Shown here: in pieces, positions 1 to 64,000 of the stretch
Numbering within the stretch: the first letter of the stretch is position 1
How the letters are laid out: each line of letters starts with the position of its first letter
DNA from: Prevotella sp.
GTDB lineage: Bacteria > Bacteroidota > Bacteroidia > Bacteroidales > Dysgonomonadaceae
Assembly (NCBI GenBank): GCA_031285625.1
Contig: JAITVV010000071.1
Coordinates: forward strand, 1-64,000
Length of the DNA: 64,000 nt
Direction: 5' to 3'
Position numbers and translations under genes: made by a program
Notes under the pieces: model-generated
The model's database searches: none
Told to the model about the DNA's origin: nothing
What the model saw: only the letters and a program-made list of their open reading frames with translations

Positions 1-30
1 ACATTGAAGCGAGGCGCAAAAGCATTTTTG

Positions 31-60
31 GTTCCTTTTTTTGATTTGGAAAAAAGGAAC
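31..60. other. Hairpin at the left window edge
   Basis: GTTCCTTTTTT and AAAAAAGGAAC form an 11-base inverted repeat with an 8-base loop. No gene is visible in the first 257 bases apart from this. It may be a terminator or end-of-operon palindrome belonging to a gene left of the window; it has no clear T-tract beyond the stem. Confidence 0.35.
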
Positions 61-265
61 ACAAGCAATCTGTGATTGCGCGTAGTATAATTGAATTGAA
101 CATATAATTCTAACTACCGGTTCACATAATTTCAATAGATAATTGTTGCAAAATATTAAATGCGTCTCTTTGGTATGAACGGTATATAGGTGCATTCTTA
201 ATGGTTGCATAAACAACAAATATTTGATAATCAGATAGATAAAAATAATATTTTAACATGGTTTC

Positions 266-296
266 TTTTGAAACTAATATATTCCTTATACCTTTG
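266..296 (+). promoter_or_regulatory. Bacteroidetes-type promoter of the FadL-like porin
   Basis: TTTTG at 266-270 and TACCTTTG at 289-296 are 18 bases apart and match the -33/-7 pattern of the phylum (TTTG, TAnnTTTG). The -7 box lies upstream of the ATG at 324, which supports that start over an in-frame ATG at 258. Confidence 0.6.
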
Positions 297-323
297 TGCC
301 CTGTTTTAATTAATTTTTGCAAA

Positions 324-1748
324 ATGAACAAGAAAAAATCGCTGGCAATAGCCATACTAACTTTATGCAATGCCTCGTTTGCCTTCGCCGGAGGTATATT
401 GACTAATACCAATCAAAGTGCAAGATTTGCCCGGCTAATGGCTTTGGAAGCCACTACTACAACTGATGCAGCATATTATAACCCGGCTGGGACTATAAAG
501 CTTAGCGAAGGTTTTCACTTTTCTTTTAGTAATCAAAGTGCATTCCAGGAAAGAATTATAAATTCTACATTTGCTCCTTATACAGGTTCCGGAGGAAGTG
601 CTTTCAAACAGTTTAAAGGTACTGCCTCTGCCCCGATTATTCCTTCATTGCAGGCTGTGTATAGAAAAGGTGATTGGGCTCTATCCGGAAGCCTTGCTGT
701 TGTTGGAGGCGGTGGAAAGGCTACATTCAATGATGGTATTTCTATGTTTGAAGCTCCAATTGCAGCAATTCCTCCTACTATGCAGCAATTTGCCGGATCG
801 CTAGGTCTCCCGTTGACTTGCGATCAGTATGCGTATGATACATATATGACAGGAACAAATTATATATTTGGGGGACAGATCGGTGGAACTTACAAGATTA
901 ATGATATGTTTTCTGTTTATGCGGGTTTCAGATTAAATATTGTTCATAATAAATATGAAGGTTATATCAGAGATATTAAGATTAATCCGAATTCTCAAAT
1001 GCCGGGATTAGGCAATGGAGATATGGTAAACGCTTCTGAGTATTTTACTCAGTTGTCAGGTAATCCGATGTTGAATGAGGAACAGCAAAATATGTTAAAG
1101 GCCTATGCTACTTCTACGGCCGATAAAGAACTGAATTCAAAGCAATCAGGCTGGGGTGTCGCCCCTATCTTAGGTGTACATTTCTCTTATGCCGGCTTAA
1201 ATATTGGCGCGAAATATGAATTTAGGACTAGTCTGAATGTTGAAAATAAGACTCAATTTAATAAAGATGCAGGGTTGGATTCATTTAAAGACGGTGTAAA
1301 TACTGCACATGATGTACCTGCTTATTTTGCAATAGGAGCATCTTATGATATTATTAAACCTCTGACAGTAAATATCGGATATCATCATTTCTTTGATAAA
1401 GATGCAGATATGGCAGGAGAAAAACAAAAACATCTGACTGGGGGAACCAATGAATATTTAGCCGGTGTCGAATATCGTATCAATCCTATGTTCCTGGTAA
1501 GTATGGGTGGACAAATAACAAGATATGGATTAGCTGATGGTTTTCAATCTGATTTAAGTTTTTCCGTAAATTCATATTCTTTGGGCTTTGGTGGTGCAGT
1601 AAATGTATCTAAAAATGTTCAAATAAATGTAGGATATTTCTTCACAGATTATTCAGATTACAAGATGGCAGATATTGAAGGTAGCCCTTCAACATCATAT
1701 ACAAGAAAGAATAAAGTATTTACAGCTGGAGTGGATTTCTCTTTCTGA
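324..1748 (+). CDS. OmpP1/FadL/TodX family outer membrane transport protein
   Basis: A 474-residue predicted outer-membrane beta-barrel of the FadL family, which lets hydrophobic compounds such as long-chain fatty acids cross the outer membrane. The protein opens with a signal peptide (MNKKKSLAIAILTLCNASFAFAG), then GGILTNTNQ and the characteristic AAYYNPAGT segment near residue 45, and ends in an aromatic residue (FSF) as barrel proteins do. The start at 324 is chosen because it gives a clean signal peptide and lies behind a good promoter; an ATG at 258 would add 22 residues without a signal and lies upstream of the promoter boxes. The gene stands alone and ends at a strong terminator. The substrate cannot be told from the sequence. 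Confidence 0.88.
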   Translation: MNKKKSLAIAILTLCNASFAFAGGILTNTNQSARFARLMALEATTTTDAAYYNPAGTIKLSEGFHFSFSNQSAFQERIINSTFAPYTGSGGSAFKQFKGTASAPIIPSLQAVYRKGDWALSGSLAVVGGGGKATFNDGISMFEAPIAAIPPTMQQFAGSLGLPLTCDQYAYDTYMTGTNYIFGGQIGGTYKINDMFSVYAGFRLNIVHNKYEGYIRDIKINPNSQMPGLGNGDMVNASEYFTQLSGNPMLNEEQQNMLKAYATSTADKELNSKQSGWGVAPILGVHFSYAGLNIGAKYEFRTSLNVENKTQFNKDAGLDSFKDGVNTAHDVPAYFAIGASYDIIKPLTVNIGYHHFFDKDADMAGEKQKHLTGGTNEYLAGVEYRINPMFLVSMGGQITRYGLADGFQSDLSFSVNSYSLGFGGAVNVSKNVQINVGYFFTDYSDYKMADIEGSPSTSYTRKNKVFTAGVDFSF

Positions 1749-1766
1749 AAAAAGACAGATTTATAA

Positions 1767-1799
1767 AAATACCCGGTGTAGTACACCGGGTATTTTTTT
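1767..1799 (+). terminator. Rho-independent terminator after the FadL-like gene
   Basis: A perfect stem of about 13 pairs (AAATACCCGGTGT / ACACCGGGTATTT) with loop AGT is followed by a T-run. It lies between convergent genes and may also stop transcription of nadD from the other side. Confidence 0.85.
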
Positions 1800-1830
1800 A
1801 TCTAACAATAAGCCCATCAACTGTTTGTTA

Positions 1831-2409
1831 TTATAATATGTAAAGTTTATTCTCTAATATGTAATCATAAACATCATCCTGCAAAAAAGCCCGCACATCT
1901 TTTCCCTTAGCGAGGCTCTCTCTTATAAAGGTAGAAGAAACATCAATAATAGGCGAGTCTAATGCCTCGACACAATGCTTTAACTTATCCGGGATCATAA
2001 TATGTGAACCTAAGCGTGGATAAATCTTTAGTTTACAGTTCTCCAGAATCTTATCATTATCCTTCCAGTTTCCGAATAGATTCCAGTTATCTGCACCAAT
2101 AATCAGAGTGAATTGATGCTCAGGATATGTTTTTTGTAAAGTATTAAGTGTATTTATAGTATAAGATGGTCTGGTCAAGGAGAATTCAAAATTGCTAGCT
2201 TTTAACTTCGAATATTTCTCTAAGGCTATTTCTGCCATTTCAAATCGTATATCTTCATCCAAGAGTTCTTTTTCTGATTTCAGCGGGTTACGGGGGCTAA
2301 CAAGAAACCATACTTCTTCTATCTCCGTAAATTCTACAATGTAGTTTGCCAAGATCAAATGTCCTACATGAATAGGATTGAAAGAACCTGAAAATATACC
2401 TATATTCAT
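1831..2409 (-). CDS. nadD: Nicotinate-nucleotide adenylyltransferase
   Basis: A 192-residue cytoplasmic enzyme that joins nicotinate mononucleotide and ATP to form deamido-NAD in NAD synthesis. The nucleotidyltransferase signature GSFNPIHVGH is at residues 8-17 and the C-terminal SSTFIRE motif (the SxTxxR type that binds ATP) is present near residue 160. Length is normal for the family. The start overlaps the end of gmk by four bases, so the two are probably translationally coupled in a yicC-gmk-nadD operon, an order commonly seen in Bacteroidetes. Confidence 0.95.
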   Translation of the reverse strand: MNIGIFSGSFNPIHVGHLILANYIVEFTEIEEVWFLVSPRNPLKSEKELLDEDIRFEMAEIALEKYSKLKASNFEFSLTRPSYTINTLNTLQKTYPEHQFTLIIGADNWNLFGNWKDNDKILENCKLKIYPRLGSHIMIPDKLKHCVEALDSPIIDVSSTFIRESLAKGKDVRAFLQDDVYDYILENKLYIL

Positions 2410-2969
2410 TTTGCAAGAAAATCCGTGACTACTTTCAATGCTTTTGCTTTCGCTTCTTCAAGATTATCATTCTTTATAATAACATCAAACTGAGGAGCAA
2501 ATGTCATTTCATGTTCCGCCTTTTCAATACGGGCTTCAATTACCTCAAGTGAGTCAGTACCTCTTTTTATCAGGCGCTCACGAAGTTCCTCTACTGATGG
2601 CGGTTCTATGAAAACTGATAAAGCTTTATCTCCATAATATTTCTTTATATTGCATCCCCCTACTACATCAACATCAAAAATAACGTTTCCACCGCCATTT
2701 ATTATTCTTTCTACTTCAGACTTGAGTGTTCCGTAAAATTTATCTTTATACACCTCTTCATATTCAAGAAATTCTTCGTTATCAATTTTTGAACGAAATT
2801 CTTCGGGTGTATGAAAATAATACTCTACCCCATGTTGCTCTTCGCCGCGAGGCAGACGGCTCGTTGCCGAAATAGAAAATTTCAAATTCAGATTCTGAGA
2901 AAGTAAATAATTTACGATTGTAGATTTACCGGCACCCGATGGAGCCGAGAATATAATTAATTTACCCAT
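2406..2969 (-). CDS. gmk: Guanylate kinase
   Basis: A 187-residue cytoplasmic kinase that phosphorylates GMP to GDP with ATP. The P-loop SAPSGAGKST occupies residues 8-17, the GMP-binding part contains SATSRLPRGEEQHGVEYYF, and the lid region follows near residue 130 (RLIKRGTDS). Length is slightly short but complete. It lies 15 bases downstream of yicC and overlaps nadD by four bases. Confidence 0.96.
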   Translation of the reverse strand: MGKLIIFSAPSGAGKSTIVNYLLSQNLNLKFSISATSRLPRGEEQHGVEYYFHTPEEFRSKIDNEEFLEYEEVYKDKFYGTLKSEVERIINGGGNVIFDVDVVGGCNIKKYYGDKALSVFIEPPSVEELRERLIKRGTDSLEVIEARIEKAEHEMTFAPQFDVIIKNDNLEEAKAKALKVVTDFLAK

Positions 2970-2984
2970 TCTACCGATATTTTC

Positions 2985-3860
2985 TTACAATACATTTAGT
3001 ACCTGCTCCTTTATCTGCTCCAGTTCATCTTTCATGCGGACAACAACCTGCTGCATTTCGGCATGATTCGATTTTGAGCCCATTGTATTTACTTCACGAC
3101 CTATCTCCTGGGCTATAAAACCAAGTTTTTTACCTTGCCCCGATGAGCCTGAATTCAGGGTTTCCAGAAAATATTTGAGATGATTACTTAATCTGCTTTT
3201 CTCTTCATTGATATCAAGTTTTTCGATATAGTAAATCATTTCTTGTTCAAATCGATTCTTATCATAATCGAAGTCTTCTATTTTATGTAAAGCTTCTGTT
3301 ATCCGTCCTTTTATTTTTTCTACTCTTTCTGCCTCGTATGGCTCTATATCTGTCAATAGAGTTGAAATATTCGCTATCTTCTCTTCAAAAAGTTTCTGAA
3401 GCATAGCACCTTCTTGTTTACGGAAAGCAAAAAGCTGGCTTATTGCCTCATTAATGACTTTCGATACGGCATTCCATTCTTCCTCATCTACTTCCTGAGC
3501 TTCATACTTTAATACATCCGGTAAGCGAAGTAAGACCTGAAACCAGTCTTGAGGCACTTCAACTCCCAAATTTTCAGCCGACTCTTTTATTTGTTTGTAA
3601 TATCCCTCCACTATATTCTGATTGAGCTGAGTTGCAGTCTCATTACCTATATTTTCCACATAGATAAGAAAGTCTACTTTTCCGCGTTCTAATTGACGGG
3701 ATAGCAAGTTACGAACACCCATTTCATGTTCTTTATATAAGTTAGGCATGCGCACCGACAGATCAAGTTGTTTACTATTCAGGGATTTTACTTCTACGGT
3801 AACCTTCCTTTTGTGGAGTTCGACGGAAGCTTTACCAAAGCCGGTCATAGATTGTATCAT
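2985..3860 (-). CDS. YicC-family endoribonuclease-like protein
   Basis: A 291-residue protein that begins MIQSMTGFGKAS, the family hallmark, and carries the conserved C-terminal region with GKKLGFIAQEIGREVNTMGSK. Members of the YicC family are cytoplasmic; E. coli YicC has been reported as an endoribonuclease that acts on small RNA. An in-frame start 12 codons upstream exists (3896), but the family N-terminus and the promoter position (CAAAAATA on the plus strand at 3884-3891) favour 3860. It heads the yicC-gmk-nadD operon. Confidence 0.9.
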   Translation of the reverse strand: MIQSMTGFGKASVELHKRKVTVEVKSLNSKQLDLSVRMPNLYKEHEMGVRNLLSRQLERGKVDFLIYVENIGNETATQLNQNIVEGYYKQIKESAENLGVEVPQDWFQVLLRLPDVLKYEAQEVDEEEWNAVSKVINEAISQLFAFRKQEGAMLQKLFEEKIANISTLLTDIEPYEAERVEKIKGRITEALHKIEDFDYDKNRFEQEMIYYIEKLDINEEKSRLSNHLKYFLETLNSGSSGQGKKLGFIAQEIGREVNTMGSKSNHAEMQQVVVRMKDELEQIKEQVLNVL

Positions 3861-3883
3861 ACTGTTATTTTTTATTTTAGTTA

Positions 3884-3914
3884 CAAAAATAAACAAATTA
3901 TCATGCCATGGTCA
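3884..3914 (-). promoter_or_regulatory. Promoter of the yicC-gmk-nadD operon
   Basis: On the minus strand TATTTTTG (3891-3884) fits the TAnnTTTG -7 box, with a TTG about 20 bases upstream (3914-3912). Transcription would start shortly before the yicC ATG at 3860. Confidence 0.5.
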
Positions 3915-3993
3915 ACTTTAGGGGATTAAACTGCGTTATTCATAAGTAAACATTTATTTTTGTATATTGTTAAAATATAAAACAAACATATTT

Positions 3994-4356
3994 ATGATAC
4001 CAATACTTTTTTTACAATACCCAAAATGCGGCACTTGCCAAAAAGCAGCTAAATGGCTCAAAGAAAATAACATAAATGTTGATAGCAGAGATATATCAAA
4101 AGAGAATCCGACAAAGGAAGAGTTATCTGTATGGATCAGAAAAAGTGGACTACCTATATCCAAGTTTTTCAATACATCAGGCAAAATATATAAAGAGAAT
4201 AATCTGAAAGAAAAGGTAAAGACTGCTTCTGAAAGTGAATTAACAGATATTCTCTCATCTAACGGGATGGTTGTAAAACGTCCTATTATTGCTACCAAAG
4301 ATTTCGTTCTCGTTGGATTCAACGAGGAAGAATGGGCCAATAAGCTGAAAAAATAG
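3994..4356 (+). CDS. ArsC/Spx-family thioredoxin-fold protein
   Basis: A 120-residue small cytoplasmic protein of the arsenate reductase/Spx/YffB family. The redox-type motif YPKCGTCQKA is at residues 9-18, followed by KWLKENNI and, later, the KRPII segment near residue 92 that carries the cis-proline of this thioredoxin-like fold. Two cysteines (CGTC) are present, as in Spx-like and some reductase members. The start at 3994 gives the usual short N-terminus; an upstream in-frame start at 3967 would add nine unconserved residues. It is four bases upstream of the TamB-like gene. Whether it reduces arsenate is unknown; no other arsenic genes are nearby. Confidence 0.82.
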   Translation: MIPILFLQYPKCGTCQKAAKWLKENNINVDSRDISKENPTKEELSVWIRKSGLPISKFFNTSGKIYKENNLKEKVKTASESELTDILSSNGMVVKRPIIATKDFVLVGFNEEEWANKLKK

Positions 4357-4360
4357 TTAC

Positions 4361-7300
4361 ATGGAGGAAACCAACGAAATTATAAGCACACCTGAAGAAC
4401 AGCCTAAGAAAAAAAATATAATCAAAAGGCTTCTAAAAATTCTTCTGTACATAATTCTATCATTGATAGGACTAAATGTGCTTTTATTTATACTACTCTC
4501 TATTCCGGCTGTACAACAGAAAGTAGCCGATTTTGCAGTAAATGAATTAAAAACAAAATTAAATACCGAAATAGCCATAGAAGAGGTGCGTCTTAAGCTA
4601 TTCAATCATGCAACCCTCAAAGGCATTTATATAGAAGATCAGGCAAAAGATACACTACTGTATGCTCAATCTTTGGATGTGACTCTCAGCCCCTGGGAAT
4701 TTATAAAAAGCAATACACTGGCAATAACAAGTATCACTGCCGATGATTTTTTAATAAATGCAACCCAGAAAGACAGTATTAGTGATTTCAATTTTCAATT
4801 TATCATAGATGCATTTGCCGGAGATACTGCACAGGTTGATACTACTAAAAGCTCTCTGATAGTTAAAATAGAAGATGTAAATCTGAAAAGAGGCCGTATA
4901 AACTATGATGTTTTATCAGATTCTGTAACTCCTCATTTATTTAATGCATCCCACATATCGTTATACGATGTTACTGCAAACCTAGATTTAAACTCTATTG
5001 ATACTGACAAACTCGATATTGATTTGAAGAGTCTTTCAGTAAAAGAAAGAACTGGAATAATAATTGAAGAGTTGAAAGGCCATGTTTTCTCAGATAAATC
5101 TCAATATTGGGTCGACAATCTTTCTATTAACTTACCGAACTCACACCTGATAACAACTAATGCCAGATATAACTTATCTACAGACGAATTTGAGATCGGT
5201 ACAGAAGACACGGAAATATCCCCACAGGACTTGTTGAGCTTTCTTCCTAATCTGAAATTTCTGAAGAATAACATCACATTAAATACAAATATAAAAGGAA
5301 AATTACCACTGATCGATATCGAAAATATAAATTTCGCCTATGGCAAGGATGCAGAACTGATTGGCAAAGCATCCATTTCAAGTTATGAGAGTTATGGAAG
5401 CGCCGATATTAATCTTTCTATTGATAAATTCAAGGCTACGACCTCTGCCATCACGTCATTTGCCAAACTAGGCGATTCTACCTTTATCACCCCCGATATA
5501 CTAAGGGATATGGGAGATATATTTCTGAAAGGGAAAGTAAATGGACGATTAGATAAATTCAAGCTAGATGCAGAGGCCTGGTGCAAACAAGGGTTGATCT
5601 CTGCAGTTGCAACAGGAGGGACAGACAGTACTTTTTCTAAATATAATGTCATAGCCGATCTTAATACACAGAACTTTAATCTTGGTAAATTATTAGGAGA
5701 CACAATAGGACTTGGCCGTTTATCAGCACATATTGATTTAAGAGCAAAAGGTGAAAATGAATCTTTAATAGCGCAGGCTCAAGGCACAATCAACGCAATA
5801 GACTATGAACAGGATACATTTAGAAATATCCCTTTTGATGCATATTATAATCCATCTGAAATGGGGCTTACAACAAATGCGAACCTTCCGATAGGAAAAG
5901 TATATGCAAAAGCAAGTATGTCACAAGCCAGGGTTCCGGATATTAATGTACAGCTCAGAGTAGACACATTACATGTAGATCATTTCTATAAAGATGAGAA
6001 CTGGATCAATCCACGCCTTTCATTAGTTATGAATGGAAATATTAAAGGCTTGGATATAGACAATATGACAGGGAAGGCAACTATTGACAGTCTTGACCTG
6101 CATGATGCCAATTTTAGCTTCAAGCCCGGTAAATTCACTCTGGAAGCAGGTAGAAAAGCAGAAAATGATAAGTTTATAAGCCTGACATCTTCTCTCATCA
6201 CTGCAAACATTGCCGGACAATATACATTTATGTCACTTGCTGATGAGTTTACCAACCTGATGCACAACTATCTTCCTGCTGTCTTCCAGCAAACCAAACG
6301 GGTAAAGAATGATCAGAACAACTTCTCATTCAGCCTGGCTGCCAATAATACAGAAGAACTTGGTAAAATACTATCCTTGCCCGTAGATGTTATTCTTCCT
6401 GCAAACATAACCGGACGTACAAATACAATTGATAAACAGATCACAGCTAAGGGAAATATTCCGCATATCCGGTATGGGGAATACGATATAAAAAATACGG
6501 TTATTGATATAGCTAATGTCGATTCGGCTTTTAATATATCATTGGTAAGCGGAGTATTGATGGAAAACGGAGTATATAATTTATCTCTGAATATAAACGG
6601 TGCAGACAATATGATGCATGCCATTACTAAAATAACGAGTGATAAAACAAATATAAATATCGATGGAGGTATAGAGGCACTGGCACAATTCAGCCTGGAT
6701 GAAAAGGATGAACTCATATCATCCCTGAAAGTAGAACCATCGGACATTATGATTGATAAACTGGCTCTTAATCTATTGCCTGCCGAAGTCTGGAACAAAG
6801 GGAAACGGACAGAGTTGCATAATGTAGGTTTAGGCGTGAACAAGAAAAAATATTTCAGTATGGATGGAGTCATCTCCGACCAGAATACAGATAGTTTAAG
6901 TGCATCATTTACCCATGCCGAAATAGGGGATCTATTGGAAGCTTTTGATATAAAAAACATCCGAGGATGTATTCATGGGGATGTATTGCTTACCAATATA
7001 TTAGGCCAACCGGAACTGTATACACGGAACTTGGAGATGGCAGACATTGTGATATTTGGAGATACCTTGGGCACAATGAATATCGACAGTCAATGGAGTG
7101 ATGAGTTTGGAGGTGTACGCATGGATGCTGCCTTGCATAAGGGTGACCAAAGTCTGGCGGAAATAGACGGGACAGTATATACCAATCAGGATTCACTGGA
7201 TCTTCAGTTACGGATGCAGCAAATGCCATTGAAATGGATGCAACCTTTTGTCGCCGACATGCTGAATAAGGTTGATGGCAGCCTCAGTACCAACCTGATG

Positions 7301-8953
7301 ATAGAGGGCAGCACAAAAGCACCTAAGTTGAGAGGATTCCTCGGATTTAACGATACACAAATAGGTATAGACTATACTAATGTAGTTTATACGATATCAG
7401 ATACAATCCGTATCAGCCCCGACAGAATCGGGTTTGACAATCTAACACTAAAGGATAGCAGAGGCAACACAGCAAGTGTAAATGCGACAGTTACACATAA
7501 GAATTTCAACGATATGAAATATTCTCTGAATATGCAGATGAGAAACCTTATGGTACTGAATACCCAGCACCGCACCGACAGCCTTTTCTACGGACGAGTA
7601 TATGCAACAGGGAATGTAAGAATCAATGGGGACGAGCAGAATATAAATATGAATATGCAGATAAAGAATGACAAAAATTCTATTCTGAATATTTTATTAC
7701 CTCAACACTCCGAAGCTTCCGATTATAAAAGTGTGGTATACATAAATGTACCTGAGGAAAAATTAAAGAATGACCTCAAAAATCTAGTACAAACCAAAGA
7801 TGAATCTTTACCAATAAAATTGAATATAAAACTGGACGTTACTCAGGATATTCAGTTGGGAGTAGTTATAGACCAGGCTACAGGAGATGAAATGCATGCC
7901 AAAGGAGCAGGAACAATTACGTTCTCATATGACATGGCCACCGAAAATATGGCTGCCTATGGAGACTATACACTCACCGATGGAAATGTAAAACTGAATC
8001 TGCAAGGAATAAAGAAACTAGACTTTAAAATACAAGATGGCAGTAAACTCTATTTTGTAGGAGATCCACTGAAAACAAAATTTAATATAACCGCATACCG
8101 AAGAGTAAGGGCCAACTTAGCATCTCTGGATAATAGTTTCACAGCTGAAGGCACGTCAAAGGTAGATGTAGACTGTATATTAGGCATAACCGGAAATATG
8201 GATAAGATGGAGGTAACATATAACATTAGTCTTCCGGGGGCTGACGATGACACTCAACGGAAGGTAAACAGTCTTATTAGTACCGATGAACAAAAGATCA
8301 GACAATTTGCATCACTGGTGGCAACAGGCTCTTTCTATTCCAGTATGGGCAATAGTGGAGTGAATTTTACCAATGGACTCTGGACAAGCCTCGCTTCCAG
8401 TACTCTTTCAGCCGGATTAACCTCATTGGTAGGAAGTATGCTGGGTGATCAATGGCAGATCGGAGCCAATATAGAATCTGATGACGGCTCTTTCTCCGAT
8501 ATGGATATGAGTGTAAATGTTTCACGTAAATTCCTTGATGATAGATTGAAATTCAATACTAACGTTGGTTATAGAACCAGTCAAACAACGACATCGGAAA
8601 ATTCATTTATAGGAGACTTCGATTTGGAATACCAATTAAATCCGGTATGGACACTTAAAGCATATAGCCATACCAATGATCAATTCTACCGACAAGCTCC
8701 AACCACACAAGGCATAGGTATTGTATATAGCAAAGAGGCTGCGACTCTGAAACGCTTGTTCCAGTCTTTCAAACCAAGAAGACGTAGGACTGTACAAGTT
8801 ACAGATTCAACCAGAACTCAAATACCAAATGATTCTATGCAGGTCCAGGTACCACAGATAACAGGCGATTCCACGCAGACCCGTATACCAAACGACTCTA
8901 CTCAATTGAAGATCGTAAAACAGCCTGCGATTAATGACGAAAAGAAAAAATAA
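4361..8953 (+). CDS. tamB: TamB-like (DUF490) translocation/assembly or lipid-transfer protein
   Basis: A 1530-residue protein with a cytoplasmic N-terminus, one membrane segment at about residues 27-50, and a very long beta-rich periplasmic part. The C-terminal third (about residues 1050-1450) has the TamB/DUF490 features, including repeated short beta motifs and the SxxLSAGLTSLVGSMLG stretch near residue 1345. In proteobacteria TamB works with an Omp85 protein; AsmA-like relatives form bridges that move phospholipid to the outer membrane. No Omp85 gene is next to it here. The last 60 residues are a low-complexity tail with three related units around DSTRTQIPNDS. Spacing of four bases to the upstream gene suggests co-transcription. 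Confidence 0.85.
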   Translation: MEETNEIISTPEEQPKKKNIIKRLLKILLYIILSLIGLNVLLFILLSIPAVQQKVADFAVNELKTKLNTEIAIEEVRLKLFNHATLKGIYIEDQAKDTLLYAQSLDVTLSPWEFIKSNTLAITSITADDFLINATQKDSISDFNFQFIIDAFAGDTAQVDTTKSSLIVKIEDVNLKRGRINYDVLSDSVTPHLFNASHISLYDVTANLDLNSIDTDKLDIDLKSLSVKERTGIIIEELKGHVFSDKSQYWVDNLSINLPNSHLITTNARYNLSTDEFEIGTEDTEISPQDLLSFLPNLKFLKNNITLNTNIKGKLPLIDIENINFAYGKDAELIGKASISSYESYGSADINLSIDKFKATTSAITSFAKLGDSTFITPDILRDMGDIFLKGKVNGRLDKFKLDAEAWCKQGLISAVATGGTDSTFSKYNVIADLNTQNFNLGKLLGDTIGLGRLSAHIDLRAKGENESLIAQAQGTINAIDYEQDTFRNIPFDAYYNPSEMGLTTNANLPIGKVYAKASMSQARVPDINVQLRVDTLHVDHFYKDENWINPRLSLVMNGNIKGLDIDNMTGKATIDSLDLHDANFSFKPGKFTLEAGRKAENDKFISLTSSLITANIAGQYTFMSLADEFTNLMHNYLPAVFQQTKRVKNDQNNFSFSLAANNTEELGKILSLPVDVILPANITGRTNTIDKQITAKGNIPHIRYGEYDIKNTVIDIANVDSAFNISLVSGVLMENGVYNLSLNINGADNMMHAITKITSDKTNINIDGGIEALAQFSLDEKDELISSLKVEPSDIMIDKLALNLLPAEVWNKGKRTELHNVGLGVNKKKYFSMDGVISDQNTDSLSASFTHAEIGDLLEAFDIKNIRGCIHGDVLLTNILGQPELYTRNLEMADIVIFGDTLGTMNIDSQWSDEFGGVRMDAALHKGDQSLAEIDGTVYTNQDSLDLQLRMQQMPLKWMQPFVADMLNKVDGSLSTNLMIEGSTKAPKLRGFLGFNDTQIGIDYTNVVYTISDTIRISPDRIGFDNLTLKDSRGNTASVNATVTHKNFNDMKYSLNMQMRNLMVLNTQHRTDSLFYGRVYATGNVRINGDEQNINMNMQIKNDKNSILNILLPQHSEASDYKSVVYINVPEEKLKNDLKNLVQTKDESLPIKLNIKLDVTQDIQLGVVIDQATGDEMHAKGAGTITFSYDMATENMAAYGDYTLTDGNVKLNLQGIKKLDFKIQDGSKLYFVGDPLKTKFNITAYRRVRANLASLDNSFTAEGTSKVDVDCILGITGNMDKMEVTYNISLPGADDDTQRKVNSLISTDEQKIRQFASLVATGSFYSSMGNSGVNFTNGLWTSLASSTLSAGLTSLVGSMLGDQWQIGANIESDDGSFSDMDMSVNVSRKFLDDRLKFNTNVGYRTSQTTTSENSFIGDFDLEYQLNPVWTLKAYSHTNDQFYRQAPTTQGIGIVYSKEAATLKRLFQSFKPRRRRTVQVTDSTRTQIPNDSMQVQVPQITGDSTQTRIPNDSTQLKIVKQPAINDEKKK

Positions 8954-8967
8954 TTTCTACCATAAAT

Positions 8968-8999
8968 AAAAAGAGCTCTGAATATTCAGAGCTCTTTTT
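8968..8999. terminator. Perfect palindromic bidirectional terminator
   Basis: A 32-base perfect palindrome made of AAAAAGAGCTCTGAAT and its complement lies between convergent genes (TamB-like on plus, phosphatase-like on minus). The A-run and T-run at the ends allow it to work for both strands. Confidence 0.9.
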
Positions 9000-9002
9000 A
9001 TT

Positions 9003-10064
9003 TTAGTGCAACAATATATCTTTCAGCTTTTGCCTCTTTTCTGGCGTAAGCTTTAATTCATTCAACATATAGTCATCTACAGATCCGCTCTTTTCGCGAA
9101 TACACGATATACCATATTTAAGATAAGCAATATCAGACCTGGAAAGCATGGTAAATGCCTCTTGTCTCGATTCGGACAAGCTATCTGCATTCCTCACCAG
9201 CTTCGACCTGTCGATAGCCAAATCGGAAGCCATATAATCGTCCTCAATCACATCCATAGGAACATCCAGTGCACGTAATAAAAAGTATGTAGCCAAACCT
9301 GATTGATCTTTACCTAAATAACAATGAAAAACTAAAGGATAATTCTTTTCATCACATAAGTAATCAAAAAAAGTTGCATATTGGCTTGCAAAGTTGTTTA
9401 CCATATCGCGATATGTATCCTGAGTATATATAATTGCATCCCCACGGAGAAATTGCCCATCCATTACTTTCTGGGAGATAAGGCTGTACCCGTTATAAGC
9501 TATCGGTATGCGAATATTATTCACTCCGGTAAAGCGTTCCGTGCTTCTCTTCTTCACATCCTCTGATCTCAGGTCTATGAAGGTTTTGATATTTAAACTG
9601 TTCAATTCCAAACTATCATGATTCGTCATCCTGAAAAAGCTTCCCGATCGAAAAACCTTGCCCCAGCGTACACGCTTATTGTCGCTGGATATATAGCCTC
9701 CGATATCTCTAAAGTTCTGAACACTATCCATCTCAAAGAAACGGTTGCTCACTACTTCAGAGAGATTTCCAAGCACCTTGATCCGGAAATATTTACGTCT
9801 CTCAACCGTATCAGACTCATTTTTAATTACAGCAATGTAATCATTTGAATTAACTATCAGCTTTGCACTTGAAGGGAATACACTATCATTATCTGATACA
9901 AATATTTCAACCGGAGTATTATCTACCTCAGGGTATAACTCCCACTTAAGGATATAATTACCCTTCCGATCCTGTTCACATAAGACAGTTACAGTTGTAG
10001 TATTTGATGAACAGTTATAAAGGAATATGATGCTAATTAGAAGACCTAGTAATTTTTTTTTCAT
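9003..10064 (-). CDS. Tyrosine-phosphatase-like lipoprotein lacking the catalytic arginine
   Basis: A 353-residue lipoprotein: signal sequence with lipobox LYNCSS (Cys at about residue 18), a beta-rich N-terminal region that may be a fibronectin-like fold, then a Y_phosphatase3-type domain starting at NFRDIGGY (about residue 118). The signature loop reads HCYLGKDQSG: Cys248 is present, but the position of the invariant CX5R arginine is Gln254 (CAA codon at 9305-9303). The neighbour on the other strand has the intact motif. The protein would sit in the envelope, and it may be a pseudo-phosphatase that binds rather than hydrolyses phospho-substrates, or an enzyme with altered chemistry. It ends at the palindromic terminator. 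Confidence 0.82.
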   Translation of the reverse strand: MKKKLLGLLISIIFLYNCSSNTTTVTVLCEQDRKGNYILKWELYPEVDNTPVEIFVSDNDSVFPSSAKLIVNSNDYIAVIKNESDTVERRKYFRIKVLGNLSEVVSNRFFEMDSVQNFRDIGGYISSDNKRVRWGKVFRSGSFFRMTNHDSLELNSLNIKTFIDLRSEDVKKRSTERFTGVNNIRIPIAYNGYSLISQKVMDGQFLRGDAIIYTQDTYRDMVNNFASQYATFFDYLCDEKNYPLVFHCYLGKDQSGLATYFLLRALDVPMDVIEDDYMASDLAIDRSKLVRNADSLSESRQEAFTMLSRSDIAYLKYGISCIREKSGSVDDYMLNELKLTPEKRQKLKDILLH

Positions 10065-10100
10065 AAGAAATAAACACTATTTTTTATATCATCACTTTAA

Positions 10101-10131
10101 CAAAGATACATTAGTTCCAAATGCTTATCAA
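10101..10131 (-). promoter_or_regulatory. Promoter of the phosphatase-like lipoprotein gene
   Basis: On the minus strand TATCTTTG (10108-10101) is preceded by TTG at 10131-10129 with 20 bases between. It is back to back with the promoter of the gene at 10294. Confidence 0.5.
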
Positions 10132-10196
10132 TAGTCTGTATCCTTTTTCCGATCATTTACCTTTTTTTCACACTTCAATGCTATTTTTCCATACAG

Positions 10197-10228
10197 TTGT
10201 AAATATATCAACTAATTGCGTATATTTG
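10197..10228 (+). promoter_or_regulatory. Promoter of the tyrosine-phosphatase gene
   Basis: TATATTTG at 10221-10228 matches the -7 box, with GTTGT ending at 10200 about 20 bases upstream. The leader to the ATG at 10294 would be about 60 bases. Confidence 0.55.
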
Positions 10229-10293
10229 TTTTGTTTTATCAAAATCAGGTGTAATCTTACAACCATACAAAAAAAGGAAACCTCTCTTAATAA

Positions 10294-11250
10294 ATGGATA
10301 CAGGCATTCAACTAGCTCAAATTATACGTGACAAACACACAAAAAGCGCTAGTCTCAGAATCGAGGCAGAGGGCAATTGGCTACTGTATGCCGGCGATAC
10401 ATTAGACAATATAAATCTTACCCACCCCATTTTATCAGGAAACGGCAGTGGTCATTTTCCTTTAAATGTGAGTACATCTATACGAATATATTTCAGATTG
10501 GTTAGTGGAAACAATCAGCTCTTCCTCTCCGAGAGGCACTTGCCTATGGCCGGAGGATATAATTTTCGCGATTTGGGTGGCTTCAAGACCAAAGAGGGCA
10601 GATACACCAAATGGGGGAAATTGTTCCGTGCCGATGAACTATCTAACCTAAAGGATGAAGATGTAAAATATCTGGCAAGTATTCCTATTACATCTGTAAT
10701 AGATTTCAGGGCGATGGCCGAAGCACGCCGTTCTCCCGACCATCTGCCATCTACAGTTCAGTTTACCTACCCTATTTCTATTACTCCGGGCAATCTGAGC
10801 ACAGAAGGGGTACAAGCCAACTTACTCAAGACCAACATTGATGCCCACATGAAACATATGAATCGCCTGTTGGTGAGTGATCCTGCATGCGTGAGGGCAT
10901 TCCGCATATTCTTCGCCATTGTGCAAAACAATCTGAGCGCCCCATTAATATTTCATTGCTCCGCAGGAAAAGATCGCGCAGGCATGGCTGCCGCCTTAGT
11001 TTTATATTCGCTGGGAATTGACGAGGAAACTATTATGCAGGACTATTTATCTTCTAAAATATATCTAAGTGACAAATACGATACTTTTATAGCAAAATAC
11101 CCCAGAGCCGAATCTATATTCACTGTCAAACGCATGTTCTTACAGGCAGGGATAAATCAGATAAAAAGAGATCATGGCACTATCATGAATTTCCTCACCA
11201 AAACTTTAAAAGTTGACATTACCAGAATGAGAAGACTGTATCTGGAATAA
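10294..11250 (+). CDS. Tyrosine-protein phosphatase (Y_phosphatase3 type), cytoplasmic
   Basis: A 318-residue protein without signal peptide. It has NFRDLGGF at about residue 91 and the full CX5R phosphatase loop HCSAGKDRAG (Cys222, Arg228). Relatives act on phosphotyrosine, and some on phosphoinositides or phosphoribose compounds. The domain plan (beta-rich N-terminal part, NFRDxGG, phosphatase loop) is shared with the divergent lipoprotein gene at 9003-10064, so the two are probably paralogues that separated by location: one exported and with an altered loop, one cytoplasmic and intact. Confidence 0.87.
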   Translation: MDTGIQLAQIIRDKHTKSASLRIEAEGNWLLYAGDTLDNINLTHPILSGNGSGHFPLNVSTSIRIYFRLVSGNNQLFLSERHLPMAGGYNFRDLGGFKTKEGRYTKWGKLFRADELSNLKDEDVKYLASIPITSVIDFRAMAEARRSPDHLPSTVQFTYPISITPGNLSTEGVQANLLKTNIDAHMKHMNRLLVSDPACVRAFRIFFAIVQNNLSAPLIFHCSAGKDRAGMAAALVLYSLGIDEETIMQDYLSSKIYLSDKYDTFIAKYPRAESIFTVKRMFLQAGINQIKRDHGTIMNFLTKTLKVDITRMRRLYLE

Positions 11251-11406
11251 ATGTACTTTTCACCCGCAAACACTCAAAAAACTTTAAAATAGAGAGCTTC
11301 CCATAAACAAAAGCAACACTTCATTGTTTAAGATATACACAGATTACATTATGCTGTATGCCATAAATATAATCTATATCAGTATCTAAACATTCAATTA
11401 TTATTG

Positions 11407-11438
11407 TTTGGATTCATGATTTTGTTTTATTAATTTTG
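11407..11438 (+). promoter_or_regulatory. Near-consensus promoter of the Dps-like gene
   Basis: TTTG at 11407-11410, 20 bases, then TAATTTTG at 11431-11438: one of the best matches to the Bacteroidetes sigma-factor consensus in the window. It suggests strong expression of the ferritin-like protein. Confidence 0.75.
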
Positions 11439-11477
11439 TCTATATAAAAAGAAACTAAATAAATAAATTTTATAATT

Positions 11478-11882
11478 ATGAGTACAACAACATTAAAAGA
11501 CAAAAAAGCTGCAACAGTAAATACTGACATTGCAACATTCATTGGTAAGATTTTTTCATTCAACAGCAGTTTAAAACTTCACCATTGGCACATTACAGGG
11601 AAAGGTAGCTATTCTCAACATATAGCACTTGACCAGGCTATCGAGGATCTACTTGATGTAACAGACCGTTTAGTAGAAACTTCATACGCTGTAAAGGGAG
11701 ATTTGGAAATTGTTATTCCTGAAACAAAAAATCCATCGGATATTATTAAACATGCTGAAGACTTCTTCAACTATTCAGAAACTCAAAGAGAACTATTTGC
11801 AGAAGCATTTACTCAAGCTATCATCGATGACCTTCAGGAAGCTATCCAACAATTATTGTATCGTTTAAAAAGATTACAATAA
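11478..11882 (+). CDS. Dps/ferritin-like protein
   Basis: A 134-residue all-helical protein. The segment KLHHWHITGKGSYSQHIALD at about residues 35-54 resembles the Dps signature (HW-x-x-x-G, then H and acidic residues that form the ferroxidase site between subunits), followed by EDLLDVTDRLVE. Dps proteins store iron and protect DNA from peroxide. It is shorter than most Dps proteins (about 150-170), mainly at the C-terminus, so it may be a divergent subfamily. Own strong promoter and terminator: a monocistronic, probably highly expressed gene. Confidence 0.72.
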   Translation: MSTTTLKDKKAATVNTDIATFIGKIFSFNSSLKLHHWHITGKGSYSQHIALDQAIEDLLDVTDRLVETSYAVKGDLEIVIPETKNPSDIIKHAEDFFNYSETQRELFAEAFTQAIIDDLQEAIQQLLYRLKRLQ

Positions 11883-11904
11883 GCTAGCTCTAACTAAAGA
11901 TTTC

Positions 11905-11937
11905 ATAAGCAGGAATGAAAATTCCTGCTTATTTTTA
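11905..11937 (+). terminator. Terminator of the Dps-like gene
   Basis: Stem ATAAGCAGGAAT / ATTCCTGCTTAT with loop GAAA, followed by T-residues. Confidence 0.88.
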
Positions 11938-11987
11938 TTATACCTAATGAATAAATCCAGGAAAACATCACACTGAATAAAAATTTA

Positions 11988-11995
11988 TATCTTTG
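11988..11995 (+). promoter_or_regulatory. -7 box of the fhs promoter
   Basis: TATCTTTG is 26 bases upstream of the fhs ATG and fits TAnnTTTG. No convincing -33 TTTG is seen at the right distance. Confidence 0.5.
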
Positions 11996-12021
11996 TGCCC
12001 TTGTGAAACCATAAATAGAAA

Positions 12022-13692
12022 ATGAAAACAGATATCGAAATTGCTAGAAGCATTAAACTTCACAATATATCAGGAATAGCGAAAAAAATAGGTATTGCAG
12101 AGGAACATCTATACCACTACGGAAAATATATCGCTAAAGTACCAGCTTCACTTATCAACGAAGAAAATGTAAAAAAGAGTAATCTCATCCTTGTTACAGC
12201 CATTACTCCAACTAAGGCAGGCATAGGAAAAACAACAACATCTATCGGATTAGCTCTTGGACTAAATAAAATTTCGAAGAAAAAAACAATCGTCACATTA
12301 CGTGAACCATCATTAGGTCCTTGTTTCGGAATGAAAGGCGGAGCAGCCGGCGGAGGTCATGCACAAGTATTGCCTATGGAGAATATTAATCTCCACTTTA
12401 CAGGTGATTTTCATGCAATCACATCTGCCCATAATATGATCACTGCATTGTTAGATAACTATCTATATCACAACAGAGGAACTGCAAACTCGTTGAAAGA
12501 AGTAGTATGGAAAAGGGTACTCGATGTAAATGACCGTAGTCTCAGATACATTGTCACGGGACTTAACGGTACTGAAAACGGGATTCCTGCAGAATCAGGG
12601 TTCGAAATAACTCCGGCTTCGGAGATTATGGCAATACTTTGTTTATCAAAAGATATAGATGATCTGAAAAGACGTATAGGCAATATCATACTTGGTTACA
12701 ATAGCGATGGTAGTGCATTTATGGTTAATGACCTGGGGATATCGGGAGCTATTACCGTCTTACTGAAAGATGCTATAAATCCTAATCTGGTACAAACTAC
12801 CGAACATTCTGCCGCAATTATACATGGAGGGCCATTCGCCAATATTGCCCATGGATGTAATTCTATTATAGCTACTAAAACAGCCATGTCTTATGCAGAC
12901 TATGTTATCACAGAGGCAGGATTTGGCGCAGATCTTGGTGCCGAAAAATTCTTCAACATAAAATGCCGTAAAGCCGGAATCTCTCCTAAACTAACAGTAA
13001 TTGTTGTTACCACACAAGCATTAAAAATGCATGGCGGTGTACCAATAGAGAATATAAAAGATAAAAATATAAAGGGGCTTAAAAAAGGCTTTATCAACCT
13101 GGACAAACATATTGAAAATATGAAATCCTTCGGGCAGAATGTCGTTGTAACCCTTAATAAATATAATTTTGATTCTGACGAAGAAATTTCTCTCATTAAA
13201 GACCATTGCGACCAGCGACATGTTTCTTTTGCAGTAAATGAATCCTTTGCATATGGAGGTGACGGTGCAGAAGAATTAGCCAAAGAAGTAATAAAAGCAA
13301 TAGATGGAACTCCATCACAAGAACTTCATTTCACATACGAAGACAACGACCTTGTAGAAACGAAGATCAATAAAATTGCAAAAAAAATCTATGGCGCATC
13401 AGACGTAAAATTCGTAGGAAAAGCAGCAAAGAAATTAGCCTTGATTGATAATCTGGAAATAGGACATTATCCTGTTTGCATAGCAAAGACTCAATATTCT
13501 TTTTCAGATAATGCTCATGTATATGGTACCCCGAAAGATTTTACTATAACAATCAATGATATCATAATAAATAATGGTGCTGAATTTATTGTTGCCATTG
13601 CAGGCAATATAATGCGTATGCCGGGCCTACCTGCCGAACCTCAAGCTAAACATATTGATTTTGTGAATGGATTTGTAGAAGGATTAAGTTGA
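12022..13692 (+). CDS. fhs: Formate--tetrahydrofolate ligase
   Basis: A 556-residue cytoplasmic enzyme that makes 10-formyl-tetrahydrofolate from formate, THF and ATP, supplying one-carbon units for purines and other products. The nucleotide-binding loop [17 protein letters not shown] is near residue 66 and [19 protein letters not shown] near residue 97; the C-terminal [12 protein letters not shown] motif is complete. Length is normal. The DUF1460 gene follows after six bases, so both may be on one transcript, though no functional link is evident. Confidence 0.97.
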
Positions 13693-13698
13693 TATATC

Positions 13699-14550
13699 AT
13701 GAAATATTTACGACCCCTTATATTTTTATTGTGCGTCATACCCTATATGACTCAGGCTCAAAATATAATCTATAGTAAATCAGATTCTGTCATTTACACC
13801 AATTATATAACTCAGTTTAATAATCAGAAAGACAACTCTGTCAGTGAGTTAATAATTAAGAGTGCAAAATTTTTCCTAGGTAGACCTTATGTGGCATCCA
13901 CACTTGAAGTAGCCGGAAATGAAACCCTTACTTTAAATCTCAGAGAGCTCGATTGTACTACATTCATTGAAAATTGCATTGTATTATCACGCGTAATTAA
14001 GTCCGGAGATCATTCTTTTGATAACTACTGTAAGACATTGCAAAATATGCGTTATAGAAATGGAGTTATTGATGGTTATACTTCACGCTTGCATTATACT
14101 AGTGATTGGATCTATGAAAATGAGAAGAGGAATATTCTTCAGAATATAAGTCTAGAAATTGGTGGAGAAATAGTATCTCACCCTTTAAATTTTATGTCAG
14201 GACACCCCACATCCTATAAGCACCTGAAAGACAACCCTTCTAATACAAACAAGATGAGAGACATTGAAACTGCAATAAATAAAAGAGATAACTATAGAAT
14301 TATTCCATTAGCATCTATTCAAAAAAATGAGAGAGGTATAAAAGATGGGGATATCATAGCTTTTGCAACAGGGCTATCAGGCTTGGATTACTCACATGTA
14401 GGGATTGCATATTGGCAGAACGGCCAGCTTCATTTTATACACGCATCAAGCAGGGCTAAAGAAGTTGTAATTGAGAAGAAGACACTTCTTGATTATAGCA
14501 AAGATTCCAAAAATTGCACAGGAATAAGTGTACTCCGTATAAATAATTAA
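13699..14550 (+). CDS. DUF1460 family N-acetylmuramoyl-L-alanine amidase-like protein
   Basis: A 283-residue exported protein (signal peptide to about residue 20, MTQAQN). DUF1460 proteins have an NlpC/P60-like papain fold; the presumed catalytic Cys lies in LRELDCTTFIEN (about residue 81) and the His in YSHVGIAYW (about residue 234). Family members from Bacteroides have been proposed to cleave cell-wall tetrapeptides. It likely works in the periplasm in cell-wall turnover. It is followed after four bases by a CPBP membrane protease. Confidence 0.85.
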   Translation: MKYLRPLIFLLCVIPYMTQAQNIIYSKSDSVIYTNYITQFNNQKDNSVSELIIKSAKFFLGRPYVASTLEVAGNETLTLNLRELDCTTFIENCIVLSRVIKSGDHSFDNYCKTLQNMRYRNGVIDGYTSRLHYTSDWIYENEKRNILQNISLEIGGEIVSHPLNFMSGHPTSYKHLKDNPSNTNKMRDIETAINKRDNYRIIPLASIQKNERGIKDGDIIAFATGLSGLDYSHVGIAYWQNGQLHFIHASSRAKEVVIEKKTLLDYSKDSKNCTGISVLRINN

Positions 14551-14554
14551 ACAT

Positions 14555-15451
14555 ATGACAGATAACAACAATAAAAGCTTATTGCATGGAATGAGCGGAT
14601 GGTCTCAATTATTCTTCTTCCTGTTTCTTTCAGTATCAGGATTCATGCTAGCTATTGTTGCTATACAACTCAGTGTAGACATCAGTCAATTAGAACAATC
14701 TCCCAGAATAATGAGGATGGCATTAATGATACAATCCGTATGTATCTTCTTAATACCGTCTCTCACCTTCGCATATTTATGTCAGGAGAATTCTAAATCG
14801 TATCTTCACACCGAACGCTATAAGAACGTTCCATTACTATTACTGTCTATCCTGCTCATTATTATCATACAACCTGCAATAGATTGCATTGGGTATTACA
14901 ATCAGCAACTCTCTTTACCTGAATCCATGGTTTCTATAGAGAACTGGATGAGAGATAGCGAGCTATCTGCAAAGAAAACAACAGACTTGCTATTTGGAGA
15001 CAAAACAATTACAGGACTTATATTCAATTTATTGGTCATAGCTGTGGTTGCAGGATTAGCTGAGGAATTATTTTTCAGAGGTTGCTTACAACAGATCATA
15101 CAAAAAATAGTTATAAATAAACATGCTACAGTATGGATCTCAGCAATTATATTCAGCGCAATACATTTCCAGTTTTTGGGATTTGTTCCCAGAGTCCTAC
15201 TTGGTGCTGTTCTAGGATATCTTTTTATATGGTCAGGCAATATATGGGTACCAGTTATTGTACACACTGTTAATAATGCAATAGGAGTGATATTTTCTTT
15301 CATATATTATGGAACACCCGAATACGAGGAAGTTGGAAGTTTCAATTTTGAACATAATTGGGGAGTTGCTATAGCAAGTATTATTTTATCGCTTTCACTT
15401 TTATTTTTCATCTACCAAAAAAGAAAACTATCAGCAGAAACAGGAGATTGA
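14555..15451 (+). CDS. CPBP family intramembrane glutamic endopeptidase
   Basis: A 298-residue membrane protein with about eight hydrophobic segments. The three conserved motifs are visible: EELFFRGCLQQ (about residues 171-181), the FSAIHFQFLGFVPRVLLG segment (about 203-220) and the HTVNNAIG segment (about 241-248). The family includes Rce1-type CAAX proteases and bacteriocin-immunity proteins. Substrate unknown. Tight spacing with the DUF1460 gene suggests an operon. Confidence 0.87.
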   Translation: MTDNNNKSLLHGMSGWSQLFFFLFLSVSGFMLAIVAIQLSVDISQLEQSPRIMRMALMIQSVCIFLIPSLTFAYLCQENSKSYLHTERYKNVPLLLLSILLIIIIQPAIDCIGYYNQQLSLPESMVSIENWMRDSELSAKKTTDLLFGDKTITGLIFNLLVIAVVAGLAEELFFRGCLQQIIQKIVINKHATVWISAIIFSAIHFQFLGFVPRVLLGAVLGYLFIWSGNIWVPVIVHTVNNAIGVIFSFIYYGTPEYEEVGSFNFEHNWGVAIASIILSLSLLFFIYQKRKLSAETGD

Positions 15452-15473
15452 ACAAATATTAGGAACAAATAAC

Positions 15474-15481
15474 TATCTTTG
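15474..15481 (+). promoter_or_regulatory. -7 box of the sugar-phosphate transferase promoter
   Basis: TATCTTTG, 22 bases upstream of the ATG at 15504. A TTG at 15448-15450 is 23 bases further upstream, slightly too far for an ideal -33. Confidence 0.45.
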
Positions 15482-15503
15482 CACTCTCCATATATCGCAC
15501 GCT

Positions 15504-16913
15504 ATGAATGTAACTGAAGGAAAAGAAGGCTATGGATATTTGATTGACTGGATAATTCGCATTGGCGATTTACTCCTCATTAATTTATTTTTTCTACTTG
15601 GATTCTATATCTTTCGCGAATCGGTAATCATAGGTGGATTACAATCCAAAGAATTTATCACGGCTTTCCTTTTAATAAATTTATGTTACTTCTTTGTAGC
15701 ATCATTTATTCGCTTTCATATATCGTCAAATCTGGTATACCTAGATAATATTGTACAAAAGTCTTTTATATTCATAGCTTTTTATGCATTCTTACTGACA
15801 ACAGGATTCTCCATTTTCAATATATTATCAATATCTGTATTACCTTGGATATTAGGATATTTACTTCTAACTATCTTATTTATCACATGGCATGTCTTAT
15901 TCAGACTTGTATTAAAGGCATATCGCAGAAGAGGGTACAATTACAGACAGGTAATTATTGTTGGAGGTGGAATAAATGGGATTAAAATACATGAGTCTCT
16001 TTTAATAAGCGATTTTGGATATAAAGTAATGGGTTTTTTTGATGATGATCCCAATAAAAAGGATGTGCTACCCAATTATCTGGGAAAGGTATCGGAAGTA
16101 AAAAAATATACCCGTGAAAACAAGATTGATGAAATATTTTGTACACTTCCAGGTAGTGAAGATGATACTATTGTAGACCTTATTACCTATTCGGAGAAAA
16201 ATATGATAAGGTTTCATCTTGTTCCGGAATTCTATAAATTTATAAAACGTAGATTTTCCCTTACCTTCTTGGAGTCTACACCAATACTAAGTTTACGAAA
16301 CGAACCATTACAACACTTTTCAAACAGGCTGGTAAAAAGGACATTTGATTTAATTTTCTCTATAGTTATTCTTCTTACCGTTTTTCCTATTATCTACATA
16401 ATATTTGGAATAATAATAAAAGCAACTTCCCCCGGCCCGATTATTTTTAAACAAAAAAGAACCGGAAAAAACGGAGAAGAATTCGATTGCTATAAATTCA
16501 GGTCGATGCGTCCGAATAGGGAGGCCGATAATCTTCAGGCTACAGCAGGAGATCCAAGAATAACAAAAGTGGGAGCTTTTATGCGCAAAACCAGTATAGA
16601 TGAACTTCCCCAGTTTATGAATGTATTTAAAAACGACATGTCTGTGGTAGGACCACGTCCTCATATGCTGAAGCATACAGAACTCTACTCTTCCATTATT
16701 GACAAATTTATGGTTCGCCACCTTGTAAAACCAGGTATTACAGGTTGGGCACAAGTTACAGGATTCAGAGGTGAAACCAAAACCGTAGAGGAAATGGAAG
16801 GACGCGTAGTAAGAGACGTATGGTATCTTGAGAACTGGACTTTCTTCCTTGACCTTAAAATCATTTATCTAACAATAGTGAATGTCTTTAAGGGTGACCA
16901 AAACGCATTCTAG
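15504..16913 (+). CDS. Undecaprenyl-phosphate glucose phosphotransferase (WcaJ-like)
   Basis: A 469-residue polyprenyl-phosphate hexose-1-phosphate transferase that starts assembly of an exopolysaccharide or capsule by loading the first sugar phosphate on undecaprenyl phosphate in the inner membrane. Four N-terminal membrane segments, a Rossmann-like CoA-binding-type region (IIVGGGINGIKIHE, about residue 152), a further membrane segment near residue 285, and the catalytic bacterial sugar transferase domain with SPGPIIFKQKRTGKNG, CYKFRSM and DELPQFMNV. It is an orphan initiator here: no glycosyltransferase cluster is near. It ends two bases from mltG, tail to tail. Confidence 0.93.
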   Translation: MNVTEGKEGYGYLIDWIIRIGDLLLINLFFLLGFYIFRESVIIGGLQSKEFITAFLLINLCYFFVASFIRFHISSNLVYLDNIVQKSFIFIAFYAFLLTTGFSIFNILSISVLPWILGYLLLTILFITWHVLFRLVLKAYRRRGYNYRQVIIVGGGINGIKIHESLLISDFGYKVMGFFDDDPNKKDVLPNYLGKVSEVKKYTRENKIDEIFCTLPGSEDDTIVDLITYSEKNMIRFHLVPEFYKFIKRRFSLTFLESTPILSLRNEPLQHFSNRLVKRTFDLIFSIVILLTVFPIIYIIFGIIIKATSPGPIIFKQKRTGKNGEEFDCYKFRSMRPNREADNLQATAGDPRITKVGAFMRKTSIDELPQFMNVFKNDMSVVGPRPHMLKHTELYSSIIDKFMVRHLVKPGITGWAQVTGFRGETKTVEEMEGRVVRDVWYLENWTFFLDLKIIYLTIVNVFKGDQNAF

Positions 16914-16914
16914 C

Positions 16915-17934
16915 TTATCTTATCCCTCTGGCATCTAAGGCCCTTGTATATTTAGCTCTATTCCTCAGATGATCTGCATAATTTGATGCAAAGTTGTGAT
17001 ATCCAGAAAAATCATCTTTTGCACACATATAAAAATAATCGTGCTTAGAATAATTTAATACAGAATCTATTCCTTTAATAGAAGGAATGCGAATAGGGCC
17101 GGGAGGCAATCCTGTACGTCTGTATGTATTATAAGGAGAATTTACTTCTGTATGTTTATTTAAAATACGACGCAGGCTGAAATCACCTACAGCAAATTTC
17201 ACTGTAGGATCTGCTTGCAACTCCTGTCCTACCCTCAGACGGTTTAGATACAATCCGGCAACTTTAGGGTATTCATCTGTAAACATACATTCTTCCTCAA
17301 CAATGGAGGCAAGGGTGGATACCTCAGCCGGAGTTAAATTAATCTCCTTAGCTTTTGCCAGACGTTCTGTATTCCAGAATTTTGTATATTCTTTATTCAT
17401 TCGCTCCAGAAAAGTGCTGAGACTCACATCCCAATAAAATTCATACGTATTCGGAATAAACATTGCAACAACGGTTTCTGTATTAAATCCTAATTTTTGA
17501 CATTGATCAGGATCATCTAAAGCATTTAGTAATATATCTTTACTAATCATTAATTGATCGGAAATTCGTTCTGCCAGATCTTCTTTTGTACGGATATTAT
17601 TAAACTTCAATTTCACAGGAGTCTGCTTCCCGCTACGTAGATTCTTTATCAGATCATAAATGTTCATTTCTGGAGTCACAGCATAACGCCCGCTCTTTAT
17701 ACTCTCCTTATAATCAAGAACGGATACTAACAATTCAAAATTTGATATATTTCCAACTTTAGCACTATCTATTACCTCACGCTTCAGAGTTTCATAATCT
17801 CTCTTTTCGTCTATATATAGATATACCGTTTTATCAATATTAAATCCCGTATTCATTACACTATAGCCATAAAAAGCACAAGCTCCGCCAATAACAATAA
17901 GGATTAGAATGGTATATAAAATTTTCTTTTTCAT
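16915..17934 (-). CDS. mltG: Endolytic murein transglycosylase
   Basis: A 339-residue inner-membrane protein with one N-terminal membrane segment and a periplasmic YceG/MltG domain. MltG cuts nascent glycan strands and helps set their length. The catalytic glutamate lies in STLASIVEEECM (about residue 215), and the conserved ADPTVKFAVGD and NSPYNTYRRTGLPPGPI segments follow. It lies 12 bases downstream of queA and is probably in the same operon. Confidence 0.94.
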   Translation of the reverse strand: MKKKILYTILILIVIGGACAFYGYSVMNTGFNIDKTVYLYIDEKRDYETLKREVIDSAKVGNISNFELLVSVLDYKESIKSGRYAVTPEMNIYDLIKNLRSGKQTPVKLKFNNIRTKEDLAERISDQLMISKDILLNALDDPDQCQKLGFNTETVVAMFIPNTYEFYWDVSLSTFLERMNKEYTKFWNTERLAKAKEINLTPAEVSTLASIVEEECMFTDEYPKVAGLYLNRLRVGQELQADPTVKFAVGDFSLRRILNKHTEVNSPYNTYRRTGLPPGPIRIPSIKGIDSVLNYSKHDYFYMCAKDDFSGYHNFASNYADHLRNRAKYTRALDARGIR

Positions 17935-17946
17935 ATTTTGTCTATG

Positions 17947-19167
17947 TTATTCTTTCAAAAGAAGCGAACTATCACCGTAACTAAGAAAACGATAGTTATT
18001 ATCTAATGCATGTTGATATATCTCTTTCCATTTACTATCTCCGACCAAAGCTGACACTAAAAGTAATAATGTACTCTGAGGTTGATGGAAATTAGTGATA
18101 ATACCATCTACAATCCTAAACTTATAACCCGGAGCGATGATTATCTGTGTATCGGCAACTAATGTAGTTAAATTATTTAAATGCAGATGATCCAATATAT
18201 TATTTAGCGATTCCTTTACTGATAAGCCAATAGAATCCTGATAAGGCATCCATTGAGAAACCCGAAGATGTGAAATCGTCTTATCTTTCAATATTACACC
18301 CAAATAATATAAACTTTCGAGTGTGCGTACCGATGTAGTTCCTACTGCTATTATTTTCCCTTGATGATTCAGCAACTGCTCAATAGTTTCTTTCTTTACA
18401 GAAATAAATTCGGAATGCATTACATGATCTTCGATAAGTTTAGACTTTACCGGACGAAAAGTACCCGCACCTACATGAAGTGTCAGTTCAGCCAACTTCA
18501 TACCTCTATTTTCTAATGACGCAAAAACTTCCGGAGTAAAATGTAACCCGGCGGTTGGGGCTGCAACTGATCCGTCAATCTTAGAATAAACAGTTTGGTA
18601 TGTCTGTTTATCCTGTTCTTCCGTATCTCTGTTCAGATAAGGAGGAATAGGGAGTTCGCCTACAGCCTCTAAAAGTTCAGAAAATGTAATATGTTTATTG
18701 TCCCACTCAAATTCAACTATATGAGAATCGCCATGAGACTGTATCCTTCGGGCTTTAAGTTCGATCCGGTCTCCTTCAATGATAATTTCTTTTACTAAAT
18801 CTCCCTCTTTCCATTTTTTAAGGTTACCAATAAGGCATACCCAAGAACATTTATCTGTTTGTTGAAAATTAAGTTGATAATCATTGGGAGTGTGTGGCTC
18901 AAGGCAAAATATTTCAATCTGGGCACCTGTAGCCTTCCGAAAGTGTAATCGGGCCTGAATAACTTTAGTATTATTAAATACCATTAAAGTATTCTCAGGT
19001 AAGAAATCACCCAAATTACTAAAAACAGTATCTGATATTTTTCCGCCCTTGTATACAAGAAGTTTTGAACAATCACGTTTTACTAAAGGATATTTAGCAA
19101 TACGATCGTCGGGAAGATTATAATTATAATCTTCGATACGTATTTTCCGAGGATCTGTTATTTCCAC
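17947..19167 (-). CDS. queA: S-adenosylmethionine:tRNA ribosyltransferase-isomerase
   Basis: A 406-residue enzyme that transfers and isomerises the ribosyl part of SAM to 7-aminomethyl-deazaguanine in tRNA, making epoxyqueuosine. Recognisable segments are NTKVIQARLHFRK, YQTVYSKIDGSVAAPTAGLHFT and LTLHVGAGTFRPVKS. It is about 50 residues longer than the E. coli protein, as is common in Bacteroidetes. A promoter lies about 20 bases before the start. Confidence 0.94.
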   Translation of the reverse strand: MEITDPRKIRIEDYNYNLPDDRIAKYPLVKRDCSKLLVYKGGKISDTVFSNLGDFLPENTLMVFNNTKVIQARLHFRKATGAQIEIFCLEPHTPNDYQLNFQQTDKCSWVCLIGNLKKWKEGDLVKEIIIEGDRIELKARRIQSHGDSHIVEFEWDNKHITFSELLEAVGELPIPPYLNRDTEEQDKQTYQTVYSKIDGSVAAPTAGLHFTPEVFASLENRGMKLAELTLHVGAGTFRPVKSKLIEDHVMHSEFISVKKETIEQLLNHQGKIIAVGTTSVRTLESLYYLGVILKDKTISHLRVSQWMPYQDSIGLSVKESLNNILDHLHLNNLTTLVADTQIIIAPGYKFRIVDGIITNFHQPQSTLLLLVSALVGDSKWKEIYQHALDNNYRFLSYGDSSLLLKE

Positions 19168-19186
19168 TTTTACTTTTTTTATCCGA

Positions 19187-19194
19187 CAAAAATA
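19187..19194 (-). promoter_or_regulatory. -7 box of the queA-mltG promoter
   Basis: TATTTTTG on the minus strand, 20 bases upstream of the queA start. No clear -33 TTTG is visible. Confidence 0.45.
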
Positions 19195-19341
19195 AGCAAC
19201 TTTGCGTGAATAAAAAAGCTAGTGGATAGCTTGAAAAGAATAATTAAGTAGCAGAAAGTATTTCGTGATACTTTCAAAGCCTGACATCCGGTGGCTATTA
19301 TACCTGGATGGATAATAAATAGGTCTGAGACCTTAAGATTT

Positions 19342-20331
19342 ATGAAGATTGGTGATAAAGTTCGCTTCCTTAATACTACCGGAGGAGGCATAGTAAGAGG
19401 GTTTCAAGGAAAAGATATTGTATTGGTAGAGGATGAAGAAGGTTTTGATATTCCTGTGCTTATTCGTGAAACCGTAATAATAGAATCTGCAAATGATATG
19501 CAGGTAAGACAATCGACAAAACCAACTGCACATATAGATACAACGCAAAAGCGAGTAATCAAGGAGGAAGAATATAAGCCGGAGGAAACCAAAGAGGGCG
19601 AATTACTTACAGTACTCCTCTCCTATCTCCCTGTTGATATCAAGAACCTCAGTACGACAAATTTTGAATGCTATCTGATAAACGATAGCAACTACTATTT
19701 GTCCTATAACTATATGAGCAGGACTGATGCCGGTTGGATCAGCCGTAATACAGGTATGATCGAGCCCAATACTAAACTCTTTCTTGAAGAGTTCGAAAAA
19801 ACAGATCTAAATGATATAGAGCATGTTTGTCTCCAATTCTTAGCCTACAAGAAGGGCAAAATATACTCTCTCAAAAACACATACTCAGTAGAAGTGCATA
19901 TTGATACGGTTAAGTTCTATAAACTGCATAGCTTCAAAGAAAATGACTACTTTGAGGACAATGCAATGCTTTATACCGTAGTCAAAAGAGACCTGGCAGA
20001 AAAAGAGCTAACTATTTCCCCTGAAGAGATAGAAACCGCAATGAAGCAAAAAGAGGACAACAGGCGTCCACGTATTCAGCCCATAGAGAAAAAAGGAAAG
20101 GATGCCATTCTTGAAATAGACTTACATATTGATGAATTATTAGATAATACAAGTGGACTATCATCCAGTGATATCTTAGATTATCAGTTGAATAAATTCA
20201 GAGAAGTAATGGATGAAAATAAACGAAACAAAGGACAGAAGATAGTCTTCATACATGGGAAAGGAGATGGCATCCTTAAGAATGCAATACTCAAGGAACT
20301 AAAAAACAATTATAAGTCAGTTTACTTTTAG
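19342..20331 (+). CDS. DUF2027 and Smr domain protein
   Basis: A 329-residue protein with a DUF2027-type N-terminal region (MKIGDKVRFLNTTGGGIV) and a C-terminal Smr domain (about residues 250-329) with IDLHIDELL and VFIHGKGDGILK. Smr domains occur in MutS2 and act as nucleases or RNA/DNA-binding modules. The start at 19342 is chosen because the sequence resembles family N-termini from there; an in-frame ATG 17 codons upstream adds unconserved residues. Role unknown; perhaps ribosome rescue or nucleic-acid processing as for other Smr proteins. Confidence 0.82.
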   Translation: MKIGDKVRFLNTTGGGIVRGFQGKDIVLVEDEEGFDIPVLIRETVIIESANDMQVRQSTKPTAHIDTTQKRVIKEEEYKPEETKEGELLTVLLSYLPVDIKNLSTTNFECYLINDSNYYLSYNYMSRTDAGWISRNTGMIEPNTKLFLEEFEKTDLNDIEHVCLQFLAYKKGKIYSLKNTYSVEVHIDTVKFYKLHSFKENDYFEDNAMLYTVVKRDLAEKELTISPEEIETAMKQKEDNRRPRIQPIEKKGKDAILEIDLHIDELLDNTSGLSSSDILDYQLNKFREVMDENKRNKGQKIVFIHGKGDGILKNAILKELKNNYKSVYF

Positions 20332-20416
20332 GATGCTTCTTTCAGGGAATATGGATATGGAGCAACAATGATAACAATAAAATAATTCAAAAAACTACAC
20401 TAAATCACGAATCACA

Positions 20417-21001
20417 ATGAAAAAGAGAATTTTAGCACTATGTGTAATCATAGTTACACTGATTAGCTGCGACAGCGTTCAGAAAAGTCTGTCAAGCACA
20501 TACAATATGATCAACTGCGAATATAACTATAAATCAATTTCCAGTCTGACAATATCAGGAATAGATGTATCGAAAGGATTATCCGTTACATCGATACCCA
20601 AAATAACATCAATATTGTCAGGGACGGCCTCATCCATTCCTCTAAACTTCAATCTGAATCTGGATGTAAAAAATCCGAACCAGTCTGCAGCTATGCTCAA
20701 TGGATTGCAATATATTATTAGCATAGACGATATTCAGTTTACAACAGGATCTGTAAATCAGGCGCTAAATATAGGAGCCGGTCAGTCACAGATTCTCCCT
20801 CTATCTATCGGTGTTGATCTTGCAACACTTATGAAAAGCAATTCAAAAGATGCAGTTGTAGACATTGCAAAAAACTTCATCGGTATCGGGAATAAGAAAT
20901 CAAATGTATCAGTTCAGCTGAAACCTACGTTTATGGTAGGTAATGTACCAATTACTTCACCGGTATATATTCCTGTAAGCTTTAGCTTTGGAGGGAACTA
21001 A
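20417..21001 (+). CDS. LEA type 2 (WHy-like) lipoprotein
   Basis: A 194-residue lipoprotein: signal peptide with lipobox LISC (Cys about residue 17), then a single beta-sandwich of the LEA14/WHy type with the IPLNFNLNLDVKNPNQ segment, which is typical of LEA_2 domains. Related bacterial proteins are of unknown role and are linked with desiccation or stress only by their name. Encoded 85 bases after the Smr gene, 41 bases before a small acetyltransferase. Confidence 0.75.
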   Translation: MKKRILALCVIIVTLISCDSVQKSLSSTYNMINCEYNYKSISSLTISGIDVSKGLSVTSIPKITSILSGTASSIPLNFNLNLDVKNPNQSAAMLNGLQYIISIDDIQFTTGSVNQALNIGAGQSQILPLSIGVDLATLMKSNSKDAVVDIAKNFIGIGNKKSNVSVQLKPTFMVGNVPITSPVYIPVSFSFGGN

Positions 21002-21042
21002 AACAAGCCTGTAAGCGTTTATGCTATATAACTTATAACATT

Positions 21043-21324
21043 ATGGAATATAATATTAAGCATAACAAGGCAGAAAGCCGGTTTGAAACAGAAGTAGAAG
21101 GTAAACTGAGCCTAGTAGATTACCGTGAGCGGGACAACGTTTATTTAGTCACTCACACAGAAGTTCCAAAGGAACTGGAAGGCAGAGGCATAGCAGCTGC
21201 CCTAACCAAGACTTTGTTAGATCATGTTCGCGAGAATGGATTGAAAGTTCGCCCGATATGCCCATATACAAAAGCATATATCTTACGACATCCGGAATAT
21301 AACGATATAGTAGCAGGAGCTTAA
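21043..21324 (+). CDS. Small GNAT-fold acetyltransferase (YidJ/YjdJ-like)
   Basis: A 93-residue one-domain acetyltransferase. The acetyl-CoA loop is visible as TEVPKELEGRGIAAALTK (R/Q-x-x-G-x-G/A type) and the C-terminus has RPICPYTKAYILRHPEY, a typical ending for this mini-GNAT family. Substrate unknown. Followed by a terminator. Confidence 0.85.
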   Translation: MEYNIKHNKAESRFETEVEGKLSLVDYRERDNVYLVTHTEVPKELEGRGIAAALTKTLLDHVRENGLKVRPICPYTKAYILRHPEYNDIVAGA

Positions 21325-21334
21325 AAGAATAAAG

Positions 21335-21356
21335 GCAGGTTAATAACCTGCTTTTT
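21335..21356 (+). terminator. Terminator after the small acetyltransferase
   Basis: Stem GCAGGTT / AACCTGC, loop AAT, followed by five T residues. It lies between convergent genes. Confidence 0.75.
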
Positions 21357-21375
21357 GATTTATATTATGGCCTCT

Positions 21376-22299
21376 TTATTTTTTCTCCCTATCTCCTTTG
21401 ACAATTACCGATATTATCTCTGCATTGCTCTTTATAACACTTGAATTCAACAGACCGAGTAACCCTTCTAAATAGCTTTTGCTAAAAGCCCCAGAAATGA
21501 CCAGACTGCCTCCTTCAATTTTGTTCATTACAGTAGGAGCAGAAAGTACTCTCCCATCTGCAACAATAGCCAAAGAACGCCCTATATTTCTCTCTGTCAT
21601 CTGAGTAAACTTAGTAGCTCCAAGATCATTCAGTTTAAGATTTACAGATTCGTGTGAGTTATAGGAATTCTTTTCAATTCCACTGGATTTGTGAGTTGCA
21701 ATAAGGTCTATATTATGATCTGTCATCTTTACCATATATAAAAGATATCCGCTAACCATATCATCTTCGACATCCCAACTCCAACAAAACTTTATGTTAT
21801 GAGGAAATCCAAATATACTTCTTTTTGACGCTAAGAGGCTATCAATTAAATGTATGTCCTTATCTCTGACTCCCCCTAAGAATGCATTCCCTGAGAAAGA
21901 AGCGGGATGAAAAGAAGGGTCAATGTATTACTGCAACAAAGTATCTGATAATGTTCTCCTTACAGCATCCTCCACATCAGGAATCTTATATACCTCACAA
22001 ATGCTTAGCTGACCCTGAGAAACCAGTTGCTCTGCATCTACATCTGTTACTCCCGGTATTTCTATACGAAAGATGCCCGTTGTATCATTATAAGCAACTG
22101 TTGGTGTCGTAGCCCTTTTCTGATATTTAAGTCTGGAATTCAGTATTTCTAAGATCTGAGAAGGGGATTCCCCGCTCTGTTCCATGTCAGAGAATCTGCA
22201 TTCGATAATAGTACCTCCTATGTTATCTACAGTTTTAGGATGCATACTGCAGGAAACAGTACAAAGTAATGCAAAAAGTGTTAAGAAATAATATTTCAT
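21376..22299 (-). pseudogene. SecD-head-like lipoprotein split by an in-frame TAA
   Basis: Two reading-frame parts (22299-21928 and 21927-21376) lie in the same frame, interrupted only by one TAA at 21930-21928 (context CAG TAA TAC). Without it the product would have 306 residues plus one at the stop. The first part has a signal peptide with lipobox VSCS and a segment resembling the SecD P1 base (EILNSRLKYQ ... RIEIPGVTDVDAEQLV); the second has a SecD P1-head-like stretch (LNDLGATKFTQMTERNIGRSLAIV, given here in part, then VLSAPTVMNKI). No SecDF membrane part is present, so it is a free-standing domain relative. It is the last gene of the sigma-factor operon. The first fragment alone would be a 123-residue lipoprotein. 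The stop may be a true mutation, a sequencing error or a read-through site. Confidence 0.75.
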
Positions 22300-22301
22300 A
22301 G

Positions 22302-22661
22302 TTAGGCTTTATGTCTACTTCTCCTTCGGTCGTCGTAGGTTGATATCCCCAAAAATATACCACAGGCAGAAGCAATTAATATTACAGGCGCAAAGAATTT
22401 TATAGAATCAAGAGCATCTTTACCCCCTGAGAAATACACAATTAGCCCTGTAACAATAATTAGTATATACATAATACCAAATATAGTCATCATATTATTG
22501 ATAGCGGGACGTGTATTCGTTACCTTCTTACGGGCCAGGGCCTGTTCTGCTTCTATCTGATGCATGATCCTGAACCTCAGATTCTCTCCGGCCTTTATTT
22601 TTGTTCCGGACAATAGATCTTTAATCTTGTCATCTTGCATATCTATGTTGTTCTTATTCAT
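22302..22661 (-). CDS. Two-membrane-segment protein, possible anti-sigma partner
   Basis: A 119-residue protein with a charged cytoplasmic N-terminus of about 55 residues (MNKNNIDMQDDKIKDLLSG, KAGENLRFRIMHQIE) and two hydrophobic segments (about residues 57-75 and 85-105). It lies directly after an ECF sigma gene and two bases before the SecD-like lipoprotein. Position and layout suggest an anti-sigma factor or signal protein, but no zinc-binding anti-sigma motif is visible, so this is inference. Confidence 0.6.
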   Translation of the reverse strand: MNKNNIDMQDDKIKDLLSGTKIKAGENLRFRIMHQIEAEQALARKKVTNTRPAINNMMTIFGIMYILIIVTGLIVYFSGGKDALDSIKFFAPVILIASACGIFLGISTYDDRRRSRHKA

Positions 22662-22688
22662 TTCAAAAATATATAAAAAATTTTATAC

Positions 22689-23243
22689 TCATATCGTTTC
22701 ATGTCTCATAAGAAGATTTACAGTATCGGCAAACCGCTTTCGGGCCCGATGCAGTTTCACTTTTATATTAACATCAGTCAGACCGGTAATTTGAGCTATT
22801 TCTTTCACCGAATTATCTTCGAGATAATATAATGTAAGTAATACGCCCTCATCCCCCGGCATTTTATCTAAGGCCTCATTAACTATAGCTTTACGCTCAT
22901 TTTCTTCAATTTGATCCATCGTATCAAAATCGGAATATGATGATGTATCCATCTGTTTATAATCCACAAATTCGGTATTATAAGTAGTAGCTCTTGTCTC
23001 CGTAATTGCAGTGTTATAAACAATCCTGTAAAACCAGGTAGAGAATTTACTATCCGATCTGAATGTATGTAAATTATGAAAAGCTTTAACAAAGGCATTC
23101 TGTACTATATCTTCCGCATCCTGCTTATTGCCGCAGACACGGAAAGCTATAGTGATAGCCATGTCTTGATATGTGTCCACAAAATACCCAAAGGCAGAAG
23201 TATCCCCCTTGAGTATTTTATGTATCAGTTGCTTTTCATCCAT
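22689..23243 (-). CDS. ECF-type RNA polymerase sigma factor
   Basis: A 184-residue sigma-70 family protein. Region 2 includes DAEDIVQNAFVKAFHNL and FSTWFYRIVYN; region 4 includes LLTLYYLEDNSVKEIAQITGL followed by an HTH and VKLHRARKRF. Such factors redirect RNA polymerase to stress genes, usually under control of a membrane anti-sigma. It is the second gene of a compact operon (DUF6249 - sigma - membrane protein - lipoprotein) with gaps of two to 27 bases. Confidence 0.93.
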   Translation of the reverse strand: MDEKQLIHKILKGDTSAFGYFVDTYQDMAITIAFRVCGNKQDAEDIVQNAFVKAFHNLHTFRSDSKFSTWFYRIVYNTAITETRATTYNTEFVDYKQMDTSSYSDFDTMDQIEENERKAIVNEALDKMPGDEGVLLTLYYLEDNSVKEIAQITGLTDVNIKVKLHRARKRFADTVNLLMRHETI

Positions 23244-23245
23244 CT

Positions 23246-23617
23246 TTATTCAGCGTCGTCAAATTCTTTTTTATCTTTTACTACCAGGTAAAACACCACA
23301 TAGGCCAAACCTAAGAATAGTAAAACACTACTACCGATTATAAGATATTGAAAATCTAAAGTAGCTGCTACATCCGGAGCAACTATGACTCCCAGCACAA
23401 GACCGATTGCAATACCAATACAAAGGAAGCCATTGCGCAACGATGTATATTTGCTAGGTGGTGTTTTACCCTCAGGAGGAGGGATAATACCTTGTTTAGC
23501 CAGCTCCATACGTACTTTTTTATCAGAAGACATTAATTTGAGAAGTACCAGACCTCCAAAAACAACAGGAAGGCCTACTGCACATAAAATTGCGATTATT
23601 GGAATTAATTCACCCAT
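23246..23617 (-). CDS. DUF6249-like small membrane protein
   Basis: A 123-residue protein with an N-terminal hydrophobic segment (about residues 5-28), a cytoplasmic stretch with KVRMELAKQGIIPPPEGK, and two further membrane segments. The motif order (membrane segment, E-L-x-x-x-G-I-x-P, two membrane segments) matches a family often encoded next to ECF sigma genes in Bacteroidetes. It begins the four-gene operon. Function unknown. Confidence 0.7.
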   Translation of the reverse strand: MGELIPIIAILCAVGLPVVFGGLVLLKLMSSDKKVRMELAKQGIIPPPEGKTPPSKYTSLRNGFLCIGIAIGLVLGVIVAPDVAATLDFQYLIIGSSVLLFLGLAYVVFYLVVKDKKEFDDAE

Positions 23618-23785
23618 AATATTCTTATTTTTTTATTGTTAATAATCTGTTTCCGTAAATATGACTACATAAGATTTCATTCGGTTACAGATTTATTTAA
23701 ATATTTTTCAAAAAAATGTATTTAGTATAAAAAGTGACACACTCAATAAGATAAATATCGCATTGATTATAAACAATATACACAC

Positions 23786-23837
23786 AAAAAGTAACAAAGG
23801 TGACACTTTTCAGTCTGTTTATAAATTGTTACTTTTT
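23786..23837. repeat. Inverted repeat upstream of the sigma operon
   Basis: AAAAAGTAACAA (23786-23797) and TTGTTACTTTTT (23826-23837) are perfect complements 28 bases apart. Related AAAAGTG-type words lie at 23730-23740 and 23799-23810. The region is the only gap (269 bases) upstream of the DUF6249-sigma operon and may hold an operator or the sites of the operon's own sigma factor. Confidence 0.4.
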
Positions 23838-23886
23838 CTATTTAAATAACCTCAAATATAAGACAATATTATTTACTTAAGTCAAC

Positions 23887-24798
23887 CTAATTATCCGAGT
23901 CGCCAACAAGAGGGCTATTTAAAATCCTGAATTTTTTATTTGTGTTCCAGATATCAATCAACTTATCAAAATTTTTATCCGGATCTAATAATATTGTTGC
24001 TAATTGATCTATTTCCTGAAAATCAGCTTCTGAAAGGTTCTCAAATTTCCCATCAATATAGCAAGGCTGGAATTTATAAGAGATTTCATTATTCATCAAT
24101 GCATGAAAATCATAGAATATAGCTCTGATTATGGCTTTTAAAGAATTAGTTCCAAGACCGTCTGAATATATGTACCTTATACCATCAACCCTATTTGCCC
24201 TTACATCTAACCAGGCTTTAGCCGCCCAATCGAACTGGTGTTCAGGTATATCAAACTGATTAAATCCGAGAGAAATTTCCTCAAAGAAACCATCAGCATC
24301 AAATGTTACCCATCTTTTATCTTTTTCATTCCAGTACTGATTAATCCAATGATCACCACTCTCATTTTCACTAAAATAAGGTGCAAATCCGGCCCTCGAA
24401 CGGCATGGGATTCCTTTTGCCTTTAATATTGCAGACATTAATACAGAAACATATCTGCATGTCACTACAATTTTATTCTGAACTTCCCTCTCTAAATGAA
24501 ATCCTTTATTATCCAATCTGAATAGTTCAGCTGTCATTGCTACTGCAGATAATAATATATCATCTTCGCAACGTAATCTATGCCATGGAAACTTATTCAT
24601 GTCTCCATAAATTAAGTGTGCATTCGCATTAGTATTACCTTCAGCCAAGGTTGCCCGGTGAATTACCTGCGAGCAAATCAACTGACTTAATTCCTCTATC
24701 GTATCCGGCAAACTCTTATAATAATTTTTATACGCTCCTGCATATGTGTATGTACCAGTAGATTTATAGTGTTTTAGAATATTTTCTTGCATTATCAT
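23887..24798 (-). CDS. Transglutaminase-like superfamily protein
   Basis: A 303-residue cytoplasmic-looking protein. The transglutaminase triad is plausible: Cys in VVTCRYVSVLMSAILKAKGI (about residue 113), His in GDHWINQYWN (about 150) and Asp in RWVTFDADG (about 167). The surrounding KGIPCRSRAGF is typical of transglut_core proteins. The start overlaps the end of uvrB by four bases (ATGA), so it is probably translated with it; a second start at 24792 is possible. The substrate is unknown; some bacterial members are proteases. Confidence 0.78.
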   Translation of the reverse strand: MIMQENILKHYKSTGTYTYAGAYKNYYKSLPDTIEELSQLICSQVIHRATLAEGNTNANAHLIYGDMNKFPWHRLRCEDDILLSAVAMTAELFRLDNKGFHLEREVQNKIVVTCRYVSVLMSAILKAKGIPCRSRAGFAPYFSENESGDHWINQYWNEKDKRWVTFDADGFFEEISLGFNQFDIPEHQFDWAAKAWLDVRANRVDGIRYIYSDGLGTNSLKAIIRAIFYDFHALMNNEISYKFQPCYIDGKFENLSEADFQEIDQLATILLDPDKNFDKLIDIWNTNKKFRILNSPLVGDSDN

Positions 24799-26810
24799 TT
24801 TCCTTTCAGCTCATCCTCAAGCCGGATTATCTGATCACGATATTGAGCAGCTTCCAAAAACTCCAGTTTCTTTGCAGCAGCAGCCATGTGTTTCTTCGCC
24901 TTAGCTATTGCTTTCTTCAATTCGTCTTTGCTCATATATTCTATCTGATCCTCTGACGCAATAGCTAATGAAGTATTCTGATCATAGCCCTTCGCAATGG
25001 TTATATCCTCTTCTTTTCGCTGACTGAATACGGAAGTACGGGCCTTCTGTATCTGTTGTGGAGTAATACCATTCTCCTCGTTGTATGCCATCTGTTTTTC
25101 ACGCCGCCGATTTGTCTCATTGATTGTTTTTTCCATGCTTTCAGTTATTCTATCTGCATAGAAAATAACTTTTCCATTGACATTACGTGCTGCACGGCCT
25201 ACTGTTTGCGTTAAAGAACGGTGCGAGCGAAGAAAACCTTCTTTATCCGCATCTAATATAGCAACAAGCGAAACTTCCGGAAGATCAAGCCCTTCGCGAA
25301 GGAGATTAACCCCTACCAGCACATCAAAGGTCCCCGTTCGCAGGTCATCCATTATCTGCACACGGTCAAGCGTATCCACATCGGAGTGAATATAGCTGCA
25401 ATTAATACCATTATTAGCTAAAAAGTTAGTCAACTCCTCAGCCATACGTTTAGTTAATGTTGTCACCAAGGTACGTTCATTCGCCTCAACCCTCATCTGT
25501 ATTTCCTCCATGAGGTCATCAATCTGATTCAGACTGGGACGAACATCAATAGGGGGATCAAGTAATCCTGTAGGACGTATCAACTGCTCCACAACAATCC
25601 CTTCCGACTTAATCAACTCATAATCAGCAGGAGTGGCGCTTACATATATAGTCTGAGGGACCAGTGACTCGAACTCCTCAAACTTCAATGGCCTGTTGTC
25701 TAAGGCTGCCGGAAGTCGAAATCCATATTCCACCAGGTTTTCTTTCCGGGAATGGTCTCCTCCATACATTGCACGTATCTGAGGAATGGTTACATGGCTT
25801 TCATCTATCACCATCAAAAAATCATCGGGGAAGAAATCTAAAAGGCAAAACGGACGGGTTCCCGGTTTCCTGTTATCAAAATAGCGCGAATAGTTCTCTA
25901 TACCTGAGCAATGCCCTACTTCGCGAATCATTTCCAGATCGTAAGTAACTCGTTCATAGAGCCTTTTAGCCTCCAAAGGTTTTCCTATAGACTGAAAAAA
26001 GTCAACCTGGCGTCCTAAGTCGATATCAATCTCGCTAATCGCCCTAACCATGCGGTCTTTGGTGGTCACAAACAAATTTGCCGGATAGATACGAAAATCA
26101 TCATATTGATTCAGTTTCATTCCACTAAGCGGATCAAGGCATTCTATACTTTCTATTTCGTCTCCCCAAAAGACAACACGCACTATAGGATCGCCATATG
26201 CAAGGAAAACGTCCACTGTATCACCTTTTACCCTAAAGTTTCCGGCTTTGGGATCAACCTCATTACGTGAATACAACGCACTGACTAATGACCTTAGGAA
26301 TACATCACGAACAATACGCTGACCTACATGTAAGCTAATTGTCGAGTTTTCAAAGTCTTCCGGGTTTCCCATTCCATACAGGCATGATACGGAAGACACC
26401 ACAATCACATCGCGACGACCCGATAAAAGAGAAGTCGTAGTAGCCAGTCGCAGCTTTTCTATCTCATCATTGATCGATAAGTCCTTTTCAATGTATGTAT
26501 TTGTAGAGGGAATATACGCTTCGGGTTGATAATAGTCGTAATATGAAACAAAATATTCAACGGCATTATCTGGGAAGAATGTTTTAAACTCGCTATATAG
26601 TTGTGCTGCCAATGTCTTATTATGGCTCAGCACCAATGTCGGTTTTTTTACATTCTGAATGACATTTGCCACTGTAAATGTTTTACCGGACCCTGTCACC
26701 CCTAGCAAAGTTTGTGAAGGTATATCCTGAAGTATCCCCTCGGACAGAGCAGCTATTGCTGCCGGCTGATCTCCTGTAGGGCTGTAATTTGAAGTTAATT
26801 TGAAATCCAT
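24795..26810 (-). CDS. uvrB: Excinuclease ABC subunit B
   Basis: A 671-residue helicase-like DNA repair protein that takes over damaged DNA from UvrA and recruits UvrC. The Walker A loop GVTGSGKT is near residue 38, the beta-hairpin YYDYYQPEAYIPSTNTYIEK (in part) near 90, DEAD-type box DESHV near 340, and helicase motifs V-VI (VGVNLLREGLDLPEV, QTVGRAARN). A C-terminal UVR motif is present. The family N-terminus MDFKLTSNYSPTGDQP fixes the start at 26810. uvrA is in the same window at 42.5-45.3 kb but not adjacent. Confidence 0.97.
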   Translation of the reverse strand: MDFKLTSNYSPTGDQPAAIAALSEGILQDIPSQTLLGVTGSGKTFTVANVIQNVKKPTLVLSHNKTLAAQLYSEFKTFFPDNAVEYFVSYYDYYQPEAYIPSTNTYIEKDLSINDEIEKLRLATTTSLLSGRRDVIVVSSVSCLYGMGNPEDFENSTISLHVGQRIVRDVFLRSLVSALYSRNEVDPKAGNFRVKGDTVDVFLAYGDPIVRVVFWGDEIESIECLDPLSGMKLNQYDDFRIYPANLFVTTKDRMVRAISEIDIDLGRQVDFFQSIGKPLEAKRLYERVTYDLEMIREVGHCSGIENYSRYFDNRKPGTRPFCLLDFFPDDFLMVIDESHVTIPQIRAMYGGDHSRKENLVEYGFRLPAALDNRPLKFEEFESLVPQTIYVSATPADYELIKSEGIVVEQLIRPTGLLDPPIDVRPSLNQIDDLMEEIQMRVEANERTLVTTLTKRMAEELTNFLANNGINCSYIHSDVDTLDRVQIMDDLRTGTFDVLVGVNLLREGLDLPEVSLVAILDADKEGFLRSHRSLTQTVGRAARNVNGKVIFYADRITESMEKTINETNRRREKQMAYNEENGITPQQIQKARTSVFSQRKEEDITIAKGYDQNTSLAIASEDQIEYMSKDELKKAIAKAKKHMAAAAKKLEFLEAAQYRDQIIRLEDELKGK

Positions 26811-26834
26811 TGTATGTTTTTTCCTTTCGCAAAT

Positions 26835-26842
26835 CAAAGATA
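26835..26842 (-). promoter_or_regulatory. -7 box of the uvrB promoter
   Basis: TATCTTTG on the minus strand, 25 bases upstream of the ATG at 26810. It overlaps an in-frame upstream ATG (26837), another reason to prefer the later start. Confidence 0.5.
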
Positions 26843-26919
26843 ATAAGAAATTTGCACTTTTATTTTTTTATTACTCCTATTAACTACATATGTGAAAAAT
26901 GATTTCCGATTAAAAAATG

Positions 26920-26927
26920 TATTTTTG
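26920..26927 (+). promoter_or_regulatory. -7 box of the plsC promoter
   Basis: TATTTTTG, 19 bases upstream of the ATG at 26946. It lies downstream of an in-frame ATG at 26892, which is therefore unlikely to be used. Confidence 0.5.
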
Positions 26928-26945
26928 CATTACGAACCGAATATC

Positions 26946-27683
26946 ATGAGTATGAAGAAAATCGTTCTATTTATTTATGAGCTGTTTATTTTCGCTCCAA
27001 TTTTTGTTTTAGCGACTATTATCACGGCTGTTACCGTTATGATAGGCTGCCTCTTCGGCAATCGCAAATTCTGGGGGTATTATCCTCCCAAATATTGGTC
27101 TAAATTGTCATGCAGGCTTGCATTATGTCGTATAAAGGTAGTACGTCACAGCAAGTTGGACCCAAACAAATCATATGTATTCGTTCCAAACCATCAGGGC
27201 GCATTTGATATATTCCTTATCTACGGATACCTGAACCAAAATATAAAATGGGTACAGAAGCAGGAGTTGCGTAAGTTACCCTTTGTAGGAAAAGCTTCCG
27301 AGATAGCCGGACATGTATTTGTAGATCAGTCAAATCTAAAATCGATGAAAGATACAATAGTCAAGGCGGAAGCACAATTGGGAAAAGGTTCATCTATGGT
27401 CATTTTCCCTGAGGGGGCCAGAACCAAAACAGGTAAAATGGGACGATTTAAGAGAGGTGCTTTTGTTATAGCCAAAGAAATGAATCTCGAAATAGTGCCC
27501 GTAACAGTAAATGGCCCATTCGATCTGATGAAAATAAATACATATCTTATCAATCCGTGTAAACTGGAACTAATTGTACACGAGCCCATATCTACAAAAG
27601 ACCTGAATGACGATAATATGCCTGAATTTATAAATAATTGCAGGGAAATTGTATATTCGGGACTCTGGGAAAAATATAAATAA
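26946..27683 (+). CDS. plsC: 1-acyl-sn-glycerol-3-phosphate acyltransferase
   Basis: A 245-residue membrane-bound enzyme that adds the second acyl chain to lysophosphatidic acid, making phosphatidic acid. The catalytic HX4D motif is NHQGAFD (about residue 79) and the glycerophosphate-binding motif is FPEGARTKTGKMG (about residue 157). An N-terminal hydrophobic region anchors it in the membrane. Start set behind the promoter at 26920-26927. Confidence 0.92.
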   Translation: MSMKKIVLFIYELFIFAPIFVLATIITAVTVMIGCLFGNRKFWGYYPPKYWSKLSCRLALCRIKVVRHSKLDPNKSYVFVPNHQGAFDIFLIYGYLNQNIKWVQKQELRKLPFVGKASEIAGHVFVDQSNLKSMKDTIVKAEAQLGKGSSMVIFPEGARTKTGKMGRFKRGAFVIAKEMNLEIVPVTVNGPFDLMKINTYLINPCKLELIVHEPISTKDLNDDNMPEFINNCREIVYSGLWEKYK

Positions 27684-27713
27684 CACAACTACATCTTATA
27701 AACTTTACAACAA

Positions 27714-28301
27714 ATGGAAAATGAATTTAGCTATTACATTATCGAACCTAATATAACAGAGCGTACACCCTTATTGATGAACAAAAGCGGAATGAATCCT
27801 GAAGGCATAAATTTTTTATATTATGATAGAATGGTCTCAGACGACTATATAGCGTATTTACAATTTTTGATGCCATTAAAAAATCCGGATATGGATACTG
27901 ACTATTTAGTCTTAGAAGGAAATGGCGTTTTTTCTGGAAAGATAAAGAATGCATTAATAAAACATATGCCTATTAGGAGTTTGCAACTTGTAGAAGCTGT
28001 TATTAATGAAAACAATGCAGAATATAAAGATTTTTGGATAGCCAATATTTATAATAGTTTTTCATTATTTGATGAAGAGTTGAGTGAGTATGATGATATA
28101 GATGACGAAATGTGGTTTGGAATTGAGAAAATCGTATTGAGTAAAGAACGTTTAACAAAGATACCTTTGGAAGAGCGACTGGTATTTGAAGCAGCTGAAG
28201 ATTGTGCTTTTACTCTATATCATGAATCGATAGTAGATATTATTAAATCCGTTGACCCCAAAGGGATGCATTTCATTCCTGTAGAAGAATGGAGAGGTTA
28301 A
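27714..28301 (+). CDS. Hypothetical protein, weakly similar to Imm11/DUF1629 immunity proteins
   Basis: A 195-residue acidic soluble protein with no signal peptide. The end (IEKIVLSKERLTKIPLEERL, then GMHFIPVEEW) has the order seen in DUF1629/Imm11-type immunity proteins, where a second repeat ends in a short G-x-x-F-x-P stretch; this is a pattern impression, not a firm assignment. No toxin gene is next to it: it lies 30 bases after plsC. It could be an orphan immunity gene or an unrelated protein. Confidence 0.5.
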   Translation: MENEFSYYIIEPNITERTPLLMNKSGMNPEGINFLYYDRMVSDDYIAYLQFLMPLKNPDMDTDYLVLEGNGVFSGKIKNALIKHMPIRSLQLVEAVINENNAEYKDFWIANIYNSFSLFDEELSEYDDIDDEMWFGIEKIVLSKERLTKIPLEERLVFEAAEDCAFTLYHESIVDIIKSVDPKGMHFIPVEEWRG

Positions 28302-28381
28302 TTGAGCTATAATAAATGTTAGAAAAATTACTCACATTCAACATACTGATTACATAATAATTGAATAACGCTCATTTTTTG

Positions 28382-28389
28382 TACTTTTG
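28382..28389 (+). promoter_or_regulatory. -7 box of the LysM-protein promoter
   Basis: TACTTTTG, 24 bases upstream of the ATG at 28413, with TTG at 28361-28363 about 18 bases upstream. Confidence 0.55.
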
Positions 28390-28412
28390 CGTTTTACCTA
28401 ACAATATTAAGC

Positions 28413-30152
28413 ATGAAATTAAGAAATATATTTCTACTATCACTTTTACTCACAATAGGTTTTACCGGACTATCGCATGCACATTCGGTAGCAATAGCTG
28501 TTACGGCTTCAACTAACGATGACATTATCACACACACGGTAGCCAAAGGAGAAACAGTATACTCTATTGCTGCCGCATACCATACCACTGTAAACCAGAT
28601 ATATAAATTAAACCCTAAAGCTGAGCAAGGCATCCGGTCAGGAGATAAATTACTGATACTGAAAGTAAAGACAGTTACAGGATACAGTAACCATACTATA
28701 GATGCAAAAGAAACCTTATACTCTGTTTCGCGGATGTATAAGATTTCAGAGAGCGACCTCAAAGATGCCAATCCCGGACTAAGTGAAAATACATTCAACA
28801 TAGGAAGGACTATCAAGATTCCTGTTTATAATGGGATGGCTGCTACAGTATCTGCAAATACAAGATCTGCCGAATATAAAGTAAAGAAAGGCGAGACTCT
28901 ATATAGTATAGGGAAAGCTAATAATGTATCGGTAGAGGCCTTGATGAATGCTAACCCTGTAGTAAGAGAGAGCGGATTAAGAGAAGGCATGTCTTTGATT
29001 ATACCCGGCAACATTCAGGCAAATACATCAAACATAGCAACTATACAAAACATCGACAGGACAGAAACCACCCCATATGCAACCAAAGGAGAAACTGTGA
29101 GAGTAGGGATTCTACTACCTTTTACCGACAATGGAGGCAGTATACAGAAAGACAAATTGGCAGAATACTACGAAGGATTTTTGTTAGCTGTAAAAGATTT
29201 AAAAAACAAAGGACTAAATGCTGAAATATACACTTTTGATACAGGACCTGAAAAAAACACCAAAAGGATAGAAAGCCTTATGGAAACAAATGAAATGAAA
29301 GGGCTTCACCTCATTATCGGAGGCGTTTCCAAGCAGCAGATAGATATCCTTACCAAATTCTCGAAAAAAACAGGAATCAAATATGTAGTTCCTTTTGGAA
29401 CACCTTCTGAAATAAATTCCGATCCTTTATTATTCCAGATGACAACATCTCATTCCAGTCTTTATCCTGAGGCTATTTCTGCATTTGCGAAAAGATTTGG
29501 TAATTACAATATCGTGTTTGTATCAGAATCCGGATCGAATAATGATAAAACAGACTTTACCAATGAATTGAAAAAAAGGCTGACTAAAGAAAATATCAAG
29601 TTCAAAAATTTATCGGGAGGAAGCGATCTTACAGAAAGTATGAAAGGTGTGCTAAGTTCATCCGGAAAAAATATATTAATACCAACATCTTCTTCTGAAG
29701 CGACATTAAGACGGATTACAAGCGCAGCCAATCTCATAACGGACAGTTCGATCACCCTGTTTGGTTACCCTGAATGGCAGACATATTCAAACCAGCTTGC
29801 AAATCTGCACAAATTTAATGCATATATTTACAGCATCTTCTTTTTAGATGAACAGCAGAATGCCGTGCAGGACTTCTCTAAACAGTTCAAGCAATGGTAT
29901 AATAAGAACATGATTAATTCGTTCCCTAAATGGGGATATCTTGGCTACGATACGGGATTATACTTCCTTACAGCACTCAGACAAAATGGAAGTAGCTTTG
30001 AGAACAATATATCAAGAATAAAAGTGCCAACCCTGCAATCTTCTATATACTTTGTGCAGACAGGTACAAACGGAGGATATATTAATAATGGACTATATTT
30101 TATCCAATATAAAGATAATTCCAGCATTGAAAAAATTGATATCATTAACTAA
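28413..30152 (+). CDS. LysM-domain protein fused to a periplasmic ligand-binding domain
   Basis: A 579-residue exported protein: signal peptide to about residue 23, three LysM modules (about residues 40-85, 93-138 and 153-199, each with a KGETLYSI-type start), then a receptor-ligand-binding region from about residue 228 (TVRVGILLPFTDNGG) of the type-1 periplasmic binding fold. LysM modules bind peptidoglycan. Such fusions are found in Bacteroidetes and are thought to act at the cell wall; the ligand is unknown. The next gene starts directly after the stop codon. Confidence 0.87.
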   Translation: MKLRNIFLLSLLLTIGFTGLSHAHSVAIAVTASTNDDIITHTVAKGETVYSIAAAYHTTVNQIYKLNPKAEQGIRSGDKLLILKVKTVTGYSNHTIDAKETLYSVSRMYKISESDLKDANPGLSENTFNIGRTIKIPVYNGMAATVSANTRSAEYKVKKGETLYSIGKANNVSVEALMNANPVVRESGLREGMSLIIPGNIQANTSNIATIQNIDRTETTPYATKGETVRVGILLPFTDNGGSIQKDKLAEYYEGFLLAVKDLKNKGLNAEIYTFDTGPEKNTKRIESLMETNEMKGLHLIIGGVSKQQIDILTKFSKKTGIKYVVPFGTPSEINSDPLLFQMTTSHSSLYPEAISAFAKRFGNYNIVFVSESGSNNDKTDFTNELKKRLTKENIKFKNLSGGSDLTESMKGVLSSSGKNILIPTSSSEATLRRITSAANLITDSSITLFGYPEWQTYSNQLANLHKFNAYIYSIFFLDEQQNAVQDFSKQFKQWYNKNMINSFPKWGYLGYDTGLYFLTALRQNGSSFENNISRIKVPTLQSSIYFVQTGTNGGYINNGLYFIQYKDNSSIEKIDIIN

Positions 30153-30839
30153 ATGGTAAAGAAATATATATTGATGTGCCTATACCTTTCTTTTGCTTTG
30201 CTTACATATGCACAGAAGAAAGAATTCAAGCCGGAATGGAATGTCGGTGTAGGCTTTGGCCCTACCTTCTCCGCCGTTGATTTTGAGCCACGGGTAAGTA
30301 CAAAAAACCGTATGCAATACCATGGAGGTATAGCCATTCGCTACTTATCAGAAAAAAATCTGGGAGTCATTGCCGAGTTGAATTACAGCCAGCAGGGATG
30401 GGAACAGAGCTTTAAGAATGATAATGAAAAAGAGTTTCAGCATTCACATCAATTAAATTATATAGAATTACCTATCCTTACCCATATATACTTTGGAAAC
30501 AAGGTGAGGTTTGTCTTTAATCTAGGCCCTAAGATCGGGTATCTGGTGAGCGACAGTGAAAAGATGAACGATCCCTTAGCCGAATTCCTTGCTAGCGGAA
30601 ATGCGAGTAGTGACTTCGTTACACAGCAGTATTACCGTCTGGCTGATAAGAAAATAGACTATGGGCTCATGGCGGGGCTAGGACTCGAATTCCGTACGGG
30701 AATCGGCAGCTTCACGCTCGAAGGAAGATACACTTTTGGGCTGGGAGATATTTATAAAAGTAGTAAGGCTGATTATTTTTCACGATCAGCAAACAGAGTC
30801 ATATCTGCAAAGTTAACCTATTACGTCAAGTTGTTCTGA
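30153..30839 (+). CDS. PorT-like outer-membrane beta-barrel protein
   Basis: A 228-residue exported protein (signal peptide ending near LTYAQKK) with the outer_membrane_beta-barrel pattern: GVGFGPTFSAVDF, LNYIELPILTHIYFG, and an even spacing of glycine/aromatic strands to the C-terminal KLF. It could be PorT of the type IX secretion system, which has this size and fold, but many generic barrels look alike. Start codon follows the upstream stop without a gap (TAAATG), so co-translation is likely. Confidence 0.72.
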   Translation: MVKKYILMCLYLSFALLTYAQKKEFKPEWNVGVGFGPTFSAVDFEPRVSTKNRMQYHGGIAIRYLSEKNLGVIAELNYSQQGWEQSFKNDNEKEFQHSHQLNYIELPILTHIYFGNKVRFVFNLGPKIGYLVSDSEKMNDPLAEFLASGNASSDFVTQQYYRLADKKIDYGLMAGLGLEFRTGIGSFTLEGRYTFGLGDIYKSSKADYFSRSANRVISAKLTYYVKLF

Positions 30840-30840
30840 T

Positions 30841-31521
30841 ATGCCACGCATATACAAACTTTCTCGAACCGGATTAAAAATACTATATAAAATACGCCAC
30901 CACAAAGGACATGGTATACACTCTCCTTTTGTATTCAATCTGGTAACCAAGGTTATTGAGGAGAAAACCCCGTTTCATGTATATGAAGATATAAATACAC
31001 TCCTCGATCCTTATAAATCTTTACATTTAAAAAAATATAACCATCTTTCGCTTCGCCTGGTGAATTATTTTAAGGCACGCCGCATCTTAGAGATCGGATC
31101 CGGATATGGAGCTAATACTTTATGTTTGACAGCTCCTTCCAGCAGTATTATCTGTACATGCATAGAAACCGAAAAAAAGAAATATTCGCTGGCACAGGAA
31201 TTATATAAAGATTGGAATAGAGATATAACACTTTATACTGATAAGCAACTCCCGGTATTGAAAGAAAAACAAGATTGCATTTTTATAGATCTGAATAATT
31301 TTAATTACTTATCTTTAGATATTTGCAAATATCTATCTGACATTTCCCATGAAAAATCTTTTATAATTATAAGAGGAATAAGAACAAATAGACGCAATCA
31401 GATGTTATGGAGAGGTATTATTGATATCGAGTCCAGAACAGCTGTCCTGGACATGTTTAATATCGGTATTATATTTTTTGATAAAAAGCTGTACAGGTGG
31501 AATTATCAGATAAGTTTTTAG
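30841..31521 (+). CDS. SAM-dependent methyltransferase-like protein
   Basis: A 226-residue cytoplasmic protein with a class I methyltransferase glycine-rich motif RILEIGSGYGANTLCL (about residues 78-93). An N-terminal region (HHKGHGIHSPFVFNLV) is conserved in a Bacteroidetes-wide family. The acid after strand beta-2 is plausible as CIETEKKK. Third gene of the run starting at 28413, one base after the previous stop. Substrate unknown. Confidence 0.75.
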   Translation: MPRIYKLSRTGLKILYKIRHHKGHGIHSPFVFNLVTKVIEEKTPFHVYEDINTLLDPYKSLHLKKYNHLSLRLVNYFKARRILEIGSGYGANTLCLTAPSSSIICTCIETEKKKYSLAQELYKDWNRDITLYTDKQLPVLKEKQDCIFIDLNNFNYLSLDICKYLSDISHEKSFIIIRGIRTNRRNQMLWRGIIDIESRTAVLDMFNIGIIFFDKKLYRWNYQISF

Positions 31522-31563
31522 AATTACAGGCCTAAATTTTTACAAGCACTTAAATAAGAATAG

Positions 31564-32124
31564 ATGAAAAAAAGCTCTGTATATACCAAAACTGGAGATA
31601 AGGGATTAACATCCCTTGTTGGTGGCAAACGTGTGGCAAAAGCACATGTAAGATTAGATGCATATGGTACAACTGACGAGTTGAATTCCTTTGTCGGATT
31701 TCTTATTGAGGAAATAGAAGATGAGCATGACTTGGAGATTTTATCTTTTATTCAGCATAAATTATTCACTGTGGGGTCATATCTGGCTACCGAAACAGAA
31801 GCAATTCTGCCAAAAGCTGCCAGCATTATTACAGATAAAGATATTTCGATTCTTGAGAATGAAATGGATAAGATGGACAGTGAGTTACCTCAGCTGCGCC
31901 AGTTTGTTCTACCAGGAGGAAGCGAATCGGCATCAAGAGCCCACATTTGCCGTACGGTATGCCGCCGGACTGAACGTTGCATATACAAAGTGAAGGAAGA
32001 ATTTCCTGTTGATGATCTTGTATTAATGTTCGTAAACAGGCTCTCCGACTACTTTTTCTTACTGGCCCGAAAGGAATGTAATAAGAAAGGAAAAGAAATA
32101 TTTTGGAATCAGGCTTTGATATAA
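31564..32124 (+). CDS. PduO-type cob(I)alamin adenosyltransferase
   Basis: A 186-residue enzyme that attaches the adenosyl group to cob(I)alamin. N-terminal signature VYTKTGDKGLTSLVGGKRV, and the ATP-site segments FVLPGGSESASRAHICRTVCRRTER (quoted in parts: FVLPGGSESAS, CRTVCRRTER). The end LARKECNKKG is relevant because a copy of this stretch lies near 54.94 kb. Complete and probably functional. Confidence 0.93.
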   Translation: MKKSSVYTKTGDKGLTSLVGGKRVAKAHVRLDAYGTTDELNSFVGFLIEEIEDEHDLEILSFIQHKLFTVGSYLATETEAILPKAASIITDKDISILENEMDKMDSELPQLRQFVLPGGSESASRAHICRTVCRRTERCIYKVKEEFPVDDLVLMFVNRLSDYFFLLARKECNKKGKEIFWNQALI

Positions 32125-32136
32125 GAAATAATGTTA

Positions 32137-32144
32137 TATTTTTG
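32137..32144 (+). promoter_or_regulatory. -7 box of the DUF2795 gene promoter
   Basis: TATTTTTG, 43 bases upstream of the ATG at 32188. Confidence 0.45.
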
Positions 32145-32187
32145 CGAAAAATATAACCAAACTGACAAATAAATAAACGAAAATATT

Positions 32188-32409
32188 ATGTACTGGACTT
32201 TAGAATTAGCATCAAAATTAGAAGATGCACCATGGCCTGCAACAAAAGAAGAGTTGATTGACTATGCCCAACGTTCGGGTGCACCTCTTGAAGTTATAGA
32301 AAACTTACAGGAGATAGAGGATGAAGATGAGATTTTCGATACTATCGAAGACATCTGGCCTGACTATCCTAGTAAAGAAGATTTCTTCTTCAACGAGGAC
32401 GAGTATTAG
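32188..32409 (+). CDS. DUF2795 family small acidic protein; integration target
   Basis: A 73-residue acidic protein with the DUF2795 pattern (APWPATKEELIDYAQRSGAP). Function unknown; related proteins are small and cytoplasmic. Its last codons are the insertion point of the mobile element: the final 22 bases before the stop occur again at 42413-42434, where they again read out FFNEDEY-like codons and a stop. The C-terminus present here may therefore be supplied by the element. Confidence 0.85.
   Translation: MYWTLELASKLEDAPWPATKEELIDYAQRSGAPLEVIENLQEIEDEDEIFDTIEDIWPDYPSKEDFFFNEDEY
32386..32407 (+). repeat. Left attachment site (attL) core
   Basis: Fourteen bases TTCTTCAACGAGGA, then C, then GAGTATT. 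The same order is found at 42413-42434 with T in place of C. It covers the last codons of the DUF2795 gene. Confidence 0.8.
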
Positions 32410-32453
32410 AGGTAAAAAATTGTAAAATGCTTTAAAATAAAGCGTATATACAG

Positions 32454-32492
32454 GAGATTAGGGTAACAAATAATTACTTTAATCTCTTTTTT
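32454..32492 (+). terminator. Element-side terminator copy after the DUF2795 gene
   Basis: GAGATTAGGGTAA (32454-32466) and AATCTCTTTTTT (32481-32492) form an imperfect hairpin with a T-run. The same two words flank the perfect hairpin at 42477-42516, at nearly the same distance from the 22-base repeat (68 versus 64 bases), so this looks like a diverged copy of the gene's own terminator. Confidence 0.7.
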
Positions 32493-32523
32493 ATGCCTTT
32501 TTTTACTATATTTGTTACCCTAA
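32458..32523. repeat. 15-base inverted repeat before the integrase gene
   Basis: TTAGGGTAACAAATA (32458-32472) and TATTTGTTACCCTAA (32509-32523) are perfect complements. The right arm overlaps the integrase -7 box; a further GGGTAAT word lies at 32539-32545. Candidate arm-type integrase or excisionase sites, or an operator. Confidence 0.55.
32507..32514 (+). promoter_or_regulatory. -7 box of the integrase promoter
   Basis: TATATTTG, inside the right arm of the inverted repeat, so binding there could repress integrase expression. Confidence 0.5.
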
Positions 32524-32567
32524 ACGCAACCCTATAAAGGGTAATATTCCTAAAAAAATACATAGTA

Positions 32568-33908
32568 ATGGGTAGAAAGAAAGCTGACAGACCAACAGGA
32601 AAGTTTAAACTTCGTACAGACCAAAGCAAAGACGATGGTAAATATACCTTATATTTAGAATATAGTCTGAATAGAAAATTTGCAAAAACTACCACAGAAT
32701 ATAAATTTAAGCCTTCAGAATGGGATGATAAGAATCAAAAAGTAAAAGGAACTGTTCCAAACTATAATCGTATCAATGCTCAATTATCCAAGCTTAAAAA
32801 TGGCATTGATGCAGCTATTATTGATTATCTTGATAGAACAAAGGGTAACACAAAGAGAAGGTTAACTATTGACATCTTACGAAGTATTGTCCAGCGAAAA
32901 CCAATTACGACATTAGGCAAAGTAGAAAACAACGAATTTTTCGCTATGGCTAATAAAATTCAAGAAGATGAATATTCACATGGAAAAAATTCTTATAGCC
33001 TTTATAAGAATAAGCTAAATCAGATAGATATATTCAAAAAGTTTGTTTCTAAAAAGATAGGTGAGCAATTTATTAATTGTGATGACATTGATATTGACCT
33101 GATAAATGATTATATTAAATGGCGTATAGATAGGGGAAATAAACCTGTTACTATTAATAAAGCTCTCGTCCCAATCAATCAAACTCTAAAAATAGCAAGT
33201 ATTAAAGGCTTTGCTAATGCAGAGATGGCATATTTAATATCAAAATCGTATCTACCTATCAAGACTAAATTGAAAGATGAAGAAGACGAGGAAGATGATG
33301 TAAGATATTTAACAGAGGACCAGATAAAATCGTTATTAGAATTATATCCAAAATTGCATATTAGAACAAAAGATTATATAGATATGTTTCTTTTTGTAAT
33401 TCATACAGGATTACGAGTTTCTGATATAATAACTTTGCGATGGATAAATATTGATATTGAGAAAAAAGAACTGAATAAGATACTATATAAGGGAGACATT
33501 AAACTATCGACACCCCTAACAGCACCAGCTATAAAGATTTTAAATAAATGGAAAGAACGCAATCTAAATGATGTTTTTGTTTTTGACATCCTGCCTTCTG
33601 ATTTTAATTTACAAGACGTTCCATTACTTGACAAAATGCGTATCAATAAAAATCGTTCAATTCTTACATCATTAAATGAAGTCGGTAATAAATTGGAGTT
33701 GGCTTTCAAAATGGGTATGCACGTAGGTAGGCATACATTTGCAGTTTTAGCCTTAAACAGAGAAGTAAACTTGCATATTTTAAGTCAGTTATTGGGACAT
33801 TCAAGTATATTAGTTACAGAAAAAGTGTATGCTAAATTCTTGCCTAAAACAATAAAAGAAGAAGTTGAAACCAAACTCGATTTCAACTTCCTTCCTGATG
33901 GATATTAA
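32568..33908 (+). CDS. Tyrosine recombinase (phage integrase family)
   Basis: A 446-residue integrase with an N-terminal arm-binding region (GRKKADRPTGKFKLRTDQS and following), a SAM-like core-binding domain (about residues 120-215) and a catalytic domain. Catalytic residues visible: Arg283 in HTGLRVSD, His385-x-x-Arg388 in HVGRHTF, His in LLGHSS and Tyr421 in EKVYAKF. It should cut and rejoin the attachment sites of the element. Its place next to attL and pointing inward is the usual layout. All catalytic residues are present, so excision may still be possible. Confidence 0.95.
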   Translation: MGRKKADRPTGKFKLRTDQSKDDGKYTLYLEYSLNRKFAKTTTEYKFKPSEWDDKNQKVKGTVPNYNRINAQLSKLKNGIDAAIIDYLDRTKGNTKRRLTIDILRSIVQRKPITTLGKVENNEFFAMANKIQEDEYSHGKNSYSLYKNKLNQIDIFKKFVSKKIGEQFINCDDIDIDLINDYIKWRIDRGNKPVTINKALVPINQTLKIASIKGFANAEMAYLISKSYLPIKTKLKDEEDEEDDVRYLTEDQIKSLLELYPKLHIRTKDYIDMFLFVIHTGLRVSDIITLRWINIDIEKKELNKILYKGDIKLSTPLTAPAIKILNKWKERNLNDVFVFDILPSDFNLQDVPLLDKMRINKNRSILTSLNEVGNKLELAFKMGMHVGRHTFAVLALNREVNLHILSQLLGHSSILVTEKVYAKFLPKTIKEEVETKLDFNFLPDGY

Positions 33909-33921
33909 CCAACATATTATT

Positions 33922-34221
33922 TCAGTCATAAGCATAAGCTTCTAAACGATTCTTTTGATAAAAGTACATTATATCCTCATAACTGTATAAAAATTTATCA
34001 CCAACCTGAGTATAGGGTAAATAACCCTCGTCACGATACTTCTTTATCCAATTTTGACCGACCCCTAAAAGTTCGGGAAGGTCTTTATTGGTGTAAAAAG
34101 GTTTTACAATATTATTTTTAGTGTGTTCGATTAGAGTAGAACATAGGTTCTTTAAATCTTTTATCTCTTGTTTCAATTCGTTTAGTTCATCGCTATGAAC
34201 TGCAATCAAAGTGCTCATCAT
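33922..34221 (-). CDS. Helix-turn-helix protein, excisionase-like
   Basis: A 99-residue protein: an N-terminal coiled stretch (LNELKQEIKDLKNLCSTLIEH) followed by a MerR/excisionase-like HTH (KPFYTNKDLPELLGVGQNWIKKYRDEGYLPYTQ, quoted only as YTNKDLPELLGVG and KKYRDEGYLPY). Proteins of this HTH_17 type beside Bacteroidetes integrases act as recombination directionality factors. It is convergent with the integrase. A TTG at 34236 is in frame, but ATG at 34221 is the better start. Confidence 0.8.
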   Translation of the reverse strand: MMSTLIAVHSDELNELKQEIKDLKNLCSTLIEHTKNNIVKPFYTNKDLPELLGVGQNWIKKYRDEGYLPYTQVGDKFLYSYEDIMYFYQKNRLEAYAYD

Positions 34222-34312
34222 TCTGAATTTTAGCAACTTTATTTTTCATGGAATTTCACAATCCCAAGCTATACTTAAAATCATTGTACTTCTATTATTG
34301 AAGTAACCAAAA

Positions 34313-34344
34313 CAAATATACCTTTTTTATTTTTGAAAAACAAA
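34313..34344 (-). promoter_or_regulatory. Consensus promoter of the excisionase-like gene
   Basis: On the minus strand TTTG (34344-34341), exactly 20 bases, then TATATTTG (34320-34313). It predicts a leader of about 85 bases before the start at 34221. Confidence 0.7.
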
Positions 34345-34583
34345 AGAGATTTTAACAAAATTTGAAATGGCATATTTATGGCATCCTTAAATCTATTGAA
34401 CTACTTTATCCCCATTGACCCATCCCTCATATATAAGGGGATTATGTTGTGAATGAATAAATTCTCAAAAAAATTATGTTTAAGAAGGTCATCTATATTG
34501 AACTTTCAAAAATATTGTAATATTTATTTATATAGACTTTGATAGCTCTATGATATGTATAATAATTTAATAAAAATTAAAGT
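34345..34583. other. AT-rich gap in the element
   Basis: No gene seen. It holds a weak hairpin, ATCCCC (34408-34413) with GGGGAT (34437-34442), and otherwise AT-rich sequence upstream of the NUMOD3-like ORF. Confidence 0.4.
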
Positions 34584-34769
34584 ATGAATAAGAGAATTTA
34601 CAGAGAAGCGGATGAGATGACTAAGTACAAAATGAGTTTAAGCAAATCTAATTCATTAAATCCTAACTATGGGAAACCAAGAGATGAGGAAACTAAACAA
34701 AAGATTTCGGATAGTATGAAAAAGTATTGGTCAGAAGTCCCATTTAAAAATGACTTAAATAAAAAATGA
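34584..34769 (+). CDS. NUMOD3-like mini-protein
   Basis: A 61-residue basic protein. The middle, NPNYGKPRDEETKQKISDSM, resembles the NUMOD3 DNA-binding module of homing endonucleases (N-P-x-Y/F-G-K then ETKQKIS), but no nuclease domain is attached. It could be a small DNA-binding protein of the element or a relic of a GIY-YIG/HNH nuclease. Start by ATG at 34584 after an A-rich stretch. Confidence 0.6.
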   Translation: MNKRIYREADEMTKYKMSLSKSNSLNPNYGKPRDEETKQKISDSMKKYWSEVPFKNDLNKK

Positions 34770-34976
34770 AATTTTAGAATTGGATGTTGCCGGATACGGC
34801 AACATCTTTATTTTATATGAATAATATTTTTCATTAACTATTGATTATTTATTTTCAAATTCTATTTTTTATAAAGAAGTTTCATTCTCTCTATCAAGAA
34901 GGGAAATATGTAGCCTGTGGACTACACCACTAATTAGTAAAGTTCACTTGAAGAATAAGAAGTTTAATATTAAAAA

Positions 34977-35996
34977 ATGAATAGTTATGAAAATAAACAT
35001 TTAAAATTTGATACAGTAAAAATTAGAACAAATAAAGAATATTTAAAAGATACATTTATTAAATTCAATCCAAAATATAAATCAAATGGAGAAATAATAA
35101 ATAAATATTATAATTCAAAAGATGATGATAGACTTATTCCCTATAATTTATATATTGGAATTAGTGATAAATCATTAACATTAGAATTTTCATCTAAGAT
35201 ATTATTAGATGATTATCCGAAGCTTATAACAAAAGATACATTCAAACAATGTTTAGAGAATATCAACCAACTTGATATTTGCGCCCTCAATGCTGATTCT
35301 ATTGCAAATGATTGTTATTTTACGAAAGTTCATGTTACCAATGATATAAAATATCCATTCACTGATAATGTATTAGATAGCCTTAATTCAAATGTCAATG
35401 ATTATAGACGTTACCAATGGGAACATTATCGAAAAGACGGCATACGCTTTAAAAAGGATGTAAAATCAATATCCTGCAAAGAGAGTATTGTTATGTACAA
35501 TAAAGAAAAGGAAATTATAAACAATGTAGATTTTCTTTCAATTCTCAGCAAGCCGAATGAAGTAATTGATTATTTTGATGGGGTCACACGTTTTGAAATG
35601 GAGTTGGATAAACCAAAGAAAATATGTGAAGCTCTGAATATTGATACCACCCATATAAGTAAAGTGTTCAATTCAAAGGAAAACCCCTTACTTGTTCAGT
35701 TTAATAAAATTTTTGGAGTAGGAGAGATTAAAAACAGACAATACATTGCTAACTATGAAACCTACGCTATGGATGCTATAATTGAGAAACACAACGGTGA
35801 CATCAAGAAGATAGAACAGGAAATGAAAGACCTGCATGTTTACAGTTCTAATTCTCGTAATGGCTTATCGGAAAGAATGAAGAAGATTAAAGCTCTTATA
35901 GAACAACGAAACGAGAGATTGTATAATTCCAGAGGAATATTGACAGAAATTAGAGAAAAATTAGGCGAAAAAGCACCTATTCCAGCTCAACTATGA
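34977..35996 (+). CDS. Possible replication initiator (phage gene II/X-like)
   Basis: A 339-residue soluble protein. The layout resembles the Phage_CRI/gene II-X family of rolling-circle initiators: a N-terminal part with short beta strands (LTLEFSSKIL, FTKVHVTNDI) and a middle VTRFEMELDKPKKI, similar to the R-F-E-x-x-L segment of that family. The active-site tyrosine cannot be pinned down from the sequence alone. The C-terminal 70 residues are helical and charged. Its place in an integrated element suits a replication or mobilisation role. Assignment is tentative. Confidence 0.5.
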   Translation: MNSYENKHLKFDTVKIRTNKEYLKDTFIKFNPKYKSNGEIINKYYNSKDDDRLIPYNLYIGISDKSLTLEFSSKILLDDYPKLITKDTFKQCLENINQLDICALNADSIANDCYFTKVHVTNDIKYPFTDNVLDSLNSNVNDYRRYQWEHYRKDGIRFKKDVKSISCKESIVMYNKEKEIINNVDFLSILSKPNEVIDYFDGVTRFEMELDKPKKICEALNIDTTHISKVFNSKENPLLVQFNKIFGVGEIKNRQYIANYETYAMDAIIEKHNGDIKKIEQEMKDLHVYSSNSRNGLSERMKKIKALIEQRNERLYNSRGILTEIREKLGEKAPIPAQL

Positions 35997-36092
35997 CACG
36001 CTCAGACTATCATTTTTAGCTTTGAAACCTACTGTTTACGTTGATTTTGGTGTGTGTCGCTTGTAATAGATTATCATGCATGTTTATAAAAG

Positions 36093-36130
36093 AAATAATG
36101 AGGTAGAAAAAAAATCTACCTCATTATTTT
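36093..36130. terminator. Bidirectional terminator between convergent element genes
   Basis: Perfect 15-base stem AAATAATGAGGTAGA / TCTACCTCATTATTT with an A7 loop. It separates the rep-like gene (plus) from the lipoprotein gene (minus). Confidence 0.85.
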
Positions 36131-36145
36131 CTTTATATTTTTATA

Positions 36146-37084
36146 TTATTGTTTATTCCTATCTATTTTATTTAAAATAAACTTTCTGCCTATATTTGTT
36201 TGGTTTGAGCCAGTACCTCTATCATAATAATCATATACCATCTCAATTTTATTTGTTGTCATAGATATTATTTTATAATGGGCTGTAATTTCATCATATG
36301 TAATTTTATTAGATAATTTAAAATAAAATCCATTATTAGTAAAACTTACACTTATACTATGAAATGATATATCAAATTTATCATCGTAATGACTTATCAT
36401 TGAATTATCTATGTATGTTGTGTTAAATCTTAAATAAAATGGATTACTTTCATATTCTTGAAAATTTATAGACCCTTCAAAAAAACCATCTTGTTTACAT
36501 TCCCAAAAAATAGGTCCTTTATCATTAGGGATATGTAATATTTTCGCAATATTTTCCTTATTTATTTGAACAATTTCGGGCACTTCTATTTCGGGAGTTT
36601 CAGGTAGTGTAATTTCACCTTTATACTCGTATTCGTTTTTAAAGTTAAGTGTAAGTGCATTCAGGTTATCATTGTACATATTTTTAATCTTCGCATCATC
36701 AGTAAATGATTCACTTTTGACAATAGTATTGTTATTCAATAGATTAAAAGTAACCTTTGTAGCATATTTGATATAAGTGTAATATACATCGTTAATAGGT
36801 ATTGTTGTACCCTCATCTATATTTGCTTCAATGACGACTTGTACATTATCATTGAACAGCAAGTTAAGATAGGTTGTAACAAAAGTGCTTTTTAGTTGTG
36901 ATTTAGCAATGATAGCCGATTCAACTTTAAGGTCTTTGTTGTTGAAGTTTACGCCATTGTTTGAGATTGCGCCAGTTGTTGTAGGTACAATCGGGTTTGG
37001 GTCAGTATCGTTGTTGTCATCGCTACTACAAGAATAGAATAAGGTCGTTGCCATCAGACACAATGTGAATAATAGTTTTTTCAT
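36146..37084 (-). CDS. Surface-exposed lipoprotein carried by the element
   Basis: A 312-residue lipoprotein: signal peptide with lipobox FYSC, immediately followed by SSDDNNDTD, an acidic stretch of the type that sends Bacteroidetes lipoproteins to the cell surface. The mature part is beta-rich without a domain I recognise. It overlaps the upstream small gene by four bases. It may be an exclusion, adhesion or receptor-masking protein of the element; this is a guess from location only. Confidence 0.8.
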   Translation of the reverse strand: MKKLLFTLCLMATTLFYSCSSDDNNDTDPNPIVPTTTGAISNNGVNFNNKDLKVESAIIAKSQLKSTFVTTYLNLLFNDNVQVVIEANIDEGTTIPINDVYYTYIKYATKVTFNLLNNNTIVKSESFTDDAKIKNMYNDNLNALTLNFKNEYEYKGEITLPETPEIEVPEIVQINKENIAKILHIPNDKGPIFWECKQDGFFEGSINFQEYESNPFYLRFNTTYIDNSMISHYDDKFDISFHSISVSFTNNGFYFKLSNKITYDEITAHYKIISMTTNKIEMVYDYYDRGTGSNQTNIGRKFILNKIDRNKQ

Positions 37085-37275
37085 TCTCTGACCTCCTCTC
37101 TAATTGCGTCTTTTACACTTTTTTCAAGTGTTTCTAAATCGTAGTTAGAATCTACAATAGAACCATTCTTTACAACTTGATATAAGTTTTCACACTTATA
37201 GATGTCTGCAAATTTTTCTTTTTTGATAAAAAAAGTTTTTACCAAAATACCAGAGAATACATTTTTGTTCATCAT
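37081..37275 (-). CDS. Small protein upstream of the lipoprotein
   Basis: A 64-residue protein (MMNKNVFSGILVKTFF ... KDAIREEVRE) with no recognised domain and no signal peptide. It overlaps the start of the lipoprotein gene by four bases, which supports that it is translated. Its start region abuts the structured region at 37.3-37.5 kb. Confidence 0.55.
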   Translation of the reverse strand: MMNKNVFSGILVKTFFIKKEKFADIYKCENLYQVVKNGSIVDSNYDLETLEKSVKDAIREEVRE

Positions 37276-37289
37276 GAAATACGTTCAAT

Positions 37290-37320
37290 TTTGCTCATCA
37301 GCTCCAAATGTGCAGTTTTG
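37290..37320 (+). promoter_or_regulatory. Possible promoter of the structured region
   Basis: TTTG at 37290-37293, 19 bases, then CAGTTTTG at 37313-37320, which differs from TAnnTTTG in its first base. Together with the hairpin and T-run at 37484-37502 it would define a transcript of about 175 bases. Confidence 0.4.
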
Positions 37321-37325
37321 TAAAT

Positions 37326-37502
37326 AGAAAACGTGGAGACTGCTAACTTACTCGCCTCGAGGTCTTGGTCACCCTGCAACAGAATAAGTCGCAGCTCCAC
37401 GTCTATAAAATATAAAGACATGGAGCGATTGACTTACTACCCTGTTGCATGAAAGTTACCAAGTTTCGAGTGCGGGTAATATTAAACGCTTTCGTTTTTT
37501 TT
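37326..37502 (+). ncRNA. Candidate structured noncoding RNA or origin region
   Basis: No ORF. ACGTGGAG-A-CTGC (37331-37343) pairs with GCAGCTCCACGT (37391-37402), a 12-base stem with one bulged A; inside lie ACTTA/TAAGT and the palindrome CCTCGAGG. A second unit at 37416-37480 (from ACATGGAGCG to GGGTAAT) is a diverged inverted copy of the first: shared words, allowing for orientation, are TTGGT-AC, TGCAACAG, TAAGTC and GCTCCA. The stretch is much richer in G and C than the rest of the element. It ends with AAACG-CTTT-CGTTT and a T-run to 37502. Options: a regulatory RNA, a single-strand replication origin, or recombinase binding sites. Confidence 0.5.
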
Positions 37503-37646
37503 AATAAGTCCTTCTATCAAACCATCTCTATGGTATTTGATTGAATTATGATACAAAGATTGATATTTTATTTAAGCCCTGCAAATTATTTCGAATAAGA
37601 TAAATATAATATTCTTTAGTCCAGATAGTTAATTGTTATTATTTAT

Positions 37647-37682
37647 TACACATTTATTAAATTGATGTTCAATAAATGTGTA
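37647..37682. repeat. 12-base inverted repeat in the serine-recombinase promoter
   Basis: TACACATTTATT (37647-37658) and AATAAATGTGTA (37671-37682) are perfect complements with a 12-base spacer, ending 19 bases before the -7 box TATATTTG at 37701-37708. Likely an operator or recombinase site. Confidence 0.6.
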
Positions 37683-37700
37683 TTTAATGAAAATAATAGT

Positions 37701-37708
37701 TATATTTG
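37701..37708 (+). promoter_or_regulatory. -7 box of the serine-recombinase promoter
   Basis: TATATTTG, 22 bases upstream of the ATG at 37731; the -33 region falls on the right arm of the inverted repeat. Confidence 0.5.
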
Positions 37709-37730
37709 TTAAGTATTAAACTTTTAACCA

Positions 37731-38411
37731 ATGGAAGCTAAAAAATATACTTGTTATTATAGAGTGTCTACAAAAAAACAAGGCAAATCAGGATTAGGTC
37801 TTGATGCACAAGAAACAATCTGTAAAAACTACGTAGATGGTCAGAAAGGTATAATCATAAATTCTTTCGTTGAAGTTGAAAGTGGTAAAAATGATAACAG
37901 GGAAAAACTGCATACTGCTATTGCTGAATGTAAGCAAACTAACAGTACTCTGTTAATTGCCAAACTTGATAGGTTATCGAGAAGTGTTGAATTTATTTTT
38001 AGTTTGAAAAATTCAGGTATTAATTTTACTTGTGTTGACCTACCTGAACTCAATACCATGACCTTGGGTATCTTTGCAACCTTTGCACAGAGCGAAAGAG
38101 AGCGTATAAGTGAGAGAATCACAAATGCACTCGCTGAAAAGAAAAAAAAGGGTATTAAACTTGGTAAACCTGAAAACTTACTGAACAACTTTGATAAAGC
38201 ATACAGTAATAGTTTAGCTACTCGACAAGGCAATGCAGTAAACAATGAGAACAACAAAAAAGCAGGTCTTTTGATTGTGTCTTTGCGTGATGGTGGTAAA
38301 ACATGGAATGAGATAACCCAAACTTTAAATGATAATGGTTTTAAAACTCGCAGGGGTGGTGTGTTTGGTATAACTCAGGTGGTGAGGCTGTTCAATAGAT
38401 ATTACTCATAA
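37731..38411 (+). CDS. Serine recombinase (resolvase/invertase family)
   Basis: A 226-residue site-specific recombinase. The catalytic serine is Ser13 in YYRVSTKKQ; AKLDRLSRS and TFAQSERERISERI are the conserved active-site and dimer segments. The C-terminal 70 residues carry a helical region and a compact HTH (TWNEITQTLNDNGFKTRRG). It is smaller than large serine integrases, so it is more like a resolvase or invertase. A second recombinase beside a tyrosine integrase in one element suggests resolution of replication products or inversion of a DNA segment. Confidence 0.92.
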   Translation: MEAKKYTCYYRVSTKKQGKSGLGLDAQETICKNYVDGQKGIIINSFVEVESGKNDNREKLHTAIAECKQTNSTLLIAKLDRLSRSVEFIFSLKNSGINFTCVDLPELNTMTLGIFATFAQSERERISERITNALAEKKKKGIKLGKPENLLNNFDKAYSNSLATRQGNAVNNENNKKAGLLIVSLRDGGKTWNEITQTLNDNGFKTRRGGVFGITQVVRLFNRYYS

Positions 38412-38503
38412 ATTATTGACATATAAAACATTAAGTTTTATCAGATTGTTTATCTATAAGAGAAAAAGAAGCAGATAATCGCATGATTATTGATTAATAA
38501 TTG

Positions 38504-38511
38504 TATTTTTG
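38504..38511 (+). promoter_or_regulatory. Short-leader -7 box before the methyltransferase gene
   Basis: TATTTTTG ends only nine bases before the ATG at 38521. If used, transcription starts within a few bases of the ATG. An AAGGA word lies at 38514-38518 in between; no -33 box is visible, so transcription from the upstream recombinase promoter is also possible. Confidence 0.35.
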
Positions 38512-38520
38512 CTAAGGAAT

Positions 38521-41500
38521 ATGAAACAAAATGTGTCGCTAAACAAGTTTCTGATTCAGTTAGGATTAGAAAAGGTGGTCTTCTTTAAGGACGAAGAAGG
38601 AGTATACTCCTCTGTTCTACACTTTGACATACAGAATAAACTCAAACTAATCAGTCCTGACGCAATCTATATATTCAATAATCAACCTTTAATTTTATTT
38701 TTCGATTTAACTGATAATACAGACGATAAACGAGAGGATGATATTCACAAAAAAGTATGGTCTTTTGATAATTCTCCGATAGCTTTTATTATAAAAAGTA
38801 ATGAAATAAAAGTATACAATGCACTGAATTATATAAAGAACGAGAATCGCTTAGAAACGATTAACTTAACAAGTGATGAAATCATTAATAAATTCTCTTT
38901 TTGGAATTTACAAAGCAGCAATGTTTGGAATTGGTTTCAAGAAAAATATATTGAAACCATACAAAAAAAGGAAACTAAAAAACGTGTAAACGAAAGGCTT
39001 TTTCAGAATATCAGAGATGTGAGAAATGCTTTGATAGATAAGAACAATGACCCTGAGGGAAGTATTCCAAACTCTCTTATTCTTAGATTGATATTTATAA
39101 GATACTTAATAGATAGAAATATTGAAATTGGTTCAGAGTTTATTGATGGGTGTGATACTTATTCAAGAAGATTAAGTTTCAGTAAACTATTACAAGACCC
39201 TGACAAGCTATCTCGGTTATTTGTAAAATTAAATGATAGATTTAACGGTGTTCTATTCAAAGGTGTTGATATAAAGCTAACTACTACACAAGCTGAAAGT
39301 CTATCTGATATCTTCAATGGTGAAGTACCAAAGAAAAACTCATTATTTTATGGCAGTGATTTCTATTTTGAGATATTTGATTTTTCTATAATTCCTGTTG
39401 AAGTAATTTCAGGAATATATGAATCTTTGATTGACCCTGAAACAAGAAATCTACAATCAGCAGTATATACCCCATCTTTTTTAGTTGAATATATTTTAAA
39501 TGATACTATTGATGTTTTCCTAAATGAGAACAATACATCGGAGTGTAAAATATTCGAAGTTGCTGTTGGCTCAGGAATTTTCCTTGTTCAGTCTTTGAGA
39601 AGAATGATAGAAAAGGAAATTGAATTAAAAGGAAATTTAGACAAAGAAGCTTTTAGTGAACGTATTAGAGACATAGCAAAACAAAATTTATACGGTGTTG
39701 ACATCAATAAGGAAGCATTAAAAGTAACATGTTTTTCAATATATATTGCTCTATTAGATTATCAAGAACCTAAAAATATCTATAAATATAAATTTCCTAA
39801 TCTATTGGGAGAAAACTTATTTGAAGCTAATTTTTTTGACACAAAGAATGAGTTTAATCAAGTAATAAATAATGCAAGACCCCAATATATATTGGGTAAT
39901 CCACCTTGGAAAAGTAATAAAGATGATTACCATATAGAATGGTTAAAGTCTAATAAAAAGACTGTTGGAAGATTTGAAATTGCACAATCCTTTCTTCTGA
40001 GGACAAAAGATTTTATGAATCTCGATACCAAAGTTGCATTAATTATTACGAGTACCATTTTCTATAATGTGTCTAAAACAACAAGAGCATTCAAGAATGA
40101 ATTTTTATCAACATACTGTATTAGTAAATTCTTTGACTTGTCCCCTGTCAGACGATTAATATTTGAAGAAAAAGATAGTCCTGCAAGCGTTGTATATTAT
40201 AAATTATCTGAGAATAATGATTACATTAATAATGTAATAGACCATCAATCTGTTAAAATCAACTATTTTCTTAAACACTTTAAAATGTTGGTCATTGAAA
40301 AGTATGACAAAAAAAAGATTTTCCAACGATATTTTATTGAATATGATTGGATGTTTAAAGTTGCTTTATATGGTAATACCTTAGATTTTGTAACCATTAA
40401 TAAAATAGTCGAAAATAAATCAAAAATTAATGATTACATTGATAATAAAACAATATTTAGTGGTGATGGTATCCTAAAAGGAACACCCAAGCCAACCCCT
40501 TTCTCTTTTCTTATTAATTTACCTATTATAGAAAACGAAGAGGTTAAGTCGTATTATACGAATGTCAATATTGAAAAAACAATGACATTAGATGATACAT
40601 ATTTGGAAAGTGGACGAAAATTAGAATTATTTAAGGGAGAACACATATATTTAAAAAGTCAGACTTTAAATGAATCTGATATTGTAGTTTCCTATAATAA
40701 TCAAACCGCCGTTAATCGACATGATGTGATTACGATAACGTCTGAAAATGAAATTGACAAACTGAAAGAAATTTACGCTTTGCTAATCTCAGATATTCAT
40801 ACCTATTATCAATTCCTAACATCTTCTGCATGGGGAGTTTCAACAAGACCTGCAATAAGATTAAAAGAATATAAAAACTTCCCTTGTGTCACATTAAGCA
40901 CACAACATCAGCAAAAGTTAACATCACTAATAAATGATTTTTTTGAAAATTTCATACTCTACTATAGCGATGAGATAAGGTCTGAAACTCTTCCTGTAAA
41001 TAAGAATATATTAAAGAACATAAATAAACTTATTAATGAATTATACAGGATAAATGAAGCTGAAAAGGACTTGATTAATTATGTTCTAAATGTATCGAGA
41101 TATCAATTTCAAGAAAGTAAGCAAGATTTAATAATAGATTTTACACATACGAATAAGAACGATTATAGAAACAAAGAAACTGTCTTAAAGCAGTATGCAG
41201 AAGTGTTCCTACGAGAGATTGAAGACATATATGATAATGAATATATACAAGCAGAAATATATTCATTACATCATTTTGTTGCGGTAAACTTTGTATTTCA
41301 TTCAGACCCGATTAAGGAGAGAATAATATATCAAAAGAATGCAAATATTATTGAATCATTAGAAAAATTGGGAAATCTAAGTATCTCTCAGATTGCAAGT
41401 GTAACTGACCCTACAAAGAACCTATTTATACAAAAAGATATAAAAGGTTTTGAAGATAATTCATTTTATATAATCAAACCTAATGAATATAAATGTTGGC

Positions 41501-41592
41501 ATCGTGCTATGGCATGGTATGATGTTGCTGAGTTTAAAGCGAAGATTGAAGAAGCTGAGTTAGAATATCTAAACAGTAATGAAGATGAGTGA
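38521..41592 (+). CDS. Large adenine-specific DNA methyltransferase (Eco57I/type IIG-like)
   Basis: A 1023-residue protein. Residues 1-110 have the pattern of a nuclease-like domain (SPDAIYIFNNQPLILFFDLTD): P46-D47 then F-D62-L-T64, where a lysine would be expected in an active PD-(D/E)XK site, so this copy may be inactive. A helical part follows (SLILRLIFIRYLIDRNIE), then YTPSFLVEYIL, SAM motif I FEVAVGSGIFLV (345-356) and catalytic motif IV NPPW (460-463). The C-terminal part (SAWGVSTRPAIRLKEYKNFP) looks like a target recognition domain. It should methylate adenine at N6 in a specific sequence. ATG at 38521 is preferred to an in-frame TTG at 38509. Overlaps the next gene by 14 bases. Confidence 0.88.
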   Translation: MKQNVSLNKFLIQLGLEKVVFFKDEEGVYSSVLHFDIQNKLKLISPDAIYIFNNQPLILFFDLTDNTDDKREDDIHKKVWSFDNSPIAFIIKSNEIKVYNALNYIKNENRLETINLTSDEIINKFSFWNLQSSNVWNWFQEKYIETIQKKETKKRVNERLFQNIRDVRNALIDKNNDPEGSIPNSLILRLIFIRYLIDRNIEIGSEFIDGCDTYSRRLSFSKLLQDPDKLSRLFVKLNDRFNGVLFKGVDIKLTTTQAESLSDIFNGEVPKKNSLFYGSDFYFEIFDFSIIPVEVISGIYESLIDPETRNLQSAVYTPSFLVEYILNDTIDVFLNENNTSECKIFEVAVGSGIFLVQSLRRMIEKEIELKGNLDKEAFSERIRDIAKQNLYGVDINKEALKVTCFSIYIALLDYQEPKNIYKYKFPNLLGENLFEANFFDTKNEFNQVINNARPQYILGNPPWKSNKDDYHIEWLKSNKKTVGRFEIAQSFLLRTKDFMNLDTKVALIITSTIFYNVSKTTRAFKNEFLSTYCISKFFDLSPVRRLIFEEKDSPASVVYYKLSENNDYINNVIDHQSVKINYFLKHFKMLVIEKYDKKKIFQRYFIEYDWMFKVALYGNTLDFVTINKIVENKSKINDYIDNKTIFSGDGILKGTPKPTPFSFLINLPIIENEEVKSYYTNVNIEKTMTLDDTYLESGRKLELFKGEHIYLKSQTLNESDIVVSYNNQTAVNRHDVITITSENEIDKLKEIYALLISDIHTYYQFLTSSAWGVSTRPAIRLKEYKNFPCVTLSTQHQQKLTSLINDFFENFILYYSDEIRSETLPVNKNILKNINKLINELYRINEAEKDLINYVLNVSRYQFQESKQDLIIDFTHTNKNDYRNKETVLKQYAEVFLREIEDIYDNEYIQAEIYSLHHFVAVNFVFHSDPIKERIIYQKNANIIESLEKLGNLSISQIASVTDPTKNLFIQKDIKGFEDNSFYIIKPNEYKCWHRAMAWYDVAEFKAKIEEAELEYLNSNEDE

Positions 41593-42310
41593 AGCTTCAA
41601 ACTTTATTTCTAAGCGTAAACAGCCTCTTTCTCTTAGGCAAAAGAATATCCAAAACATACTTTGGTATATGTTAGAATGTTATAGCATAATCCTAAATGA
41701 AGGAAAAACATACTCATTATCAGATATAAAAAAAAGTAACGTAAAACCTGAAAATTATCTCAGAAATAAATTAGTTGATGAATATTTAAGAAAATATACT
41801 CATCTTTTCAAAGAGAAATTTAAGACTGAATATATATTTTTTGATAAAGACACAGAGGAAACATATATTGATGAAAAAGGTAGTGAATCTACTGATAAAA
41901 TCGACATTTATATAAGAAATAAAGCTTTACAAGATTATTGGTCAAATAAGCCAAATGTTTACTATGCAGTGGAATGTAAAAGAATAAAGGAGTTGTCGGA
42001 TACTCAGAAATACATAAATGAAGATACTGTTGGCAAGTTCATAGAAAGAAAGCATACTGAATTTAGACAACCTATTGAAGGACAGCTAGCTTTTATTGAA
42101 AATTCAGATATAAGTCCGCTTAATATAGTAGATGACATAAATAAAAAACTTTGTAAGAACACCAATACAGAATCTCTTTTATCATCAATCGAAGTGCATG
42201 AAATGCAAAAATGTTGTTTTATATCTAAACATAATCGCAGTTTTAATATCAAAAGTAAGTTTAGTATCTATCATTTACTATTAGATTATTCAGATATTGT
42301 GATAAATTGA
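41579..42310 (+). CDS. PD-(D/E)XK nuclease-like partner of the methyltransferase
   Basis: A 243-residue soluble protein of no family I recognise. Asp109 in DKIDIYIRN followed 23 residues later by Glu132-Cys-Lys134 in YYAVECKRI gives the D-x(n)-E-x-K core of the restriction-endonuclease fold, and a helix with Glu68 (NKLVDEYLR) precedes it. It starts inside the end of the methyltransferase gene (ATG at 41579, or 41585), so the two are translationally coupled and probably form one system: methyltransferase marking self DNA, this protein cutting unmarked DNA. Last gene before attR. Confidence 0.72.
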   Translation: MKMSEASNFISKRKQPLSLRQKNIQNILWYMLECYSIILNEGKTYSLSDIKKSNVKPENYLRNKLVDEYLRKYTHLFKEKFKTEYIFFDKDTEETYIDEKGSESTDKIDIYIRNKALQDYWSNKPNVYYAVECKRIKELSDTQKYINEDTVGKFIERKHTEFRQPIEGQLAFIENSDISPLNIVDDINKKLCKNTNTESLLSSIEVHEMQKCCFISKHNRSFNIKSKFSIYHLLLDYSDIVIN

Positions 42311-42412
42311 GGGACGTAAAGTAAGCATTTTCAAAATGTTATAAGTTTCACTAAAATATACCCTTAAAATAATTAATATATTTATAATAAGCAAATTAAT
42401 TGTTAAAATAAA

Positions 42413-42434
42413 TTCTTCAACGAGGATGAGTATT
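42413..42434 (+). repeat. Right attachment site (attR) core
   Basis: Same 22-base order as attL with T for C at one position. It is followed by TGA, so the fragment still encodes the end of a DUF2795 protein. It is probably the native 3' end of the interrupted gene. Confidence 0.8.
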
Positions 42435-42476
42435 GATATTAGAAGTTTGTAACAGGCTAAAAATTAGTATAAAAAA

Positions 42477-42516
42477 GAGATTAGGGTAATTAATAAATTA
42501 CCCTAATCTCTTTTTT
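42477..42516. terminator. Perfect bidirectional terminator at the right flank
   Basis: GAGATTAGGGTAATT with AATTACCCTAATCTC and T/A-runs on both sides; loops AATA. It serves uvrA on the minus strand and was probably the original terminator of the DUF2795 gene. A diverged copy lies at 32454-32492. Confidence 0.85.
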
Positions 42517-42523
42517 CAATTCC

Positions 42524-45310
42524 TCAAAGCTTCTCCTTCAAAAAACGTCCGGTATATGATTTCTCACATTTAGCTATTTGCTCGGGAGTACCTTCACAAA
42601 CCACATAGCCACCTTCTTTTCCTCCCTCAGGGCCTATATCTATAATATGATCGGCACATTTGATCACATCCATATTATGCTCTATGATTACAATAGTATG
42701 CCCTCTCTTAATCAATGAATCAAAAGCCTTTAATAATGTTTTTATATCATGGAAGTGTAAGCCGGTAGTAGGCTCATCAAAAATAAACAATGTTGGCTCA
42801 GGTTTTTCATCTACAAGATGGAAAGCCAGTTTTACACGCTGATTCTCTCCTCCTGACAAAGATGATGAAGACTGTCCCAGTTTTACATATCCAAGTCCGA
42901 CATCTTGCAATGGCTTCAAACGTTTCACTATCTTCTTTTCAGTACTGCCCTTTCCTTCTTCAAAGAACTCTATAGCCTGGTCGATAGTCATATCCAAAAC
43001 ATCATAGATACTTGCTCCCCGATATTGTACATCCAGTATATCCTGCTTGAAACGCTTGCCTTTGCAGACCTCGCATTCGAGCAATACATCTGCCATAAAC
43101 TGCATCTCAACGAGTATCTTTCCTTCTCCGGCGCACTCTTCACAGCGTCCGCCTTCTACATTGAATGAAAAATAAGCAGGAGTAAAATGCATCTGCTTAG
43201 CTAAAGGTTGCTCGGCAAATAATTTGCGAATCTCATCATAAGCCTTTATATAAGTAACAGGATTTGACCGCGATGACCGTCCTATTGGATTCTGGTCAAC
43301 CATTTCTATTTCTTTGATCAGGTTGAGATCTCCTGCAATACTATTGTATTGCACAATCTGATCACCTTTCCCTTTGTAATGACGTTCCAGGGCAGTATAG
43401 AATACATCAGTAACAAGAGATGACTTACCTGACCCACTTACTCCCGTAACAACAGTCATCACATTAAGCGGGAACTTTACATCAATATTTTTCAGGTTAT
43501 TCTGTCTTGCTCCTTTTACTTCAATGTAATTATTCCATTTACGGCGAACTTTCGGAATATCTATTTTTTCTTCTCCATTCAGATAACGGACAGTATAACT
43601 TTCTGTATGTTTTTGAAGACCCTTGATATCTCCCTGATAAACGACTTCCCCACCCAGACGTCCGGCTTTAGGACCGATATCGATTATATAATCGGCGGCA
43701 AGGATAATCTCTTCATCATGTTCTACCACAATCACTGTGTTCCCTATCGACTTCAGTTCCTGTAGTACATTGATTAACAAATCCGTATCGCGCGAATGAA
43801 GCCCGATACTGGGTTCATCTAGAATATATAAAGATCCTACAAGGCTGCTACCCAGAGACGTCGCCAGATTGATACGCTGGCTTTCACCTCCCGAAAGAGA
43901 GTTTGACAAACGATTAAGTGTAAGATAACCCAACCCTACGTTTACCAGATACTGTATACGTACATTTATATCAGTCAACAGGCGTTTGGCTATTGCAGCA
44001 TCCGTTTCGTTTAATTCAAGTTTCTGAAAAAATTCCTTCAACTCAGATATTGGCATCAGTACAAGATCTGCAATGGTACTACCCCCTACCCTAACATATA
44101 ATGCCTGCGGTTTCAGGCGGGAACCTTTACAAGCAGGACAGGTAGTTTTACCGCGATAGCGGGCCAACATTACCCTGTACTGTATTTTATACTGATTCTC
44201 TTCTACCATCCTGAAGAAATCATCTATACTATGCAAGCCTCTGGCTCCATGCCACAACAGATCTCTTTCTTTATCCGATAACTCAAAATAAGGACGATGA
44301 ACAGGAAAATCATATTTACCAGCTGCATGAATAAAATCACGCTTCCATTCGCTCATCTTTTCACCCTTCCAGCACACGACAGCATCCTCATATACCGAAA
44401 GGCTTTTGTTAGGAACAACCAAGTCTTCATCGATTCCCATTACACGTCCAAATCCTTCACAAACAGGACAAGCGCCTACAGGGCTATTAAAGCTGAACAT
44501 AAGATCGGAAGGTTCTTCGAATTGTATACCATCTGCTTCAAAATGTCGTGAAAAATCAAAAGACTCAATTTTATCACCTATATAAAAACGTACAAAACAA
44601 TCTCCCTCTCCTTCAAAGAATGCGGTTTCTATCGACTCCGAAAAGCGACTTATATTGGCGGCATCCTTATCACATGTAAGACGGTCAATCAAAAGGAGCA
44701 TCTCGTCCGGTTTATGCTTTTCTTTAGAAGCAAGAACATCCTCTATCCTTTCAAATTTTCCGAGAATTTCTACACGGGAGAAACCTTCTTTGGAAAGGAT
44801 TTCCAATTGTTCTTCGAGTGTACGGTCGTCCCGGAGAATTATCTTTGTTAGTATTGCCAAACGTGTTTCCTCAGGATAAGAGAGCATTTTCTCAACAATA
44901 TCACTGACCTGATGCTTTTTAACAATCTGACCTGAAACTGGAGAGATAGTTTTACCCACACGGGCAAATAACAGCCGCAAGTATTCGTATATCTCAGTGG
45001 ATGTACCTACGGTAGATCGCGGATTACGCGCACTTACTCGTTGCTCGATCGCAATTGCAGGAGGTATCCCTTTTATATAATCACTTTCGGGTTTGTTCAT
45101 TCTTCCAAGGAACTGACGCGCATAGGAAGACAAGCTCTCCACATAACGGCGCTGACCTTCGGCATATAATGTGTCAAATGCTAAAGAAGACTTTCCCGAA
45201 CCCGATAAACCTGCTATAACAACAAATTTATTGCGAGGTATTTCTACGTCAATATTTTTCAGGTTATTAACCCGTGCTCCCTTTATAAATATATTTTTTT
45301 CCTCTGACAT
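42524..45310 (-). CDS. uvrA: Excinuclease ABC subunit A
   Basis: A 928-residue damage-recognition ATPase of nucleotide excision repair. Two ABC modules are visible: Walker [11 protein letters not shown] (about residue 33) and [10 protein letters not shown] (about 623), with ABC signatures [13 protein letters not shown] and [13 protein letters not shown]. Zinc-binding cysteines [18 protein letters not shown] and CEECAGEGK with CEVCKG are present. Length is normal. The gene ends at the terminator beside the mobile element. Confidence 0.97.
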
Positions 45311-45513
45311 ATCTTTTTCAAAAAATGGCTACAAAAATACGAAAAAATAAGTGTATTCTTATACTCATTACAAACTTTGACATTCAAGATAAATACTCTT
45401 TACTTTTTAGCTATCAGAATTATAAATCCAGGCAGTCAGGTTCATCAATACAACTGGCTTAGTATATGATTGAAGTTCTCGAAATAAGTTATGAACAACG
45501 ATCCTTTTTGTAA

Positions 45514-45545
45514 TTTGCATACAGCTTCTATTTGCTTTATCTTTG
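45514..45545 (+). promoter_or_regulatory. Consensus promoter of the PhnA-like gene
   Basis: TTTG at 45514-45517, exactly 20 bases, then TATCTTTG at 45538-45545; ATG at 45571. Confidence 0.7.
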
Positions 45546-45570
45546 TATCTCACAAAAAAATTAACACGAA

Positions 45571-45900
45571 ATGGAAGAAACTCCAAATTGTCCTGTATGT
45601 AGCATGGAAAATACATACTTTGATGGTACTGCATTTATTTGTCCTGACTGTTTTCATGAATGGACAGACCATGCAACTGATGAAACTGAGGATACAACAC
45701 CTAAAGATAGTAATGGGGCAGAGCTTTTTGACGGTGATGCTGTTACAGTAATTAAAGACCTGAAAGTAAAAGGGTCATCTATGGTTATCAAGCGTGGTAC
45801 AAAAGTAAGAAGTATTCGTTTGACTGAGGAACCTACAGAAGTAGACTGCAAAATAGACGGTTCAAGTATTGTACTGAAAACCTGTTTTTTAAAGAAATAA
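45571..45900 (+). CDS. PhnA/YjdM-like zinc-ribbon protein
   Basis: A 109-residue small protein. A zinc ribbon is seen as CPVCSMENTYFDG and FICPDCFHEW (four cysteines), followed by a compact KOW-like beta domain (VTVIKDLKVKGSSMVIKRGT). The family is named for alkylphosphonate use, but that link is historical and function is not firmly known. Start at 45571 fits the consensus promoter. Confidence 0.88.
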   Translation: MEETPNCPVCSMENTYFDGTAFICPDCFHEWTDHATDETEDTTPKDSNGAELFDGDAVTVIKDLKVKGSSMVIKRGTKVRSIRLTEEPTEVDCKIDGSSIVLKTCFLKK

Positions 45901-45909
45901 TTATTTTAT

Positions 45910-46401
45910 ATGTTTATAGATAAATGGTGGGGAAATTATATTGGGGGTTCTGACGATTCTTTTTTATTGTTAGACTATTTCGGCACCAGGAATTCTACAG
46001 TTTTCAATTTAAATGATATTTTACAAGAAACAGGGCTTAGTGATTTATTGATAAGTGGAGGGTTGGAAAACGGCGATCTTTCTTTTCAGGTGAAGGAAGG
46101 ATATGTTCCACACTTCGATATGACGATAGATGTATTGATCGATTTATCCGCAATAGTTATAGAATGTTTACATAATCAGCGTGTTGCAATTAAGGATTTA
46201 GATAATTCATCTAACTATTCAAATACAATATCAATTTCTGCAAAACCAGAGGATCTGATGTTACTAACTAACGGTTTGGATAACTTTATCAAGAATCCTA
46301 AATCATATGAGCTATCTGATATGATGGATGAAGAAAGCCTTTCAGAACTGCTTGCAGATTGTAATGAAGTCTGCGAATCTCTCAGAAAATATATTTTATA
46401 A
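45910..46401 (+). CDS. Hypothetical acidic protein
   Basis: A 163-residue soluble acidic protein (MFIDKWWGNYIGGSDDSFLLLDYF ..., shown in part) with no domain I recognise. Nine bases after the PhnA-like gene and 15 bases before an MBL-hydrolase gene, so it is probably part of a three-gene operon. The opening DKWWGNYIGGSDDS may help find relatives; small proteins of this sort are sometimes immunity or adaptor proteins, but nothing in the sequence settles this. Confidence 0.7.
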   Translation: MFIDKWWGNYIGGSDDSFLLLDYFGTRNSTVFNLNDILQETGLSDLLISGGLENGDLSFQVKEGYVPHFDMTIDVLIDLSAIVIECLHNQRVAIKDLDNSSNYSNTISISAKPEDLMLLTNGLDNFIKNPKSYELSDMMDEESLSELLADCNEVCESLRKYIL

Positions 46402-46416
46402 TGCTGGTATAAAAAG

Positions 46417-47241
46417 ATGCAATACGAATTATTCACACAGTATAAATACAAGTTCTTCAGCCTGGGTAGTGGTAGCAGTGGAAATTGTTATTATCTGGGG
46501 ACTAATGAATACGGTATTCTTATTGATGCCGGTATAGGTATTCGTGCTATTCAGAAGGCATTAAGGGAATATGGTGTGTCTTTCAGCAAAATAATGGCCA
46601 TACTTATTACACACGATCATGCTGACCACATAAAAACTGTTGGTTGTTTAGGTGATAAGTTTAATATTCCAGTGTATACAACAGAGACAGTTCATCAGGG
46701 TATACACAGAAACAGGGCTGTTCGGGCCAGTTTAATTAATTCAAGAAGAATTATAGAAAAAGACATTCCCTTTTCTATTAAAGATTTCGAAATAACAGCT
46801 TTCGAAGTCCCTCACGACAGTATTGATAATGTTGGTTACCGGATCCGGTTTGAAGGTCAAACTTTTGTGCTGGTTACTGATGTCGGTCGTATTACTGACA
46901 AAATAAGAAAATATGCCAGTGAAGCTAATCATTTGGTTATAGAAGCCAATTATGATGAATATATGTTGCAGACAGGCAAATATCCGTATTACTTGAAACA
47001 GCGTATAGTTAATGGAATGGGACATTTGAGCAACCGCTTATCTGCAGAATTTATAGTAAGTATATACAATAAGAACTTACAGAATATATGGCTTTGTCAT
47101 CTCAGTCAGGATAATAATCATCCTGAAATTGCATTTAAAACTGTGGAAAAGGCATTATTTACGAATGGAATAAAAGTGGGTATAAATGTAAGGCTTGAAA
47201 CATTGAGCCGCTATAAAGTATCGGGATTGAGAGAGTTCTGA
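46417..47241 (+). CDS. MBL-fold metallo-hydrolase (YycJ/WalJ-like)
   Basis: A 274-residue cytoplasmic metallo-beta-lactamase-fold hydrolase. SLGSGSSGNCYYLG opens the domain, THDHADHIK is the zinc-binding HxHxDH motif (about residues 66-71), and later metal ligands fall in VPHDSIDNVGY, VTDVGRI and CHLSQDNN. Relatives (YycJ) act on nucleic acids and link cell-wall growth with DNA repair in Firmicutes. In Bacteroidetes the role is not settled. Confidence 0.9.
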   Translation: MQYELFTQYKYKFFSLGSGSSGNCYYLGTNEYGILIDAGIGIRAIQKALREYGVSFSKIMAILITHDHADHIKTVGCLGDKFNIPVYTTETVHQGIHRNRAVRASLINSRRIIEKDIPFSIKDFEITAFEVPHDSIDNVGYRIRFEGQTFVLVTDVGRITDKIRKYASEANHLVIEANYDEYMLQTGKYPYYLKQRIVNGMGHLSNRLSAEFIVSIYNKNLQNIWLCHLSQDNNHPEIAFKTVEKALFTNGIKVGINVRLETLSRYKVSGLREF

Positions 47242-47311
47242 ATAAATATTATTCTTATATCAGAATATTTTATATTTTTACTGTATCGATAACTTACAAT
47301 AAACTAATACT

Positions 47312-47668
47312 ATGAATACCTCTTCTCGAAAATGGTTTAACCGCATTTTTAAAGGAGCATCGCTGGCTACAGTGGCAATGGCTTTCCAGGCATGTTATGG
47401 CGCCCCCCGTGATTTTGGTATGGATCAATATATTGATGGGGTTGTATTAAGTGCTGAAGGTGAGCCTTTGCAGGGTGTACTTGTATCTATAGACGATACA
47501 ATACAGCATACTCAAACCGATGCAGAAGGAAAATTTCAATTTTATATTTCCCGCAAAGATGAGTATAAACTATCTTTCTCGGATGATAAAGGAAATAATC
47601 TGAATAAAGATACTACTCTTACAGACCGGCGTGGAGGAATTTATTTAACTATAAATGTAGAAAAATAA
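47312..47668 (+). CDS. Radical-SAM-associated putative lipoprotein
   Basis: A 118-residue lipoprotein. The N-terminus SSRKWFNRIFKGASLATVAMAF leads to a lipobox FQACYG (Cys about residue 28), then YGAPRDFGMDQYIDG and a single carboxypeptidase-regulatory-like beta sandwich (VLSAEGEPLQGVLVSIDD). It matches the lipoprotein partner of the rSAM/lipoprotein system; the radical SAM gene follows without a gap. It is likely the substrate or its carrier; the modification is unknown. Confidence 0.85.
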   Translation: MNTSSRKWFNRIFKGASLATVAMAFQACYGAPRDFGMDQYIDGVVLSAEGEPLQGVLVSIDDTIQHTQTDAEGKFQFYISRKDEYKLSFSDDKGNNLNKDTTLTDRRGGIYLTINVEK

Positions 47669-48724
47669 ATGTTCTTGGATCGTTTTAAACAATCATTACA
47701 TATAAAGGCAAAAGAGATTGAACACAAGCAACACAATCTCTTTTATCTTTTCTGGGAGTGTACACAGCGCTGTAATCTCTCATGTCTGCACTGTGGTAGT
47801 GATTGCGTATCCGATTCGAAATATAAGGATATGCCAAAAGAGGATTTCTTTAAGGTACTCGATGGTATCAATGAGTATCCCCATGATCATATTACTGTAA
47901 TTGTTACAGGAGGGGAACCTCTGGTAAGGAAAGACCTAGAAGAATGTGGTTTTGAAATACGCAGGCGGGGATTTCGATGGGGAATTGTTACCAATGGATA
48001 TGCTTATACTAAAGAGCGTCATATTTCGCTTCTAAATGCAGGAATGGGTTCTATCACTCTCAGTTTTGATGGGTTGAGTGATACACACAACTGGTTGCGA
48101 AACAATCCTAAAAGCTTCGAAAGGACAGTGAATGCACTTCAACTTATATCTGCCTCTGAACGCTTAACATCGGATGTAGTAACGTGTGTAAACAAGCAGA
48201 ATATTTCTCAGCTCGAAGAAATCTATCAATTGATTCAGCTAAACGGAGGCAAAGCTTGGCGCTTGTTTACCATTACACCTATTGGCAGAGCAAAGAACAA
48301 CGAAGATATGCTGCTCAGTGCGGATGAGTTTACATATCTGATGGAGTTTATCAAGGTGAAAAGAAAATCCGGAGGGATGAATATAAAGTTTAGCTGTGAA
48401 GGATATGTCGGCCGATACGAAGGTGAAGTACGGGAAGGTTATTTCTTTTGCAGGGCAGGTGTTAATGTGGCCTCTGTCTTAATCGATGGGAGTATAGGCG
48501 CTTGTCCGAATATAAACCGCAGCTTTACGCAGGGCAATATCTATAGAGATAACTTTATGGATGTATGGAACAATCGTTATGAACTATATAGAAATCGTAA
48601 CTGGACCAAAACAGGGCAATGCGCTTCATGCAAAGAATATAAGTACTGCAATGGAAATGGTATGCACTACTGGACTGAAAACAAAGACAATGTATTAACC
48701 TGCCATTATAATCTGATAAAATAA
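47669..48724 (+). CDS. Radical SAM/SPASM protein of the rSAM/lipoprotein system
   Basis: A 351-residue iron-sulfur enzyme. The radical SAM cluster motif is CNLSCLHC (CX3CX2C, about residues 35-42) in the context WECTQRCNLSCLHCGS. The GGEP motif (VTGGEPLVRK) binds SAM. The C-terminal SPASM region has CRAGVNV, GACPNINR, QCASCKEYKYCNGNGMH and a final CHYN, giving ligands for extra 4Fe-4S clusters, as in peptide-modifying enzymes. The start codon follows the lipoprotein stop (TAAATG). The pair is known in Bacteroidetes but its product is uncharacterised. Confidence 0.92.
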   Translation: MFLDRFKQSLHIKAKEIEHKQHNLFYLFWECTQRCNLSCLHCGSDCVSDSKYKDMPKEDFFKVLDGINEYPHDHITVIVTGGEPLVRKDLEECGFEIRRRGFRWGIVTNGYAYTKERHISLLNAGMGSITLSFDGLSDTHNWLRNNPKSFERTVNALQLISASERLTSDVVTCVNKQNISQLEEIYQLIQLNGGKAWRLFTITPIGRAKNNEDMLLSADEFTYLMEFIKVKRKSGGMNIKFSCEGYVGRYEGEVREGYFFCRAGVNVASVLIDGSIGACPNINRSFTQGNIYRDNFMDVWNNRYELYRNRNWTKTGQCASCKEYKYCNGNGMHYWTENKDNVLTCHYNLIK

Positions 48725-48747
48725 TTGTTGTGAAACAATTTGATATT

Positions 48748-48755
48748 TAGTTTTG
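48748..48755 (+). promoter_or_regulatory. -7 box before the 55-residue ORF
   Basis: TAGTTTTG with a TTG at 48728-48730. It gives the small gene its own promoter. Confidence 0.4.
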
Positions 48756-48801
48756 TTTATTTAGTCATAGAGAGTATTGATAAACTTAAAGAAGTACCAT
48801 T

Positions 48802-48969
48802 ATGACTGATAAAGATAAGAAAGAGCATAACTCTATGCTGGATAACAGACTGGGTACACCCATGAAAAAAGCCGAAGGATTGAGCAGTGATATGAAAAAA
48901 GCCGAATCGGAACATTTACATGCTTTTCGTGATGACGTAAATATCAATGATAAAGAAGATAAGCTATAG
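48802..48969 (+). CDS. Small highly charged protein (55 residues)
   Basis: MTDKDKKEHNSMLDNRLGTP, then two copies of the word MKKAE (residues 21-25 and 31-35), and a charged end HAFRDDVNINDKEDKL. No membrane segment or cysteine. It looks natively unstructured. It has its own promoter-like box and is closed by a 19-base perfect hairpin, which supports it as a real gene. Function unknown; small charged proteins of this type are sometimes stress proteins. Confidence 0.6.
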   Translation: MTDKDKKEHNSMLDNRLGTPMKKAEGLSSDMKKAESEHLHAFRDDVNINDKEDKL

Positions 48970-49009
48970 AATAATGGTGCTATTTAGACTTCTAAATAGC
49001 ACCATTATT
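48970..49009. terminator. 19-base perfect hairpin between convergent genes
   Basis: AATAATGGTGCTATTTAGA and its exact complement separated by two bases (CT). It sits between the 55-residue gene (plus) and the DUF4091 gene (minus). The T-runs are short, but the stem is very stable. Confidence 0.8.
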
Positions 49010-49035
49010 AAAATATGACTTCATTAATTAATGCT

Positions 49036-50838
49036 CTATTTAGCAGCTAGCTGAATAAGCTTCAAACGAGCTTCGAGCAGCTTTTCAGGTTCTCTGACAA
49101 ATTGAGTTCCACTGCTAACTATTTCAGCACAAATAGTCTGTGTCTGAGCTAAATTCTTTTTTGCGGCCAATGCCAGTATTTCATAATCTTCGAAACTATC
49201 ACGTACAGAGGTAGATCGCGGCCCTTCATAAACAGAATGATTTTCTTTGTCCGGATATACCAACCAGCCATCCCCAGCTGCTCCTTCGCAGTACATGTCT
49301 GCAAATGGTTGGTTTGGATTTTTAGCCTGGCCGTATAGATTCCATGCCCAATGTAGATACCCTGTTATTTTTCGCTGCCACAGATACCAACCTATCACAC
49401 GCGAACTTAGTAAAGGATAATCGGCAATACGTGTCATAAAATCGTCCATCTGCGGATTGACGCATGTGTAAGTCCAGAGCTCCTGATTGGGTCTTTCTCC
49501 AATGGCATCGTAGCCCGAACGGTCTTCTTCATAATAATTTATTTGTGGACAGAAAATACTCAGGTCATCAGCAAACCAATCTTTTTGCCTGCTGCCTGCA
49601 TCTACAGTCCTCACCATAGGCATTTCCCGCAATATCCGGTTGTACATTTCGTTAATGGCTACATGTTGTACTGTTACCATCGGTTCATCTTGTACATGTT
49701 GTATCCACATTTTTTCCCAACCTTTTGCTTTCAGGTGATTATACAGCAGGGGTATAAATTGGTCAAAGTATGATTGTGCTTCAGGTGAATCAACGGCAAC
49801 CCGCGCAAACTTTGCTTTCCCATTTTCTCCCTTGTGTATAATTTTTGCAACCAGTGAGGTATTATAAGGATCTTCAGAACCATTCCAGTTCATCTCATAC
49901 CAATGCTCACCTTCCAGATTCTTTATAGAACCATTATCTATGAAAGCCTGGATATATCGATCGAAGCTTTTGAATGTAAAGTTCATTTTACCATCCGAAT
50001 TGAAGGTAGCATCAGATAAAAGCAAACCTAATGGTACCATAATGGTATTTTGTCGCTCTTTCTTCATCACCTTTGCAAAGTTGGACATAAGAGTAAAGAA
50101 ATTATTATCCAATTGATTAACTGACCAGCAAACATTATAAGTTTCATTTACTTCGCCTGACCACCAGTGAAAAGGAGTAATCCAGTTAGTATAAGAGAAT
50201 TGAGAATCCTTAGGATCTGGTAATACAACATCATGTACAGTTATTGTAATGGGAATCTTTCCCAATTCATTTTCTCCAGATGACAGAACTGCAGTAGTGT
50301 TATATGTCCCAGCTGGAGTTGAAGATGTACTTGTGGCCTCAATAGCGATACCATAACTTCTGTTTTGATCCACATTTCCGATTGCATTTATAGTATAATA
50401 TTCAGGAAAATAAGCTGGTGAATCTCTCCGTTTATAGGTAGATTTTATACCGGCATGCTCTCCTGTAAAACCATACGATGATTTTGAATTAAGGACAAGA
50501 CTGATTGGCATTGCTTTAATCTTTGGCGCATCAGATTCAGCGAAAGGTTCAATCTCAATCTTTACATCACTTAATTTTTCAGGAGAACGTAAAGCTATTT
50601 GCATAGACTCACTTTCGTTTCTCACCATTTCTATTTGCAACTGTTTTGCTGATTGTTCAGAAGGTTTTAGGTCATGAAAAATATCAATAAGTGAATTTTC
50701 GACCCATAAATCAACATTTTCCACTTCACCTGATCCGTTTCCATTACTATTTCCAGCGTCATTTTCCTTATCACTACAGTTGATGAATGATAAAATCGTA
50801 AAAAGAATTAAAAATCCCATTTTGTTCATGTTATCCAT
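49036..50838 (-). CDS. DUF4091 lipoprotein, glycoside-hydrolase-like
   Basis: A 600-residue lipoprotein: lipobox SFINCSDKE (Cys about residue 21) followed by an acidic/glycine linker, an N-terminal beta-sandwich region, and a large catalytic-looking TIM-barrel region with WYLWQRKITGYLHWAWNLYG and the DUF4091 ending (DGWLVYPDKE, SVRDSFEDYEILA). Such proteins occur in polysaccharide utilisation loci and are thought to cut or bind glycans on the cell surface. No SusC/SusD pair is next to it, but a DUF6377 regulator lies on its 5' side. Confidence 0.85.
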   Translation of the reverse strand: MDNMNKMGFLILFTILSFINCSDKENDAGNSNGNGSGEVENVDLWVENSLIDIFHDLKPSEQSAKQLQIEMVRNESESMQIALRSPEKLSDVKIEIEPFAESDAPKIKAMPISLVLNSKSSYGFTGEHAGIKSTYKRRDSPAYFPEYYTINAIGNVDQNRSYGIAIEATSTSSTPAGTYNTTAVLSSGENELGKIPITITVHDVVLPDPKDSQFSYTNWITPFHWWSGEVNETYNVCWSVNQLDNNFFTLMSNFAKVMKKERQNTIMVPLGLLLSDATFNSDGKMNFTFKSFDRYIQAFIDNGSIKNLEGEHWYEMNWNGSEDPYNTSLVAKIIHKGENGKAKFARVAVDSPEAQSYFDQFIPLLYNHLKAKGWEKMWIQHVQDEPMVTVQHVAINEMYNRILREMPMVRTVDAGSRQKDWFADDLSIFCPQINYYEEDRSGYDAIGERPNQELWTYTCVNPQMDDFMTRIADYPLLSSRVIGWYLWQRKITGYLHWAWNLYGQAKNPNQPFADMYCEGAAGDGWLVYPDKENHSVYEGPRSTSVRDSFEDYEILALAAKKNLAQTQTICAEIVSSGTQFVREPEKLLEARLKLIQLAAK

Positions 50839-51244
50839 TATAAAAATATTTAAGAGGTTAGTATCCAGAATTCATATAGAATAGCAGTCCTGCCATTCTT
50901 GCCAGGATAAAATGTTTATATGCCAGATAAAGCATATCTGATTTTCATCAGTTCCGTTCCTACAATTGAGTATTACTTGATATTGAGTCTAGGGCATTTA
51001 CAAGCTATCAATAATCATAGAATCTTCCTCCAAATTCATTATAAATAATGAACCTAGAATAGTAGGTGGGGTTTTAACAATAGAGGTTAAAGGTAATAGA
51101 TTGACAGTCAGTCCTGTCATGCGTTTTTCTGTATTTTCTCAAATAATCTTGTTACGAATCTACATATTTTTTTTCAATCTACCAATATATCTGCCTCTTT
51201 TTCAATTGATATGACAGATAATGCAACAAGTTTCGCAATTATTC
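50839..51244. other. 406-base gene-free gap
   Basis: No ORF, tRNA or strong hairpin is seen. No convincing TAnnTTTG box was found on either strand. It separates the DUF4091 gene from the DUF6377 regulator gene, both on the minus strand. Confidence 0.4.
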
Positions 51245-52891
51245 CTATCTGTTTTTCTGAATAACACCTATTTTCATAACCATATTTTCAAACTCATCAC
51301 GAGAAACAGCAGCTTTGTTTCGTGCCTTAGTACGGTAATTATATATTGTGCTTAAGGAATACCTCAAAAATCCTGCAATTTTCACACTATCGGTGATCCC
51401 CAGACGTATAAGGGCAAAAATACGCAATTCGGTATTTAATAGTTCTCCTTGTTTGGGTAAGACTTGTTCTTCGCTTATTAGTAGAGAATTAAAGTCTTCA
51501 ACAAAAGTAGGATAAAGACTCAAGAAGATATTATCGAATTTTTTATAAAGTTCTTCCAGCTCATTATCTACCATTGTAGTCGATTTCAACATTTTGAAGA
51601 GTTCATCTAATTGGTTGTTTGCAGCTTTCTTATTCAGTGCCTTTCTGTAATCTTCCAGCTTAGTAATATAAGCAGAGCATAAATCAAAGAAGTGGGCAAT
51701 ATATTCTTCCTTAATATGATTTGATTCAGATAACTCTGAGTTTACTTTATATAATTGGTTGTTTGTATTGCTTATTCCTTCATTTAAGTCTGTCAGCTTT
51801 ACATTTGTACGATAGAGTTCTTTCCGAATTTTAGAAACTCTCTTCATTTGCTTATATACATAGATAACTGCAACAATAAGAAACAGGGATAATATACTGA
51901 TTAGTATAAGATACAATTTCAATTCGCTTTTTTGTTTAGCTTCTTTTGCCTGATAAGTTGTATTAATAATTGAATAGAATTCTGATATTTCAATTGTTCT
52001 GAACCGCACATTACAAAAAACAGCATCTTCGATAGCTGATTTTGTAAATCTATAAGCTTGATCGATATCTCCGCTTTCATAATAAGTCAAAGCAAGACTT
52101 TGCATCGATGCATTATCTTTTATCGCATTTTTAATATCAGTAATTGCCGAAAGAGCATAATATTTTTTCTGCGATATAGAATCATGCTTATTTTTATACA
52201 CATTTCCTAAAAGGTAAGTAACCAATGCATAATCCGGATCATCTTGGGGTATCTTATTTAGTAAGGTTAAAAGGCGATTTCCTGCAATCTCCAGCTGTCC
52301 TTGATAGAGTATCTTTTCAGCATAGGTAATCTGGTACTTAATAGAATTGGGATCTAATGTGGTTAATAAAGAATCCCGGTAAGCCTCGTTTAACTGAAAA
52401 TATGTATGACGATTGTTACTTTGAGCATAATGTCCGTAAAACTGGCTATAAGTTTCAAAATATAATGGAAGGAGTTCTTTTGATAAAGATTTTCTATCAA
52501 TCTGATTTAATATTTCCTTTGATTCAATATACATTCCGGTGGCAGAATAGAGTAAACATAGGTTGAGATTTGTTTCATCTCTAAGATTTATATCACCTAT
52601 ATCTTTAGCTATTTTTTTATTCTTTTCCATATAATAGATTGCTGAATCTATTATATATTTCCTGTATTCTTTGGCTAATTTTGAATTGATTTCGTATTCT
52701 TGATTTTTGGGTAAGTTTTGAGTGTGCAGGAGTTGTTGCAGACTGTTTATCTTCTGCTCCTTTTTTTCCACATAGAATTCTTTATTATTTATTTCCTTAT
52801 TCAACCAGACAAATAATGTATCCTGATCGTCCTTCCCGAAAGAAAGCAAAGGCATAAAGCATATAAGTAAGGCAAGTGTGATTCTTTTCAT
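51245..52891 (-). CDS. DUF6377 regulator with TPR sensor and C-terminal HTH
   Basis: A 548-residue protein: signal peptide, periplasmic helical TPR-like repeats to about residue 325, one membrane segment (LYLILISILSLFLIVAVIYVY, in part, about residues 332-352), a cytoplasmic coiled coil (LYRTNVKLTDLNEGISNTNN), and a C-terminal HTH with LLNTELRIFALIRLGI and IAGFLRYSLSTIYNYRTKARNK (in part), similar to LuxR-type DNA-binding helices. Such proteins in Bacteroidetes are transcription regulators near glycan-use genes. It may control the DUF4091 gene 400 bases downstream. Confidence 0.88.
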   Translation of the reverse strand: MKRITLALLICFMPLLSFGKDDQDTLFVWLNKEINNKEFYVEKKEQKINSLQQLLHTQNLPKNQEYEINSKLAKEYRKYIIDSAIYYMEKNKKIAKDIGDINLRDETNLNLCLLYSATGMYIESKEILNQIDRKSLSKELLPLYFETYSQFYGHYAQSNNRHTYFQLNEAYRDSLLTTLDPNSIKYQITYAEKILYQGQLEIAGNRLLTLLNKIPQDDPDYALVTYLLGNVYKNKHDSISQKKYYALSAITDIKNAIKDNASMQSLALTYYESGDIDQAYRFTKSAIEDAVFCNVRFRTIEISEFYSIINTTYQAKEAKQKSELKLYLILISILSLFLIVAVIYVYKQMKRVSKIRKELYRTNVKLTDLNEGISNTNNQLYKVNSELSESNHIKEEYIAHFFDLCSAYITKLEDYRKALNKKAANNQLDELFKMLKSTTMVDNELEELYKKFDNIFLSLYPTFVEDFNSLLISEEQVLPKQGELLNTELRIFALIRLGITDSVKIAGFLRYSLSTIYNYRTKARNKAAVSRDEFENMVMKIGVIQKNR

Positions 52892-52913
52892 ATAAAACCG
52901 GGTATGATAGCCT

Positions 52914-52921
52914 CAAAGTTA
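52914..52921 (-). promoter_or_regulatory. -7 box of the DUF6377 regulator promoter
   Basis: TAACTTTG on the minus strand, 23 bases upstream of the start at 52891. Confidence 0.45.
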
Positions 52922-53147
52922 ATGAAAAAATAGTTTCCTCATTCCAAATTTATTAAGTACTATCCGGAGTGGAGTGCAGGTGAGGAAATTTCTGCACTAA
53001 TCTGAAGGCAGGCGAATATATTGCATAGCATATAAAAGATATAATATAGCAGAAAATCAGTATCTTTATATACGAAATATTAAACACTATGATGACTTTT
53101 AATAACTCTTTATTTCCATTAACCTGAATTCAACCATAAATCCTAAT

Positions 53148-54938
53148 ATGCATACTTCGATTAAGAAAGACCTCGAAAAAGCAGCTGTTTTCTTCAAAAG
53201 GAAGAAATATGATGTAGTAATCAGTTATTGCGACAATATTTTAAGACTTGATAAAGATAATGAAGAAGCAACAAAACTAAAACTCGATTCATTAGTCGGA
53301 ATAGTCAGGTATTATTTGAAGAAAAAGGATTATGCTACTGCAATGCATTTTTCATATGTCGGTTTAGAAATTGATAAGTTATATCCTCCATTAGTACATG
53401 CTTTTCTCGATTGTTGCTTTAGGGGAGGTTTTGCCATTGGTTCCGACTATAAAAAAGAAATCCTTGACACTGAATTTAATTATATACCACTAATTGAGTA
53501 TAAAGCTGCGCTTCTTGATATATCTGAAGGTACAGTAGAAGCATTAAAATATTTAGAAAACGAAACTGCTAAAAATCCGGATATTTCCAATTTATATTTT
53601 GTAAAAGGATTCAGCTTATTCAAACAAAATAAATTTGAAGAAGCTATGATTGAATTTGACAAATCTATAGAATTAGCTGACGAAGAAATATTTAGACTGC
53701 ACCTTTATAAAGCTTTATCTTTAGCCAATATAGGGAAACATGAAGAGGCAGCAGAGATTATGAGAAATATTAAAACGAATATAACCGATATAATTGATCA
53801 AACCTTCTTTATCGAGCATTATAAACAAAGACTACCTGTTATTTATGAATTAATATACGGAGATGAACAATCTGAATTTAATCGTATAGTAACACAACAT
53901 GGAATTAAGAGGGATCTTAATAATCCGGAATATAAATATTATGCAAAGTATTTCGTAAAGAAGCATATTTATTCGACTAATAAAAAACATCTGAAAGACA
54001 AATTAATATTTCTATTACTGAAATTCAAGTTATTCAGGAATAGCATCCATAATTTTTTCTTGAAAAAAGAGAAACAAAACAAATTTACGATTAAAGCCTT
54101 TTGTCCGAATATAAAAAAACATCAACGTAAAATATTTAAGGTTGCTATGGCATTTATATTCTCTCTATTGCTTTACTGTTTCTTAGTTCTTTATCTGATA
54201 ATAACATTCTTTGTATTACAAGAGGTTTTGAGTAGATTCCTGCCGTCCTACACCAGAGGAGGAAATATTGATTTATTGGTATTATATCTTTCGGTAACAG
54301 TATTTACCATTATAATCAGCTCAAGATCGATACTTCCTGCAATCAAAGATGGTTTTAATGAAGGGTACATTAAAAAATATTTAAAGAAATCCAAAACGAA
54401 TAAGATTCAACAAAAAAGTATCAGATATTACATGAACCTTCTGCCGAGTAACATATTAAGGTTTTATACAAATCATTATAAGGTCGCTCATTTTTACAAT
54501 AAAATTCCAAAAAATCCAGTTATCGCCGGAAAAATAGAAAAGTACAGAATAAGTAGAATCAGAAGAAACACTAATTTTTTCAGATACTTAAAATACTTAT
54601 TTTATAAGCTAAGTCTTAAACTGACTATTATAAAACAAAAGGATTTTTCTTTTGAAAAGGCCCAAAAGTTCACTGTATATTTTATCTATTTTACTTATTT
54701 CTCTTTGATTTTAATAACATATATATTTAAGTACGGACAATTCGAATTTATCCACAGGTATTTTGAAACTAAGGGAATCGATATTGCATTCGTAGATGAT
54801 GCGATAAATACTATAATATTTTCCCTGATTACTTTTATGGCATTTGAAAATATCCGCTCAACCCGAAATGATTTAGATACCAGCCGGAAACCTGCAGCGG
54901 TTTATCCGGATGGAACAGATGCTATAACAAAAAAGTAG
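53148..54938 (+). CDS. TPR-repeat membrane protein
   Basis: A 596-residue protein: soluble N-terminal TPR repeats (about residues 5-40, 140-200) with SNLYFVKGFSLFKQNKFEEA typical of a TPR, then a basic linker and four hydrophobic segments (about residues 330-360, 375-400, 505-527 and 545-562). No enzyme domain is seen. The charged loop between membrane segments is rich in lysine and arginine. It could be a membrane scaffold. Start at 53148 follows a 256-base gap with a promoter-like TATCTTTA that lacks the final G. Confidence 0.7.
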   Translation: MHTSIKKDLEKAAVFFKRKKYDVVISYCDNILRLDKDNEEATKLKLDSLVGIVRYYLKKKDYATAMHFSYVGLEIDKLYPPLVHAFLDCCFRGGFAIGSDYKKEILDTEFNYIPLIEYKAALLDISEGTVEALKYLENETAKNPDISNLYFVKGFSLFKQNKFEEAMIEFDKSIELADEEIFRLHLYKALSLANIGKHEEAAEIMRNIKTNITDIIDQTFFIEHYKQRLPVIYELIYGDEQSEFNRIVTQHGIKRDLNNPEYKYYAKYFVKKHIYSTNKKHLKDKLIFLLLKFKLFRNSIHNFFLKKEKQNKFTIKAFCPNIKKHQRKIFKVAMAFIFSLLLYCFLVLYLIITFFVLQEVLSRFLPSYTRGGNIDLLVLYLSVTVFTIIISSRSILPAIKDGFNEGYIKKYLKKSKTNKIQQKSIRYYMNLLPSNILRFYTNHYKVAHFYNKIPKNPVIAGKIEKYRISRIRRNTNFFRYLKYLFYKLSLKLTIIKQKDFSFEKAQKFTVYFIYFTYFSLILITYIFKYGQFEFIHRYFETKGIDIAFVDDAINTIIFSLITFMAFENIRSTRNDLDTSRKPAAVYPDGTDAITKK

Positions 54939-54940
54939 AA

Positions 54941-54970
54941 CTTGCCCGAAAAGAATGTAACAAAAAAGGT
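54941..54970 (+). pseudogene. Relic of a PduO adenosyltransferase C-terminus
   Basis: Read in frame from 54941, the sequence gives LARKECNKKG, the same ten residues as the PduO gene at 32064-32092. The DNA differs at five positions, all in third codon positions and all silent, so the copy diverged as coding DNA. It is cut off upstream by the end of the TPR gene and has no further matching sequence. Probably a remnant of a lost duplicate or transferred gene beside tRNA-Lys. Confidence 0.5.
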
Positions 54971-54995
54971 CACCAAATTGGTGGCCTTTCCTTTT
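54966..54995 (+). terminator. Terminator-like hairpin after the TPR gene
   Basis: GGTCACCAA and TTGGTGGCC form a stem with one mismatched pair, and C/T-rich sequence follows. It lies between the TPR gene and tRNA-Lys and may stop transcription from both sides. Confidence 0.55.
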
Positions 54996-55000
54996 CCTAG

Positions 55001-55073
55001 TGATCCCGCTGGGGCTCGAACCCAGGACCCCATCATTAAAAGTGATGTGCTCTACCTGCTGAGCTACGGAATC
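55001..55073 (-). tRNA. tRNA-Lys (anticodon TTT)
   Basis: Read on the minus strand: acceptor GATTCCG pairs with CGGGATC (one G-U), D arm GCTC/GAGC, anticodon stem CATCA/TGATG with loop CTTTTAA (anticodon TTT at 55040-55038), T arm with GGTTCGAGCCC, discriminator A. Length 73 bases. No CCA is encoded. It is alone; no other tRNA was seen in the window. Confidence 0.97.
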
Positions 55074-55248
55074 TCCTTATTGCTTTATTAAAGCGAGTGC
55101 AAAGGTAGTTGAAAATATTTATTTACCAAATAATTGGCTGTGAAATTTATCCAGAATGATTTTTTTTTCTGTTTCTATTTTAATTTTGTATATTTATTAT
55201 TTTGTATATTAATCAATTACACAACATTGGAGGTAATGAAAAAAATAT

Positions 55249-56667
55249 TCAATACTGAATGTTTCTAAAAAGGGTTCTTGCTTCTCGTGCTTTATTCAAA
55301 TATGTGATTAAAACATTTCTATCAAATAATTCCGGATTCTGGGGTACATAGATAAGCTGAAATAAAGACATTAACTCTTTATCAGTAAACTGGTCTAATA
55401 TATCATTAAATTGATCTTTATCATCTATTTCGAAATAGAGCAAAGCCAAGCGTTCTTTTATTGCCAGATTATTTGGATCGAGCTCCAAAAGCTTTTCTGT
55501 ATAATAGGCAGCTTTTTCATAATTTTCTTCTTTTATATTTATAATAGCCAACCTATCTATTAAATGAAAATTATCGTCATTTTGTAAGTAAATATTTAGA
55601 TAGTGGACCTTAGCCTCCTCATAATGTCCTTGCTTAAATGCAATTTCTCCGGCGATCATATTCAAATCCAAAAAATCCGGATACTTAACCAAGCCGTCCT
55701 GCACTATGTCGTACGCAGCATTATAATCTCCTTTTTGAATGTATATGTATGCCCGCTTTGATAGCAGCTCTGCAGTTTCAATATACGCAGCCTCATATTT
55801 AGACAAACATTGAAGAGCCTCATCGTACATTTCCAATGATTGGTAACATTCTGCGAGCAAGAAATAAATTGATATATCCTCCGGATCGGACAGAAGGAGT
55901 TCATTGAAAATTTCAATAGCTTCCTCTACACGCTCAGCCAAAGACATACAGTGTGCTCTTAATTTTAACACGTTACTATCCGAATCATTAATGGTAAGCG
56001 CGAAATCAAAGGCATCTATTGCTTTCTCAAATTCTTCATTAAGAGAAAAAAGCTTACCTAAATTAACCCATGCCTCATATGTGTACGGTTCTACGTCTAG
56101 TATTTTGTTAGTAGTGGTAATCGCAAAGTCAAAGTTACCCAGCATTTCATATGCGTACGCCAAATCTGATAATACATCTATATTTTCAGGATTGTATTTC
56201 AGACTTTCCTGAAAGTAGATAACAGCTTCTTTGAAGTAATCAGCCTCTACATACAGAAAACCTAGTTCCATAAATATATTTTCAGGATCTTCGTCTTCTT
56301 CCTTGTTAAGCAGCTCTTTTGTTAATTCATATGCTTTTGAGTAGTTATCTAATTGAAGATAACATTCTATCTTAAGAAGAAATAAATCGAAATCATATTC
56401 CAATGATAATTTCTCTAATATCCTTAAGGCAAAAGAGTATTCTCCGTCATAAACAGCAAATTTAGCCTTTTTAATCACCAACGAGTTATTCCCCGGATGG
56501 ATGGATAATCCGGTGTCAACTATTTCTCTGGCAATATCTATCTCATCTTGTGAATCATAATATTCAGCAAGATCTCCAAATTCATCCGCATCAAAATAGA
56601 TATTCTTACCAGACTCCACCGCCTGCTCATATCTTTTTATTAGCTCTAATATATCTTTTTCCGCCAT
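55249..56667 (-). CDS. Soluble TPR-repeat protein
   Basis: A 472-residue acidic protein made almost fully of TPR repeats (about ten), for example VIYFQESLKYNPENIDVL and AAYYTEKLLELDPNNLAIKE. No signal peptide, membrane segment or enzyme domain. TPR arrays bind other proteins. A TACCTTTG box (56698-56691 on the minus strand) lies 24 bases upstream of its start. It is unrelated in sequence style to the membrane TPR protein at 53148-54938. Confidence 0.85.
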   Translation of the reverse strand: MAEKDILELIKRYEQAVESGKNIYFDADEFGDLAEYYDSQDEIDIAREIVDTGLSIHPGNNSLVIKKAKFAVYDGEYSFALRILEKLSLEYDFDLFLLKIECYLQLDNYSKAYELTKELLNKEEDEDPENIFMELGFLYVEADYFKEAVIYFQESLKYNPENIDVLSDLAYAYEMLGNFDFAITTTNKILDVEPYTYEAWVNLGKLFSLNEEFEKAIDAFDFALTINDSDSNVLKLRAHCMSLAERVEEAIEIFNELLLSDPEDISIYFLLAECYQSLEMYDEALQCLSKYEAAYIETAELLSKRAYIYIQKGDYNAAYDIVQDGLVKYPDFLDLNMIAGEIAFKQGHYEEAKVHYLNIYLQNDDNFHLIDRLAIINIKEENYEKAAYYTEKLLELDPNNLAIKERLALLYFEIDDKDQFNDILDQFTDKELMSLFQLIYVPQNPELFDRNVLITYLNKAREARTLFRNIQY

Positions 56668-56690
56668 CTTATCTATTTCATAAAGGGCTA

Positions 56691-56698
56691 CAAAGGTA
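56691..56698 (-). promoter_or_regulatory. -7 box of the TPR-protein promoter
   Basis: TACCTTTG on the minus strand, 24 bases upstream of the start at 56667. Confidence 0.5.
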
Positions 56699-56767
56699 AT
56701 ACTTTTTTAAGGTGTTTTACTTTGGTTTTATGAATCTATTCGTCTCAAAAGTAGATATCAAACAAAT

Positions 56768-56797
56768 AAAAGGCTACCCATTGATGGGTAGCCTTTT
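56768..56797 (-). terminator. Terminator of the lipocalin-like lipoprotein gene
   Basis: AAAAGGCTACCCA and TGGGTAGCCTTTT, a perfect 13-base stem with a TTGA loop (plus-strand order). It lies downstream of the lipoprotein gene on the minus strand and upstream of the TPR gene promoter. Confidence 0.88.
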
Positions 56798-56815
56798 AAA
56801 TAATAGACCGGGATA

Positions 56816-57292
56816 CTATTTTGTTATTTTGCTGAAAGTGTCTATTAACATTGCTTTAGTAATTTCTTTTTCATCGATTTCCAGTTGCTTGGCAATTGCT
56901 GCTTTGACATCTGTCGAACTACTAATCACTTTTTCTTTATAAAGAAGTGTTTCCGAATCTTTATCTGTAGTAAGAGTTAGCTTGTCATCTTTAAGTTTAT
57001 AAGTTCCTTCTGTTTCAACGCTTGATTTTTTAGCTTGGAATGTTCCATCTAACTTAAAAACATAAGTATTGTTGACATTATCTGTCATTTCCTCTATTGC
57101 CTTAACTACCTCATCCTTAATGTCAGGATTTGTAACTTCTACCTCAGCCGCCGTTTTTGAGTGTTTCCATGTGCCCAAAAGTTCAACATTTCCATTTCCG
57201 CCTTTATCATCATCGTCATCACTACAAGATGTAACACCAAGGCCTAAAATAAAGGCGCACAGAGATAATCCTAGAATTTTTCTAAGTTTCAT
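56816..57292 (-). CDS. Lipocalin-like surface lipoprotein
   Basis: A 158-residue lipoprotein: lipobox VTSC (Cys about residue 23) followed by SDDDDDKGG, a strong acidic surface-export signal, then a small domain starting LLGTWKHSKT and with TYVFKLDGTFQAK and EGTYKLKDDKLTL, the pattern of Bacteroidetes lipocalin-like (GTW) lipoproteins. The C-terminal 45 residues are helical. Ligand unknown. Confidence 0.82.
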   Translation of the reverse strand: MKLRKILGLSLCAFILGLGVTSCSDDDDDKGGNGNVELLGTWKHSKTAAEVEVTNPDIKDEVVKAIEEMTDNVNNTYVFKLDGTFQAKKSSVETEGTYKLKDDKLTLTTDKDSETLLYKEKVISSSTDVKAAIAKQLEIDEKEITKAMLIDTFSKITK

Positions 57293-57468
57293 AATTAATT
57301 TTTCTTTTTTAATTAACTAACAAATGTTTTTACAGTGATATCACTTTATAAAGAAACTTTCGATCGGTTTCTAAGAGTAAGATGTAAAGACTCGTTATTA
57401 TGTTGCATCAACAAATCTTTATAAAATATAAAAAAAATGGAGGTGCTTTATATCAAGAAGTTAGACAC

Positions 57469-58059
57469 CTATTGAGAGCTATCTTTTTTTCTCATCAGTT
57501 CGTCCCTTAATAAAGAAGCAAGTTCATAATCTTCGCCATCAATAGCATCTTTTAGCAAAGTTTCAAGCTCATCTTTATTAAGCAGAGAATAGTCGAGGGC
57601 GAGATTGTCTTTTTCATCTTCATGCAAATTTTCCGGAGTTACATTTTCATCAAATACAACAGCCTGACTTTGCATGATAAATTCTGAAGTAAAAATAGGA
57701 GCCTTGGTTCTCAAAGCTATAGCTATGGCATCAGATGTTCGAGATTCTATCTCTACAGTCTTATTAGCTTGACGAAAAACCATTCTGGAAAAGAAAACTC
57801 CATTCTCGTATTTGTAAATATTTATTTCGAGCAATGATATCGACAATTGAGACAGCAGTGACTGGAATAGATCATGAGTCAATGGCCTTGGAGGGATAGA
57901 GCCCTGAAGTTTAAAGGCAATAGACTGCGCTTCCGGTGTACCAACTATGATCATAAGACGGCGTAATCCATCCTCCTCAGCCAAGACTAAACCATACGTG
58001 CCCGACTGAGTTTGATTGAATGAGAATCCTAAAACCGATAGTCTTATCTTATCTTCCAT
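57469..58059 (-). CDS. Bifunctional nuclease (DUF151) with UVR motif
   Basis: A 196-residue protein with a BFN/DUF151 domain (about residues 1-135; GTYGLVLAEEDGLRRLMIIVG, quoted in part, and SRTSDAIAIALRTKAPIF) and a C-terminal UVR-type helix pair (LKDAIDGEDYELASLLRDEL). BFN proteins cut DNA and RNA in vitro in plants and archaea; the UVR motif is the UvrB/UvrC contact. The start is the ATG at 58059; an in-frame TTG at 58068 lies inside the -7 box and is unlikely. Transcription would begin almost at the ATG. Confidence 0.88.
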   Translation of the reverse strand: MEDKIRLSVLGFSFNQTQSGTYGLVLAEEDGLRRLMIIVGTPEAQSIAFKLQGSIPPRPLTHDLFQSLLSQLSISLLEINIYKYENGVFFSRMVFRQANKTVEIESRTSDAIAIALRTKAPIFTSEFIMQSQAVVFDENVTPENLHEDEKDNLALDYSLLNKDELETLLKDAIDGEDYELASLLRDELMRKKDSSQ

Positions 58060-58065
58060 ACATGT

Positions 58066-58073
58066 CAAAAGTA
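58066..58073 (-). promoter_or_regulatory. -7 box at the start of the bifunctional nuclease gene
   Basis: TACTTTTG on the minus strand ends six bases before the ATG at 58059, so the transcript may have almost no leader. Confidence 0.5.
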
Positions 58074-58240
58074 GATATTTATTTTTTATATTTATAAGAA
58101 CAGCTCTTGTTTTAAAACATTTTATCTTAACTTAAGATTGCTAAATTTTATTTTTTTCTTGTTTTTTCTGCGTAAATATTAAAAATTGTTTTATTTTGCA
58201 ATAGATTTTAATTAGTGAAAGAAAATCGCGATACAAACAA

Positions 58241-60106
58241 GTGCAAAATACAAATTTACACATTGACAAAAGGAGAACCTTCTTGTTCTTTTTTCTAATA
58301 TTTTTTACAATTACTATTTCTGCTGGCGGTGGGGATAGTATATATGTTAAGCAGTATAATAAAGTAAGATATTATCATTCTGATTCCATCTTTCAAAAAT
58401 ATGCTCAATCCGGATTTTTGTCTGTAATAGATGAAATGTACGATTATTATGAAGACATTGTCGAATACCTGCCAACTGACAGACAATTTCAGGAAGTAGC
58501 CAAAATAAGACAAATAGCCAAACAATATAACTCAACCGAACTGGACACTGAGGCTGACTTTATGCATGCTTATGTTTTGCCCGTAAAATCCGATAAAGAT
58601 ATTGCCTATAAAGTTTCCCGGATGGAGTCGGTTGTCAATAATGCTGTCAGGCAAGGTAACGTGATAATAAAGTTGAGGGCGATGGAAGCTATATTCGAAA
58701 TCCATTGGAAACATTCTCAATATGCCAAAGCTTTTAGCCAAGCCTATCTGATAGATAATGAACTGCAAAATGTAAGTGAATCCGAATATCCGGGAAAAGG
58801 AAATGCATACTTCCATATAGGTCAAGCCTTTAGTTTTTTCCATGATTATGACAAGGCAATGCCTTATTTACGTAAGGCCTTAAATCCTCCCAAATATTAC
58901 TTTGACAGGTCAGACCTTTTAGCTAGAAATGCTATTGGTGAATATTACAATTCAGTAGGATTAATAGATTCAGCAGAATATTACTTCCGTTCAGCATACT
59001 TCAGCTCACACAATGTTAAAGCAAAACCCATTCTGGATGCTATTTCCCTCAGTAATATCGGTCAATCATTGTTGAATAAGAAGGATTATAACAATGCTAT
59101 TTCATATCTCCGCGCAGGCTTGAACCGTATTTTGATGGATAATGATTATGAATTTGCTTCGGATGTCACATTAGGACTAGCTAAATGTTATTTGGCGAAG
59201 AATGATTTCAAGAAAGCCAAGAGTTTAATAGATTCCACAAGAATGTTCATCGACAGAAGTGATCATGTAGATTTATATCAATCTTTATATCCTTTGATGT
59301 GTGATTATTATTCAAAAACAGCTAATACTCAGCTTTCTGCTGCATATTTTGATTCTACCCTGATGATCACCAAACTATACGCAGATAAATATAATAGTTT
59401 GCATATCTTAAAGGCCGAACAAGATCTGTATGAATCGAAAGCAAAGGCAAAAGACGAAGAGATACGACTGAAAGAAGAGAATTTTAAGTCTAAAATATTT
59501 TATGGCGTTGCAATTCTCCTGATTATAACCATAGGTTTGCTTTTTCTTATTGTGTTATACCATAAAAACAGGATAGCATACAGAGCTCTTGTCTTAAAAA
59601 ATCAGGATTGGGCACGAGATACATCTTATGATACATACGAAGCTCCGGAGGTAATTGAACCTGAACCTGCTGCGGTTGACACAGTGGAAGATACTGTAGA
59701 AATAGTAGAAGAGGAGAAAGAAGATGAGCCAACTAAAGAGGATATTGCTTTGATGAAACAAGTACATGAGTTGGTTACAAAAGATAAAATATATAAGGAT
59801 ATGGAGTTAACACTTGATGCTTTAGCCAAAAGAATGAGTGTTAACCGAAATTATTTATCCAAGGCAATAAACAAAACGACAAATAAAAACTTCAACACAT
59901 ATATAAATGAATATAGAGTGAAAGAAGCTATAAAAATCTTATCCTCCAAGAAGGCCGACCTAATGTCAATTGATGCTATCGCTTTTGATGCCGGATTTAA
60001 TAACAGAACCTCCTTCTATCAATCTTTCAAAAAAATAACAGGGCTATCACCTTCTGATTTCAGGGATAATAAACCCGCCGAAAAAGAGTCTGTAAAATTT
60101 AGATAG
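58241..60106 (+). CDS. TPR sensor-AraC regulator (membrane-bound)
   Basis: A 621-residue one-component regulator: N-terminal signal/anchor (TFLFFFLIFFTITISAGG), periplasmic TPR-like repeats (about residues 60-400), a membrane segment at about 420-442, an acidic cytoplasmic linker (EPEPAAVDTVEDTVEIVEEE, about 470-490) and a C-terminal AraC HTH (LDALAKRMSVNRNYLSKAIN ... FNNRTSFYQSFKKITGLSP, in parts). Its layout is like that of Bacteroidetes glycan-response regulators but without kinase. The start is a GTG at 58241; there is no ATG upstream in this frame. Target genes are not adjacent. Confidence 0.87.
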   Translation: MQNTNLHIDKRRTFLFFFLIFFTITISAGGGDSIYVKQYNKVRYYHSDSIFQKYAQSGFLSVIDEMYDYYEDIVEYLPTDRQFQEVAKIRQIAKQYNSTELDTEADFMHAYVLPVKSDKDIAYKVSRMESVVNNAVRQGNVIIKLRAMEAIFEIHWKHSQYAKAFSQAYLIDNELQNVSESEYPGKGNAYFHIGQAFSFFHDYDKAMPYLRKALNPPKYYFDRSDLLARNAIGEYYNSVGLIDSAEYYFRSAYFSSHNVKAKPILDAISLSNIGQSLLNKKDYNNAISYLRAGLNRILMDNDYEFASDVTLGLAKCYLAKNDFKKAKSLIDSTRMFIDRSDHVDLYQSLYPLMCDYYSKTANTQLSAAYFDSTLMITKLYADKYNSLHILKAEQDLYESKAKAKDEEIRLKEENFKSKIFYGVAILLIITIGLLFLIVLYHKNRIAYRALVLKNQDWARDTSYDTYEAPEVIEPEPAAVDTVEDTVEIVEEEKEDEPTKEDIALMKQVHELVTKDKIYKDMELTLDALAKRMSVNRNYLSKAINKTTNKNFNTYINEYRVKEAIKILSSKKADLMSIDAIAFDAGFNNRTSFYQSFKKITGLSPSDFRDNKPAEKESVKFR

Positions 60107-60122
60107 TCCTATATTCTGAGAA

Positions 60123-60156
60123 AATGGAATCTGTAATGATATTTCCATTCTGTTTT
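60123..60156 (+). terminator. Terminator of the TPR-AraC gene
   Basis: AATGGAA (60123-60129) pairs with TTCCATT (60143-60149), followed by CTGTTTTT. Weak stem, normal position 17 bases after the stop. Confidence 0.5.
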
Positions 60157-60245
60157 TCTCAAATCATAAGAAACTCATTGATAGAATAATACAAAACTTG
60201 TAGTTAGGATTTATAAAAATTAACCGGGATTTTAGGATTAAACTA

Positions 60246-60364
60246 TATTTTTGTTAAGTCATCGGAAATATTGACAGTGGATGTTTTATATTCCCAACCT
60301 TACACACTTTACAGAACAAGCAAACTTAAAAAGGAGCAAATCGGTGAGATTCGCTCCTTTTTGA
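60246..60364 (+). ncRNA. Candidate small RNA with own promoter box and terminator
   Basis: TATTTTTG at 60246-60253 could start transcription near 60260; a hairpin with 14 of 15 pairs (AAAAAGGAGCAAATC at 60328-60342, GATTCGCTCCTTTTT at 60348-60362) ends it. The predicted RNA is about 105 bases. A 27-codon ORF (60282-60365) runs through the hairpin and is probably not a gene. The hairpin also serves the gene on the minus strand, so the RNA claim rests on the promoter box. Confidence 0.4.
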
Positions 60365-60384
60365 TTATAGAAAAATGTAAATTG

Positions 60385-61248
60385 TTAATTTGTTCTCCAG
60401 ACAATATAAGATGTATTCAAAGGTACTTCAGGCTGCTCAACCCCAAACTCTGTTTTGTTATGTTCCTTGTCATAATACCACCCAAAGGCTGTGTTTGTTC
60501 CCACTAAATAGATAGCATCACTTACACCTATATCAATAAGTGCTTGTGAAAAGTCATGAAATGATTCGGCACTACGGCTTTCAACCATTACAACCTTACT
60601 GGATCTCACAGCCAGAGCCCGGCGTATCGATTTATTCTTGGGATTGTTTTCTATAAGCTCACCTTCGCTAACAAGAGGATATTGTCTGAAGAAATAACCT
60701 TTTGAATCAATTGCTTTTTTTAAGAGCGGCGTATTGTCTTTAACTCCAATAGTGATATCGCCATCTATAATGGCGCAAAATCCCGTTTTTGCAATACCTC
60801 TGGACAATTGTTGCCCTGCCAGTACAAAGTCTCCCACAATCTCAAGATTATCGCCTCTGATATCCGCTGCCTGCGTGATAAAGATGATTGTGGAGTCAGA
60901 TTTATCCGGCTGGCCTACCGATAATGTCATTTCCGCATCGTGAGGTAGATAGACAAATAAAGGTACATCGTTAACCGTCTCCTCCAAAACTTCTACATAA
61001 CCTTTTATTGTATCATTTTTTATGGGGCTGGGGATCGTTTTTTCTATAGTTTGATGTGTAACCGGTTCAAAATAGTAATCGGGTTCTTGTTTTTGTAAAG
61101 AGAATATCAAGACAAGTATGATTGCTATTACGGCAATACAGACACCGATTATCACCCATATTTTACCAGAATTAGGTTTTTTCTCTCCACCTTCCTTCGA
61201 ACCAAGAAAGTAGACATCATTTTCAGCTTTTATATCTTTCTTGCTCAT
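60385..61248 (-). CDS. Phosphodiester glycosidase (NAGPA)-like membrane protein
   Basis: A 287-residue protein with a short cytoplasmic N-terminus, one membrane segment (about residues 29-50, GKIWVIIGVCIAVIAIILVL in part) and an extracytoplasmic domain. The C-terminal half has the NAGPA/DUF2233 order: AIIDGDITIGV, RRALAVRSSKVVMVESRSA (in part), FSQALIDIGVSDAIYLVG. In active relatives the last segment reads like L-D-G-G; here it reads VGTNTAF, so the active site may be altered. It overlaps the LytTR gene by four bases. Confidence 0.6.
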   Translation of the reverse strand: MSKKDIKAENDVYFLGSKEGGEKKPNSGKIWVIIGVCIAVIAIILVLIFSLQKQEPDYYFEPVTHQTIEKTIPSPIKNDTIKGYVEVLEETVNDVPLFVYLPHDAEMTLSVGQPDKSDSTIIFITQAADIRGDNLEIVGDFVLAGQQLSRGIAKTGFCAIIDGDITIGVKDNTPLLKKAIDSKGYFFRQYPLVSEGELIENNPKNKSIRRALAVRSSKVVMVESRSAESFHDFSQALIDIGVSDAIYLVGTNTAFGWYYDKEHNKTEFGVEQPEVPLNTSYIVWRTN

Positions 61249-61631
61249 ATCTCTACCCTCCTGTTCTTTAAACTATCTTCTAATACATTCTTTAGCGCTC
61301 TCAAAGCTTCTTTTGAAGCTGAGAGTACAAACTTATGAGGAAAACTACTGTCTGATAAAATAATCTGCTGCTTGGATACATTCACATAATAGATATACTT
61401 AGCATTAATTATCAGACTTTTTCCTAGTCGGATAAATGTTTGGGCATCCATACCCAACTGTTGCTCTATCACTCTCTCAAAGGTACCCAGATTGAATGTA
61501 AACAGATGCTCATCTTTATTGATAAGTACCATGGTAGAATAGTTCCCATCAGAAGAGATGTACACTATCCTGTCAGGCGAGACTCTTACCAGATCATTAC
61601 TGTTTGTTAAAACCAGATATCTTACCATCAT
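61245..61631 (-). CDS. Stand-alone LytTR DNA-binding protein
   Basis: A 128-residue protein consisting only of a LytTR domain (IVYISSDGNYSTMVL, TFNLGTFERVIEQQL, FIRLGKSLIINAKYI). There is no receiver domain. It should bind DNA and probably regulates the membrane protein downstream with which it overlaps by four bases. Ninety-three bases upstream lies a broken sigma gene. Confidence 0.9.
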   Translation of the reverse strand: MMVRYLVLTNSNDLVRVSPDRIVYISSDGNYSTMVLINKDEHLFTFNLGTFERVIEQQLGMDAQTFIRLGKSLIINAKYIYYVNVSKQQIILSDSSFPHKFVLSASKEALRALKNVLEDSLKNRRVEI

Positions 61632-61724
61632 AATCTTTTTATCAATACAAAAATAGGCTATTCTTTGTATTTCCGGTTATTTCCATCAAGTATATGTATA
61701 AAATACTATGTTTATTGTATGAAA

Positions 61725-62105
61725 TTATCTGCCTGAGATGAGAAGGGTCAGAATAAGTATTAGATAATCTTTCAGCACAATTCTTAAAATTTTGATTGTC
61801 TTTGTTATATGATATTCCACAGCTTTTACACTGAGGTCATACAATTCGGCAATCTCCTTGTTGGATTTATCACCAAACCGGCTCAACATAAATATATCCT
61901 TAGTCTGTGGAGGGAGATTATCAAGTGTTTTAACCAGTAAGGACTGTATTTCACTAGAGAATAATTGTTGAGGTTCACAAGCCTCGAGAGTAGATATTCT
62001 TATATTCATATCCGCTTCGTACAGTGATTTGATATTATCAAAAGCCCGGACTTTAACGGCTTCATGCTTCAGATGATCCAATGCTTTATTCTTAAGAATG
62101 CTTAT
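61725..62105 (-). pseudogene. ECF sigma factor, 5' part missing
   Basis: Region 4 (LVKTLDNLPPQTKDIFMLSRF, NKEIAELYDLSVKAVEYHIT in part) and the end of region 2 are intact, but region 2 proper is missing. In frame upstream of the first usable start (TTG at 62081) the DNA still reads SILKNKALDHLKHEA, the usual end of region 2, and then meets the SusC-derived sequence. So the gene was cut by a rearrangement near 62105. The last 15 residues are hydrophobic (LKDYLILILTLLISG), a known feature of a Bacteroidetes sigma subgroup. Confidence 0.75.
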
Positions 62106-64000
62106 GAGTAAGACCGCCTATGATATCAAGACCTGTACGGCCACCGCCAACATCTACAACTGTATTTTTCACATATGATGCATTTCCGCCTATATTGAAA
62201 TTTACTTTACCAATATTAAATTTATAAGATGCTTCCAACTCTATACCTTCATTCTTTACAGATCCGGCATTTGCATTCATTCCGTAAAATCCTGTATATT
62301 CCGGCAGAGGAACATATAGTAACATATCCTTGGTCTTTTTGTGGAAATAATCTGCCGTGAATGTCAAAGCGCTTTTAAAGAATCGTAGATCAAGACCTAT
62401 ATCTGTTTGTTCTGAAGTTTCCCATTTCAGGTCGCTGTTTACATATCCTGAGGTTTTACCTCCTGTAAGCACCTTGCCGTCAACAACAGCATTGTATCCC
62501 ATCGACATCATACTGGTATACCCAAAAGCTCCGATAGCCTCATTACCATTTTGTCCCCAGCCGAAACGGATTTTTCCAAAATCGAGCCAGTTTGAAGTTC
62601 CTTTCATAAAATCTTCGCGTGTAAATGCCCAGCCGACAGATACTGAAGGGAAAGTTGCATACTTATAGTTAGGTCCGAAATTTGAGGATCCATCACGTCT
62701 GATTACGGCCTCTAACAGATATTTTTCGTCATAGTTATAGTTTACACGACCGAATACAGAAGCCAGTTTGTGATCGCTACCGCCACCACTTACACGTTCG
62801 AGGCTACGGTCTCCAGTAGCGATATCTATATATACTTTGTTAGGATCAACAACTAACAGATCGTAGTCTGTACCAGAAATATTTGAAAAAGTATATGACG
62901 ACATAGTTGTACCTCCCAACAAACCCAGGTTGTGCAACCCAAAGGATTTGTTGTAAGAAACAATATTTTCCCATTGCCAGAAGAATGATTCTGTTTTTTC
63001 GTCCTCTACACGCGAAATAGTGTTCTTATCTGTTGTATTCAGGTCATATACAGGAATTGCATTCTTGATAGAATTGAATCCCCAGTCGAACCCAGCTGTC
63101 GTTTTATATTTTAATCCGGGAAGAACGGCAATATCGAGATTAAAGTTTGCACTGAATACCTGCGGAACTCTCTTTTGATTATTATTTACCTGTAATGCTG
63201 CAAATGTATTGTTCACATCATTCATGTCTATAATATTATATGCTCTTCCGTTAGGAGCTTTTATGTAATTAGGATAAGTTACTGCATATCGTTCAAGTTC
63301 TTTCGGATCATCCTGATATATGCTCTCTGTAGGAGGTAACATATTCATAGAGGAAATAATACCTCCGGCTTCAGTATTGTTTATAGTATTACCTGTTCTT
63401 GTAGTTCTTGAATAACTGGTAATTGCTCCTAATACAATGTTGTTTAACCAGGTTCTCTCTTTAGTATCAACAAGTGTATTTGAATAGTTAAGGCGTCCGT
63501 TGAACCTTTCATAATCAGCATAGCCCTTTGCCATAATACCGCTTTGTTTTACATAACCCAGCGAAACATAATAAGTACTGTTGTCACCACCTCCGCTAAG
63601 AGACATCTTGTGATTTACAACCGGAGCATTCTTGTATGTCAGTTCTTTCTGCCAATCTGTATTAATTGACGATGGAGTTTCAAAATATGGTTTCTTTCCT
63701 GAGTTCGCAGCCATCTCATTCATCATCATCTGATATTGCTGGCTATTCATCAAGTCTACCTTTCTCTCAGGATTTTGTATACCATATGTGAATTCATAAT
63801 TTAATGTCGTCTTAGACATTTTTTTCCCACCTTTTGTAGATATCAGCACCACACCATTCGCACCACGTGAACCATAGATAGCCGCAGAAGCAGCATCTTT
63901 TAATATTTCGATGGATTCGATATCCGATGGGTTCAGATGATTTATCCCGTTGTATGATGGCATACCATCGATAATATAAAGTGGATCAGAGTTGTTTACT
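62092..64000 (-). pseudogene. SusC/RagA-type TonB-dependent transporter, 3' part missing
   Basis: The reading frame enters from beyond the right edge (DPLYIIDGMPSYNG at the edge) with the plug domain end (SDIESIEILKDAASAAIYGSRGANG, in part) and goes through barrel strands to NFNIGGNASYVKNTVVDVGG. It then ends after GLTHKHS at 62092. Family members normally have some 200 further residues with several more strands and an aromatic C-terminus. The sequence past the break is from a sigma gene. These transporters import glycans or peptides with a SusD lipoprotein; none is seen. Confidence 0.8.

Follow-up and report, generated by a model that had tools for sequence, protein, structure and literature searches.

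The window, by which we mean the whole 64,000-nucleotide stretch of DNA analysed here, carries two overlapping genes on its forward strand. Gene 1 (38521..41592, +) encodes a gamma-type N6-adenine methyltransferase of 1023 amino acids with an MmeI/PglX-like target-recognition region, and gene 2 (41579..42310, +) encodes a PD-(D/E)XK-like protein of 243 amino acids that we propose as the cutting subunit. Both open reading frames lie where a preliminary description of this DNA had placed them, with an overlap of 14 bases; gene 1 starts with ATG, and an in-frame TTG is found 12 bases upstream.

The same description had regarded the cassette as cargo of a mobile element, and the surrounding DNA makes this probable. 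A tyrosine integrase (32568..33908, +; Pfam Phage_integrase E=1.3e-19, Arm-DNA-bind_5 E=1.3e-12) is accompanied by a small helix-turn-helix protein in an excisionase-like position (33922..34236, -; Pfam HTH_17 E=9.6e-7), and a serine recombinase (37731..38411, +; Pfam Resolvase E=1.3e-24) adjoins the cassette. Flanking direct repeats are present together with the integrase, as is characteristic of an integrative element: the left, attL-like copy (32386..32492, +) comprises the final codons of a small gene along with that gene's terminator, and the right, attR-like copy (42413..42516, +) lies 10,027 bases away and is identical to it in 85 of 109 aligned columns. The left-repeat stretch is seen at the corresponding position in 7 of 14 same-genus loci. 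The short downstream DNA of these 14 loci shows no integrase, but one of them (L152) retains a recombinase remnant and another (L161) has a second partial match. The right neighbour in the window, uvrA, is not next to the site in the relatives compared, and none of these same-genus relatives shows a clean empty site that shares the window's right flank.

Gene 1 matches the Pfam families Eco57I (E=4.8e-16) and MmeI_Mtase (E=4.8e-10), and a structure search with its predicted model returns MmeI as the top match. It has the Type IIG trait of a gamma adenine methyltransferase fused to a recognition region. The SAM motif and the NPPW motif at residues 460-463, both read from the sequence in the preliminary description, are present, and their cores, G350-S351-G352 (39568..39576, +) and the catalytic N460-P461-P462-W463 (39898..39909, +), are invariant in 37 of 37 aligned rows (window included). 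Motif I reads EVAVGSG in 5 of the 37 rows, the window among them, versus DPACGSG in 24. No match to gene 1 was found in phage records at E 1e-15. The single-chain Type IIG/Type IIL enzymes MmeI, DrdV and Eco57I resemble gene 1 in fusing a gamma methyltransferase to a recognition region within about 1000 residues and in having a nuclease-like region at the N-terminus; unlike them, gene 1 has no N-terminal catalytic lysine, carries a C-terminal extension of about 150 residues and is accompanied by a separate nuclease gene. The PADLOC profile PDLC03603 (REase_MTase_IIG) matches residues 43-1009 of gene 1 (E=4.2e-127), as would be expected if gene 1 were a complete single-chain Type IIG enzyme and gene 2 an unrelated or accessory gene, a reading against which both the N-terminus of gene 1 and the constancy of its neighbour argue.

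The N-terminal region at residues ~35-114 (38623..38862, +) appears to be a degenerate PD-(D/E)XK-like domain, with the motif P46-D47...D62-L-T64 present as previously noted. Of the 49 rows that have a residue at position 64, among them the window and its near-copies, none has lysine; P46 is conserved in 45 of 48 rows and D47 in 28 of 48, and D or E occupies position 62 in 30 of 49. The predicted structure (strands 48-52 and 55-62, helix 69-81) agrees with the motif placement in the preliminary description, and the order of elements in the N-terminal model is helix-strand-strand-helix-strand-strand. The PD-(D/E)XK-like assignment is a putative one, because the structure search barely covered this region and comparing its profile with intact nuclease domains of Type IIG enzymes gave no significant match. 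As controls we listed 30 Eco57I-family loci (20 + 10), of which 22 match the methyltransferase profile; an ExK-like motif is found in 16 of these 22 aligned loci, the others being L129 (N-terminus cut), L132 (which reads ELT), L143, L220, L221 and L225. An intact nuclease at the N-terminus of close homologues, which would have spoken against a split system, is thus not seen. Judged by sequence, gene 1 lacks the functional same-chain nuclease domain of a Type IIG enzyme, and its built-in nuclease-like region looks dead.

Gene 2 has the predicted catalytic residues of such a nuclease. E58, D109 (41903..41905, +) and E132-x-K134 (E132-C133-K134 at 41972..41980, +) follow one another in the order of a PD-(D/E)XK site and are invariant in 22 of 22 diverse members (window included), which bears out the D109...E132-C-K134 motif first read from the window. 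The 55-locus scan used a single pattern containing ECKR, and the invariance of Y128 and E132-R135 in 43 gene 2 rows is therefore partly built in; however, 14 of the 22 diverse rows were found via the methyltransferase, without the pattern holding ECKR, so that the D109/E132/K134 motif is not a product of chance. The predicted fold has the PD-(D/E)XK arrangement, and its top structural matches are restriction and defence nucleases with middling Z scores, so the restriction fold on which the split-system idea depended is indeed predicted. Searched against PDB sequences, gene 2 gave no credible match as a single sequence and none as a profile, and a pattern-limited search of viral contigs confirmed no relatives. 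Invariance of the catalytic residues suggests that the nuclease is functional.

The two-subunit nuclease BspD6I is among the weaker structural matches of gene 2 and the N-terminus of gene 1 is partly conserved (P46 and the acidic position 62), and one may ask whether the two proteins form a heterodimeric cutter, in which gene 1, through its N-terminal region, and gene 2 cut one strand each. The absence of the lysine from all 49 members and the conservation of D47 in only 28 of 48 make this highly improbable. An origin of gene 2 by duplication or detachment of the N-terminal region of gene 1, which we also considered, finds no support in the sequences: a profile comparison by hhalign gave E=0.35, on an unrelated stretch. 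The earlier suggestion that the cutting activity had moved to a separate subunit thus holds as far as the separate nuclease is concerned, but not for the move: because gene 1 retains a nuclease-like region and gene 2 has no sequence similarity to it, gene 2 was probably recruited separately and not detached from gene 1.

The two genes are tightly linked. The methyltransferase adjoins 53 of the 55 nuclease loci, which disposes of the possibility that the 243-residue protein occurs mostly on its own; the two others are L025, which begins 184 bases from a contig start, and L052, which holds only a gene 2 fragment. Conversely, the nuclease follows the methyltransferase in 15 of 16 loci of the phylum sample (the window itself included), 35 of 37 of the order sample and 9 of 9 on plasmids, and the three methyltransferase loci without a nuclease (L068 in the phylum sample, L201 and L202 in the order sample) are all at contig ends. 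The nuclease follows none of the 30 control loci, two of which (L216, L220) have sequence ending less than 90 bases from the gene. Because gene 2 comes next wherever the examined sequence runs on far enough, we rejected an orphan methyltransferase, and the same constancy, together with the missing lysine, makes the single-chain Type IIG reading very unlikely. The methyltransferase is carried by 33 of 393 genomes of the order sample, the pair recurs together across many bacterial phyla, and the trees of gene 1 and gene 2 co-vary.

These counts depend on the following choices. The order sample lists 40 places, of which 37 were examined (28 + 9), leaving out the window and G591, which had been counted before, and one piece of the broken gene L185; L181, L183 and L185 repeat L007, L021 and L024. 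The methyltransferase is broken in L019 and L024 and split in L090, and the nuclease is broken in L054. The six near-copies L011-L015 and L017 were left out of the 48-locus flank clustering, and the 41-pair set leaves out these six, L019, L024 and seven loci with a short or missing partner. Distant members were identified with a gene 2 profile to which nearer hits had been added; the unextended profile misses L082, L089, L093, L192, L195, L197, L198, L205 and L211 and gives L092 only 0.019, so these ten loci depend on the extended version, which gives E of at most 6.7e-5.

A further feature sets the paired methyltransferases apart. They carry a C-terminal extension of about 150 residues, at ~861-1023 in gene 1 (41101..41589, +), and 94 of 99 de-duplicated ORFs (the exceptions are L045, L089, L090, L091 and L201) significantly match a profile built from 37 paired members past its position 960, as against 0 of 20 control ORFs, in which the highest position reached is 866. 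We regard the extension as a candidate docking site for gene 2. We infer a mechanism in which gene 1 would use its MmeI/PglX-like recognition region to bind a short motif in DNA and would methylate an adenine within this motif, marking self DNA, while its own nuclease-like region would be dead; gene 2, a separate PD-(D/E)XK nuclease co-produced through translational coupling, would dock on gene 1, most likely via the C-terminal extension, the dead N-terminal region or both, and would cut DNA in which the motif is unmethylated, so protecting the host from phage. The predicted fold, the linkage and the absent N-terminal lysine all support the proposal of a split Type IIG-like system, and it is likely that the cassette is a two-gene restriction system of this kind with a separate cutting subunit, its activity being predicted.

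Two alternatives keep gene 1 as the marking enzyme and assign gene 2 another task. The methyltransferase and recognition fold of the BREX protein PglX/BrxX resembles gene 1, and in a BREX-like or methylation-only system gene 2 would not cut at the motif and might, for example, degrade DNA non-specifically or kill when methylation is low. Unlike BREX, however, the cassette has a dedicated nuclease gene; no BREX-like partner was recognised by eye among the flanking ORF clusters present in at least 3 of 48 loci, and the sole PglZ-domain match in the window's genome is a 522-residue frame on another contig. Moreover, the invariance of its catalytic residues suggests that gene 2 is an active nuclease, and its pairing suggests that it is the partner of gene 1; we hold this reading to be improbable. 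Gene 2 could otherwise be a Type IV-like methylation-dependent nuclease directed against phages with the same methylation, but an enzyme cutting the mark of its own operon would be self-destructive, and we give this almost no credence.

Splitting a Type IIG-like enzyme is not in itself new. In the passages of Blow 2016 (PMC4752239) that concern them, the split systems AchA6III, OspHL35III and MexAMORF1192P are described, the first two having an MmeI-like protein that methylates and recognises DNA but has no working nuclease, and a second protein that carries the nuclease. The nucleases given there are a PLD fused to a translocase, a GIY-YIG with a translocase and, in a system unrelated to MmeI, an HNH with translocases. 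Our cassette shares with these the MmeI-like protein without a working nuclease and the nuclease on another peptide, but as far as those passages describe them it differs in comprising two genes with a PD-(D/E)XK nuclease, in place of a translocase with PLD, GIY-YIG or HNH; no recurrent translocase was found beside the pair in flank clusters of at least 3 of 48 loci, except a Type III Res in 7 of 48. For Haloferax HVO_A0006/HVO_A0237 the published suggestion is of a Type IIG enzyme whose nuclease and methyltransferase parts have become separated, and the account given in the relevant part of PMC4389544 is of a detached N-terminal Type IIG fragment that is not beside its proposed partner and is rare among Halobacteria, whereas our pair has a different nuclease family, forms an overlapping operon and is found across phyla. 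The Type IIB enzyme BcgI is a multi-subunit relative of Type IIG, but in the portion of PMC3874165 that treats it the separate subunit confers specificity and the methyltransferase chain keeps the nuclease, while in the cassette the separate subunit is the nuclease. Pin25611IV of Prevotella intermedia, as its entry in PMC5608340 presents it, pairs a methyltransferase with a hypothetical gene overlapping by 4 bp; because the sizes from the printed coordinates differ (methyltransferase ~675 aa, "specificity subunit" partner ~467 aa), we take it as a different system, set apart by its printed description. The pertinent passages of a survey of Streptococcus thermophilus defence systems (PMC12322248) contain nothing resembling the pair, and a full-text search found no published description of it, though members may exist in REBASE or among the 76 new Type IIG-like systems tabulated in the supplement to PMC4752239. 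Given the split systems already described in the parts of PMC4752239 cited above, "undescribed", the word first applied to the cassette, is too strong for the split idea; the two-gene arrangement with a PD-(D/E)XK nuclease seems to be a novel variant of these systems.

The recurrence of the pair in many bacterial phyla makes it probable that the two genes form a widespread system of DNA defence. The PADLOC Type IIG profile matches gene 1 alone, and plasmid records name gene 1 an N-6 DNA methylase in 9 of 9 cases, with 8 of the 9 listing gene 2 as a hypothetical protein, so that a recurrent, probable defence system is half invisible to current annotation. We see roughly even chances that the pair represents an unrecognised, phylum-spanning class of restriction enzyme, in which the methyltransferase retains a dead nuclease domain and has acquired a C-terminal dock for a separate PD-(D/E)XK nuclease, and in which subunit binding could uncouple marking from cutting; if true, this class would stand midway between the single-chain enzymes of Type IIG and the multi-subunit ones of Type I. 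A separate nuclease would allow a direct test of the balance of marking and cutting in Type IIG enzymes, and a detachable cutter with its own dock is attractive for engineering enzymes of chosen specificity. The module is also found nested in Type III operons, whose Res motor it may share.

The two overlapping genes claimed in the preliminary description are both found in the window: the adenine methyltransferase (gene 1, 38521-41592, 1023 aa) and the predicted nuclease (gene 2, 41579-42310, 243 aa) share 14 bases. Gene 1 matches both Eco57I and MmeI_Mtase in Pfam, and the PADLOC profile for single-chain Type IIG enzymes covers its residues 43-1009. As a single sequence the window's gene 2 gave no credible family match in family profile searches; Pfam PDDEXK_9 is matched by 5 of 22 members of its family (best E = 3.5e-4). 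A gene 2 occurring mostly without the methyltransferase had been named as evidence against a split system, and when we searched from gene 2 a methyltransferase adjoined it in 53 of 55 loci. The intergenic gap at paired loci ranges from -79 to +13 bases, the exceptions being L045 (+132) and L054 (+443, where gene 2 is broken). Searching from gene 1 in the phylum sample gave 16 places in 15 of 395 genomes, the window included; gene 2 adjoins 15 of these, and the remaining contig stops 198 bases downstream. For the order sample, gene 1 matches occur in 33 of 393 genomes and gene 2 is present at 35 of 37 further places examined, the sequence of the other two stopping too soon. On plasmids, gene 2 lies beside gene 1 in 9 of 9 cases; two of the plasmid loci (L085, L091) have TIR or SIR2 family genes near the pair, a defence-island-like setting.

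As controls we took all 30 loci listed by a search for other Eco57I-family enzymes, and gene 2 is present at none of them (the sequence of two stops less than 90 bases from the gene). Among the 22 controls alignable by the methyltransferase profile, 16 carry an ExK-like motif in their N-terminal region, and six have neither the motif nor gene 2. The paired-locus and control counts thus indicate that the separate nuclease accompanies methyltransferases whose built-in motif is dead and does not occur at the control loci, the majority of which retain the motif. One control protein, L132 (G359:C115), has ELT in place of its relatives' ELK and is not followed by gene 2; judged by sequence, it may be a nuclease-dead copy.

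The methyltransferase profile (998 positions, built from 37 paired methyltransferases) is matched to position 960 or beyond by 94 of 99 paired ORFs, and the match is over by position 866 in 20 control ORFs, once repeats are removed and non-significant matches set aside; an earlier count with repeats kept gave 79/82 paired versus 0/16 controls. We propose this C-terminal extension of about 150 residues as a candidate dock for the nuclease. Tree distances of the two genes are correlated (r = 0.91, 41 pairs; 2000 permutations give at most 0.44), which would be expected of partners but also of any co-inherited pair.

In 7 of 48 de-duplicated loci, from four named phyla, the pair is flanked by genes that resemble the mod and res of Type III systems (L037, L043, L048, L051, L057, L059 and L060), with two other genes intervening before res in L048. 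For the mod-like methylase, Pfam bears out the assignment in L037, L048 and L059; for res it does so in L037, L043 and L059, and all three res proteins checked keep their own endonuclease domain. Five junctions are 4-base overlaps, with mod in L037, L048 and L057 and with res in L043 and L051. To account for the seven loci, the methyltransferase tree requires four changes or more; the arrangement has therefore been gained or lost more than once. Type III-like neighbours were not seen in the flanking DNA examined at most loci, which makes the gene pair alone the minimal unit.

Type IIG-like systems with the nuclease on a separate peptide are described by Blow et al. 2016 (PMC4752239): AchA6III with a PLD nuclease/translocase, OspHL35III with GIY-YIG and a translocase, and MexAMORF1192P with HNH and translocases. 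A Haloferax study (PMC4389544) suggested a Type IIG enzyme split in two pieces. The present pair is akin to these, but differs in that it consists of two genes and uses a PD-(D/E)XK nuclease, and in that a translocase recurs beside it only in the Type III cases. We found no description of this pair in full-text literature searches, a scope outside which REBASE and supplements lie. The kind of system is thus already known, and the present variant is, as far as can be seen, new. The split-system hypothesis for the predicted methyltransferase and nuclease survives those of its proposed tests that were run, and stands.

The cassette had also been called cargo of a mobile element, for which an integrase and direct repeats speak; no clean empty site was found in the relatives compared. 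The probable integrative element (32386-42516, about 10 kb) is bounded by direct repeats of about 107 bp (32386-32492 and 42413-42516; 85 of 109 aligned columns identical), with a tyrosine integrase (32568-33908) just inside the left copy, and its G+C is 28.8% versus 36.5% and 35.4% in the flanks. The left repeat takes in the 3' end (last codons and terminator) of a small gene that lies downstream of one for a cobalamin adenosyltransferase. Two element ORFs, of 339 aa (34977-35996) and 312 aa (36146-37084, with a lipoprotein-like start), match no Pfam family above cut-off. The repeat stretch is at the matching place in 7 of 14 same-genus loci, and the short downstream stretches examined at the 14 showed no integrase. 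These sites differ from a clean empty site by a recombinase remnant in L152 and a second partial match in L161. The former (L152:993-1097), found in a different genome of the genus and downstream of its adenosyltransferase gene, corresponds to part of the window's serine recombinase (35 aa, 77% identical) and is possibly a remnant of a related element. The latter (L161:3330-3422), about 1 kb past the repeat, resembles window 42341-42434 (82% identical) and may mark the right-hand terminus of a different, shorter element. In one same-genus relative the same site holds a shortened integrase and then a related cassette. The window's right neighbour, uvrA, lies away from the site in the relatives compared; beyond it, 45910-46401 matches the Pfam Imm68 immunity protein (E = 1.4e-32). 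The sole PglZ-domain match of the window's genome is on a different contig (G000:C80:63463-64047), in a 522-aa frame whose size is presumably like that of PorX and unlike BREX PglZ.

Elsewhere, six cassettes (L010-L015) from the Flavobacteriaceae genera Galbibacter, Leeuwenhoekiella and Zunongwangia show at most 9 differences in 3757 bases relative to L010, and this near-identity across three genera is a sign, at the sequence level, that the pair moved recently between them.
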